Shown piece after piece: positions 1-40,699 of a stretch of 40,699 bases of DNA. The translations under genes and the position numbers were made by a program. Each line of letters begins with the position of its first letter. The stretch's first letter is position 1. Source of the DNA: a virus; IMG/VR virus record IMGVR_UViG_3300020445_000013, positions 1 to 40,699 of that record; one strand, given 5' to 3'. Under the pieces are notes generated by a model. That model was not told where the DNA came from and searched no databases. It worked only from the letters and a program-made list of their open reading frames with translations.

Positions 1-986
1 ACATCACTAGAAATACCAGCGACTGTAGTTACGTTTCCTGATATGCCTGCGACTGTTGTTACATTGGCATTGTTATTAGCGACTGTTGTTACATTTGAAG
101 AAACTCCAGCTACTGTATTAATGTTTGAGCTGTTTGAGTTTACAGCGTTAATATTTGTCTCATTTCCTGCAACACTTGTAACATTAGCTGAGATACCTGC
201 GACTGTTGTTACATTCGCTGAGATACCAGCAACTGTATTAACATTTGCAATATTTGTTCCAACTGTATCTACATTTGTAATATTTGTAGCAACTGTATCT
301 ATTTCTGAAGTTGCTTCGTTTAAGTCATTAGCAGCAGTTTCAATTTCTGAGATAGCTTCGTTTAAATCATTTGCTACAGTTACTACATCAGAAATATTTG
401 TTGCGACTGTATTAACGTTAGCAATATTTCCAGCTACTGTTGTTACATTAGCATTGTTGCCAGCAACAGTTGTAACATTGGCTGAAATTCCAGCGACTGT
501 TGTAACATCGCTTTCAATTCCTGCTACAGTTGTAATGTTTGGAATGTTTGTGGATATGAAGCCTCTGGTTGCTGCATCTGTGTCAGCGGTTGGCGCTGCT
601 ACATTCTTTAGTCTTTTAGATTGTGCATCCCATTGAAAATCTGTGTTATCAATTTTAATCTTATCGCCTGCATCATCGATAGCTTCTTGACCCATGAAGA
701 AAGCTTGAGTTGAATCAGTATCTAAATCTGACTCTGTTAAAACTGAACCTGAAGAATAATCTGTTAATCTTGAAGCCTGACTTGTAGTTCGTCTAATTTC
801 AATTGAGCTAAGGTTGGCAGGAGCTGAGTTAAATGTAAGGGTTGTTCCAGCAGCGTTATAAGTAAAAGCAGTTGTAGCGACACCATTAATCGTAACTGTT
901 ATATCGCCAGCTACTCTGTAACTAAAAGGTATGGAATACGCTGTTGTATTACCATCGCCCGTATAACGGACAAAGCTATTTGCCAT
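1..986 (-). CDS. Tail fibre protein, N-terminal part (continues at 40699)
   Basis: This is the N-terminal 328 codons of a tail fibre that runs off the left edge. The start ATG at 984-986 has a strong AAGGAG ribosome site. Residues 1 to about 150 resemble the T7 gp17 N-terminal domain that anchors the fibre to the tail (MANSFVRYTGDGNTTAYSIP at the start, then an IEIRRTTSQASRLTDY block). From about residue 150 the protein becomes a run of roughly 10-residue repeats built on VAGISxNVTT, probably a trimeric shaft. Joining base 9 of the left end to base 40623 of the right end across the shared 76-bp repeat keeps the frame and gives one protein of about 1082 residues. A candidate phage promoter lies directly upstream at 1006-1030. 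The exact number of repeats is uncertain because the join falls inside repeats. Confidence 0.88.
   Translation of the reverse strand, partial: MANSFVRYTGDGNTTAYSIPFSYRVAGDITVTINGVATTAFTYNAAGTTLTFNSAPANLSSIEIRRTTSQASRLTDYSSGSVLTESDLDTDSTQAFFMGQEAIDDAGDKIKIDNTDFQWDAQSKRLKNVAAPTADTDAATRGFISTNIPNITTVAGIESDVTTVAGISANVTTVAGNNANVTTVAGNIANVNTVATNISDVVTVANDLNEAISEIETAANDLNEATSEIDTVATNITNVDTVGTNIANVNTVAGISANVTTVAGISANVTSVAGNETNINAVNSNSSNINTVAGVSSNVTTVANNNANVTTVAGISGNVTTVAGISSD
9..84. repeat. Terminal 76-bp repeat, left copy
   Basis: Identical to 40624..40699. It lies inside the repeat-coding part of the tail fibre gene and preserves the reading frame, so it looks like an assembly overlap of a circular genome rather than a true viral terminal repeat. 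The eight bases before it (1-8) do not fully match 40616-40623 (three differences), so a genuine internal repeat is also possible. Confidence 0.85.
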
Positions 987-1005
987 TTTATCTCCTTATT
1001 TTTGA

Positions 1006-1030
1006 TTTTTCTTCTAAGAGGGGTACTTTT
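1006..1030 (-). promoter_or_regulatory. Candidate phage RNA polymerase promoter before tail fibre gene
   Basis: Minus-strand AAAAGTACCCCTCTTAGAAG followed by AAAAA, in the 42-base gap between the internal virion protein D stop and the tail fibre start. A nearly identical 25-base site occurs at 15179-15203, and 14 bases (GTACCCCTCTTAGA) recur at 17481-17504. The position matches the T7 phi17 promoter. The assignment rests on repetition and placement only. Confidence 0.65.
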
Positions 1031-4000
1031 AAAAAGATTGCAAGAAATCATCCAAAGCATTCCTTTGAGCTTTGTATATTGACGTGTCTCTTCTCATCCT
1101 CTCATTATATATTTGTGGGAACTCTAAAGACATTTTTTCATAGGCCGCACTTTCAAATTGTCTAACTAAGTTAACAATAACGTCTTGCCTGAAATCAATT
1201 CCCTCTACCACACCTCTACTATTTCCTTCAGGGAGGCGATAAAGTTCACTTCTCTTATGCTTAACTAAATATTCAATAATTTCCTTAAGGGTCATATTGG
1301 CACCTTTATAAGGCAGTCTTATTTCTGATTTAATTTCCATCCATCGGTCATAAGCTGTTTGACCATCATTATTCTTTAAGTCTTTTAAATTAATATCGGT
1401 GTGTTTGTCTTTCTTAGAAGGCTTAACATAATTAATTTCTCTATTCTCAAAGAACTTAGCTGTCTCTGTATTAGCAAATTCTGTCATTGCAAAAGGTGAA
1501 GACCATAATCCACTCTTTCCGCCTAAACCAAACAACCATCCATTTTCTCTATCTATCTTTTCACCAAACATATTCCGTTGAGGCATAACAGCGTCAGGGT
1601 CATCAAAGATACGATAACTATTTATTTGGTCAGTTAACGTCCATAATTCTCTTTGATAATCGTCATTAACTCTATTTATATATCTCATCATTCCTGACAA
1701 TGGAGCAAACTTAAATCCAAATCTTCCTAAGAATAAAGCACTCTTTCGTTCTGGGTCTTTTGTTGTCATTAATCCATCACCTAAGAATAAATCAACAGTC
1801 TCTAACATTCCTTTTGTATAAAATTTAGAAGAGAAGTTTCTTGATAGACTTGTAATAACGCCCATAGAAAGTTCAGTCATTCTGCTTTCTTGGTAAGGAG
1901 TTAAACTTTCATTATGTGCTAAGAATTTGTCTAACGCATGAACCATATCAGCAGCAATTCCAAAAGGTGTGAAGAATGGGTCTAATCTATTTAATGAAAC
2001 GTAGCGCCCATCACTAGTTTTATACGAATAAGGTTTCCATCCTGTATCTTGAGTACGTTGTTTATTCTTACGCCAATCTCTTTCGCCACCTCCTGTTACC
2101 TTTCCATAAATGGCAGCGGTAAAGGCACCAACCCAGATTGCATAACCCATAGTAATTCTTGCATTAGCTTCAGCAGCAGCTTCAGGATTTATATATTCTC
2201 CTGCATTATTTTTCTTAAGCATTTGTTTCATTTGGAATTGATAACGTCCTAAAACGGGAAGGTGTTGAAAGTTCCAACGAATTAAGTTTGAAGGTGTATT
2301 AATGAAGTGAAGACCTAAGGCTCTCGTCCATCTATGTTTAGCGGTAAATGATAATACTGCACCTGTAACTCGGCCTTCCGTTGCTCCTGTAAAAGTTCCA
2401 TCTGCCATTTGTGCTTGAGAAGTTGCAGGTTGAGTGTATGAAGCTTCTCTTGCGTAATGCAATGGGTCGTTTACTTCTAATCTATCTGCTTCAGTTAATC
2501 CTTGAGAACTCATTGAATTATCGAGTCCTTGAATGGAAGTCTTACCTTGACCAGACTCATCCATATATTCAGCAAGATACTTTTGAGCCAACTCTTTATA
2601 TTGTTTGCGGTCTTTAAAACGATTTAATCTACTCCATGCAATATCAGGATGGTCTCTCATTATTCTTGAATTAACTTGCGCTGCAGCTCTAGCTTTGAAT
2701 GTCATTGTTTTTAAGAACTCATCACCTGCAGATAAAACTCTTAATGGAGCTGTTACAGCCCATATAGGAACTGAGGCAACTTTCTGAATGCCTCTACCTA
2801 TAGCTCCACTACCTGTATAAATCTTAACCATTTCATTAAGCCAATTTGCAAGTTGTCCTTGTCGTATGTTTGAGTCATATTTCAAAGCTCTACTATCTAA
2901 TACAGGCCTACCTGCTTTAAAGCTTCTGTAGCCTGACATGACTGCATCCATAAGGTAATAGTATTGATAAATGTAAGTATCTAATGCTTCACCTGCCACA
3001 ATTTTAGCGCGTGCTGAGTCTGTTGGATTTAAGTATGCAGCTCTAAGCAACATAACAAGAGGCTTCCATTGTGTTTGCATTAACCCTGAGGCAATGTTTA
3101 GAATGTGAGTGTCTGGGCTAGAAAGTAAGTTGTTGTTTACATACTCAGCTGCCAAATCCCACCTATTAACTTTTTGAGCATTTTGTAAAGAAAGTATCAT
3201 GTGGTTATCATCATAAATCTTTGCAACAGCTCTCATATAATCTTCAGGGTTTCCTTCTAATTGTTTTGCTATCTTTCCACCTTCAGGCATAACCAATAGC
3301 TCTATTGCTTTCTCTTTATCTACAGCCTGTCTTTGTGATGCAAGAGCTGTTGATATTTGTCTTTGAGCTGACTTTTGTATAATTAATAAATTCATTACAA
3401 GTTCTCTGTATTGTTGAAACTCAGTAATGTATTTTTGCTTATCGACATTATTAAGACTAATGTCATCAAGTTGTCGAGCAGTCTTAATCATAGAGTCTGC
3501 ATGCTTCTTAATAAGCTGGCGCATAGCCAACATATTTGCAGCAATGTTTGTATTTCCAATTTCTTTAATTTGTTTAACTAAAGCGTCAGGGTCTAAACCA
3601 GCAATAGCTGCTTCTTCTCTAATTGTTTGGAAGTTTTGTTTTGCTACATCTTCATCCATTAACTTCTTAAGCTCAATGGAGTGTTGTCTTATTAATTCAA
3701 CGGGAGTGTGGTCTTCGTCTCCTTCAGCCCAACGTTTAAAGTTAAAAGGTTCTTTAGGAGGCTTACCAAAAGGTAGCCTAGCGTTTTCTCGTAATTTTTT
3801 TATGTAGTCGGATGTATCTTTAGGTTCAATCTTGTTGTATTTTCTTATCCTTGCAATTTCTTCAGCAGATTTATTCTTATACATTCCACCTTTAGGTTTA
3901 ACTTCAGCTAAATCACTAAACAATCTTTTCCCTCTTAATTCATCAAATCCGTAATTATGAATGTCTTGTAAATTCTTAACTGTATTCTTTCTTTGTCCTC

Positions 4001-4793
4001 TTAAAGCAAGTTTAAATCCTCCTGCTGAGAAAGCCCCACCGAATAGTGTTCCCATTCCAAAACCAAACGCTGTATTTAATCCTAATCTTTTAATACTAAA
4101 TTCATCTTCAACGCCTGTCTCTATTGCCGTCATTTGAAGCATTGTGTCTTGAGTGCCTGAAATCATTCCTGAGAAAAGTCCTTCCCACATTCCACCTCTG
4201 GCAATTGCACTTCCTAATGCTTTCTTATTTGCTTTATAAGTAAGTTTTTTAATAAGTTGTTCGTCAATCTCTTTAGCAATCTTTCCTCTTAAAGCATTTC
4301 TTAATTGTCTTCTGTATTCATTTTTAGCTACTTGTCCTCCAACACCAACACCTATTAAATTTAATGGGTCGGCTAACATGGCTCCGCCAAAATCCATCAA
4401 CCATTGGCCAAAGTTCCTATTAGGGTCATCCCAAAAACTAGGGAGGTTTTGATAGACTTTATTAATTTCAGAAAATTGTCTTAAGCGGTCTGGATTATTT
4501 TCACCTAAAACTTGAGAAAGTTCTTTTCCAATCGAAACTGTATTGAAATTTCTCCACGTTCTATCTGAATAAAAATAATCTATTACATCGGCATCATTAT
4601 CATATTTGAAATCTTCTCCATCTCGGTAGGTATAATAATCTTTAAGATTTGAAATGAAGTTTCTGTCTTGAAGTTTCATTAAGGAAGTTATTTTATCTTC
4701 CTCTTCTTGGGCTTGTCCTGCAGTACCTGAATACGGTAATCCTGTTTGACTTTCAAAATAATCATCGTAGGACTGCTCCCACCATTCAGCCAT
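1029..4793 (-). CDS. Internal virion protein D (T7 gp16-like)
   Basis: A very large protein (1254 residues) at the position where T7 encodes gp16, the internal core protein ejected into the host to form part of the DNA-entry conduit. It begins MAEWWEQSYDDYFESQTGLP. It has several Ala/Gly-rich stretches that could contact membrane (for example around residues 150 and 235) and long charged helical regions. I do not see an N-terminal lytic transglycosylase domain like that of T7 gp16, so cell-wall cutting during entry may be done by another protein or not at all. It overlaps the upstream gene by one base (TAATG), showing translational coupling. Family assignment is by size and order; sequence similarity to T7 itself is weak by eye. 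Confidence 0.75.
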   Translation of the reverse strand: MAEWWEQSYDDYFESQTGLPYSGTAGQAQEEEDKITSLMKLQDRNFISNLKDYYTYRDGEDFKYDNDADVIDYFYSDRTWRNFNTVSIGKELSQVLGENNPDRLRQFSEINKVYQNLPSFWDDPNRNFGQWLMDFGGAMLADPLNLIGVGVGGQVAKNEYRRQLRNALRGKIAKEIDEQLIKKLTYKANKKALGSAIARGGMWEGLFSGMISGTQDTMLQMTAIETGVEDEFSIKRLGLNTAFGFGMGTLFGGAFSAGGFKLALRGQRKNTVKNLQDIHNYGFDELRGKRLFSDLAEVKPKGGMYKNKSAEEIARIRKYNKIEPKDTSDYIKKLRENARLPFGKPPKEPFNFKRWAEGDEDHTPVELIRQHSIELKKLMDEDVAKQNFQTIREEAAIAGLDPDALVKQIKEIGNTNIAANMLAMRQLIKKHADSMIKTARQLDDISLNNVDKQKYITEFQQYRELVMNLLIIQKSAQRQISTALASQRQAVDKEKAIELLVMPEGGKIAKQLEGNPEDYMRAVAKIYDDNHMILSLQNAQKVNRWDLAAEYVNNNLLSSPDTHILNIASGLMQTQWKPLVMLLRAAYLNPTDSARAKIVAGEALDTYIYQYYYLMDAVMSGYRSFKAGRPVLDSRALKYDSNIRQGQLANWLNEMVKIYTGSGAIGRGIQKVASVPIWAVTAPLRVLSAGDEFLKTMTFKARAAAQVNSRIMRDHPDIAWSRLNRFKDRKQYKELAQKYLAEYMDESGQGKTSIQGLDNSMSSQGLTEADRLEVNDPLHYAREASYTQPATSQAQMADGTFTGATEGRVTGAVLSFTAKHRWTRALGLHFINTPSNLIRWNFQHLPVLGRYQFQMKQMLKKNNAGEYINPEAAAEANARITMGYAIWVGAFTAAIYGKVTGGGERDWRKNKQRTQDTGWKPYSYKTSDGRYVSLNRLDPFFTPFGIAADMVHALDKFLAHNESLTPYQESRMTELSMGVITSLSRNFSSKFYTKGMLETVDLFLGDGLMTTKDPERKSALFLGRFGFKFAPLSGMMRYINRVNDDYQRELWTLTDQINSYRIFDDPDAVMPQRNMFGEKIDRENGWLFGLGGKSGLWSSPFAMTEFANTETAKFFENREINYVKPSKKDKHTDINLKDLKNNDGQTAYDRWMEIKSEIRLPYKGANMTLKEIIEYLVKHKRSELYRLPEGNSRGVVEGIDFRQDVIVNLVRQFESAAYEKMSLEFPQIYNERMRRDTSIYKAQRNALDDFLQSF

Positions 4794-6694
4794 TATTGAT
4801 TAGCCCTTCTGTATTGAGCCAATGCTTGTTGTAAGTAGTGTGGTTCAATGCCTAATGCTTGAGATAAATTAAAACGCATTATCTCATTATCTCCTGCCAT
4901 TAATCGGTCTAAGAAAATATTTACATTATCTTGAAGATAAGAAGGGAGTTGGTCTAATACTGCACTAGCTATTTGTGGATACACATTTTCTGCCATCCAA
5001 GCATCCATTTGTATTCTTTGTTGTACAGGGTCTCCTTGTATTCCTTCGAGTGAAGCTTGCGCCTGAGACATTAAATCTTCCATATCAAAAGTCATAGCTG
5101 GAGTTGCTACTATTTGATTAACGACTTCATTAAAGGTTGTTTGGTTTTGAGCTAAGTCATCATCAAGAGCCTTCACTTCTTGGAAAGGTTGCATTTGAGG
5201 GTCAGCTAGTTGTGCATTACTGAACATCTTAACAACATGGTCTCCTAAAGAGTTCATAAATTGTCTTCTGTACTCTTGCGACATAGGAGTATCTGGGTTT
5301 TCTAATTTCCAATTAATTTCTTCTTGAAGGATTGTTGACTGAATATAGAAGTTAGCATTCCTTGCAGCATCCTTATAGTTTGGAGACAGCATCCCATTAA
5401 TGAAGAATGATTTTTCAATGGCTCCTAAAATTTCTGTCGTGCCTCTACTGTAGGTGTCATTACTCCAATAAATAGGTTCTTCATTAGTTTTACTTCTTTG
5501 GTGAGCATCTCCCCATGCAGCCATAGCAGAAGGGAAGAAATCAAGTGGGAAGTTTCCTGTTTCAAAGTCTTTAAGTAATTGTCCAACATCATATCCATAT
5601 TCCCCATTAGAAATTCCCATTAAGAATGATAATTTAGCTTCATCAGAAACTTTGCTATCTCTTTCAATATCAATTAGTCGTTGAAAGGTCGCAACACTTG
5701 TAGGGTCAATAAGTTGTAGTTGGTTTACAATGTCTCTAACATTCTCAGGATTATCTAAATCAGTTTTAGTAAACGCTGTTATAAATAAATCTTTTATTTG
5801 GTTTTGTTCTTCCCAACTCTCTCTTTGTAATGCATGACTTTCAAATTGGAATCTACGTGCGCCAATATCATTGAAAAGTTTAGCCACATCTTCTCTATTA
5901 GTGCTTTTAAGAGAACCTAGCTGTTGTCCTTTTGCCCCTATGCCTCTATCAGTCGTAAGGATTAGCATTGCTTTATCGAAATCCTCAATACTTGTAGCAT
6001 TCATTAATAGAACTCTTGCGTTTTGCATGGCAAGTTCGTTCATCTCATCTGTAGTAAAGAAATAATTTTCTTTTCCATCTGTGCTTGGTAGTTGGGAATG
6101 AAGCGATGCAATTGTTGGCCAATAGTCTTCCATATCAGTAACAGTTGCGTTTAAGAAAGTGATTGCTGATTGAAATTTCTTCTCTTGAGCTTTGTCAGCT
6201 CTATTTTGTGCATCTTGTAGATATTGGTTTGAAGCCCAATCATTAAAAGCTACTGCGTAGCCATGTCTGTAAGAAGAACTCTTTCCAGATAAATCAGGAG
6301 TATATTGTGAGTAAAATTCATTTAAGGTTTGGGTTTCATAATCGTATGAGTCTTGGTTTTTAATTATATTGTTAATTACATCTCCAGCAGCAAAACGCCC
6401 TACATTGCCATCAACAACAGACACCGCCCACTTATTAGAAAGTATAGGGTCTTCACCTGATAGAATGTATGCCTGTAATTCTTCAGGAGATTTTGTAGTA
6501 CGAAGATATTCTAAATGTTCTTCTGCTTTTTTTACCTTATCATCCTTGTAAGCCGCCATAGCTTGCGGAACGGATTCCTCTAAATCTCTTAAAGATTTAA
6601 CAAGAGACGAAAGTTCATTTTCTCTTCCAGCGTTAACTCGTCCAGCAAAAGTTGAACCCATGTATTTATTTGTAACAGGTGATTTGTAAGCCAT
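4793..6694 (-). CDS. Internal virion protein C (T7 gp15-like)
   Basis: A 633-residue protein in the gp15 position, between the gp14-like and gp16-like genes, coupled to both neighbours by one-base overlaps. In T7 this protein builds the inner core with gp14 and gp16 and is ejected with the DNA to form a channel across the periplasm. The sequence is mostly predicted alpha-helical, rich in Gln, Asn and Asp, with no signal peptide or membrane segment that I can see. The N-terminus (MAYKSPVTNKYMGSTFAG) is followed by a helical charged region. Assignment is based on synteny and length; no catalytic motif is visible. Confidence 0.72.
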   Translation of the reverse strand: MAYKSPVTNKYMGSTFAGRVNAGRENELSSLVKSLRDLEESVPQAMAAYKDDKVKKAEEHLEYLRTTKSPEELQAYILSGEDPILSNKWAVSVVDGNVGRFAAGDVINNIIKNQDSYDYETQTLNEFYSQYTPDLSGKSSSYRHGYAVAFNDWASNQYLQDAQNRADKAQEKKFQSAITFLNATVTDMEDYWPTIASLHSQLPSTDGKENYFFTTDEMNELAMQNARVLLMNATSIEDFDKAMLILTTDRGIGAKGQQLGSLKSTNREDVAKLFNDIGARRFQFESHALQRESWEEQNQIKDLFITAFTKTDLDNPENVRDIVNQLQLIDPTSVATFQRLIDIERDSKVSDEAKLSFLMGISNGEYGYDVGQLLKDFETGNFPLDFFPSAMAAWGDAHQRSKTNEEPIYWSNDTYSRGTTEILGAIEKSFFINGMLSPNYKDAARNANFYIQSTILQEEINWKLENPDTPMSQEYRRQFMNSLGDHVVKMFSNAQLADPQMQPFQEVKALDDDLAQNQTTFNEVVNQIVATPAMTFDMEDLMSQAQASLEGIQGDPVQQRIQMDAWMAENVYPQIASAVLDQLPSYLQDNVNIFLDRLMAGDNEIMRFNLSQALGIEPHYLQQALAQYRRANQ

Positions 6695-7197
6695 TATGAT
6701 TGTATTGCCTTTCCTGTTGCATAGCCTTCCGCACCTGCTGAAGCAGTTCTGATTAATAAATCAGTTGTGTTCGGCATATAAACGGGAGCAATGTTATTAT
6801 AAATTCTCTGCATATTTGCATAAGCATCTTTTCGTTGATTGTTTAGCGCGTACATATCGCCTTCAAATGCAAAAGCAATATCGCTATACTCTTGGTCAAA
6901 AACAACGCCTACGTCTTGTTGAACTCTTAATGGGTTTCCAAATCCCATGTTCAACGCTTTAGCAGAATCTTTTCTTGCTTTAGCCTTAGACTTAAATTCT
7001 TCAAGTGATTTTTCTCTTGCAGCTAAACCTCTCTCAGTTTCTATCTTGGATAAATCATTTAGATAAGCTTGGTCTGCGTGCCTACGTGTCTTATAATCAG
7101 CATAAGCTTGATTAGAGGCTTGTTGGCGGTCTGATTGCCAACTAGAGGCAGCACTAACTACCTTTAGTCCCATGACCGCAGCTTCAACACTACACAT
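6694..7197 (-). CDS. Internal virion protein B (T7 gp14-like)
   Basis: A 167-residue protein with an Ala-rich N-terminus (MCSVEAAVMGLKVVSAASSW), a long charged coiled-coil-like centre rich in Ala, Lys, Glu and Arg, and a C-terminus ending GYATGKAIQS. This matches the layout of T7 gp14, the inner-core protein thought to form the outer-membrane pore during genome ejection. It lies between the gp13-like and gp15-like genes with one-base overlaps on both sides. Like three small proteins near 14.2-15.0 kb it begins Met-Cys, which may be chance. Assignment is by order, size and composition. Confidence 0.75.
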   Translation of the reverse strand: MCSVEAAVMGLKVVSAASSWQSDRQQASNQAYADYKTRRHADQAYLNDLSKIETERGLAAREKSLEEFKSKAKARKDSAKALNMGFGNPLRVQQDVGVVFDQEYSDIAFAFEGDMYALNNQRKDAYANMQRIYNNIAPVYMPNTTDLLIRTASAGAEGYATGKAIQS

Positions 7198-7670
7198 TAT
7201 TTCATCTCCTTTATCATTAATAAAAATGGTATTTTAGTATGACCATATTCTGGGAACTCTTCTTTAGGTTCAAAACCTAAAAACTGTAACCACTTAAGGG
7301 AAACCCAATTTCTTTTATCAACAAAGTTGTAAAGATAATTGTAACCTTTCCCCATAGTGGAAACCCAATACGGGCATTCTTTTAAAAATTGTTTTTTATG
7401 TTTTAGTAAAATATCACTAGAAAGTAACCAAGCGCATCCATACTCAGGGTCAACAGAAGGAACACATCCAAACATTCCAACTACCCCTTCATTGCCTGTT
7501 CCTACAATTGAATAGTTACGTGCTTCTTTAATTGTAAAAGGCGTAACTAAAGCTTCAAGTGGGCTTATTTTATCTGAAGCATATATTTCTTCTCTATCTT
7601 GCTTCCTCATAATCTTTGACAAAACAAGAACATCTCCAAGTTCGGCTCCCCGAACATAAGCGACTTCCAT
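7197..7670 (-). CDS. Internal virion protein A / GNAT-like (T7 gp13-like)
   Basis: A 157-residue protein in the position of T7 gp13, directly after tail tube B and before the gp14-like protein. The order of features (an early VxxS helix, a GVVGMFGCVP strand, an AWLLSSDILLKHKKQFLK segment, then NYVDKRN-like and WLQFLGFEP motifs near the end) follows an N-acetyltransferase-like fold, which is also recognised in T7 gp13. The final part, where a new residence such as LKWLQFLGF precedes the last strand, is typical of GNAT proteins. Whether it has enzymatic activity is unknown; in T7 the homologue is needed for virion assembly. Confidence 0.75.
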   Translation of the reverse strand: MEVAYVRGAELGDVLVLSKIMRKQDREEIYASDKISPLEALVTPFTIKEARNYSIVGTGNEGVVGMFGCVPSVDPEYGCAWLLSSDILLKHKKQFLKECPYWVSTMGKGYNYLYNFVDKRNWVSLKWLQFLGFEPKEEFPEYGHTKIPFLLMIKEMK

Positions 7671-10162
7671 TAAATACGTCTTGACCTTCTGTGATAGAAA
7701 CCTTCAACCTCTGCTTGCGTAATATGAACGGGTAAATGACTGTTATTAGTAATAACGCAATCAAAGTCTGTATTACGAGCAGCAATAGGAACTCTTAACT
7801 GACCAGATATAATTGGAGGAGCATCAATAACTGAAGCTGTATCACCAACTACGTATCCTGTCATTTCAGATACATCCGCAGGTCTGTCCTTTGGTGTAAT
7901 TGTAACTTTAAAATATCCTGAATCGTTATAGTCGAAAGTAATAGTTCTTATTTGGTATCGCCCTGAGCTAATCGCTAATCTTCCTCTACCTGTATCTTCT
8001 CTCACATACTGAGGAGATAGTGTGTAAGTTGAAATAAAGGGCACTCCAATAAATACGTTTGTTACATTAGCTGGGACTGTATAATCTGAACCCGTTGTAT
8101 TTGTGGCTTCGTAGTTAATGCCTGTTGCTTGGTCAACAGCAACTAAACCTGCTTTAACTCCATACGGAGAAGTAAAAGTTGATAAACCTGTCGCTGCATC
8201 ATAAGTTGCACCTACAGAGGCTTTTAAATCTAAATACACTTTAAAAGTTAAACTTGTTTCTTTTAGGTTTTGTAAATCTATTTTTAATAGTTTTGTTGTT
8301 TGGCCTTCAGAAGCCATAACATATAAATAAGATTCAAAGCTTACAGCTCCTAAAATCTTAACACCTGAAAATTCCCATTTACTCCATGCTGTTTGTACTT
8401 TCTCTCCTTTATCAAAGAAGTATTTGTAAATATAAATTGTATCAGCATTGGTAGCTGTAACATCTGAACCAACAGTATAAGGAGCTGTTTGTGCATCGTC
8501 TGTATCGTGGCAAAGAATAAATAAAGTATCTTCAATATTGTTACTTACAATTTGATAAGCATTCTTTGGAATTAAAGTTTGAACAGCAACTGTTATATCA
8601 ATTCCATCATTAGTTAATGTATCATCATCTGAATAATATTCTCTAATTGCTGTGTTGTTGTTTCGTGGTTGTGCGAAATAAGCAAACCTACCAGCAGCAA
8701 CAGGTTGAACGGAGTCGTCATGTTCAAATGTAGAAACTGCATTTAAGATTGCAGTTGTTGGTGTAATTGAATCTCCTGCTGTATCTAACTTAAACTGTTG
8801 GGTATCAGAAAATAAAAGTAGTGTTTCATTAAAGGCTACAGAGTTCTTAAGTGTATTAACTTGAGTACCTGAAGCAGCAATATCAATTGGGTCAGTATCT
8901 AAAACCTGAGTAACAGTTGTTGCAAAGAAATTAAAGAAACCTGCATTCTCAGTAAATACTAAATTCTCTCCTGATAAAAACCCTAGTCTGTTTTTATAAA
9001 ATGTTAAATTCTCAATAGGTTTCCCTATAAATGATGGATTAGGATTAGTAGAAGTGTCTCCACAAACTCTATCCGTCCAACTTAATTTTTGAAAAGTAAA
9101 TGTTCCATTGTTGTTGTTAATGAGAGCATGAGGCATTGTTGAATCATCAACACCTAAACTTGTGTTTGGAGCAATTGTCTCTGACCAAACTCCATTACCT
9201 TTAAACTCCACAAAGTAATCAGTTAAGGTATCTCCTTCATCACCTGTAACTTTAATCTTAACTCCTGTCTTTCCATAATAAGGAAGACGTGTGAAATCTT
9301 GTATTTCATCTTTAATAACATACATTGCCAAGTTACCTTGACCATCTGCGGTTTCAATCGTGTAACTAGCATTGCCATCTGTAGGCTTTCCATAAATAAC
9401 GGAGTCGTAACTTTCAAAAGTAAATTCAGCAGTAATTTCTGCGTAGTTTGCTAGTCCCTGTGTTGTTGATAATGTAGCTCCTGTATCAGTACGAATTGTT
9501 TTAAAACCTATCTGTGAAGCAGCTGCGTCCCAATGTGTACTTGAAGTACCATTTAATAAAATATCTTTAATTTTGTTTGTATCTCTAAAAGCACTATCAG
9601 TTGTAGCATCATTACCTGAAGGCATTTGAAAGATAACAGCTATGTCATAAGCTATATCTGGATGGCCTACTGTAACTTTATATTCCAAACCATATTGTGA
9701 TTTAGCAACATAGATTAAAAATTCTTCTACCTTTGCTGCACTTGTATTTGAATCTGCAACAGGTGTAATACTTTTGTTTGCAATGAAGGTGTAGTCAGCA
9801 ACACTTACACAATGAAAATCATTTCTAGGGTTTGTAGAAGTTAAATAAGTATTTCCATCAGGATAACTAACAGTCTTCTCAGCTCCGTTTAAATCCCAAA
9901 CTCTTACTCCTTGATTATAAAATGCACATATAAATCTATTATCTGCATCTCTATTAATATTCCAAAACTTCATTGTGTTTGGAAATACTTCGTTGTTATC
10001 AAGAGTAGATACGTATTCCAACGGAGGTCTTTTGGTTAACCCTTCAACAATATTATTCTGGAAATTAATTTGGTCGGTACCTTGATTAATACCTCTTTGT
10101 GTTGGAGTTTGCTCACTAAGACCATTTAAAAAGTTAGGTATAGTTTGTGAAACTACAGGCAT
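7670..10162 (-). CDS. Tail tubular protein B / nozzle (T7 gp12-like)
   Basis: An 830-residue protein that starts MPVVSQTIPNFLNGLSEQTP. This N-terminus, with a later NNIVEGLTKRPPLEYV segment, is a close pattern match to the gp12 family, which forms the nozzle of the short non-contractile tail. The centre is beta-rich (many TTxT and DxxT stretches), as expected for the propeller-like nozzle protein. It overlaps the tail tube A stop by one base and is followed directly by the gp13-like gene, the standard T7 order. Confidence 0.92.
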   Translation of the reverse strand: MPVVSQTIPNFLNGLSEQTPTQRGINQGTDQINFQNNIVEGLTKRPPLEYVSTLDNNEVFPNTMKFWNINRDADNRFICAFYNQGVRVWDLNGAEKTVSYPDGNTYLTSTNPRNDFHCVSVADYTFIANKSITPVADSNTSAAKVEEFLIYVAKSQYGLEYKVTVGHPDIAYDIAVIFQMPSGNDATTDSAFRDTNKIKDILLNGTSSTHWDAAASQIGFKTIRTDTGATLSTTQGLANYAEITAEFTFESYDSVIYGKPTDGNASYTIETADGQGNLAMYVIKDEIQDFTRLPYYGKTGVKIKVTGDEGDTLTDYFVEFKGNGVWSETIAPNTSLGVDDSTMPHALINNNNGTFTFQKLSWTDRVCGDTSTNPNPSFIGKPIENLTFYKNRLGFLSGENLVFTENAGFFNFFATTVTQVLDTDPIDIAASGTQVNTLKNSVAFNETLLLFSDTQQFKLDTAGDSITPTTAILNAVSTFEHDDSVQPVAAGRFAYFAQPRNNNTAIREYYSDDDTLTNDGIDITVAVQTLIPKNAYQIVSNNIEDTLFILCHDTDDAQTAPYTVGSDVTATNADTIYIYKYFFDKGEKVQTAWSKWEFSGVKILGAVSFESYLYVMASEGQTTKLLKIDLQNLKETSLTFKVYLDLKASVGATYDAATGLSTFTSPYGVKAGLVAVDQATGINYEATNTTGSDYTVPANVTNVFIGVPFISTYTLSPQYVREDTGRGRLAISSGRYQIRTITFDYNDSGYFKVTITPKDRPADVSEMTGYVVGDTASVIDAPPIISGQLRVPIAARNTDFDCVITNNSHLPVHITQAEVEGFYHRRSRRI

Positions 10163-10764
10163 TAGTACGTCCTTCTTGGAGTTCTATTAATTATTGACCA
10201 AGTATTAGTATCGCCTTCTAATATATTAACGTCAGCTGAACGACTATCCGCTTGTTGGAATGCTGTATAAGCTTCGTTCTCATCCTGACCTGATAATTTA
10301 ACTAATTCGGAATCACCAATAGTTCTTGCAGCAAAACGTCTTGAAGCTTTAGCTGTAATATAGCGTCTTGCATATTCTGGGAGGTGTTCAAATTGTTGGA
10401 CGAGCACTACATCAACACTTGGTGCAGAAGTAAATATGTCAGTATGATTATCTAAATCATAAAGATAACCATTTCTCAAAACATAATTATATTGTCTATA
10501 TTCAACAGAAGAATCTGCTTGTACGCAGTTAGAAGGTAGCGGTACTTTTCCCGTGTCATCTACAGTTGTTGAATATTTGTAATGAGTGTTGAAATTCCAT
10601 CCTTGAGATTGGACGGACATTGAAGTTTCGTCTAAAAGATTTTTAGCGATAGATACATCGACAGTTGTATTACCTTCAAGAGTATTAACAGGAGCTTCTC
10701 CTATTACACTCAGCATAATATTAACTGCTTGTAACTCACTTGTTGGGGTGATTTGTGTTGCCAT
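10162..10764 (-). CDS. Tail tubular protein A / adaptor (T7 gp11-like)
   Basis: A 200-residue protein matching T7 gp11, the ring that joins portal to nozzle. Key similarity: ELQAVNIMLSVIGEAPVNTL near the N-terminus (compare the ELSAVNxxLxxIGEPPVSTL pattern of gp11), then a QSQGWNFN motif near residue 55 and a KASRRFAARTIG helix near residue 140. The ATG at 10762-10764 follows the capsid terminator T-tract immediately, and I see no Shine-Dalgarno sequence in front of it; the conserved N-terminus argues that the start is nevertheless right. Confidence 0.93.
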   Translation of the reverse strand: MATQITPTSELQAVNIMLSVIGEAPVNTLEGNTTVDVSIAKNLLDETSMSVQSQGWNFNTHYKYSTTVDDTGKVPLPSNCVQADSSVEYRQYNYVLRNGYLYDLDNHTDIFTSAPSVDVVLVQQFEHLPEYARRYITAKASRRFAARTIGDSELVKLSGQDENEAYTAFQQADSRSADVNILEGDTNTWSIINRTPRRTY

Positions 10765-10770
10765 AAATAT

Positions 10771-10803
10771 AAAAAAGAGAGGGAGAAATTAATCTCCCCC
10801 TCT
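10771..10803 (-). terminator. Rho-independent terminator after the capsid gene
   Basis: On the minus strand an AGAGGGGGAGA / TCTCCCTCT stem with a short AT loop is followed by TTTTTT. It sits between the capsid stop and the tail tube A start. T7 has its major late terminator (T-phi) in the same place, just after gene 10, which makes capsid mRNA more abundant than tail mRNA. Confidence 0.85.
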
Positions 10804-10810
10804 ATTAGGA

Positions 10811-11785
10811 TTAAGCTTCCTTAATTCCTACGGCAGCTTCTGGTCTAAGCACGCCATGTCCCATAGCGTATTTAGCAACCATTAACGTACCTTGTCTTCT
10901 TATGTCGTATTCTGACTCAACAGCTAAGTCCATTAACTTAACAGTACCTGCAGCGGATGGATGACATACCAGCGCTACATAGTTAGCTAAGTTTACAGCT
11001 TGTGGTGTTGATACTGTCGCAGAAGAACCTGCGTCAACGCCTGAAGTTACGTTTGAAGAAACGAAATGTGGTGTTGGAATTAATTCAATTCCAGCAACTT
11101 TCATTACTTTACCTTCAGCGATGGAACCTTGACCGCTAAAGTCAATGTTCACAGCATTAGTCGCGTTTGCCATCTTGTAATACTCTTCTGTTCTTAAGAA
11201 GCACTTACGCCCTTCTTTTGGAACATAGTTATCATCAAGAGCTTTCGCAGCATCAAACAATGAATCAATCATTGCATTAGCTGCAGTCGCGTCTGTGGCA
11301 GAAGCGATATTAGCATCAGTTATTGTAGTTCCTGCACCATGACCTGTATCGTCAACATTTGCAGAAGCAAGTGATGCTTGACCAATAGTTTGCAAGATAT
11401 GCTTATCTTTTTGGAAAGCCAAAGCTCTTCCAATTTCTGTAGAGTAAGCACTTCTTACGTCCCAATGGTTTTTAGCTTCTTCAATATTCGATAAGAATAC
11501 TGAAGATAGTAGTAAGTCATTTATTGTAATGACTTTTTCGTTGTGGTTTACGTCAGAACCAGTAATTTCTGCTCCTGCGGTGTGGTAAGCAGCAGCCACT
11601 CTTCCCATTACGGGAAATGTAGCGGACTTACCTGAAGAGATTGAACGAACAGTCTCTGCACCTGCTGTTACTGAAGCTCTTTCAAACGTGGTTAAAACCT
11701 CGCCTGCAAAAACTTTCAGAAACAAAGCATCTTCTGTACCAGCTTGATTGACTAGACCCACACTTACGGGGCTTGCGTTAGCCAT
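10811..11785 (-). CDS. Major capsid protein (T7 gp10A-like)
   Basis: A 324-residue major head protein. It carries the signature blocks of the T7 capsid family: ALFLKVFAGEVLTTFERASV near residue 20, VRSISSGKSATFPVMGR near residue 45, and HNEKVITINDLLL near residue 80, followed by an N-arm/spine helix with HWDVRS. The ATG at 11783-11785 has a good AAGGAG site. The gene has its own upstream promoter-like site (11852-11876) and a downstream terminator (10771-10803), consistent with very high expression. No frameshift-extended 10B-type product is evident, because the gene is followed directly by the terminator. Confidence 0.96.
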   Translation of the reverse strand: MANASPVSVGLVNQAGTEDALFLKVFAGEVLTTFERASVTAGAETVRSISSGKSATFPVMGRVAAAYHTAGAEITGSDVNHNEKVITINDLLLSSVFLSNIEEAKNHWDVRSAYSTEIGRALAFQKDKHILQTIGQASLASANVDDTGHGAGTTITDANIASATDATAANAMIDSLFDAAKALDDNYVPKEGRKCFLRTEEYYKMANATNAVNIDFSGQGSIAEGKVMKVAGIELIPTPHFVSSNVTSGVDAGSSATVSTPQAVNLANYVALVCHPSAAGTVKLMDLAVESEYDIRRQGTLMVAKYAMGHGVLRPEAAVGIKEA

Positions 11786-11851
11786 ATTATTCTCCTTTGG
11801 TTATAGAAGTTATTGTTAGAAAGCTTCCACATATTTAAAGCTCATAAACAA

Positions 11852-11876
11852 GATTGTCCTCCGCAGAGGGTCAAGA
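11852..11876 (-). promoter_or_regulatory. Candidate phage promoter upstream of capsid gene
   Basis: Minus-strand TTGACCCTCTGCGGAGGACA partly matches the candidate promoter family (about 10 of 16 core positions against GTACCCCTCTTAGAAG). It lies in the largest gap of the structural region (11786-11924), where T7 has phi10. It is a weaker match than those at 1006 and 15179. Confidence 0.4.
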
Positions 11877-11902
11877 ACTTGCTAAAGTATGTTTCAGCAG
11901 TT

Positions 11903-11931
11903 GCCACCTATAAAGGTCGCACAACTACAGA
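11903..11931 (-). promoter_or_regulatory. Hairpin between scaffold and capsid genes
   Basis: On the minus strand GCGACC, loop TTTATA, then GGTGGC form an imperfect stem, extended outward by AGTT/AACT. It overlaps the scaffold stop codon. There is no T-tract, so it looks more like an RNA-processing or stability hairpin than a terminator. Confidence 0.45.
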
Positions 11932-12659
11932 TTGCTATTCTTTATTTTGCGTTTCACATCATCTTGATACGCAATGTCTTTAGAATAGCGAGGGTCATTC
12001 ATAGCTGCAGTTACTTCAGCCCAAGAACGAAATCCACCTTCAGTTGAAGGACTTGCTTTTCCTTTAGCAAGTGTAGGTTCTACTCCGTTGGCTGATTCAT
12101 AACGAGCTTTTAACCCGTTGACTGCTAATTTAATTCCCTCCATGTCTGCTGAGTTTACTGCATTATTATAAGCAGCTTTCTCTGCATCACTTAGGTTTTC
12201 AGCAGCCCACGCTACCATGTCTTGATAACCTGTATCTCCACCAGCAATTCCTTTTACATCATTAACCATATTATCACGCATAGCCAATTGGCCTGCGATA
12301 AATTGGTCAACGTATTCTTTTGGAATACCAGCTTTGTTTAAAGCCTCGTAACTCTTTTCATTAAGAGTTCCGTTGTTATCAAATTCAGATTGTAGTTCTT
12401 GCATATTTAAGCCTGCACTTTCTGCAGCTTTACTTGCAATTTCCAAATCATCTGATTTAGGCTCCTCTTGCTTTGTTGGTTCAGGAGTTTCTTGAGGTTT
12501 AGGTTCTCCTAATTTTTTCTCTAACTCAGAATAAGACTTTGCTAAGTCATCGACTGAATTAAACTTTTCAGGTAGGCCTTCTGGTCTATCCTGTATTACA
12601 GCTTCTTCTGGTTTTTCAGCTGTAGTTTCCTTTTCGTTGATTTCAACTTGTTCTACCAT
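11925..12659 (-). CDS. Capsid assembly scaffolding protein (T7 gp9-like)
   Basis: A 244-residue acidic protein between portal and capsid genes, the place of T7 gp9. The N-terminal third is Glu/Pro/Lys-rich and probably disordered; the middle is helical; the C-terminus is basic (DDVKRKIKNSNL), as expected for a scaffold that binds the capsid inner face. It contains a PEKFNSVDDLAKSYSELEKK segment typical of podovirus scaffold proteins. The start overlaps the end of the portal gene by 17 bases. Confidence 0.88.
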   Translation of the reverse strand: MVEQVEINEKETTAEKPEEAVIQDRPEGLPEKFNSVDDLAKSYSELEKKLGEPKPQETPEPTKQEEPKSDDLEIASKAAESAGLNMQELQSEFDNNGTLNEKSYEALNKAGIPKEYVDQFIAGQLAMRDNMVNDVKGIAGGDTGYQDMVAWAAENLSDAEKAAYNNAVNSADMEGIKLAVNGLKARYESANGVEPTLAKGKASPSTEGGFRSWAEVTAAMNDPRYSKDIAYQDDVKRKIKNSNL

Positions 12660-14229
12660 TCATCATTCCTTTGGTTATAGTATTTGCAACTTGAGGAGCA
12701 CTCTTAACTGCAGCATCTGTTGCTGCTTGAGCCATCCCTTGTTGCATCATTTGGTCTTGTTGAGCCATTGCCTCAGCTTGTAATTCTTCTTGCGATTTAA
12801 TTAATCCTTCAGTTTCAATTCCTAAACCTGTAGCAATTCTTTTTATTAAATCACTTGGGTTTAGTGTTTGCATAACCTGCGGGTTAACTTGAGCAAGATT
12901 AACGAACTCAGCAATAAACTCTCTTAGCTTCTGTAAATCGTTACCTCGACCTAAGGCTTCGATACCTGTAATTATGGTTGGTTTTACAGAACCTTTTGGT
13001 AAAGATGGTATCTCTTTTGTTTGAGACATTCTCTTCATCAATAGCGTTACTAATGGCAATTGAAATTCCATAGACAATAAAGAATAAATACCTCCCATAG
13101 AGGTTTCCAATTGCTCGGCCATATATCTAATCTCTTGAGCTGTTACTCTCTCAGCATCTCGTTGTATGGCGGTGTGAAGGAGAAATGCGTAAGACATTCT
13201 CTCTTCTAATGTTCTAATACTTTCTTGAACTATTCTTAAATCGTATTGCTTTTCTGTTTGTAATACAGATACATCATCACGGCTTCCTGTAATAATATCT
13301 CCATTACGAGTAAGAGCTAAATCTCTTTTCTTAGTTACAGAGTTAGGTCTAATCATAAATACGACCTTGCTTGATGCAGCAGCACTCTCAACTAATGATT
13401 GTGATAAACCTTCTAAAGATTTTAAATCACCTAAAAATTCTTCTACATATCCACGTCCATAATCTTCACCATCAATACGAACCATGCGTAAACATTGGTA
13501 AGGCAAAGTATCTTTATTGAATGTTCCTTCACTCTTTGGAATTTTAATTCCGTTTACCTCCTGACAAATATAAAACTTATCATCATCTAATTTATAGATA
13601 TGTGTATATAACTCGCACTCTTCATCTTCTTTGTAATCAGGGTCGCTAATAACTTCAGCTCTGACTTTTTCATCTAAACTTAATGGCGTAATAGATTCTT
13701 TAATTACTATTTCTAATAGTTCACCTTCACTATCTCTAGTGCAAACATATTGATTTAAAGGAAACACTTTCATTCTTCCGTTTTTAGGTAAGTAAGTAAG
13801 AACATTACCTCCAACAATTAAATGTTTTAAAGCTTCAAAGACTGAAACTCTTAAAGCAAGCTGTTCAATTTTACTTGTAACTTCCTTCTCAATTTTTTGT
13901 AAAGACTTCTCTACTTCTGATTGTAATTCCTTTTGAACCTCTAATTGCTCTTTAGTTTTTCCACTTACACTAAGCCTAAAAAAAGGTGAGTTTGGAGGTA
14001 ACAATAACAACAATAATTTTGATGATAAATTATTAACTCCTCGCGCACCTACGGATTGGTAAGGGGTGTATAAATCGGAAGTGTGTCCAAATGCTTCATC
14101 TGGAATAAGGGAGGGAATAGTAAGCTCAGAGCATTCTCTGGCTCTATCTAAATATTGAGTTCTTTTCTCTTTGAGTTTTTCGTATCTTTCTTTAGCGGTA
14201 TGAAGTTTAGTTTTCTTATCGTCATCCAT
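12643..14229 (-). CDS. Portal / head-tail connector (T7 gp8-like)
   Basis: A 528-residue portal that forms the ring at the DNA-entry vertex. Typical blocks are visible: an N-terminal basic helix, SVGARGVNNLSSKLLLLLLP near residue 65 followed by PNSPFFRL, a MRVIDGEDYGRGYVEEFLGD-like region near residue 250 (here MVRIDGEDYGRGYVEEFLGD), and a VTAQEIRYMAEQLETSMGG helix near residue 370. The C-terminus is Gln/Met/Ala-rich. It overlaps the small upstream gene by one base. The assignment is secure on motifs and order. Confidence 0.95.
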   Translation of the reverse strand: MDDDKKTKLHTAKERYEKLKEKRTQYLDRARECSELTIPSLIPDEAFGHTSDLYTPYQSVGARGVNNLSSKLLLLLLPPNSPFFRLSVSGKTKEQLEVQKELQSEVEKSLQKIEKEVTSKIEQLALRVSVFEALKHLIVGGNVLTYLPKNGRMKVFPLNQYVCTRDSEGELLEIVIKESITPLSLDEKVRAEVISDPDYKEDEECELYTHIYKLDDDKFYICQEVNGIKIPKSEGTFNKDTLPYQCLRMVRIDGEDYGRGYVEEFLGDLKSLEGLSQSLVESAAASSKVVFMIRPNSVTKKRDLALTRNGDIITGSRDDVSVLQTEKQYDLRIVQESIRTLEERMSYAFLLHTAIQRDAERVTAQEIRYMAEQLETSMGGIYSLLSMEFQLPLVTLLMKRMSQTKEIPSLPKGSVKPTIITGIEALGRGNDLQKLREFIAEFVNLAQVNPQVMQTLNPSDLIKRIATGLGIETEGLIKSQEELQAEAMAQQDQMMQQGMAQAATDAAVKSAPQVANTITKGMMNGRTS

Positions 14230-14516
14230 TAGCTAATATACAAACTTTGTTTACCTGACTTACTAGCAAGGGCTTTCATCTTATCTTCGCTAAAACCAAT
14301 TTCAGAGCCTAGAAAGTCTTTATTACCTTCAGCAAGATTGGGGTCGCGAGTAACACCATTTCCCATAGGGCTAGTTAATGTAATGCCGTCTCCGCCTCCA
14401 AAACTAAGACTTGAGTTTGACATTGGAACACCGAAGTTAGAGCCAACAAAGCTGCCTCCGCCTCCGAAGCCTCCGCCTCCGCCAAAGCCGCCTCCGCCTC
14501 CTCCAAAACTACACAT
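14229..14516 (-). CDS. Small Gly-rich MC-start protein (gp7.3-like family)
   Basis: A 95-residue protein starting MCSFGGGGGG with a glycine-rich N-terminus of about 30 residues, a neutral middle, and a basic end (KALASKSGKQSLYIS). It is the third of three adjacent small genes whose products all start Met-Cys-x-Gly-like and end with a basic stretch plus a Leu-x-Ile motif. T7 gp7.3, a small virion/tail-assembly protein, has the same position and a similar basic end (KKSLSVARSS and a GGGINI tail). It is coupled to both neighbours by one-base overlaps. A virion role is inferred only. Confidence 0.7.
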   Translation of the reverse strand: MCSFGGGGGGFGGGGGFGGGGSFVGSNFGVPMSNSSLSFGGGDGITLTSPMGNGVTRDPNLAEGNKDFLGSEIGFSEDKMKALASKSGKQSLYIS

Positions 14517-14758
14517 TAGGGTACATTAATCCCTGAACTTGTAGCAGGTATATTAAGACCTGAAGATAATGCAGTATTGAGTTGTGAAGTTCCTCTTCTG
14601 AGTTTCTTCTTTTTTCTTGCAGCCTCGTCCATTTCCTCTTCAGCTAACTGTAACTCAGGTGCTAGTGCGTCTCCAATAGGAGAGGCATTAATCACGGGTT
14701 GAGGGACAGGTTCTGGAGCTGGAGCTGGAGCAGGGTCGCTTCTTCCGCCCATACACAT
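14516..14758 (-). CDS. Small Pro-rich MC-start protein (gp7.3-like)
   Basis: An 80-residue protein starting MCMGGRSDPAPAPAPEPVPQ. After the Pro/Ala linker comes an acidic helix (AEEEMDEAARKKKKLRRGTS) and an end with SGLNIPATSSGINVP. The RKKxxxxGxxxL...SGxNI pattern is the best match of the three small proteins to the C-terminus of T7 gp7.3, which is needed for tail assembly and host adsorption. It sits between its two shorter relatives, with a one-base overlap downstream and a two-base gap upstream. Confidence 0.72.
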   Translation of the reverse strand: MCMGGRSDPAPAPAPEPVPQPVINASPIGDALAPELQLAEEEMDEAARKKKKLRRGTSQLNTALSSGLNIPATSSGINVP

Positions 14759-14760
14759 AA

Positions 14761-14982
14761 TTAGTTTCCTCCTTGATGAATTTGTAGTCCTGTATTGGAC
14801 ATATTGATTGGGTTATTTCGTTGTCTATCTCTATAGTTTCCGCCTGTTACAGGTGGAGCAACTTCAGGTTCTTTTTTTACCTCTTCAGGTTTAGGGTCAT
14901 AGATATTTCCATTGTAATAAATATCTTGGGGATTGGGTCTTTTGTAAACTGTTGGTGAACTTGTCCTCATTCCTAAACACAT
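14761..14982 (-). CDS. Small MC-start protein, first of three paralogue-like genes
   Basis: A 73-residue protein starting MCLGMRTSSPTVYKRPNPQD, with a Pro/Lys/Glu-rich middle and an end with RDRQRNNPINMSNTGLQIHQ. The Met-Cys start and terminal GLQI motif parallel the two genes that follow. It overlaps the upstream small gene by one base. I recognise no domain; a minor virion component is the most likely role from position. Confidence 0.65.
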   Translation of the reverse strand: MCLGMRTSSPTVYKRPNPQDIYYNGNIYDPKPEEVKKEPEVAPPVTGGNYRDRQRNNPINMSNTGLQIHQGGN

Positions 14983-15176
14983 TATAAAATTGCCTCCTTA
15001 TCAGCACGTTCTTTCAGATGATTAATGAATCTAACTACGTCTCTTTGACCTGCTGCAAAATATATTTCCTTTGCATTTTGTTCTACATCTGCAGATTGCT
15101 CAGGATACAATTCATTCAACAGTTTAATTAACTCACTTACCTTAGTTGGTAAGGTTAAATCTTTGTCATTTTCCAT
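14982..15176 (-). CDS. Small hypothetical protein after RNR
   Basis: A 64-residue acidic helical protein (MENDKDLTLPTKVSELIKLL at the start). I chose the ATG at 15174-15176 rather than the longer reading from 15239, because the extra residues are Arg-rich and simply overlap the RNR coding sequence and the promoter-like site at 15179-15203. The gene overlaps the RNR stop by about 20 bases. It contains no Cys and no visible domain. It may be the first gene of a transcript starting inside the RNR 3' end. Confidence 0.65.
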   Translation of the reverse strand: MENDKDLTLPTKVSELIKLLNELYPEQSADVEQNAKEIYFAAGQRDVVRFINHLKERADKEAIL

Positions 15177-17110
15177 AGTTTTTCTTCTAAGACGGGCACT
15201 TTGGTTGTATCTACTAGTTCGCATACGTTTCCAACACACGCTAACTCTTGCGAACCTGTAGTATTGTCGTCATTTTCATAGTCTTGTAGCTCTTTAAAGT
15301 TAATTTTGGATGGCATTTCTTTACTTAACTTAATGTATTCATCCTTATTAACCTCTTGGTAAGGGGCTTGTTGGTAGTTATGTTCAACGTGAGGAAGGAA
15401 ACTTATTCCTGCAATCTCATCAAAGTTCTCATATACCCAAGCACCAACCTTTAACCACTCAGCCTCTCTAACACTAATAGTTACTGAAGGTTTATGTTCA
15501 CACCAATACTTTTGATACATTAACCACAAATCTAATTGTTGGATTGCAGACATATCATTTCGTGTAATAGATTTATCTGGAGATTTTATAGGGAAAGAAA
15601 ATACAATTACATCACTAGGCTTAGTAATGTCGGGTTCGTGAGGAATACCTTTATCAATTAAGAACCTTGTAAGTGGGTCTTTAGCATCTCCTCTTACAGT
15701 TCTTATATAGTAATCACTATGTCTTGAATGTATCCCTGAGGCACTATCAACTAATTGACTGACAGTACCTGAGGGTTTGACACACGTAATAGCTGCTGAA
15801 TGATTAATCTTTAGTTTCTTAGCAAAAGCTTTATTAGTTTCTACTGCAGTATTTCTTAACTGTTTAAGATTTTCCTTTGTAGGTTTGCTTGTTAGGCGGT
15901 TATCCATAATACCTGTAAGTGAAACACCTAATAGTCTTTCAGCTTCAGTATTATCTCTCCAAATTTTTCTAAGATATTTTAAATCAGTAAGTGTTGATTG
16001 AAATGTCCCAAGTATTGTAGCAAGTCTTATCTTCTCTTTTAACTCAAGCATATTGTCATTAGCTCTAATGACTACTTCAGTTAAATTACAGAATTGATAT
16101 GGCCTTAAAATAATTTCACAACAAGGATTGGTTCCAAACTCAAAATCAGTATCGCGTCTCTCATTCTCAGCAGCTTTATTCTTTGCAGCAAGTCGATTAA
16201 AGATTCCTCTTTCACCTGACTTACTATCATATAAAGATTTCCACTCAGACATGAACAATCCCATATCAGGTGTACGTGAATAACAAGCTGAGTTATTTGC
16301 TAATGCTCTTTGACCATTCTCTAACCACCATTGACCAGACTTTGCTTTTCTCATTTGGTCATCTTGAATACTACTAAGGGAGATAAGAGCTGAACGCCTT
16401 ACTCCTCCTACAACAACTACTTCACCAACTTTGCAAACTAAATCGTGAGCTTCAATAGCATCAAGCTTTCTGCCTGCTGCTTTGGTAAACATATCAATTG
16501 CAAAGTCGAATAAGTTTACAAGAGGTTGAGCTCCACTAGCCCTGCCTCCCATTGTTTTTAACCTTGCGCCTGCTGGTCTAATTCTTGAAACATCTACTTT
16601 AGGAATTTGTCCGCCATATAACATGGCAAGTAATTCTCTAAATGCTCTAGCCCAACCTGCTTTACTATCTTGAACGACAATAACAGTTTCACTTTCGCTA
16701 AACTCTTCTGCAATGACAGGTAACTTTTCAATGTTGTTTCTTTCAACAGAAAAACCAACACCCGTACCGCATAAAAGAATATACATAACTTCATCAAAAC
16801 TTCTCACATCATCTATCGGAATATAGCTGCAATTGTAACCTGCAGTATTATCCCTCTCTAGTGCTGCACCAGCTGTCATTAGAGCACGCATCGAAGGCAT
16901 AATGCTTAATGATAATACCGCCCCTTCTAACTCGTTTCGTAGTTGACTAGGTAATTTGAAATTATGATTTTTCCTTAAGTGCTCTTCCATAAAATCAAAA
17001 TAACGTTCTACAGTTTCACTCCAAGTTTCTCTTCTACCCTTTTCATCTATGTATCTAGCGTAGCGTGAAGTGTGAATGTATTGCTGGTAAGAGGAAGGCA
17101 AACTATTCAT
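15155..17110 (-). CDS. nrdJ: Class II (B12-dependent) ribonucleotide reductase, monomeric type
   Basis: A 651-residue enzyme that reduces ribonucleotides to deoxynucleotides for phage DNA synthesis using adenosylcobalamin. The residues match the Lactobacillus RTPR type: C94 (NCSYIPI), the active-site N328-P-C330-C-E332 block, C341 exactly 11 residues after C330, and a C-terminal C625-x4-C630 pair that would reduce the active site. The spacing of these cysteines equals that of C408/C419 and C731/C736 in RTPR. The start used is the ATG at 17108-17110, overlapping the upstream stop; a TTG two codons earlier is possible. After C630 there are 21 extra residues, and their codons hold a promoter-like site. 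Class II enzymes need no oxygen and suit B12-using marine hosts. Confidence 0.93.
   Translation of the reverse strand: MNSLPSSYQQYIHTSRYARYIDEKGRRETWSETVERYFDFMEEHLRKNHNFKLPSQLRNELEGAVLSLSIMPSMRALMTAGAALERDNTAGYNCSYIPIDDVRSFDEVMYILLCGTGVGFSVERNNIEKLPVIAEEFSESETVIVVQDSKAGWARAFRELLAMLYGGQIPKVDVSRIRPAGARLKTMGGRASGAQPLVNLFDFAIDMFTKAAGRKLDAIEAHDLVCKVGEVVVVGGVRRSALISLSSIQDDQMRKAKSGQWWLENGQRALANNSACYSRTPDMGLFMSEWKSLYDSKSGERGIFNRLAAKNKAAENERRDTDFEFGTNPCCEIILRPYQFCNLTEVVIRANDNMLELKEKIRLATILGTFQSTLTDLKYLRKIWRDNTEAERLLGVSLTGIMDNRLTSKPTKENLKQLRNTAVETNKAFAKKLKINHSAAITCVKPSGTVSQLVDSASGIHSRHSDYYIRTVRGDAKDPLTRFLIDKGIPHEPDITKPSDVIVFSFPIKSPDKSITRNDMSAIQQLDLWLMYQKYWCEHKPSVTISVREAEWLKVGAWVYENFDEIAGISFLPHVEHNYQQAPYQEVNKDEYIKLSKEMPSKINFKELQDYENDDNTTGSQELACVGNVCELVDTTKVPVLEEKLWKMTKI
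15179..15203 (-). promoter_or_regulatory. Candidate phage promoter inside RNR 3' end
   Basis: Minus-strand CAAAGTGCCCGTCTTAGAAG followed by AAAAA differs from the intergenic site at 1006-1030 at only a few positions. It codes for KVPVLEEK in the RNR tail and lies just before the small gene at 15176. Placement is comparable to T7 phi6.5, which feeds the structural genes. Confidence 0.6.
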
Positions 17111-17357
17111 TGCCAAACCGAAAGCTTAATTGCTTATCGTCCTCTTGAGTTTCTTTTTCAATTAATAAATCGATATATTGTTTTGCTTTATTTAAATCTT
17201 CTAATTGCTTTGACCTATCTTCGTGCTTGTATCTCCATCTCATTAAATATTTAATGGCGTTAGCTTCGGCATAAGGGATTTCGTTTTGCATGATGAAAGT
17301 AATTGGTTCAATCTTCCATCTAAAATAGTGTGGGGGTTTCTTTACGAAGTCCGCCAT
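17103..17357 (-). CDS. DUF3310-like small protein
   Basis: An 84-residue protein with the DUF3310 pattern: PPHYFRWKIEPITFIMQNEI near residue 10, an AEANAIKYLMRWRYK block near residue 30, and LEDLNKAKQYIDLLIEK near residue 52. Related domains occur in T7 gp1.7 (a nucleotide kinase region) and in many phage nucleotide-metabolism clusters. Position between the exonuclease and RNR genes supports a role in nucleotide supply, but the short form has no visible P-loop. It overlaps both neighbours by 8 to 16 bases. Confidence 0.8.
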   Translation of the reverse strand: MADFVKKPPHYFRWKIEPITFIMQNEIPYAEANAIKYLMRWRYKHEDRSKQLEDLNKAKQYIDLLIEKETQEDDKQLSFRFGNE

Positions 17358-18088
17358 AGTTTAATTCCTCCTGACTCATAGTCGTAATCGTTGTATCTTA
17401 AAATTTTTGCGACCCTTGCTTGTTGCAACGCTTCATCAGTTGAATAGCCAACCTTTGCGTAAGCAGCTAGAACACGTTGCCAGAGGTCTAAGAGGGGTAC
17501 GTTAATGTTATCGCCTAAAATCTTTTGAGCTGTCTTCACTCCAACTTTAGGACAACCTGAATATCCATCTGTGGCATCACCACAAAGAGTCTGCATCATG
17601 TGCCAATAGTTGGCCTCATCCTCGCTTATCTCATCAAAGGTTTTTCCATCTCTTGAGATTTTGCTTGGGATTTGTAAAAGGTCTTTATCAATTGAAACTA
17701 CAATTCGTTCATCATTATTGTTGGGTGTTGTTGCAAGTATTCCTAGTACATCGTCTGCCTCAAGCCCCTCCATAATAACAGCGCTGTAGTTATCAATGCA
17801 GTATTGACGCAACACAGGTAGCATCATTGGTTTACGTTTTGACTTTCTATTATCTTTATAACTTGGAAGAATATCTTTTCTAAAATTATTCTTATCCGTT
17901 AATGCAATAATAAATTTCTCAGCTTCAAGGTTTTCTTTCAGCTGTTCTAGTTGTGTATCTAATTCTGCTTTACAAAGTTTTTCGTCAGAATGTAAAGTCC
18001 ATAACCCGTCTCCCCAATGAGTAGGTATTTCATTTTGAGTAGCAATCTTGTAAATAAGAATATCACCATCAATTAATAGTGTTCTCAT
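17342..18088 (-). CDS. 5'-3' exonuclease (T7 gp6-like, FEN family)
   Basis: A 248-residue flap/5' exonuclease that removes primers and degrades host DNA in T7-type phages. Acidic metal-binding motifs are visible in order: LLIDGDILIY at residues 4-13, FRKDILPSYKDNRK near 70, GLEADDVLG near 108, SIDKDLLQIP near 133, and GDATDGYSGCPKVGVKTA near 170 (a helix-hairpin-helix-like end). It follows the DNA polymerase and a small nuclease-like gene, with a 20-base overlap upstream. A promoter-like site lies inside the gene at 17481-17504. Confidence 0.93.
   Translation of the reverse strand: MRTLLIDGDILIYKIATQNEIPTHWGDGLWTLHSDEKLCKAELDTQLEQLKENLEAEKFIIALTDKNNFRKDILPSYKDNRKSKRKPMMLPVLRQYCIDNYSAVIMEGLEADDVLGILATTPNNNDERIVVSIDKDLLQIPSKISRDGKTFDEISEDEANYWHMMQTLCGDATDGYSGCPKVGVKTAQKILGDNINVPLLDLWQRVLAAYAKVGYSTDEALQQARVAKILRYNDYDYESGGIKLWRTS
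17481..17504 (-). promoter_or_regulatory. Promoter-like site inside exonuclease gene
   Basis: Minus-strand AACGTACCCCTCTTAGACCT shares 14 consecutive bases (GTACCCCTCTTAGA) with the intergenic site before the tail fibre gene. It is within codons for NVPLLDLW. Such a long identity by chance is unlikely in 41 kb, but the downstream AGAAGA part is missing, so activity is uncertain. Confidence 0.4.
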
Positions 18089-18476
18089 TTGTAGCTCCTA
18101 ATTTTAAGTTTGATTTGTCAAACAATTCGACAATAGGGATAAGAATTACTTTTGATTTCTTTCCATCTCCTACATTCTTAATCGTATGTTTGTATTTTTC
18201 GGCAAGGTGCCTGATTGTGTCGGTATCAAATATCAACCGACAATAATCTTTGTTGCCATTTGCTAGTATGTGCACCCAATAGTCAGCTTCAGTTACAGAA
18301 ATGCCCGAAGGCTTTCCATAGCTCTCAACTTCAATTGCAATGTTCCCTGTTTTAAACCACCAATCTCTCTCAGTCTTAACCTCGACTTTAAATTGGTCAG
18401 TATCAAATATTGCTGCAAGCTTACGTTCTCGGTCTTGGCCATAAGCCAAGTCCAAATCGAATTTGGAGTTCTTCAA
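18069..18476 (-). CDS. Possible PD-(D/E)XK-type nuclease
   Basis: A 135-residue protein between DNA polymerase and exonuclease, overlapping the polymerase stop by four bases (ATGA) and the exonuclease start by 20. It has a FKVEVKTERDWWFKTGNIAI stretch at residues 29-48 followed by EVESYGKPSGI. The E-x-K and the following I-A-I-E strand resemble the core of PD-(D/E)XK nucleases, with D23/D26 as possible upstream acidic residues. Genes in this position in T7-like marine phages are often unnamed. The nuclease call is an inference from motif shape and neighbours. Confidence 0.55.
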   Translation of the reverse strand: MKNSKFDLDLAYGQDRERKLAAIFDTDQFKVEVKTERDWWFKTGNIAIEVESYGKPSGISVTEADYWVHILANGNKDYCRLIFDTDTIRHLAEKYKHTIKNVGDGKKSKVILIPIVELFDKSNLKLGATNENTIN

Positions 18477-20200
18477 TGCGTTTCACTCCAATTGTCCCCT
18501 ACTTTAAATTCTCCTGTTAGTGGTATGCGTAAATCAAAATGCGTACCTGTATTCTGAATGGCATCAACTGCAAGCTTACCTATAACGTCTGCTTCATCTG
18601 CATTACATTCAACTTGAATTTCATCGTGCACCCAAACTACCTGCTGAACATCTGGCAAGCGTCTTACTGCTTTATCAAATTCAACTAACCATTGCTTACA
18701 CACAATAGCTCCACTTGATTGAAGGAGTGTGTTGAGGGCTGAGTGCAAAGAACGAACCTTAATGTGTCTCCCATCAAGGCCAATAATATATCCTCGCTTT
18801 GAAGCTGACTGAACGTCTGTAATTAATCTATTTAGTGCAGGTAAATTGTTTAGGAAGCGGGTTCGAATCCGTCCCGCATCACCAACTGACTTGTTAGTAA
18901 CTTGAGCAATCTTCTTAACCCCGCCTCCATACAGGAAACAATAATAAAATCTTTTTGCAACATCCCTTGAGTCTAAACCTGCTAGCTCTTGGGTCTTTGT
19001 GTGAATATCACCATTCAAAACTACATCTGCATAATCTCCTTCGTCATACTTTGCTAAGTAATGTGCAAGCATACGAACTTCTAATCCTGATATATCTATT
19101 CCAACTAATTTCTTTCCTGCATCTGCTTTAAATAATGCTCGACACTCTTTCCCATAAGGAACAGAAACACTTGGTACTTGTCCTAAGTTCGGGTGTGAAT
19201 GTGATGCTCTAGCAGTAACAGTTGAATTAGTATTACAGTTACCATGAATGCGCCCATTCTTCTCAGCCTTTAACCAAGCTTGGGAGCCGTGAGCTATTTG
19301 TGCAATTCGTTTTTCTAATAAGAAATGTTCACTTAAAATTTTTGCCTCAGGATATTTCAGTTTATCTAAAACTGTTTCATCTACTTTTGGTTTTCCATCA
19401 GGAGTAAATTCTTTTGGCTCCCAATCGTATTTATCACTCAGCCTTTCTGCAATGTGCATCCTACTTGATGGATTGAAGACAACTGTTTTCTCTTTGAATA
19501 TTTGTTTGCCTTTAACATAGCCTCTAGCTTTGTTGTTAACTTTGGGTGTGAATGGGGTTCTCTCGACTATAGGGGGGAATATATCCTGAAGCTTATCTTC
19601 AAGCTCTAATCTCATTGCGTTGAGTTCAGAATATAATTTTTCAGCTTTAGTTTTATCAAATGGAAAACCATACTGTTCTTGTCGATGAATAATTTCTGCG
19701 ACCTTATGCTCTAAGTCTAAAGCGTCAGGCTGTTTTGATTGTGTGAGTGTGTTGTAAAGAGAGGCAGTAACTTCTACATCTTGGATGCAGTATTCTAACA
19801 TATCTTTTGTAAACTCTTTCCAATCTGTAACGATATGAGATTTGTACTGACCAATACGATGACCCCAAGCTTCTAGGCTATGTCTGCCTATTAAATTTCT
19901 TGGGAAGTCTTGTTTACGAAAGTCTCTATCTTTAATGTCAGGATAAAATAATCTTGCAGCAACAATTGTATCAAATATTTTTGCGCTTGTTACAAAGCCA
20001 TACAATTTCTGTAAAACAGGAATGTCATATTTAATTATGTTATGACCAATTATCTCATCTGCTTCATTTAACAACTGCAATGCCTTCTTAGTTTTTGCAG
20101 TTATAACTTCGTTTGTATCTAAGTCTTTAAGTACAATGCAATGAACTTTAGAGACATCAGGCAATAATCCGTCAGTCTCAATATCAAATACTAGGCGCAT
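18473..20200 (-). CDS. Family A DNA polymerase with 3'-5' exonuclease (T7 gp5-like)
   Basis: A 575-residue replicative polymerase. The N-terminus has the proofreading motif FDIETDGLLP (residues 4-13) and YCIQDVEVTASLYN near 135. The polymerase part has GIDISGLEVRMLAHYL (motif A), RDVAKRFYYCFLYGGG (motif B) and VWVHDEIQVEC (motif C). The residue equivalent to E. coli F762 / T7 Y526 is Tyr (K-R-F-Y-Y). It is about 130 residues shorter than T7 gp5. The T7 thioredoxin-binding insertion seems largely missing (only a short basic stretch precedes VVFNPSSR), so processivity must come another way. A tRNA-3'-end-like stretch lies inside the gene at 18854-18883. Confidence 0.95.
   Translation of the reverse strand: MRLVFDIETDGLLPDVSKVHCIVLKDLDTNEVITAKTKKALQLLNEADEIIGHNIIKYDIPVLQKLYGFVTSAKIFDTIVAARLFYPDIKDRDFRKQDFPRNLIGRHSLEAWGHRIGQYKSHIVTDWKEFTKDMLEYCIQDVEVTASLYNTLTQSKQPDALDLEHKVAEIIHRQEQYGFPFDKTKAEKLYSELNAMRLELEDKLQDIFPPIVERTPFTPKVNNKARGYVKGKQIFKEKTVVFNPSSRMHIAERLSDKYDWEPKEFTPDGKPKVDETVLDKLKYPEAKILSEHFLLEKRIAQIAHGSQAWLKAEKNGRIHGNCNTNSTVTARASHSHPNLGQVPSVSVPYGKECRALFKADAGKKLVGIDISGLEVRMLAHYLAKYDEGDYADVVLNGDIHTKTQELAGLDSRDVAKRFYYCFLYGGGVKKIAQVTNKSVGDAGRIRTRFLNNLPALNRLITDVQSASKRGYIIGLDGRHIKVRSLHSALNTLLQSSGAIVCKQWLVEFDKAVRRLPDVQQVVWVHDEIQVECNADEADVIGKLAVDAIQNTGTHFDLRIPLTGEFKVGDNWSETH
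18854..18883 (+). other. tRNA 3'-end-like sequence inside DNA polymerase gene
   Basis: The plus strand reads GCGGGTTCGAATCCGTCCCG then CATCACCA: a TTCGAAT T-loop with a downstream acceptor-like strand and CCA. The T-stem would have two mismatches, and no upstream tRNA body is visible, so it is not a tRNA gene. It could be chance (codes GDAGRIRTR on the minus strand) or a past recombination site. Confidence 0.3.
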
Positions 20201-20529
20201 ATTTCTTGGTTAATCCAATCTCTTAATTGTTTATTTCTTTTTAGTAATTCTGTAGTGAAGTTAGCAAAGCTATCTACAGCTCTCTCTTCTTCAGCTTTGT
20301 CTAAATTAAAAATGTACCAACAGGCATGGTAAGTCTCATGTAAAACAAGTGAGCAAGCTCTAGCTCCTCCTTCTTCAATAATGCCACTATCTAAAAATAT
20401 TGTTTGACCTCTGGCATCGTAAGAGCCCTGCTGGTCTCCAACCTCTAGCGCTACTTGCGAGTCTAAAAGTTTCACTTTTAAGTTGTGATAAGACACATCT
20501 ATAGTGTCTGGTAATTTTACTTTTTTCAT
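20191..20529 (-). CDS. Small HExxH putative metallopeptidase-like protein
   Basis: A 112-residue protein starting MKKVKLPDTIDVSYHNLKVK, with the ATG at 20527-20529 preceded by AGGAG. It contains LVLHETYHACWY near residue 70, an HExxH zinc-binding motif, and a downstream EEERAVDSFANF helix with acidic residues that could supply a third ligand. The layout resembles small phage SprT/ImmA-like domains. It lies between primase-helicase and DNA polymerase genes and overlaps the polymerase start by 10 bases. The substrate is unknown. Confidence 0.7.
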   Translation of the reverse strand: MKKVKLPDTIDVSYHNLKVKLLDSQVALEVGDQQGSYDARGQTIFLDSGIIEEGGARACSLVLHETYHACWYIFNLDKAEEERAVDSFANFTTELLKRNKQLRDWINQEICA

Positions 20530-20536
20530 TTTTCTC

Positions 20537-20722
20537 CTAATGTAATGTGTGTTTTTGTAGTCTAATTCTCCACGCAGCCTCGTTGCCATCAGCAATAAGT
20601 GTGAAGAGTGCGTTATCAATAATTTCGTAAGCTTCCTCAGTTGCAACATCAATAGTAATCCTTTTGGCGGGATGCTTTGTCGCTTGAGCTAAAGCGTCCA
20701 TGACAATCTCTGTCCATTGCAT
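20537..20722 (-). CDS. Small hypothetical protein
   Basis: A 61-residue protein beginning MQWTEIVMDALAQATKHPAK. I use the ATG at 20720-20722; a GTG 10 codons upstream would overlap the end of the primase gene further. No strong ribosome site is seen, and it begins five bases before the primase-helicase stop, so it is probably translated by coupling. No domain recognised; it looks like a compact alpha/beta protein with one possible strand (RITIDVA). Confidence 0.5.
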   Translation of the reverse strand: MQWTEIVMDALAQATKHPAKRITIDVATEEAYEIIDNALFTLIADGNEAAWRIRLQKHTLH

Positions 20723-20726
20723 CGCT

Positions 20727-22310
20727 TTAGAAGTCGTTGTTAGTGATTTCACTAAGGCAGCCTGTTGCTAAATCATAATGTAAATTACAAGCGCTTCCTG
20801 TTTCTCCACTAAATCTATTCTTAAGAATGTTAACTTGAGTAATATTATCTTCTGCCTGCAAATCTCTTTGCATAGAAATAATCATATCGCTAAGTTGACC
20901 AATAGAAGCTGACCCTCTAAGTGCATTCATTGTTACACTCTTGCCATCTTCCCAACCTTTATCTCCTTCACTTCTTCTTAAGTGTGAGACAAGCATTAAT
21001 CCAATACCTGTTTCTTCTACTAATGTTCTTAATACTGAAACTGTGTAATCAATTAATTTACGTTCATCGTTAGTGTTTGAATCTCCAAGTGAGGAGAGTG
21101 CCATGTGTAAGTGGTCAAGAATTACGAAGTCAACATTACAAGCTTTAGCCAAGTATCTAATTTTGGAAATGAGGTTGTCTGCAACTGTAGAACCAAAATG
21201 ATTGTATAAATAAAAATTACCATTGCCGACAGTTTGACTAAAAGTTCGTTCAAGCTCATCTTCTTCAATTCCTTCGCGTGTTAAATGTAGTGGTTTCTTT
21301 AATGCAGCTCCCATAATTCCAAGAGAACTTCGCTTAACACTTTCCTCTAGGGCTATGTAGCCAACTTTAAAATCCTTTTGTAAAAGATGGAGAGCAACGT
21401 GCCTACAGAAGGAACTCTTTCCTACGCCTGAGCCTGCTGTAATTGTAACCAACTCACCTTTACGTAAGCCGTGTGTTTTAACGTTTAAAGTTTCAAATGG
21501 ATAATCAACTGTAACATAATTATCCTCCTCTTTTATTTGCTCCCAAATATCTGCGCCTAATACAATACCATCTGGCCTGTATGATTTAGCTGACCAAATG
21601 CAGTCAGTAAGTTCTTTAAACTTACCAGCAACGAGCATTTCGTTTGCATCTTTCAAAGGCAACGAACAGATTTTTGCTTTGTTTGGGGAGAATAACTTCG
21701 CGCATTCTGTCGCTGCCTTTTTTCCTGCTTGGTCTTGGTCAAAGGCTAAGACAACTGAGTCAAACCCTTCGAGCCATTCCAATTCCTTTTGAATATCTTT
21801 TTTTGCACCTGCAGCTCCTGTCTTAATACTGACTACAGGAAATTTGTTGTCCCAAAGTTTAGAAACTGTAAGAGCATCTATCTCTCCTTCAGTAACAACT
21901 ACCATTTTACCTTTGCTAGCCCAAAGCTGCTGTCCGAACAATGTTGCTTGCTTGGCATCACCTAACCATTGAAAATCTTTGGAAGGGTATCTCAACTTTT
22001 GTGCAACTAATTCTCTATCAGAATTATAATAGTTTGCGATATGACATGGCCTACCGAAGTAATCGCCAATGCTATAATTAAATTTCTGTGCTGTTGTAAA
22101 ATCTATTTTTCTTTGAGGTAATTCTTTTACCTCTCCGCTGATAAAATCTTTTGAAACTTTATTTTGTGTTGGTGGTGTCAATGCGTCTTCTCCTCTCGTT
22201 CTGTTTTCGCATCCAAAGCAATAAGTATGTCCATCGTCATAAACCGCTACATTATCTCTGCTTCCGCAGGAGTCGCAGCTGGTGTGATATAGAAAATTGC
22301 TTTCTGTCAT
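20727..22310 (-). CDS. DNA primase-helicase (T7 gp4-like)
   Basis: A 527-residue bifunctional replication protein. Residues C12, C15, C31 and C34 form the Cys4 zinc finger that recognises primer sites. The TOPRIM primase domain shows VVVTEGEIDALTV near 140 and VVLAFDQDQAG near 190. The C-terminal ring helicase has Walker A GSGVGKSS near 270, Walker B VDFVILDHLHMALSS near 400 and a VSHLRRS arginine-containing motif near 445. It acts with the DNA polymerase and ssDNA-binding protein at the fork. The ATG at 22310 lies 82 bases after the amidase stop, behind a terminator. Confidence 0.95.
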   Translation of the reverse strand: MTESNFLYHTSCDSCGSRDNVAVYDDGHTYCFGCENRTRGEDALTPPTQNKVSKDFISGEVKELPQRKIDFTTAQKFNYSIGDYFGRPCHIANYYNSDRELVAQKLRYPSKDFQWLGDAKQATLFGQQLWASKGKMVVVTEGEIDALTVSKLWDNKFPVVSIKTGAAGAKKDIQKELEWLEGFDSVVLAFDQDQAGKKAATECAKLFSPNKAKICSLPLKDANEMLVAGKFKELTDCIWSAKSYRPDGIVLGADIWEQIKEEDNYVTVDYPFETLNVKTHGLRKGELVTITAGSGVGKSSFCRHVALHLLQKDFKVGYIALEESVKRSSLGIMGAALKKPLHLTREGIEEDELERTFSQTVGNGNFYLYNHFGSTVADNLISKIRYLAKACNVDFVILDHLHMALSSLGDSNTNDERKLIDYTVSVLRTLVEETGIGLMLVSHLRRSEGDKGWEDGKSVTMNALRGSASIGQLSDMIISMQRDLQAEDNITQVNILKNRFSGETGSACNLHYDLATGCLSEITNNDF

Positions 22311-22352
22311 TTTGTTGTAAATTTTTTGCTGAAATATTTGGTGGGCTAAACG

Positions 22353-22392
22353 TAAAAGCCCCTAGTGAACGGCTGACCAAACACTAGAGGCT
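22353..22392 (-). terminator. Rho-independent terminator after amidase gene
   Basis: On the minus strand AGCCTCTAGTG, a 14-base loop, then CACTAGGGGCT followed by TTTT. The 11-bp stem (one G-U pair) overlaps the amidase stop codon region. It would limit read-through from the ssb-endonuclease-amidase group into the primase gene. Confidence 0.75.
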
Positions 22393-22823
22393 CAAACAAA
22401 CTTACCCAATTCTGAAATTTCAAAATTCGGGCAAGGAGTATCAGCCATATCTCTATGACCAATTACTAAGGCCTTATTATAAATACTTTGAACATCATTT
22501 AAAAGACCATTTAAAGCCTTAAACTGAGCCAAAGTAAAATTACAATCAGGTTCGCCTGTCAGCGATTTTCCTCCGATTAAACAAATGCCAATACTATTAG
22601 CATTGCTTATATCTTCCTTAGCCTCCACGTGGAGACCAGAAATTTCCAAGCCTCGTCCCTCCTCTACAGTACCATCCCTTAGGATGATAAAGTGGTAGCC
22701 ACAAGACAAGAAACCTTTTTTGCGGTGAATAGTATCAATATCTTTTGCATTCAAATTTTCCTCTGGAGTAGTCTGAGAAGAATGTACGACAATATATTTT
22801 GTCTCCAATCTTTTATTACTCAT
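22392..22823 (-). CDS. N-acetylmuramoyl-L-alanine amidase (T7 gp3.5-like)
   Basis: A 143-residue zinc amidase that cuts peptidoglycan; in T7 the same protein also inhibits phage RNA polymerase. Zinc ligands align with T7 lysozyme: H14 (VVHSS), H123 (IGHRDMA) and C131 (TPCPNF), and Y43 in GYHFII matches T7 Y46. The T7 catalytic Lys (K128) position is Thr129 here, so activity may be altered. It overlaps the endonuclease gene by eight bases, the usual T7 gene 3/3.5 neighbourhood. With the T4-type lysozyme at 32.5 kb the phage has two wall-cutting enzymes, so this one may mostly have a regulatory role. Confidence 0.93.
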   Translation of the reverse strand: MSNKRLETKYIVVHSSQTTPEENLNAKDIDTIHRKKGFLSCGYHFIILRDGTVEEGRGLEISGLHVEAKEDISNANSIGICLIGGKSLTGEPDCNFTLAQFKALNGLLNDVQSIYNKALVIGHRDMADTPCPNFEISELGKFV

Positions 22824-23277
22824 TTACCCACTCCAAAGGCAGGTGTTTGTCAGCATAAAGAAAATTGTACTTTTCACACCACATACCATAAGTCGTTTTA
22901 GACTTCTTACTGATACGTGATTTAGAATTACTGAAAATAAATCGAATATCTAACTCAGGGTGCTGTTCTTTAACTAAGCGCATCTTTTGTCTGTCTGCAC
23001 TAGTAAACAGTCCTTTAGTTTCAATAAACATTTTAGTTCTTGGAATATAAAAATCAGGAGTGTAGGTGTGAACTTTTTGAGGCTTCGTATATTTCAACTT
23101 AGTCTTTTCAAATTCAAACTCTACACTCTCTGTTTCAAGCTCAGAGGCAATCCGTTCTTCTAATCCTGAACGGAAGCCATACTTCAGGCCGACTGCCTTA
23201 GAAGTCAAAGGCTTGTTGGCTCTCCTCCACGTCTGCTGGCGTGTCAGACGCTGAGTGCTCGTAGCCTTCTTCTTCAT
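22816..23277 (-). CDS. Endonuclease I / Holliday junction resolvase (T7 gp3-like)
   Basis: A 153-residue resolvase that cuts branched DNA and helps degrade host DNA. Active-site residues of T7 endonuclease I are present: E40 in FRSGLEE, D75 in YTPDF, E86 and K88 in FIETKGL, then the family-typical EQHPELDIRFIFSNS and YGMWCEKYNFLYADK. I use the ATG at 23275-23277 (AAGGA ten bases upstream), which gives nearly the T7 length (149), although it overlaps ssb by about 80 bases. A TTG start near 23208 just after GGAGGAG would be an alternative. Confidence 0.92.
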   Translation of the reverse strand: MKKKATSTQRLTRQQTWRRANKPLTSKAVGLKYGFRSGLEERIASELETESVEFEFEKTKLKYTKPQKVHTYTPDFYIPRTKMFIETKGLFTSADRQKMRLVKEQHPELDIRFIFSNSKSRISKKSKTTYGMWCEKYNFLYADKHLPLEWVNE

Positions 23278-23812
23278 CGAAGCCGTATCCTTTAGCATTA
23301 GCATTCCCTCCTTCTACAAGTTTGGTTATTTGAACTGCGCGTAGTCTCATCGACACGCCTGCTCCAACCATAGCCGTATAGTAGGGAACGAGCTCTGCAC
23401 TAACTTTCATCTCACTGCCTGACCAGATATTGGTATCAATCATGGGAGTACCTTTCGCATCAAAGATAGCAACTCTGTTAGGAATTAACTTCCCGTCTTT
23501 CGTAGTGATTTGAGCTTTAGTCTTGAACTTAAAAATTGTTTTGCCTGTAGCTTTCCCTGTGTCGTCTGTGTCGTCTTCATAGGGTGTTACAGATTGCTTA
23601 ACATTTTTACCTTTAGCTTTCTCTTTAGCAAGAGCAACGCTTTTTGTTATTTCGGCATCGATTTTAGATTTTAAATCTTCTGCCTCTTGTCCTGATAAAA
23701 TAAGATTAGTTTTATAATGCCCTACTTCATCAAAACGAGTATCAGGTGAAGTGAGCCAAGCATATTGACTGACCCCGACACCTGTTACTATTCGAGTATA
23801 ATTATTTTTCAA
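23198..23812 (-). CDS. Single-stranded DNA-binding protein (T7 gp2.5-like)
   Basis: A 204-residue protein right after the RNA polymerase gene, where T7 encodes gp2.5. An OB-fold-like centre is followed by a long acidic tail (FDEEEGYEHSASDTPADVEE) that ends in a Phe (QQAFDF). An acidic tail with terminal Phe is the hallmark by which gp2.5 contacts polymerase and helicase. A GG(A)GG-type ribosome site precedes the ATG. The 92-base leader contains a promoter-like site and a hairpin. Confidence 0.9.
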   Translation of the reverse strand: MKNNYTRIVTGVGVSQYAWLTSPDTRFDEVGHYKTNLILSGQEAEDLKSKIDAEITKSVALAKEKAKGKNVKQSVTPYEDDTDDTGKATGKTIFKFKTKAQITTKDGKLIPNRVAIFDAKGTPMIDTNIWSGSEMKVSAELVPYYTAMVGAGVSMRLRAVQITKLVEGGNANAKGYGFDEEEGYEHSASDTPADVEESQQAFDF

Positions 23813-23825
23813 ATTAGTATCCTCC

Positions 23826-23880
23826 GTCTGTTAAAAGTTATGAACTAAAAAATGTTCCTAGTTCATGTAGGGGCACCTAG
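23826..23880 (-). promoter_or_regulatory. Promoter-like site and hairpin between RNA polymerase and ssb genes
   Basis: Minus-strand AGGTGCCCCTACATGAACTA at about 23858-23879 matches the candidate promoter core GTGCCC-T-...-GAA. Directly after it GAACTA ... TAGTTC (about 23841-23863) can form a six-base stem with a T-rich loop. T7 has phi2.5 at the same place. Medium-weak match. Confidence 0.4.
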
Positions 23881-23904
23881 AGAATGCGATGCCTTCTAGC
23901 ACTT

Positions 23905-26349
23905 TTACGCAAAGAAGAACTCACTCTGTTTTAACATTTCAATTTCAAGCTTTCCTTTTTTTGGAAGCTCAGGAAGTTTTGCTCTAGCTTCTTCTGGTAT
24001 TAGTTGTGCAATACCTTCTTTAAAATCTGCAAGAACATCATTTTCAGAAAACACTTTTATAAACGCATCCCTTAAACATTCATTTAAAGTTTGTACGTCT
24101 GCAGCTGTAGTTCCAAAACTATCATGCACGTTACAGAAATTAGTTATCCCTTTTTGATAAGCAAGGTTGACTGTAGTCATCATTGAAGCACTATCTAAAC
24201 TATGAACAAAGTTAGCAGCAACTCCATTAACCATTCTGCGCCTGTCGGTCGTATCAAGCTCTGTATTTAGTCGAGGTTTAATAATCTCTCCCATTAACAT
24301 TGCTTTCACTCTCATAGAACGCACTTCTGGATAAGCCTGATAAATTGGAAAGCCAACAGGGTTAATCCAATGAATAGGTAATTGCTCCTTACAAACAACA
24401 CGGGCAATAGCTTGTAAGAAATCCATTCCCTCTCTTGCTGATTTAAGGTTGTCTCCAATGCTATCCCAAATCAAATGAGATAGATAAGAACTTGGCTTTA
24501 GTATCTCATGTCCGAAAGGATGCTTTTCGCCCCTATCTAAACGTTCCTGTATGTTTTCTTTTACAAAGTCAGTACAGCTATAACGGGTGCTGCCATAGCA
24601 GATAGTCATAATGCTACGCTTTGTAGTTGAACGCTTTACTCCATAATTTAACCAAGCTTGAGCATAAGGTTTACCCTCTGCCACATCTTTTTTAAGCCTC
24701 TCAGTAACATTATCAGCAATAACTTGATAAATGTCTTGAGGAGTATCAGTAACAGTAAGGTTTACAAGTTTACCTGCTTTCTCATCTCTGAGCATTAACG
24801 AGTAAAGTTGAAGCCCATTACAGCTACCATCAACAGAAACGGGAATATGAGAAACAAAGCCGTCCCCTTGCTCCTTAAATTGTTTCCACTCATTACAGAA
24901 AGCTAAGAATTGATATGGGCTATCAGCATCATTCCATTGCAAGTTAGCAATAGGGTCTGTAGCGCAGTCAATTATCCATTCCTCATTCTTCTCAACCCAT
25001 TTAACTCTGTCAGCTAATGAACATTTGTCTTTACCATAACAATTGGCTCCATGAACAGCTAACCAAAAGTCTCCTTTATTTTCTTTGGTAATTGGCTTGC
25101 CCTGTGAAAACTCAAGAAGAGCTTTAGCTCCTCCAATAGATTGATAATTTAAAAATGCAGGGACACAATAAACCCTAGACCTAAAATCCATTTGAAGAGG
25201 ATAGTAGATATGTGTCTTATCCTTAAACTCCTTAGCAATATGGAGTATTCTTCCAAACAATTGACGTTTAGAATCAGCTCTCTTATTTTCTCCATGAACA
25301 ATTGTCGCTTTAGCTTTCCACTTTATTAGAGATTCCTTATTGGTATCTATATCGTGGGGTTTATTGGGTACGGGCTTTAATTCAGTTGAAGGCATTTCCC
25401 CCCACTCATACCCGTTGTCAAAAGCATGGTTCATAACATCTAGGACAAAATGATTAATCCTGAAAGGTGTATTCTGCATAGCATTGACTGCATGATAGAC
25501 CTCAGGCATCTGGAAGTTTTCTAACTCCTCTTTAAACTTTTTATTCTTTTGTTTAACCAAGTCCAATGGAGGCAATTCAGCAGTCCAATAGGCTCCTCCC
25601 TCTGGGGAAGTCCATTCTTTAGGCTTCATAACAATAGGCTTATATTCGGGTGATAATAATTCATTCCATAGATTGCGGTTAGAAATCCATTCACGGGTCT
25701 TATCTGTAGCCTTAATGATATTAGCTCGTTTCTTTTTAATAATTGTAGTGCCTTTCTCTATCAGGCCTGTACTTTCAATCATTAAACTTGTTAAACGAAT
25801 GCCAATATGGAGCTTATCTGTCTTAGACCACTCCTCCCATGCAACATGGCCTCGTTTTGCACTCTCACGTAGTTTTCTGCGCTTATAAGCATAACTCCAG
25901 CTACGTTTGTCTAAATCCATCTTTACTGTCCCGTAAAGCTCAGGATTAAGGTTCTTGTAATTTTTAAGTTGAACCTCAGTCTCTATTTTACCGCCTAGAG
26001 CTATAGAACTAGCGGTAAAGGCTTTTTGCTGGGTTATCGAGTTAAGAATATGCTTCGCTGTGATAAGTGCAGAAATTTCTGGTTCTACCTCACATAATTT
26101 TAAATAGGCTATTTCTGGCCTACCTGTATTTCTTTTTGACTCGGCTGTTAGGTATTCATTGATTGCTTGGGCTAAAGGCCTAATGGTTGCTGCCACCATT
26201 GCTTTCCCATAAGAGGTAACGCTTTCTTCACCACGTTGTACGTGTGATAAACGTCTTTTGGAAGTTCTTTGCTTACCACCTTCCTTCATTTGCTTTTCGA
26301 GAGCAAATTGGTCTTGGTAAGTCGGTAGGGTTTCAATTATTTTCGTCAT
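23905..26349 (-). CDS. T7-type single-subunit RNA polymerase
   Basis: An 814-residue DNA-dependent RNA polymerase that transcribes middle and late phage genes. Core motifs are present: PVSVDGSCNGLQ (motif A Asp), KRSTTKRSIMTICYGS (motif B Lys) and NFCNVHDSFGT (motif C His-Asp), with FVHSLDSASM before it. The region corresponding to the T7 specificity loop reads AYPEVRSMRVKAMLMGEIIK, unlike T7, so the promoter sequence should differ. I choose the ATG at 26347-26349 (AAAGGAG nine bases upstream); an ATG three codons earlier has no spacing, and a longer reading to 26397 crosses a palindrome. The gene lies directly left of attP. Confidence 0.96.
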   Translation of the reverse strand: MTKIIETLPTYQDQFALEKQMKEGGKQRTSKRRLSHVQRGEESVTSYGKAMVAATIRPLAQAINEYLTAESKRNTGRPEIAYLKLCEVEPEISALITAKHILNSITQQKAFTASSIALGGKIETEVQLKNYKNLNPELYGTVKMDLDKRSWSYAYKRRKLRESAKRGHVAWEEWSKTDKLHIGIRLTSLMIESTGLIEKGTTIIKKKRANIIKATDKTREWISNRNLWNELLSPEYKPIVMKPKEWTSPEGGAYWTAELPPLDLVKQKNKKFKEELENFQMPEVYHAVNAMQNTPFRINHFVLDVMNHAFDNGYEWGEMPSTELKPVPNKPHDIDTNKESLIKWKAKATIVHGENKRADSKRQLFGRILHIAKEFKDKTHIYYPLQMDFRSRVYCVPAFLNYQSIGGAKALLEFSQGKPITKENKGDFWLAVHGANCYGKDKCSLADRVKWVEKNEEWIIDCATDPIANLQWNDADSPYQFLAFCNEWKQFKEQGDGFVSHIPVSVDGSCNGLQLYSLMLRDEKAGKLVNLTVTDTPQDIYQVIADNVTERLKKDVAEGKPYAQAWLNYGVKRSTTKRSIMTICYGSTRYSCTDFVKENIQERLDRGEKHPFGHEILKPSSYLSHLIWDSIGDNLKSAREGMDFLQAIARVVCKEQLPIHWINPVGFPIYQAYPEVRSMRVKAMLMGEIIKPRLNTELDTTDRRRMVNGVAANFVHSLDSASMMTTVNLAYQKGITNFCNVHDSFGTTAADVQTLNECLRDAFIKVFSENDVLADFKEGIAQLIPEEARAKLPELPKKGKLEIEMLKQSEFFFA

Positions 26350-26389
26350 AGAGTACATCTCCTTTAAAGTTGTATCTATGAAGAAACTA

Positions 26390-26405
26390 AGTTTCACGTG
26401 AAACT
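26390..26405. repeat. Perfect 16-bp palindrome near attP
   Basis: AGTTTCACGTGAAACT is its own reverse complement. It lies between attP and the RNA polymerase start, 40 bases upstream of the ATG, and looks like an operator for a dimeric regulator. Confidence 0.7.
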
Positions 26406-26408
26406 AGC

Positions 26409-26450
26409 AAAGTGCTAGCGTTAATCAATGAACGCTAATCACCGCACTTT
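26409..26450. repeat. Nested dyad symmetry beside attP
   Basis: An outer AAAGTGC / GCACTTT pair (26409-26415, 26444-26450) encloses an inner AGCGTT / AACGCT pair (26417-26422, 26431-26436). It could form a two-step hairpin in the RNA polymerase leader or a protein-binding site. Confidence 0.6.
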
Positions 26451-26458
26451 TCTGTTCT

Positions 26459-26508
26459 ACTGATTTGTAATCAATAGGTTCGCGGTTCAAGTCCGTGTGG
26501 GGGCACCA
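26459..26508 (+). other. attP: attP core: 3' part of a tRNA-Thr(UGU) gene
   Basis: The plus strand reads as the 3' half of a tRNA: anticodon loop TTTGTAA at 26464-26470 with anticodon TGT, stem TCAAT, variable loop AGGTT, T-stem CGCGG, T-loop TTCAAGT, T-stem CCGTG, acceptor strand TGGGGGC, discriminator A and CCA at 26506-26508. The anticodon arm closely resembles bacterial tRNA-Thr(UGU). The 5' half of a tRNA is missing, and the 5' anticodon stem has a mismatch, so the core probably begins there. Its place next to int is that of attP in integrating pelagiphages; integration would rebuild the host tRNA. Confidence 0.85.
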
Positions 26509-26585
26509 CAAGAACGTTGATAAACTTAAGTTTCTTCATAAAGTTTTTATTTTATTATAGCCAAATGATAATCAAAAGCAAAGTG

Positions 26586-27518
26586 CTAGGTGATACTAGC
26601 TAGGTTGTCAATTGGCTTTGCAATGGTTTCAGAAGTTTTAAAGTCATCTAAAACATCTATTGCATCAAGTAGGTCGGTAGGTGCAAAGTGCGCGTAACGT
26701 TGCGTCATTCTTGGATTAGAATGTCCTAATAGTGTTCCTACTTTGTAGAGAGGCGTTCCTGCTTGAACTAACCTCGAAGCGTAAGTGTGGCGTAGGCAAT
26801 GAAGAGTAAACTCTTTGTCATCTTCAAGACCCATTTCAGTTCTTACATCGTTAAATCGATTTTGAACTGTCCAATAGTTCAGGTCAAAAACGACATCTTC
26901 ATCGGTGAGTTTCGCCATTAAAGGTTCAACAATTGCCCTAGCACGTGGCGTTAAAGGAACAACTCTCTTATGCTTCTTAGTGGTTGTGTTACCAGCTAAT
27001 CTTACATAGAGACGAGTTCTACCCTCTTCGTTTTTGTGCTCATGCACTTGTTTAACTTTAAAGCCTAATGCTTCACCTTTACGCATTCCCGTATCAAGAA
27101 GAAATAAGAAGAAGTCTCGATATGTTTCCATATCATGTAAAGACTTACATACTTCTATAAGCTTCTCCTCCTCCTTCTGCGACAGATACCTCTCCCTTTC
27201 ATTATCCAATGGGATATATTCAAAGTACGGCATCGAAGTCATGTGATACGTTTCGTATCTACGATACGCATATTTACACATCTTACTTACAGCAGTCAGG
27301 AAACGATTAATTGAAGCGTCCGTTAGGTCAGCTTCTTTTAACTTCTCCTTTAATGCGTCTATGTGCGCTGTAGTTACCTCTGTTACGAGGATTTGCTTCC
27401 CAAGCATTTCTATAGCTCTTTCACCGAGCCTAGCCTGAGTAGCGTTCCACCCTGCATCTACTACTTTCTTATGTACTGAAGTCAGTAATAGCGGGTTCTT
27501 TATGCTTATAACATCCAT
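26586..27518 (-). CDS. int: Tyrosine recombinase integrase
   Basis: A 310-residue site-specific recombinase. The catalytic set is complete: R146 (DTGMRKGEALG), a Lys around 182-184 in TTKKHKR, H240 and R243 (LHCLRHTYAS), H266 (LLGHSNPRMTQ) and the nucleophile Y275 (RYAHF). The N-terminal 100 residues form the SAM-like DNA-binding domain. The stop codon is 78 bases from the tRNA-Thr-like attP core, and the gene starts 30 bases after the winged-helix regulator gene, so the two are probably co-transcribed. The protein indicates capacity for lysogeny. Confidence 0.96.
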   Translation of the reverse strand: MDVISIKNPLLLTSVHKKVVDAGWNATQARLGERAIEMLGKQILVTEVTTAHIDALKEKLKEADLTDASINRFLTAVSKMCKYAYRRYETYHMTSMPYFEYIPLDNERERYLSQKEEEKLIEVCKSLHDMETYRDFFLFLLDTGMRKGEALGFKVKQVHEHKNEEGRTRLYVRLAGNTTTKKHKRVVPLTPRARAIVEPLMAKLTDEDVVFDLNYWTVQNRFNDVRTEMGLEDDKEFTLHCLRHTYASRLVQAGTPLYKVGTLLGHSNPRMTQRYAHFAPTDLLDAIDVLDDFKTSETIAKPIDNLASIT

Positions 27519-27548
27519 AAAATCCTTTCTGGTTAATGTTATTTTTGG

Positions 27549-28253
27549 TTACTTCCGTTTACGCGAACCTTGCGTCTCCGAAACTCTTTTGATTGCTCTT
27601 TCTACTGTAGCAAGTCTAAAGTCTTTATCAGCATAACGTTTTTTTTGTACCTTAAGAGCACCCTCAATTCTCGCAATTGTTTCTAAAAATCGCTTATGAG
27701 ATTCTTCAAGGTCGCTTTGTGTGCGCCTCAAAGCTAAACTCTCTTCAAGCTCTTTGACATTCATTTTGAACTCAGTCCGAAACTGCCCTTTGCCTGATTT
27801 AACTCTTTTTGGCACTCCTTTGTAGATGACTGTCTCAAAATCATCTTCGATAGACTGAACAGGTTTCACATAATCAACCATTGCGTCATGTATTGCCTGT
27901 CCTCTCGCAGTAACAGAAACCACCTTACGTCTGAGTTCGTTCGGGTCTATTCTTGTTTCAAGTAAACCCAAACCAATATCACGTTCTTTGGTGTATCTGT
28001 TAATACCTGTTCTCTCAGATAATTTTAAAACATTTCTGGAAACTGTCGATTGAGCTAAGTCTAAAGCTCCTCCGATTTCTTCCATCGTTATACCATCAGA
28101 TAGTGTTGTCGTATGTCTAGCTACGTATAGAAAGATTGCTAATTGTTGAGCTTCCATTCGTTCGTCAAGCTCTCTAATTATCTTAACTATACGTAGTAAA
28201 CTTTCAGCTTTGCCTTGACCCGAACTTAAAGTTCTTGTCTTCGTCTTCGCCAT
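27549..28253 (-). CDS. Winged helix-turn-helix regulator (MarR-like), possible lysogeny control
   Basis: A 234-residue protein; I use MAKTKTRTLS at the ATG 28251-28253, which follows a GGGGAGG site. Residues 25-110 fit a MarR-type winged helix: an AIFLYVARHTTTLSDGITME segment, then EEIGGALDLAQSTVSRNVLK as recognition helices, followed by a wing with GLLETRIDPNELRRKVVSVT. The C-terminal half is a long charged coiled coil with a basic end (VSETQGSRKRK), which may dimerise. It lies upstream of int. Regulation of lysogeny or of early genes is an inference from this position; it is not a classic CI-type repressor. Confidence 0.8.
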   Translation of the reverse strand: MAKTKTRTLSSGQGKAESLLRIVKIIRELDERMEAQQLAIFLYVARHTTTLSDGITMEEIGGALDLAQSTVSRNVLKLSERTGINRYTKERDIGLGLLETRIDPNELRRKVVSVTARGQAIHDAMVDYVKPVQSIEDDFETVIYKGVPKRVKSGKGQFRTEFKMNVKELEESLALRRTQSDLEESHKRFLETIARIEGALKVQKKRYADKDFRLATVERAIKRVSETQGSRKRK

Positions 28254-28419
28254 TGTTATCCTCCCCTTTTTTAGAATGTGCAACTGTAGGAACTAAACCT
28301 ATTATGGTTGTTGGTGCAAACTGCGATGATTTATTTTTTTTAAATCTCCAAATGTTCCCAATGTTACCTAAGGACAAGTATTTACTCACCCTGTATGTTG
28401 CTCGTCTTCCACTACTCAT
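28204..28419 (-). CDS. Small basic protein overlapping two regulators
   Basis: A 71-residue ORF (MSSGRRATYRVSKYLSLGNI at the start). Its ATG overlaps the stop of the preceding gene as ATGA, and its 3' end overlaps the winged-helix gene by 50 bases, so translation is probably coupled through all three. The N-terminal half is basic, and the C-terminal end is acidic/polar. No family recognised. The tight ATGA overlap is the main argument that it is real. Confidence 0.5.
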   Translation of the reverse strand: MSSGRRATYRVSKYLSLGNIGNIWRFKKNKSSQFAPTTIIGLVPTVAHSKKGEDNNGEDEDKNFKFGSRQS

Positions 28420-28589
28420 ACTTTTTTATCGTAGTATTTCTTAGCTTCAGTCAAAGCCAACTTCTCAATTACTTTTGCAATTGAAAAATCAACTCCGTGC
28501 TCTTCTTTGAGCTCAGACTGCAACCTTGTTAAATCTGTACGTGCTTTCTTAGTAACACTTACAGAACTATATCGTACGTTATCTGGCAT
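28416..28589 (-). CDS. Small DNA-binding-like protein (57 residues)
   Basis: Short gene, ATG at 28587-28589 with a GGAG site seven bases upstream. The product begins MPDNVRYSSVSVTKKARTDL, then LTRLQSELKEEHGVDFSIAK and an amphipathic end with ALTEAKKYYDKKV. A short strand (SSVSVT) followed by two helices resembles ribbon-helix-helix proteins such as Arc or antitoxins. It starts the likely operon of regulator, integrase and RNA polymerase. The RHH call is by fold pattern only. Confidence 0.6.
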   Translation of the reverse strand: MPDNVRYSSVSVTKKARTDLTRLQSELKEEHGVDFSIAKVIEKLALTEAKKYYDKKV

Positions 28590-28618
28590 ATAGAATCTCC
28601 TCTCCTACGCCTGTTGTT

Positions 28619-28624
28619 ATTATA
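28619..28624 (-). promoter_or_regulatory. Candidate host sigma70 -10 element before regulator operon
   Basis: Minus-strand TATAAT, 30 bases upstream of the 57-residue gene, within GGCTATAATAAC. The -35 region is poor. A TAGCC/GGCTA dyad partly overlaps it and could be an operator. It would serve the regulator-int group. Confidence 0.35.
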
Positions 28625-28660
28625 GCCGATAGTGGCTAGCTATGCAGTAATGAGTTCTAT

Positions 28661-28819
28661 CTACTTGTTTATAAATAAACGCCAATAGCCCCAATCAACT
28701 ACTCTCTCCCACTTAAACTCTCGACAAGTGGAACAGCTATATTTGAAGGAAGACCATTTGCTAGGCCAAAACTCAAACTGAATATCAAATCCAAAAATTG
28801 AAAAATGTTTCTCGCGCAA
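28661..28819 (-). CDS. Small aromatic-rich CxxC protein, TTG start
   Basis: A 52-residue ORF starting with TTG at 28817-28819, eight bases after AAGGAG. The product begins MREKHFSIFGFDIQFEFWPS and contains YSCSTCREFKWER, so one CxxC pair, plus many Trp and Phe residues. It could be a tiny treble-clef-like or host-interaction protein. The strong ribosome site and the lack of any competing frame support it; no family recognised. Confidence 0.55.
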   Translation of the reverse strand: MREKHFSIFGFDIQFEFWPSKWSSFKYSCSTCREFKWERVVDWGYWRLFINK

Positions 28820-29298
28820 TTGTTATTCTCCTTATGTTTAAAATTACTAGTGTGAAGCCTCGCCCAGCTTCAGGCTTAATTCCATCACGCGGTTACAATG
28901 TAATCTAATTTGAGCTCTCACCGCGAGAGTAAAACCTACTAGGAATTTTCTTAGAGAATACTAGTTGCGGGTACTCAATAAGCAGGTGGTGTAGTATCAC
29001 CTGTTGAACTAACTCCAAAGACTAAGTAGCATTTAAAAAGCATTTATTAGTGTTCAGTTCGTTGCTCAAACAATCATCTCTGCAACTATGTCGAAGCGCA
29101 CTTACAGATATAAAACGTCTATCATGGCCGTCCTCCGAAAGTTTATCTCCCCACTTTCGTACAACAATGATTCGAGAATGATTGTCTTGGGTAGTAAAAT
29201 AAGTATTTAGAAAAATGAAGTCAACACTTCAAAGAAATAAATTTCATCTATTAGTTTACCTTTTTGGTAATAAAGTTATTAACAGAATATTAAACCTG
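28820..29298. other. Gene-free early region with several dyads
   Basis: I find no convincing ORF in 479 bases. Several short dyads are present: AAGCCT/AGGCTT near 28855-28881, CTCTCGCGG-type around 28920, CAGGTG/CACCTG near 28983-29007, and CGAAAGT/ACTTTCG near 29136-29159. A GAGTACCCG stretch near 28975 recalls the promoter family but lacks its second half. It may be untranslated RNA or regulatory DNA. Confidence 0.5.
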
Positions 29299-29457
29299 TT
29301 AATAGTCTTGTAGTGTGGTGTGCATCTCATCTACTTGGAGGCGCAAGACCTCAAGCTCCGCAGAACACCAATCCGCGTCTAAGTAAGAATATTGGTTAAT
29401 TAAGAAGGCCGTAAGTAAGGCCAAATACGCCACTTTGAAAAGCATTTCAAAAGTCAT
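29299..29457 (-). CDS. Small membrane protein, early region
   Basis: A 52-residue ORF with ATG at 29455-29457, preceded by AGGA at good spacing. The product has an N-terminal hydrophobic helix (MLFKVAYLALLTAFLI within the first 20 residues), then a cytoplasmic or periplasmic acidic coil (AELEVLRLQVDEMHTTLQDY). It lies 50 bases downstream of three copies of the 13-bp motif. Small early membrane proteins in phages often block superinfection or host functions, but nothing here proves that. Confidence 0.6.
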   Translation of the reverse strand: MTFEMLFKVAYLALLTAFLINQYSYLDADWCSAELEVLRLQVDEMHTTLQDY

Positions 29458-29507
29458 TATTAAAAGTCCTATTAAATATTGTTAGTAATTCCATGCCAAC
29501 TTAGGGG

Positions 29508-29604
29508 GCTGTCTAGTAAACAACCCCACTAAGCAACATGAACAAAGAAGTTATGTGCTGTCTAGTAAACTACGCAAATTTGGTAAGACACGCTGTCTAG
29601 TAAA
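29508..29604. repeat. 13-bp motif cluster A (three copies)
   Basis: GCTGTCTAGTAAA occurs at 29508-29520, 29557-29569 and 29592-29604. The first and third copies extend into dyads with a constant CTAGTAA centre (GGGGCTGT...ACAACCCC and GCTGT...ACAGC). They lie before the 52-residue membrane protein gene. Confidence 0.85.
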
Positions 29605-29716
29605 CAGCGACATAACAAAACAAGCAAAAAAGCTCAGGGGAGAAAGAAAAAAATCCCTGTACTTTTCACTTGTCATTTCTTCACTTAATTAGGGGCATAT
29701 ATAAGACCCCCTTAAA

Positions 29717-29758
29717 TGAAGCCAAGAGAGATACAGTCTAGTATCTCCCTCAGTTTCA
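29717..29758 (-). other. Covarying long hairpin H1
   Basis: An 18-bp stem with one mismatch and a six-base loop, immediately after the stop codon of the gene at 29760. Outer strands TGAAACTGAGG and CTTGGCTTCA are shared with H2 and H3, while the inner pairs differ in a compensatory manner (GGAGATAC / GTATCTC). Its loop contains TACTAGAC, the core of the 13-bp motif. No clear T-tract, so an RNase III-like processing site is more likely than a terminator. Confidence 0.7.
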
Positions 29759-29759
29759 C

Positions 29760-29942
29760 TTAATTTTTTTGATTAAAAAGCTTATCCAACTTAGCAACTA
29801 TTTGTTTCTTAGTAGTTCCTAGTGGGTATTTCTTAGAACTGTATTTTCCTTTTAGCATCATTTGAGAGCTAAAAGTTCCATCTTCTAAATCAATATTAAT
29901 TGAATAATGATTGTCCGTATCCATGTGGTTCGTATAAATCAT
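29760..29942 (-). CDS. Small hypothetical early protein (60 residues)
   Basis: A 60-residue ORF starting MIYTNHMDTDNHYSINIDLE, with the repeated leader CAAACAAACAAGGAG five bases upstream. The sequence has alternating hydrophobic residues suggestive of a small beta-sheet and a basic, helical C-terminus (KKQIVAKLDKLFNQKN). It is followed directly by hairpin H1. No homology recognised; the leader and hairpin shared with other early genes support its reality. Confidence 0.6.
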   Translation of the reverse strand: MIYTNHMDTDNHYSINIDLEDGTFSSQMMLKGKYSSKKYPLGTTKKQIVAKLDKLFNQKN

Positions 29943-29948
29943 ATTGAC

Positions 29949-29970
29949 TCCTTGTTTGTTTGATTATCTC
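29949..29970 (-). promoter_or_regulatory. Repeated leader / ribosome site, copy 3
   Basis: Minus-strand GATAATCAAACAAACAAGGAG. The same AATCAAACAAACAAGGAG leader precedes the 66-residue gene (30268-30290) and, with one extra ACAA unit, the 175-residue gene (31715-31740). An unstructured CA-rich leader probably gives strong ribosome access. Confidence 0.65.
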
Positions 29971-29980
29971 CATTGTTAAA

Positions 29981-30020
29981 TGAAGCCAAGAGAGCTGAAT
30001 TTACAGCTCCCTCAGTTTCA
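29981..30020 (-). other. Covarying long hairpin H2
   Basis: A 17-bp stem (one mismatch) and loop TAAATT. It shares outer strands with H1 and H3 but has an inner GGGAGCTG / CAGCTCTC. It follows the stop of a possible 14-codon ORF after the 66-residue gene. Confidence 0.7.
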
Positions 30021-30062
30021 CTTATTTTTTAAGTATTCTTCGTGATAAAAAAATATATTCAT
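30018..30062 (-). CDS. Possible 14-residue microprotein
   Basis: ATG at 30060-30062 overlaps the upstream stop as ATGA and has GGAG five bases before it. The product is MNIFFYHEEYLKNK. The stop is inside hairpin H2. Coupling makes translation possible; the length makes it unprovable here. Confidence 0.25.
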   Translation of the reverse strand: MNIFFYHEEYLKNK

Positions 30063-30259
30063 TGTAGCTCCTGACCGCAACCGCCTTCATCACTATTAAT
30101 AAGTTTGGTGGTTAGTTCTACAAATTCCTCATTATCATTACATTCTATTAATGTTTCGTATTCACAACTATTCAAACTATAATCCTTTAAAAAGTAAAAA
30201 TTTATTTCTTTATTAGGATTACAATTTTTTAATCGCCTTATTAATTCTTTGACTTTCAT
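30059..30259 (-). CDS. Small acidic early protein (66 residues)
   Basis: A 66-residue ORF starting MKVKELIRRLKNCNPNKEIN, ending in an acidic, Cys-containing stretch (INSDEGGCGQELQ). An N-terminal amphipathic helix, a strand region (INFYF) and acidic segments suggest a compact alpha/beta fold of the kind seen in small phage proteins of the form KVKELIxxLxxxNP. It has the repeated leader and a copy of the 13-bp motif directly upstream. Function unknown. Confidence 0.65.
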   Translation of the reverse strand: MKVKELIRRLKNCNPNKEINFYFLKDYSLNSCEYETLIECNDNEEFVELTTKLINSDEGGCGQELQ

Positions 30260-30267
30260 TTTTTGTT

Positions 30268-30290
30268 CTCCTTGTTTGTTTGATTGTTTG
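30268..30290 (-). promoter_or_regulatory. Repeated leader / ribosome site, copy 2
   Basis: Minus-strand AACAATCAAACAAACAAGGAG before the 66-residue gene; directly preceded by a 13-bp motif copy, so here motif and leader abut. Confidence 0.65.
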
Positions 30291-30602
30291 CTGTCTAGTA
30301 AAAGAAAGACACTAGAATAATTGAAAGGCGCTTATGGCTCACAGCAACATAAGTCGAACTCTTTTATTCTCTCAATGTCTATCTAATAAACAGCTGTCTA
30401 GTAAAGACGGCTTGCTTTAGTGACTGTTCTGTTTCATTTGTATTCTGCTCAGTCAGCAACATAAGTATTAAGATGTACACCTATGTAGAACCTAAAGTTT
30501 GCCGTCTAGTAAAGAAAGCAAGTGCAGGCAACCACCACCCGTTTTTTAAAGAGGTCTGCCCTCTACAGGTCGCACTTAGGTCTGCATTTGCCGTCTAGTA
30601 AA
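30290..30602. repeat. 13-bp motif cluster B (four copies)
   Basis: Copies at 30290-30302 and 30393-30405 (GCTGTCTAGTAAA) and at 30501-30513 and 30590-30602 (GCCGTCTAGTAAA), all in the same orientation. A degenerate copy (TGTCTATCTAATAAA) lies near 30376. CAGCAACATAAGT is also repeated near 30341 and 30454. No convincing ORF is seen between 30303 and 30868; a TATGAGAT / ATCTCATA dyad lies at 30728-30756. Confidence 0.85.
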
Positions 30603-30868
30603 GAGAAAGCAACCAAGTCAGAATCGGAGCTTGTATGTCCCATTTTTATATACCTGAATTAGGCTTGGGTTCTCTCCGAACCGCACTGTGGAGGATGCCC
30701 GTGCCGTTGGCTAGTACTCGGATATACTATGAGATAAACTAGCAATAAATCTCATAGATTCTATTTAGACCCGTCCTCATCTGCGTTTGTGTATTAGGCG
30801 CTTCAATAATTACTTTCTCAATCTTCATTAATAACAAAAGAAATACACTTCTTTATATTGCTATTAAA

Positions 30869-30905
30869 CGAAGCCAAGAGGGAGCAAAGCTCCCCCTCAG
30901 TTTCA
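30869..30905 (-). other. Covarying long hairpin H3
   Basis: A 17-bp stem with one mismatch and a TTT loop, just after the stop of the 41-residue membrane protein gene. Same outer strands as H1/H2, inner GGGGGAGC / GCTCCCTC. Confidence 0.7.
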
Positions 30906-30906
30906 T

Positions 30907-31032
30907 TTAAATTATATTTAGTTCTATTAGCACCACTAGCATTACACCAAGTGGAACGACATAATAGATACCTTTAGGATGCTCGTAATAGTAACAAAAG
31001 ACATCCCAAGCCTTAAGAATGAACTTTGTCAT
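30907..31032 (-). CDS. Small membrane protein (41 residues)
   Basis: I use the ATG at 31030-31032 (MTKFILKAWDVFCYYYEHPK), with an AAAGGGG stretch upstream; a GTG start at 31107 would add 25 basic residues without a good ribosome site. The C-terminal half is one membrane helix (IYYVVPLGVMLVVLIELNII). Followed immediately by hairpin H3. No family recognised; early single-span membrane proteins may protect the infected cell or modify its envelope. Confidence 0.55.
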   Translation of the reverse strand: MTKFILKAWDVFCYYYEHPKGIYYVVPLGVMLVVLIELNII

Positions 31033-31179
31033 TTGGTATCTTGCCCCTTTCTCTAAGAAAATTAATTGTCTTTCTTTGAACTGATTTTGGCAACGTTTCA
31101 AAGCCACCCAAGAAATAAGCCTTCAAGGGATTTTGCATTGCGCTCAATCTTATTCTATTTTTATGTGTGTCTATAAAGG

Positions 31180-31707
31180 TCATTCCGCCACCGCCTTTTT
31201 TCTAAATTGCAATGACTTGTAGTCAGGTAAGCGCCCTTCTTTGTTTAATTGCCTCACCCTTTCTTCAGATGCTTCAATCGCCTTTTCAACTAACTCATAA
31301 TAAGTAAATTCAAAAGGGTTATAAAAGCTAGTCTGACCTTCTGCCCAAGCTTGGAAGTCTTCTTCAGTAAGTCCGTCCTCCCATGAGGCATCTTCTGCCC
31401 TTTGCCATAAGCTTATCTCATAGCAAGCTGACTTATCATTGAATTTAAAATGATATAAAAACTCAATGTCCCCATGTTCGCCCGTTGTTAGTTCATAGCG
31501 ATTGTCTACTAAAAAAGAATTAACAAAATTAAATATGTTAACCTTCTGCGCTTCCTCCTTATTGCCGAAGCAATGCGCATCTACAGTAGATTGTTGTAGT
31601 TTGTCGTAAACGTCCTTGCCTGTTTCAGACAAGTAGCCGTCCCAATGACGATATATCCAAATATTAGTATCGCCATAAGTTATTCTTATATTGCATCTTG
31701 TGCCCAT
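31180..31707 (-). CDS. Conserved phage early protein, MGTR...YRHWDGY type
   Basis: A 175-residue protein starting MGTRCNIRITYGDTNIWIYR with HWDGYLSETGKDVYDKL following. A start of MGTR(x)xI and a YRHWDGY motif are seen in a widespread family of uncharacterised phage proteins; I recall the pattern but cannot name a function. The middle has alternating strand-like segments (DIEFLYHFKF, CYEISLWQRA); the end is a basic helix. It is the first clear gene of the early region, with the longest version of the CA-rich leader and a TTATAGGGGACA stretch upstream. Confidence 0.7.
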   Translation of the reverse strand: MGTRCNIRITYGDTNIWIYRHWDGYLSETGKDVYDKLQQSTVDAHCFGNKEEAQKVNIFNFVNSFLVDNRYELTTGEHGDIEFLYHFKFNDKSACYEISLWQRAEDASWEDGLTEEDFQAWAEGQTSFYNPFEFTYYELVEKAIEASEERVRQLNKEGRLPDYKSLQFRKKAVAE

Positions 31708-32160
31708 AAGATTTTCTCCTTTGTTTGTTTGTTTGATTGTCCCCTATAAATAGAGGTAAGAAAGCACAGCAGGATATAATCCCTTGCCCCTATGCTTTCA
31801 TATCTCTATTTAAAGATTGAATATGGAACGACCTACTTAAGAAAATCTTACCGCCTTCGTTCCGTGCACTCCTTGCGTGCTGGTCTACATCCGACTAGTC
31901 CCTGTTCATCCGACTTAGTTCTCAGGGGCGAACTACCATAAACGTTTATTTTGCTTCGAGATGCCTCAGGAGGTTAACGCCAAAAAATGCTCCCCGTTAA
32001 TACTTAAAAAGAATCTAACTACTAACTGATATCATCTATGTAACGATTAATCATTAAGTTGCAACCCCTAAATACAAAAAAAGTGAAAATAATTTAAAGA
32101 GGCAATAAAAGGTAGGTAAGTATTAATAATAGTGGGGGTGGGTATAGTAAGAGAATAGCT

Positions 32161-32208
32161 AAGGTTATACCTTAGGAGATACCAAAGGAGATACCTTAAG
32201 AGATACTA
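32161..32208. repeat. Four 12-bp tandem repeats
   Basis: Plus-strand units AAGGTTATACCT, TAGGAGATACCA, AAGGAGATACCT and TAAGAGATACTA are exactly in phase. T7 and relatives carry short tandem repeats next to their terminal redundancy; this may be the analogue, or an operator array. Confidence 0.75.
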
Positions 32209-32233
32209 TATATATATGTGAAAGGGGCATTGG

Positions 32234-32256
32234 CTATCTTCTATACGGGTACTTTA
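32234..32256 (-). promoter_or_regulatory. Promoter-like site at start of early region
   Basis: Minus-strand TTAAAGTACCCGTATAGAAG followed by ATAGC. It resembles the sites at 1006 and 15179 but is one base shorter between CCC and TAGAAG. Confidence 0.45.
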
Positions 32257-32339
32257 ATCACAGCAAAAAAATAGACCCTATAGCAGACAAAGACAGAATA
32301 AAAATGCCGTAGGTTTGCCAATTGATAACATATCAAGCC

Positions 32340-32345
32340 ATTATA
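32340..32345 (-). promoter_or_regulatory. Candidate host -10 element for early transcription
   Basis: Minus-strand TATAAT within CCTATATAATGG; the -35 region is weak (TGATTT at 17 bases). It points leftward into the early genes, as the T7 early host promoters do. Confidence 0.35.
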
Positions 32346-32399
32346 TAGGTTTTTTGCGCCTTAAATCACCTCAATTGCCCTTTTTTGGAGCCTAAACGA

Positions 32400-32417
32400 C
32401 CCCCCAACGGGGGGAAA
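32400..32417 (-). other. G/C hairpin after lysozyme gene
   Basis: Minus-strand CCCCCCGTTGGGGGG followed by TCGTTT. A six-base all-GC stem about 50 bases after the lysozyme stop. Possible late terminator with a poor T-tract. Confidence 0.45.
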
Positions 32418-32465
32418 AATGTCTAGCGTATAACGATATACCCCCTCAGATTTTTTTATTAAATG

Positions 32466-32891
32466 TTACGTAAGGGTTCTCATTTTAAGAGAAAGGGCTT
32501 CTGCCCTATTAGGCGTTTGTTGAGCCCACTTACTATCCATCATCTCCCAACCTGCATCCATGTAATCATTCTTCTTTAAAGCTGCGAGCATATTCTTAAA
32601 TTTAGAGACTCCAAATTCACCTAATTGGAACACCATCTCAACTACAATACCAAATGCTGTCGGGTGAGTCTTTTCTTCTTCTATGAGTCTCTTTGCTCCA
32701 TTAAGAGCCTTTTCAAAATCATTATCAAATAACTTTAACCAACCTTCTTCAGTTGTAGGTATCTCTTCTCCCTCTAGTATCTTATGTCCTATTCCACCTG
32801 TTAAGTGTCCCTCCGTGCATTTGTAGGGTTCCAAGCGATAGCCTTCGTGTTTTTTAATTGAATTTTTTATTTCGGAATATTTCATATCCAT
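32466..32891 (-). CDS. T4-type lysozyme (GH24 endolysin) with Cys at the catalytic Asp position
   Basis: A 141-residue endolysin that would cut the glycan backbone of peptidoglycan at lysis. The T4 lysozyme catalytic block aligns without gaps: E16 (T4 E11), C25 (T4 D20) and T31 (T4 T26) within HEGYRLEPYKCTEGHLTGGI. The Asp-to-Cys change is striking; engineered T4 D20C is known to keep activity, so the enzyme may well work. There is no signal peptide, so export needs a holin. It overlaps the terminase stop by ten bases, with AAAGGAG four bases before the first ATG; a second ATG at 32885 forms an ATGA overlap. Confidence 0.9.
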   Translation of the reverse strand: MDMKYSEIKNSIKKHEGYRLEPYKCTEGHLTGGIGHKILEGEEIPTTEEGWLKLFDNDFEKALNGAKRLIEEEKTHPTAFGIVVEMVFQLGEFGVSKFKNMLAALKKNDYMDAGWEMMDSKWAQQTPNRAEALSLKMRTLT

Positions 32892-34519
32892 TTATCTCCT
32901 TTAGGTTTTCTTCCTATTGTTGTTTCCATAAATTTTTCTAAATCTCTGTCCAATAATTCTGCTTTGTGTTCGTCAAATGCGAGTATCTGGTCTCTGTCCA
33001 TTCTCTCCACCCAATAGTTAGCTGCTATTGCTAATGCGTCTATCTGGTCATCATGCCTTAAGGCTCCCTTATCTCTTGTAATCCTAGTCATCTGTCTAAA
33101 CAGTTGATGGTCTGGAGCTAGCTGGAAGTCATCTTTAACAATCTCTTCATCCACTACAAGCCTGTGCGTGTTCATAATAGGCTCTAAGGTATCAATGATA
33201 CGCTTCTCCTTTTGGATTGAGTGTCTTACTTCTTCAATCTCGCAAGGATGTATCTTTGACATAACAGGTTTAAGCAACTGAGTTGCCATTCCATCACCAA
33301 AGTTAGACTCAATAACCACGTAATTAACGCTTTGAGCTTTGGCAATATTTGCTAATTGCTCCAAAGTCTCTCCTGAATATCCTCCATCAAGAGCACCTAT
33401 GGCTGTTAAGTACAAAATGCCATGCAACATTTTCAGTACGCAATAAGCTGTTTTATCTTCTCCACGCCCTGAGGGGTCAATTGACATAACTGAACCCTCA
33501 AAAGGCGCAAATTCATCACTCATATATAAATATGAGGTGAAGTAATCAGCTTTAAGACCTACGTTTGGTATATCTGGGCTAACCGCCTGAAGTTGGTCTC
33601 GTCCTGATGCCCATTGTATTTTTGCAGGTGCTTCCTTCCATGAGGTGCAACCTGAAACAAGAATGAGGTCGTTTAGTTTGAGTGGATATTTGTTTGCATC
33701 ACTTAATGTTGTATCCAACATGAATTGCAAATTGAACCCACTTCGCCCATACGAACCAAGACGTTCCATTAAATCGATTTCATTAAACCTATCAGGGTCT
33801 GTTGGTTTACCTTCAAGGTCTTTTTCTTTAGCTATAACTGCAGCTAATTTCTCTCCATAACCTATCTTCTGTAAGTTACTTGGATATAGCGCAGGCCATA
33901 CTCTAGTTTTAAAACCTCTCTCTTCTAAAGAGTTATAAAGAGACATTTCTGTTTGTGGTGTGCCTAAAAAGACAATCCTACCTACCTCTGGTTTAATAAT
34001 CGCATCAAATTCTTTTACAGTTTCACCTAATCGGTCTCTCATTAGCTGTGTCTGAGAGTTATTTGCACTCTCAACGTCATCTGCAATAATTAAATCCGCC
34101 CTTGAGCCTGTTAGCTGGCCTGTTATTCCCATAGACTTAACTGAAGGTGCGTGTGAAGCTCTCGCAGGAGCAACATCAAAGCTAACCTTACTGTGTCTTT
34201 GATTATCTCTAGGTTGTAGGTGAGTTAGTATTGGCATCTCACTAATCAACCTTTGTGTGAATGTTGAGAAGTCATCAGCTCTAGTTTTACTAGCTGAGAC
34301 CACTAAAATATTCCTATTAGGATTTAATAGTAATTGATGACAGACGAAAGCTGAAGTAATCCAACTTTTACCGACACCTCTGAAGGCTTGAATGACTAAT
34401 CGTTTGTCTTCCGCCTGCAGGTAATCAGCAATATCGTATTGTATTGGTGTTGGTTCAGGTAAGTTTAAATGTTTCCAACATAAATACAGAAAATTTTTAA
34501 AGTTATTTATCTTACTCAT
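32882..34519 (-). CDS. terL: Terminase large subunit (T7 gp19-like)
   Basis: A 545-residue packaging motor. Walker A is QAFRGVGKSW at residues 44-53, Walker B ADLIIADDVE at 141-150, followed by a coupling region with VFLGTPQTE. The C-terminal RNase H-like nuclease shows MSIDPSGRGEDKTAY near 350, VIESNFGDG near 400 and RHDDQIDALA near 510, supplying the acidic triad. It works with the small subunit to cut concatemers and fill heads. It overlaps the small subunit gene by eight bases. Confidence 0.96.
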   Translation of the reverse strand: MSKINNFKNFLYLCWKHLNLPEPTPIQYDIADYLQAEDKRLVIQAFRGVGKSWITSAFVCHQLLLNPNRNILVVSASKTRADDFSTFTQRLISEMPILTHLQPRDNQRHSKVSFDVAPARASHAPSVKSMGITGQLTGSRADLIIADDVESANNSQTQLMRDRLGETVKEFDAIIKPEVGRIVFLGTPQTEMSLYNSLEERGFKTRVWPALYPSNLQKIGYGEKLAAVIAKEKDLEGKPTDPDRFNEIDLMERLGSYGRSGFNLQFMLDTTLSDANKYPLKLNDLILVSGCTSWKEAPAKIQWASGRDQLQAVSPDIPNVGLKADYFTSYLYMSDEFAPFEGSVMSIDPSGRGEDKTAYCVLKMLHGILYLTAIGALDGGYSGETLEQLANIAKAQSVNYVVIESNFGDGMATQLLKPVMSKIHPCEIEEVRHSIQKEKRIIDTLEPIMNTHRLVVDEEIVKDDFQLAPDHQLFRQMTRITRDKGALRHDDQIDALAIAANYWVERMDRDQILAFDEHKAELLDRDLEKFMETTIGRKPKGDKWI

Positions 34520-34736
34520 CTACATCAAAGGGAACATCATCAAGAATGTTATTCGCCTTTTTAACAATATCTTCTGAGCTATAAGTCTTGCAGACCTCTA
34601 AACAGACTTTCATTTCTGAAGCTGTCAGGTCTTCACCAGACTTTAATTTTTTATAGGCTTGTTTAACGAGTAATATTGGAAGTTCATCTACAATCTGTTC
34701 AATACTATCTTCTTTTGCCTTGTCCTCTGTAACCAT
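34512..34736 (-). CDS. terS: Probable terminase small subunit
   Basis: A 74-residue acidic helical protein (MVTEDKAKEDSIEQIVDELP at the start, ending DDVPFDVDE) directly before the large subunit gene and overlapping it by eight bases. T7 gp18 is also small and acidic. No DNA-binding motif is obvious, so the call is mainly positional. A GGAG lies upstream. Confidence 0.7.
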   Translation of the reverse strand: MVTEDKAKEDSIEQIVDELPILLVKQAYKKLKSGEDLTASEMKVCLEVCKTYSSEDIVKKANNILDDVPFDVDE

Positions 34737-34851
34737 TCTTCTTTTGGTTTCTCCTTTTGTTTTTATTCATTGAGGAGGTAATCGGTCTTCTTCCAAGAGA
34801 AGTCCCTTTTCTGACAGGTTCGTGAGCTATATAGCTCTTAGTTCGTTTCAT
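34705..34851 (-). CDS. Small strongly basic protein (48 residues)
   Basis: ATG at 34849-34851 overlaps the end of the Cys-rich ORF (34838), and its stop lies inside the terminase small subunit gene. The product starts MKRTKSYIAHEPVRKGTSLG and ends with NKRRNQKKNGYRGQGKRR; about one third of residues are Lys or Arg. The RKGTSLGRRP and NKNKRRN...YRGQG patterns are reminiscent of small conserved marine phage proteins. A nucleic-acid-binding role at packaging is conceivable. Overlaps on both sides imply coupled translation. Confidence 0.6.
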   Translation of the reverse strand: MKRTKSYIAHEPVRKGTSLGRRPITSSMNKNKRRNQKKNGYRGQGKRR

Positions 34852-34969
34852 TATTTCGTCCTAAATCTTTGTAAAACTCATCAAGTGCATTGTGTTCGCA
34901 CTTCTCACAATCACACCCTGAACACTTCTTGCTACAATGGCATTCGTGTTCGCAATGTTTACACTCCAT
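34838..34969 (-). CDS. Cysteine-rich microprotein (43 residues)
   Basis: ATG at 34967-34969 with GGAG five bases upstream (TTTGGAGTACAGATG). The first half, MECKHCEHECHCSKKCSGCD followed by CEKCEH, has nine Cys and three His in 26 residues, arranged as overlapping CxxC/CxC pairs; the rest is a short acidic helix. This is a metal-binding, zinc- or metallothionein-like composition. It lies just upstream of the packaging genes and overlaps the next ORF. A 21-codon membrane-like ORF (34959-35024, MDKAIVMLVILLLLLWSTDG) overlaps its start and could be its translational leader. Confidence 0.6.
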   Translation of the reverse strand: MECKHCEHECHCSKKCSGCDCEKCEHNALDEFYKDLGRNNETN

Positions 34970-35076
34970 CTGTACTCCAAAGGAGGAGTAACAAGATAAC
35001 AAGCATAACTATTGCTTTATCCATTTTTGGGTCTCTTGGAGGAAACCTAAAACCCTTCCACCGATAAATCATGGGT

Positions 35077-35322
35077 TTAGTCTTCGATTATTCTTTTGAT
35101 TTTTGTGCGACAGGTAGTACCAACGCAATCTTCGTACAGCTCAACACGCAATTCTTCACAGCGGATAACCAACCCATCTTGTTCTTCTGCGTTGGAGCTG
35201 CGTTCAACACTTCTTTTCTGTTCTAAACAACTAGACATTCCTTCAGCTCCTGCACCTGTTGGTACGTACTCAATTACATTGCCATTGCTTATCATTAAGA
35301 CAGCAAAGACTACCTTAATCAT
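35077..35322 (-). CDS. Small exported Cys-containing protein (81 residues)
   Basis: Starts MIKVVFAVLMISNGNVIEYV, a weak signal-peptide-like N-terminus, then four Cys residues (MSSCLEQ, IRCEELR, EDCVGTTCR). The Cys spacing suggests disulfides in the periplasm. It overlaps the preceding membrane-anchored gene by eight bases. In lysis cassettes an outer spanin often overlaps the inner spanin gene like this; a lipobox is not evident, so the spanin role is uncertain. Confidence 0.55.
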   Translation of the reverse strand: MIKVVFAVLMISNGNVIEYVPTGAGAEGMSSCLEQKRSVERSSNAEEQDGLVIRCEELRVELYEDCVGTTCRTKIKRIIED

Positions 35323-35677
35323 GGCCTCCTCCGTTTCTAAGTTTGTCTGTTAGTTGTTCTAAATCTATTATGCGTTCCTCTAAGAACTGGGCGTGCATAT
35401 CAATACTATCAATTTTTGGTAGTTTCTCTTCTACATCTTCCTTAAGTTTTGAATGCTCTTTTGAAATAAATTCCAAAAGCATATATTGCTCTTGGTCTAT
35501 AGGTTTTTGTGTTGATGCTTCAAGTAAGTCTTGGCTCATCAACTGTAATTCTGTTTCTATAATATTAAGTCGTTCAATGACGCCAAACCCGAACCAAGCA
35601 CCCACAATAACAGCACCAATAATGCTGATAAGATTACGAGCTGGCATCGAGATTGAGGTGTTTTCACTTATCTTCAT
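35315..35677 (-). CDS. Membrane-anchored coiled-coil protein, inner-spanin candidate
   Basis: A 120-residue protein with a single N-terminal membrane helix (LISIIGAVIVGAWFGFGVI at residues 17-35) and a long charged coiled coil behind it (NIIETELQLMSQDLLEA, then FLEERIIDLEQLTDKL). This type II topology is that of Rz-like inner spanins. Its start overlaps the previous stop as ATGA. It neighbours a holin-like gene, but is separated from the lysozyme gene by the terminase genes. Confidence 0.55.
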   Translation of the reverse strand: MKISENTSISMPARNLISIIGAVIVGAWFGFGVIERLNIIETELQLMSQDLLEASTQKPIDQEQYMLLEFISKEHSKLKEDVEEKLPKIDSIDMHAQFLEERIIDLEQLTDKLRNGGGHD

Positions 35678-35901
35678 ACTTCCTCTAGTGTCGTACCCTG
35701 ACAGAAGAACTCAAATCCACTTAAGACCTTGCCATCAAAGTTTCTAAAATCAGTCAAGACGCTATCAACGAGCTTTACTTTGTTTTTATAAACGTATTCG
35801 TGGCAATCTTCTTTGTTTGTGAAGTCTTTGTGTTGCCAAAATTGAGTAGTTGGTTCAGCCACTCCTGAGAACACCAGCATTACAGCTATGCTCCAAACCA
35901 T
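35674..35901 (-). CDS. Small exported protein (75 residues)
   Basis: Begins MVWSIAVMLVFSGVAEPTTQ, a clear signal peptide with possible cleavage after GVA. The mature part of about 60 residues has two Cys (DCHEYVY and FFCQG), likely a disulfide. It overlaps the holin-like gene by one base and the next gene by four. Function unknown; a periplasmic lysis or exclusion role would fit. Confidence 0.6.
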   Translation of the reverse strand: MVWSIAVMLVFSGVAEPTTQFWQHKDFTNKEDCHEYVYKNKVKLVDSVLTDFRNFDGKVLSGFEFFCQGTTLEEV

Positions 35902-36284
35902 TATTTCTTCCCAAAGAATTTAGTTGCTCCCTTTATCCCAAATGAAGCACTTACGATTACACCTAGAGTGTATTTATACCAATCAGGAGTCATTGCTAAC
36001 GCAGCAAATCCTCTCTCTACATATTCAACAGTAAACGGAAGGAAGCATAATAATAATGGTATGCTGAACAGGATGGTTAAATATTCATCCTTCCAACTAT
36101 CTTGGCTGCCTTTAATAGCTTCAACATCCCAATCTATTTCACCTGATATTTGTTTCTTTTTGATTTCTGTTTCAGCTTTAATAGCAGTTAGTTTCTGTTC
36201 TGCTTTAGCTTTCTTAGTATCAACGAAACCTTTAATCGCATCTCCTGCTACTCCTAGCAAGGGTTTGATTAACATTTGTAACAT
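35901..36284 (-). CDS. Holin candidate, GTA/3TM-holin-like
   Basis: A 127-residue protein with an N-terminal amphipathic region, a charged Lys/Glu/Ala helix (KKAKAEQKLTAIKAETEIKK), a block ISGEIDWDVEAIKGSQDSWK, and two membrane spans (LTILFSIPLLLCFLPF near 75 and YTLGVIVSASFGIKGA near 105). The W-D..S.DSWKDEYLT...SIPL pattern matches the 'holin of 3TMs' family seen in gene transfer agents and marine phages. It would release the lysozyme to the wall. Confidence 0.75.
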   Translation of the reverse strand: MLQMLIKPLLGVAGDAIKGFVDTKKAKAEQKLTAIKAETEIKKKQISGEIDWDVEAIKGSQDSWKDEYLTILFSIPLLLCFLPFTVEYVERGFAALAMTPDWYKYTLGVIVSASFGIKGATKFFGKK

Positions 36285-36285
36285 T

Positions 36286-36495
36286 TTATGTAATTAGAAA
36301 GTCTCTTAAGATAATTATAAATTGTGTAAATACGCCAAATCCAACAGCCCACATAACCTTATGAATGCGGTCAATGTCTCTTTCGATATGGGCTAAATGA
36401 TTTGTTTTTATGTGGTCTAAAGATTGGTCAATGAGTTTAATATCGGTGTGAATACGTTCTATTTCAAGATTTAACTCTTGAACATCTTTCATCAT
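36286..36495 (-). CDS. Small coiled-coil plus membrane-anchor protein (XhlA-like)
   Basis: A 69-residue protein with an N-terminal coiled coil (LNLEIERIHTDIKLIDQSLD) and one C-terminal membrane helix (VMWAVGFGVFTQFIIILRDF). The layout equals the XhlA haemolysin/holin-partner family. It stands one base upstream of the holin candidate, so the two may act together in the membrane. Confidence 0.6.
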   Translation of the reverse strand: MMKDVQELNLEIERIHTDIKLIDQSLDHIKTNHLAHIERDIDRIHKVMWAVGFGVFTQFIIILRDFLIT

Positions 36496-36497
36496 AC

Positions 36498-36608
36498 TTA
36501 GAATATGATTGCTGTAGCGATTACAAGTATTGCAACTGCAAACAATGGTACTTCATACCAAATAGCATAGCTCCAATTTTCTTTAATCTTTTTTATTATT
36601 TTTTCCAT
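36498..36608 (-). CDS. 36-residue membrane protein
   Basis: ATG at 36606-36608 overlaps the 3' end of the 62-residue gene by 26 bases, and the stop lies two bases before the next gene. The product starts MEKIIKKIKENWSYAIWYEV and ends with a hydrophobic helix (PLFAVAILVIATAIIF). A basic head plus one membrane helix makes it a small holin or pinholin-like candidate. It fills the only gap in an otherwise gap-free run of genes, which supports it. Confidence 0.55.
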   Translation of the reverse strand: MEKIIKKIKENWSYAIWYEVPLFAVAILVIATAIIF

Positions 36609-36771
36609 TAAGTTTTTCCTCCGTTGGTTTTTTCAATGTGTTAATTTCGTTTGTTAGTTTGTTAATAATTAATGTGAGTTCTACGATTTCTTTTTCTTTC
36701 GCATAAACTCTTTGCATAATTGCATTTGTTACTTCTTCACTATTCACTTCGTCTCCTTTGCTTGTAGTCAT
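36583..36771 (-). CDS. Small coiled-coil protein (62 residues)
   Basis: A helical protein (NAIMQRVYAKEKEIVELTLI then INKLTNEINTLKK) with heptad-like hydrophobic spacing and a Lys/Asn-rich end. It follows the 252-residue gene without a gap. Possibly a structural or assembly factor; no family recognised. Confidence 0.6.
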   Translation of the reverse strand: MTTSKGDEVNSEEVTNAIMQRVYAKEKEIVELTLIINKLTNEINTLKKPTEEKLNGKNNKKD

Positions 36772-37530
36772 TTAAAGATAAGTTCCATAAGTTTCAGGCT
36801 TATACCTTCTCCATATTTGGACAATCCTGTTTGGTTTATCAGTTAAGTTTTTAATTGTTGGGGTACTCGATTGTTGTTGGAATGTATCTTTATCGTAAGC
36901 ATCTCCATCTATTTCACATTCACGTTGTATATAGAAGTAACAATCGTCAGGATAATCCGCTTCTTCTTTCTTTTCTAAATTGAATTCACTATTAGCAGCT
37001 ATATCAATTTGTCTGTAATTAAATGAAATGTGGTCTTTTAGTAATAAACAACTTGTATTGTCTTCGTCAGCTACAGTTGTGTGAAGCGGTGTGTTTAGTA
37101 AATAACCTAAAATGTTGCCTTCCCACCACTCAGTTATACCTGAATATTTTGGATATAGACGCAAAATGCCTTCTTCCATATTGTAATCTGAGCTGCCATA
37201 TTGAGGTGTTGTTTTTATATACTCAATGTACTCTTTAACATCATCTTCTGTAATACTATCTACTCCAACTTCCCACTCTTGCGTCATTATATGAGTTCCA
37301 TCTAAAACTACTTGTCCGCAAACATTGTGATTAGAAATAATGTTTTTGTTGCCATTAAGATAATTGACATCAAAACCACCTTGTCCTTTCTCTAAAAGTT
37401 TTTGCATAGATATTCTTGTGGCAGCCATAGTTCCACAAGATGAGCTAAATGCTCCACCTTTTTTGGTAAGTGTAAGTTTATCTAAAAAACAATCCTTTAT
37501 TGAAAATGCTTTTCTTTCATGTTCAATCAT
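36772..37530 (-). CDS. Hypothetical protein, probable tail/fibre-associated
   Basis: A 252-residue protein starting MIEHERKAFSIKDCFLDKLT, without signal peptide or membrane span. It contains many aromatic residues and paired acidic motifs (ITEDDVKEYIEYIK near 95; NTSCLLLKDHISFNYRQIDI near 160). It is placed between the second fibre-like gene and the small membrane genes, with a four-base gap upstream, so a virion or fibre-assembly role is likely. I recognise no domain. Confidence 0.65.
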   Translation of the reverse strand: MIEHERKAFSIKDCFLDKLTLTKKGGAFSSSCGTMAATRISMQKLLEKGQGGFDVNYLNGNKNIISNHNVCGQVVLDGTHIMTQEWEVGVDSITEDDVKEYIEYIKTTPQYGSSDYNMEEGILRLYPKYSGITEWWEGNILGYLLNTPLHTTVADEDNTSCLLLKDHISFNYRQIDIAANSEFNLEKKEEADYPDDCYFYIQRECEIDGDAYDKDTFQQQSSTPTIKNLTDKPNRIVQIWRRYKPETYGTYL

Positions 37531-37534
37531 AATG

Positions 37535-38353
37535 TTATGAAAACTCCACAGTAAAATTGCCTGTAAATTCGTTTAATATATTACTACCAATAGTTGTACT
37601 TCCTGTTGAGCTGTGTGTGTCAGTTATTACCCAAGAACAGCAATGGTAATCGTCCATAGATTCTACATCTATCTGGGATTGAGAGGGGTTTTGTGCACCT
37701 CCACCTCTTAGGTTTATGCCATTACCTGTAAGTGCTGCATTACTGGTGGCATTATAAGCAGGTATAGCAGCATATTGAGTACCATTAACTTTAAATGCCA
37801 AGTTTTGAACTTCGTACCATACCTCTATCACACCCCAAGGATTTGGGTCTCCGTAAATACCAAAACCTGTAACACCTGCAGGTAATGCTGTTGTATTAAA
37901 ACCTGTTCCTGTATATCTCGTAGCAAAGAACAATTCTATCTCGTATGTGTTAGTACCAAATTTTGTATTTACTACATTTGAAGCCATCGCTGCGACAAGA
38001 AACCATTTTGTTGAACCATTTCCTTGAAATATTCGGTCTGATGCAGTACCTCCGCCACTATAATCTTGTTGAAAATATCCCAGTGACCCTCTGCTACCAC
38101 TACCGCAATAACCTTTTGTGGTGTATGTATTCTGGATAAACTGGTGAGTTTTTGTTATTGTACTGCCATTAAAAGAACAGTCATTAACAGCACTAGCACC
38201 ATACCACTCATTGAATGCCATTTGAGCACCAGAGCCTTTACCAATTAAACCTCTAATATCACTATCGTTGACTGTACATTGAGAGCCAGAGCTTCCTCCT
38301 GCTTCAATGTGCATTTCATTAAGAGAGATTGCTCCACTACTTTGCAGAGCCAT
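37535..38353 (-). CDS. Second fibre-like / receptor-binding candidate
   Basis: A 272-residue protein. The N-terminal 55 residues (ISLNEMHIEAGGSSGSQCTV, then IRGLIGKGSGAQMAFNEWYG) are a module common at the start of marine phage fibre-like proteins. The rest is Gly/Ser/Thr/Asn-rich and beta-like, with little charge. The start overlaps the tail fibre stop by one base (TAATG), and the GGAGG ribosome site is inside the fibre's last codons, so both are made together. Probable role: distal tail or host binding. Confidence 0.7.
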   Translation of the reverse strand: MALQSSGAISLNEMHIEAGGSSGSQCTVNDSDIRGLIGKGSGAQMAFNEWYGASAVNDCSFNGSTITKTHQFIQNTYTTKGYCGSGSRGSLGYFQQDYSGGGTASDRIFQGNGSTKWFLVAAMASNVVNTKFGTNTYEIELFFATRYTGTGFNTTALPAGVTGFGIYGDPNPWGVIEVWYEVQNLAFKVNGTQYAAIPAYNATSNAALTGNGINLRGGGAQNPSQSQIDVESMDDYHCCSWVITDTHSSTGSTTIGSNILNEFTGNFTVEFS

Positions 38354-40699
38354 TACTTACCTCCTTTTAGTTCTTCAATTTCTGCTTTGAGTTCTTTTAT
38401 TGCCTCAATTAAATACCCAACTGTATTGCCATAAGCTACAGACTTATACTCACCATCCATAACTAACTCAGGAGCTATTTTTTCTATTTCTTGTGCGATA
38501 ACACCAGAACCTTTTTCGTTATCTTTAGTATATGTAACACCTCGCATTTGAGAAACTTTGTCTAAAGCATTGTCAATTGTCTTTACATCTGACTTTAATC
38601 TTTCATCTGAATAAGCTGTAACATTACCAACAGCAGTCGCATTACCAGAGCTATCTATTGTGAATTTAGTTGCGTTGTTATTTTGGAATAGCCAAGCATC
38701 AGCACTATGTAAAATTGTTGTTCCGTTATTATAGAAATAAAATCTTTGTGATTGAGTTCCGTTACCAGCATTATCTGAATACCAAGCACCCGTCTTCAAT
38801 GCTACCCCTGTTTCAAGTAAACCATCAAATGTTGTTGCAGTTGCAGTTCCAGTAATATCAACTCCACCTGAGCCTGTTGCAAGTTTTGCAGAATTATCGT
38901 GATAAAGAGTTACTGCTCCATCTACTACACAATGTACATAAGTTTCACCAGTATATTTTTTAAGAAGTAAATCATTCCCACGAAGAATTAAACTACCCGA
39001 ACCATTTTCATCTATATAAGTATTATTATCAGTACCATCATGGTAAATTTCTAAGTCTGGTGTAGTTGCATCTCCGAAAGTTGCTTTAACATTATCGCCT
39101 AAGTAAATGCCACTTGCGGTAGTGGACAATTTCTCAGAACCTGAATGATACAATTTAACATAGCCATCATTTTGAAATTTAGCCATGCTAGTACCATCAG
39201 ACTTTTCAATAGCTATTTCTGTTCCACCTCTTATCTTTAAATCTCCATTATTTGTATCTGCAATAATAGAATTAGTACCATCATGGTATATTTCTAAATC
39301 TGGCGTTCCTGAATCACCTGCAGTTATTTTGACGTTATCGTTAAAGTGTACTCCTGAAGCTCCACCTACTGCTGCAGGTATTGTTGGCGTTCCTGATAAG
39401 TCTGAATAAGCAACTTGCGCAAAAGCTCCATCGTGAGCTAGGAAGTGGCCAGAAGTTCCTGCTGCAGGCACTAATCCTGAGTTACCTGTTGCCTGTCCTG
39501 CATTAAATGTAATATTTCCTGTCATCGTGCCACCTGCTTTAGGCAAGGCAGCTCCAGCAGTAGTTGTTGTGCTAGTTAATACTGCATCTCTTGTTGCTAT
39601 ATCTATTCCATCTACAGTTCCTGATACGATTATATTTCCTGTAACATCAAAATCTTTATTAACAGTCCATTTAGTTCCTGAGTGAACATATTTTAATTCA
39701 GCACTTGCACCATCTATTGTAATACCTGAGCCATCTGCAGCAGAACTATCTGCAGCTCCACTTGCTAGAACCATATTTTTATCATCAACAGTTAAAGTAG
39801 TTGAATTGATAGTCGTAGTCGTACCATTAACAGTCAAGTTACCACTCATGGTTACTCCACCTGTTATATTAATGTTACCTGTTCCTGTAATGTCGTTTGA
39901 ATTTAAATCTAAATCGCCTCCAAGTTGAGGTGAACCATCTTGAACTATAGATGTTAATGAGCCAGCAACAATTTGTTGCCAAGCTGAACCATCATAATAT
40001 TTAAGAGCATTTGCACTTGTATTAAATGCTAAGTCTCCTGCATCAAGAGATGATGAAGGGTCTGAGCTATCAACTCTATATCTTTCAGCAAAACTATTAA
40101 CTCCTGCAACATTGGAAGCTACTGTATTTACATTAGCAATAGCACCAGCAACTGTTGAAATATTTGAGTTTGCTCCTGCAACTGTAGTGATATTTGCATT
40201 ATTACCAGCAGCAGTTGTCACATCTGAAGAAATACCTGCGACTGTAGTTACATTAGCTGCAACTCCAGCGACAGTTGTTGTGTTTGCAGCAATTCCTGAA
40301 ACAGTTGTAATATCACTTGAGATACCAGCAAGGGTATTCATATTTGTAACATTGCCTGAAGTACCAAGTACGTTCATGTCATTAACAACATCAGCAGTTC
40401 CAAGTGTATTCATATCAGTTACAACATCTGCAGTTCCTAAAGTATTCATGTCAGCTACAACATCAGCAGTTCCTAAAGTATTCATATCTGCAACTACATC
40501 TGCAGTTCCTAAGATTGCCATGTCGGCTACTGCATCGGCAGTTCCTAACAATCCTATTTCTGTAGCTTTAGCTGCGACTGCTCCAATATCTGTAGCGTCA
40601 GCAGCGACAGCAGTTACATCTGCAGAAATACCAGCGACTGTAGTTACGTTTCCTGATATGCCTGCGACTGTTGTTACATTGGCATTGTTATTAGCGACT
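38353..40699 (-). CDS. Tail fibre protein, C-terminal part (continues from window start)
   Basis: The larger part of the fibre whose N-terminus is at 1-986; the frame is open to the right edge, so the TTG at 40549-40551 is not the true start. It begins in the VAGISxNVTT repeats, followed by six 12-residue repeats (LGTADVVADMNT, about 40333-40548), more VAG repeats, a beta-rich shaft with two PDLEIYHDGT repeats, and a C-terminal intramolecular chaperone of the peptidase S74 type: YSDERLKSDVKTIDNALDKV, then GVIAQEIEKIAPELV. The S-D-E-R-L-K motif holds the Ser-Lys pair that self-cleaves after trimer folding. The final 25 residues form a coiled coil. Confidence 0.9.
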   Translation of the reverse strand, partial: VANNNANVTTVAGISGNVTTVAGISADVTAVAADATDIGAVAAKATEIGLLGTADAVADMAILGTADVVADMNTLGTADVVADMNTLGTADVVTDMNTLGTADVVNDMNVLGTSGNVTNMNTLAGISSDITTVSGIAANTTTVAGVAANVTTVAGISSDVTTAAGNNANITTVAGANSNISTVAGAIANVNTVASNVAGVNSFAERYRVDSSDPSSSLDAGDLAFNTSANALKYYDGSAWQQIVAGSLTSIVQDGSPQLGGDLDLNSNDITGTGNINITGGVTMSGNLTVNGTTTTINSTTLTVDDKNMVLASGAADSSAADGSGITIDGASAELKYVHSGTKWTVNKDFDVTGNIIVSGTVDGIDIATRDAVLTSTTTTAGAALPKAGGTMTGNITFNAGQATGNSGLVPAAGTSGHFLAHDGAFAQVAYSDLSGTPTIPAAVGGASGVHFNDNVKITAGDSGTPDLEIYHDGTNSIIADTNNGDLKIRGGTEIAIEKSDGTSMAKFQNDGYVKLYHSGSEKLSTTASGIYLGDNVKATFGDATTPDLEIYHDGTDNNTYIDENGSGSLILRGNDLLLKKYTGETYVHCVVDGAVTLYHDNSAKLATGSGGVDITGTATATTFDGLLETGVALKTGAWYSDNAGNGTQSQRFYFYNNGTTILHSADAWLFQNNNATKFTIDSSGNATAVGNVTAYSDERLKSDVKTIDNALDKVSQMRGVTYTKDNEKGSGVIAQEIEKIAPELVMDGEYKSVAYGNTVGYLIEAIKELKAEIEELKGGK
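40333..40548 (-). repeat. Six 36-bp tandem repeats in tail fibre
   Basis: Six in-phase units encode LGTADxVxDMNT variants, changing to LGTSGNVTNMNT in the last unit. They differ at a few bases each and could expand or contract by slippage, changing fibre length. Confidence 0.85.
40624..40699. repeat. Terminal 76-bp repeat, right copy
   Basis: Identical to 9..84; see the left copy. Joining the two gives about 40,623 unique bases if the genome is circularly permuted in the assembly. Confidence 0.85.

Follow-up and report, generated by a model that had tools for sequence, protein, structure and literature searches.

A 13-bp joint between tandem hairpin modules in the early region of an HTVC019P-type phage, and the probable exchange of these modules among relatives

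Between its small early genes the virus studied here repeats a 13-bp motif, long hairpins and a CA-rich ribosome leader, which raises the question of how these elements are related to one another and what they do. The DNA analysed is an IMG/VR virus record (IMGVR_UViG_3300020445_000013; the whole stretch of 40,699 nucleotides is called the window below), in which the genes are transcribed leftwards, on the minus strand, among them those for terminase (32882-34519), lysozyme (32466-32891), a MarR-like regulator (27549-28283), integrase (26586-27518) and RNA polymerase (23905-26397). The nearest annotated phages are HTVC019P-type pelagiphages, with an RNA polymerase identity of 58-67%, and on sequence grounds the phage of the window is T7-like, integrase-carrying and of the HTVC019P type. 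Judging from the relatives, SAR11 bacteria are probably the hosts of this virus family. The early region is the part between lysozyme and the regulator, and the 13-mers and hairpins therefore sit in the early region.

Pattern and protein scans of IMG/VR for relatives brought in nine additional contigs that have the TTTACTAGAC form of the motif, a hairpin of the kind found at gene stops (H element) or both. The contigs entering the comparison were L008-L012/L037, L033 (partly), L036, L056 and L065, and the comparison is thus based on some ten metagenomic contigs. Searching with one protein at a time brought up a single fragment at most. Pairs of the motif spaced more widely in IMG/VR turned out largely to be coding repeats without relation to it, L056 and the known loci being the only true relatives among them, and the matches to a motif-plus-leader pattern were mostly due to chance. 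The annotated comparison set consisted of 18 whole genomes, namely seventeen isolates (cultured pelagiphages) together with a single fosmid. The 13-mer and the hairpins alike proved to be conserved in relatives, which the preliminary description of this DNA had named beforehand as the deciding test.

The 13-mer and two families of hairpins

The motif GCYGTCTAGTAAA has seven exact copies (starting at 29508, 29557, 29592, 30290, 30393, 30501 and 30590), where dinucleotide shuffles lead one to expect 0.01. All lie on the plus strand, antisense to the genes, and form two clusters, which bears out what had first been described; no extra copy within two mismatches was found anywhere in the 40.7 kb window. 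Read on the sense (minus) strand as TTTACTAGACGGC, the first copy (joint 1, 30590..30602) is the start of a hairpin module, Y, and in L037 and L036 the block downstream of it is preceded by other blocks. It is followed by joint 2 (30501..30513), by joint 3 (30393..30405), at which L036 has a different block downstream of the same upstream one, and by joint 4 (30290..30302), which stands directly upstream of a CA-rich leader in an arrangement shared with L008, L036, L037 and L056. Joint 5 (29592..29604), joint 6 (29557..29569) and joint 7 (29508..29520, within a local hairpin), all on the minus strand, make up a three-copy cluster before the block of ribbon-helix-helix (RHH) gene, regulator and integrase, and this cluster is conserved in relatives.

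The 13-mer reads as the joint between tandem hairpin modules, a TTTACTA linker followed by a GACGGC arm. Each module (M module) has the form TTTACTA-[GACGGC...body...GCCGTC]-TTTACTA, is about 60-110 nt long and carries the ends TTTACTAGACGGC and GCCGTCTTTACTA, so that the joint linking one module to the next is TTTACTAGACRGC. The first bases of a block (GACGGC...) tend to pair with its own last bases (...GCCGTC), while the positions upstream of the 13-mer are unconserved and the left arms are degenerate. Since the 13-mer is at once a joint and the 5' arm of a second family of hairpins, beside that at the gene stops, the array is one of hairpin beside hairpin. Among 22 nonredundant modules, pairing with a module's own end exceeded pairing with the ends of other modules (permutation, p = 4e-5); about a third of the motif-bounded blocks have no end pairing, which counts against the explanation that we prefer below. 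In module Y (30514..30602, minus strand), which runs from joint to joint, the sense fold is accompanied by six two-sided and four one-sided compensated pairs across the window, L036 and L037, and module Q carries a paired 2-nt deletion, one in each arm. Module X (30406..30513, minus strand) has the base stem GACGGC/GCCGTC, and in the third motif-bounded block (30303..30405, minus strand) the hairpin starts away from the joint and end pairing is not above chance. A small hairpin across the joint itself (GCYGTC-loop-GACRGC) was rejected as a conserved unit for the window's group, because its energy was unchanged when the 5' flanks were swapped among sites.

The H elements have the form TTAAATGAAAC...GGCTTCGTTTAA and stand at or near gene stops. 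Three were found in the window on the minus strand, H1 (29708..29766, with a stop codon in its base stem), H2 (29968..30028) and H3 (30856..30913), and all three follow or overlap a possible stop, as had been proposed; H1 and H3 start right at the stop codon and H2 about 30 nt past a stop, while the ORF preceding H3 (GTG start, 30907-31107) is an uncertain gene. That they are truly covarying hairpins was borne out by one covariance model, which gives them 60-67 bits on the minus strand and 23-29 bits on the opposite strand (the window copies being in the training set). In an alignment of ten copies from six phages, two-sided compensatory changes were present in 7 of 19 pairs, a result reached by none of 500 shuffles, and 97.9% of cells pair, as against 57% at most once the partner is slid. 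It had also been suggested that the H1 loop, by carrying the core of the 13-mer (ACTAGAC), links the two elements; the match is absent from the other nine aligned copies and is probably a coincidence.

The comparison thus shows that both the M and the H hairpins fold on the transcribed strand and are kept by compensatory changes. The G-U pairs on the sense strand point to RNA, single-stranded DNA of the same polarity being compatible as well. Rfam had no match to either hairpin, and a search of the isolates with the covariance model found no H elements (best E about 0.09).

The remaining constant part, the CA-rich leader of CAATCAAACAAACAAGGAG type, does recur as first described, with three copies on the minus strand of the window: one in front of a 175-aa early gene (31180-31707) at 31721..31738, one with a ribosome-binding site at 30268..30285 and one at 29948..29965. 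Two small minus-strand genes lie among these elements, one of 66 aa (30059..30259), which has other genes in its place in relatives, and one of 60 aa (29760..29942) with an orthologue in L036. Behind the identical last joint and leader of the array, five phages have five different first genes.

Exchange of blocks at the joint

From joint to joint, module X is 94% identical to L036 over 119 nt (30513-30395), its upstream flank is unalignable, and the block that follows this stretch in L036 is the one that precedes it in the window. In a table of 45 joint sites, blocks were re-paired with different neighbours, upstream or downstream, at eight places or more, and L065 gave one more re-pairing at a joint. 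The cleanest case is that of L037 and L056, in which both flanks are 98% identical and one phage has modules S and Y where the other has Q and R. When all early-region alignments were compared with rotated sets of motifs, 73 of 278 alignment end-points fell at the 13-mer, as against 28 +/- 7 expected (2.6-fold; reached by none of 1000 rotations), the end-points of related pairs not being independent. A joint of 13 bp is shorter than the word sizes used by assemblers, and joins at the 13-mer are therefore unlikely to be assembly artefacts.

Taken together, the early gaps very probably consist of hairpin modules that are exchangeable and joined to one another at the 13-mer. The preliminary description had proposed a modular region in which small genes are swapped between constant control parts, and much of this stands, as the elements are constant, different genes follow the joint and leader, and blocks are re-paired at the 13-mer. 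What does not stand is the 13-mer as an element independent of the hairpins, and the swaps concern mostly noncoding hairpin modules and small genes secondarily.

The core in cultured pelagiphages

The core of the motif, ACTAGACGG, was found in 25 copies in the 18 annotated genomes, all 25 in sense orientation and preceding the RNA polymerase gene, with no copy on either strand in the remaining 668 kb. We attach no probability to this, because the copies are related by descent. Some fall inside annotated genes. In the isolates most intergenic copies belong to a terminator-like hairpin, as its 3' arm with a T-run behind it; the arms are kept and the body is 4 to about 60 nt long. The centre of the joint measures 7, 8, 9 or 11 nt depending on the phage. 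GACGGC is thus a 3' arm in the isolates and a 5' arm in the window's group, which likewise counts against our preferred explanation.

Several further features of these genomes were noted in passing. Directly before the MarR gene the isolates have a conserved 40-aa protein (L022 2669-2797, L023 2895-3023 and equivalents), and they have a second tiny peptide ending GNQNGW...NAP; several of the tiny ones are unannotated. A third family of early hairpins, CTTAAAGCCTATC...GGTAGGCTTTGAGA, is common to HTVC019P, HTVC022P and the distant HTVC120P (L019 1503-1533 and 1840-1870; L020 1022-1052; L029 about 2240-2290). HTVC120P has about five copies of an early repeat of its own, CTAGGGGCGA (L029 1737-1790 and 2289), which is perhaps the counterpart of the 13-mer. 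Directly after the capsid gene of several isolates there is a hairpin enclosing a conserved purine-rich GGGAGACTNAA (L014 21317-21404, L015 17987-18063, L029 20608-20693 and equivalents).

Possible functions and known systems

On balance we favour the reading that the hairpins are processing and 3'-end structures of the early mRNA, exchanged by ordinary recombination. The hairpins would separate the early cistrons in the transcript, acting in the window's group as RNase III-type processing and 3'-end-protecting structures and in HTVC019P-type isolates, where a U-run follows, as intrinsic terminators. That function would preserve the joints and arms as constant sequences, and at these short stretches of identity the recombination of the phage itself may swap modules together with the small genes behind them. 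In the early region of T7, RNase III processing hairpins lie between cistrons. The present phage is likewise T7-like, with hairpins that separate early cistrons and lie upstream of or around the RNA polymerase gene, and their covariation on the sense strand is what a conserved hairpin in a putative early polycistronic RNA would be expected to leave. We know of no constant shared ends, tandem arrays or exchange joints at the RNase III sites of T7.

It is possible, though we think it clearly the lesser probability, that the modules are mainly terminators or attenuators that damp early transcription by the host RNA polymerase ahead of the genes for lysogeny and RNA polymerase. Two motif hairpins of HTVC019P score as terminator-like, its early region having 11 such sites where 2.3 are expected, and TTTTTTT follows one module in L037 and L056. 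Against this, the seven joints of the window all lack a T-run behind them, and a scan of the window for intrinsic terminators (GC-rich hairpin and U-run) flags no M joint; the modules there run into UUUACUA, with no proper U-run, and termination is therefore weak on sequence. In the H elements the U-rich part is itself base-paired inside the base stem, and the motif hairpins of HTVC022P went undetected as terminators.

That the 13-mer is a linear operator, read by the MarR-like or the RHH regulator encoded just downstream, we consider unlikely. Such an operator would resemble the stoperators of cluster A mycobacteriophages, which are protein-bound and spread over the genome (PMC9283540, PMC3029335). 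The 13-mers are likewise several asymmetric sites of equal size, intergenic and in a single orientation relative to transcription; unlike stoperators, they are confined to the early region and are part of RNA stems, the right half of the 13-mer being in conserved pairing with the far end of its module. A 57-aa RHH-like protein (28416-28589) is encoded before the MarR-like gene and has no Pfam match above the cut-off. It tracks the TTTACTA form, as it was present in every relative of that form for which the region was available and in 0 of the 18 annotated genomes; since it is absent from the isolates, which still have copies of the motif, it was rejected as a general reader, and integrase-less isolates without a MarR gene have copies too.

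Equally improbable in our view is a phage-borne cassette system with a recombination step dedicated to the TTTACTA joint, by which folded modules would be moved as units; if true, the viruses would maintain their noncoding RNA modules in shuffled order, in an array comparable to that of an integron but noncoding. The modules do resemble integron attC sites in their conserved ends, variable hairpin body and similar length, but they are mostly gene-free and there is no IntI, and no RYYYAAC or GTTRRRY core site was found at module ends. A slightly lower probability still is given to the phage integrase as the agent, moving modules as cassettes through a core site GCYGTC-TTTACTA-GACRGC with the folded module acting like attC. 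In some joints inverted arms do flank a 7-bp centre, and exchange is exact at the joint. However, the length of the centre varies, the left arms are degenerate, and the integrase-less Eistla and HTVC168P have copies of the core. In the exchange between L009 and L008 a module is apparently fused to the remnant of a gene intact in L008 through a shared TACTACC, a partial match at the gene end only, which is more readily explained by recombination at short identities than by a strictly site-specific step. The presumed attP lies between the genes for integrase and RNA polymerase (26398..26585, minus strand) and is a piece resembling tRNA-Thr(TGT), flanked by inverted repeats of its own, ATGAAGAAACTTAAGTTT ... 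AAACTTAGTTTCTTCAT; at the equivalent position of L037 Rfam reports a tRNA; the 13-mer was accordingly rejected as an arm-type site or part of attP, the attachment core lying about 3 kb away.

A promoter of the phage RNA polymerase can be dismissed with near certainty: joint 4 does stand directly upstream of the leader and TAGAC is similar to a portion of certain late promoters, but the 13-mer is early in all of its copies, never following the RNA polymerase gene in the 18 genomes, its upstream positions are unconserved, and a different candidate promoter, AAAGTACCCNTNNTAGA, stands before middle and late genes. Candidates like AAAGTACCCNTNNTAGA occur on the minus strand of the window at 1013-1028, 15186-15201, 17487-17502 and 32239-32254, a count not above chance there, and six times in HTVC109P.

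Returning to processing and 3'-end structures that are exchanged by ordinary recombination, the closest described system is that of the PeSLs, mobile regulatory cassettes of T4-type phages that combine an early promoter and a terminator stem-loop (Arbiol 2010 and Comeau 2014, as cited in PMC4503421). As far as that description goes, the two share short, repeated, early intergenic stem-loops at which blocks of small early genes are shuffled between related phages; the present phage differs in being T7-like and in having two hairpin families, one of them in tandem, so that noncoding modules themselves swap. Of the promoter component of PeSLs, as outlined there, nothing above chance was found here, a consensus scan giving 11 host-type promoter-like sites where 12.5 are expected (SAR11 promoters may differ). 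The earlier statement that no system of such form had been described holds for T7-like phages as far as searched and fails more widely, given this T4-type analogue. Another partial likeness is to the SAS/ESAS of cluster K mycobacteriophages, in which a 13-bp asymmetric repeat, mostly in one orientation, lies 3-7 bp before start codons in the non-structural half, before genes of different families and with inverted repeats near about half of the copies; its sequence is unrelated, and no exchange is described for SAS (PMC3203893).

The joint and the two hairpin families offer a concrete route by which early genes and regulatory RNAs may be swapped, with module boundaries that can be predicted from sequence, and they add two RNA families that are new to Rfam. 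Pelagiphages are among the commonest marine viruses, and their early regions, made of tiny genes for host takeover of unknown function, vary fastest. The shuffling of hairpin cassettes, known from T4-type phages, would thereby be extended to a T7-like family in which the promoter part is dispensed with.
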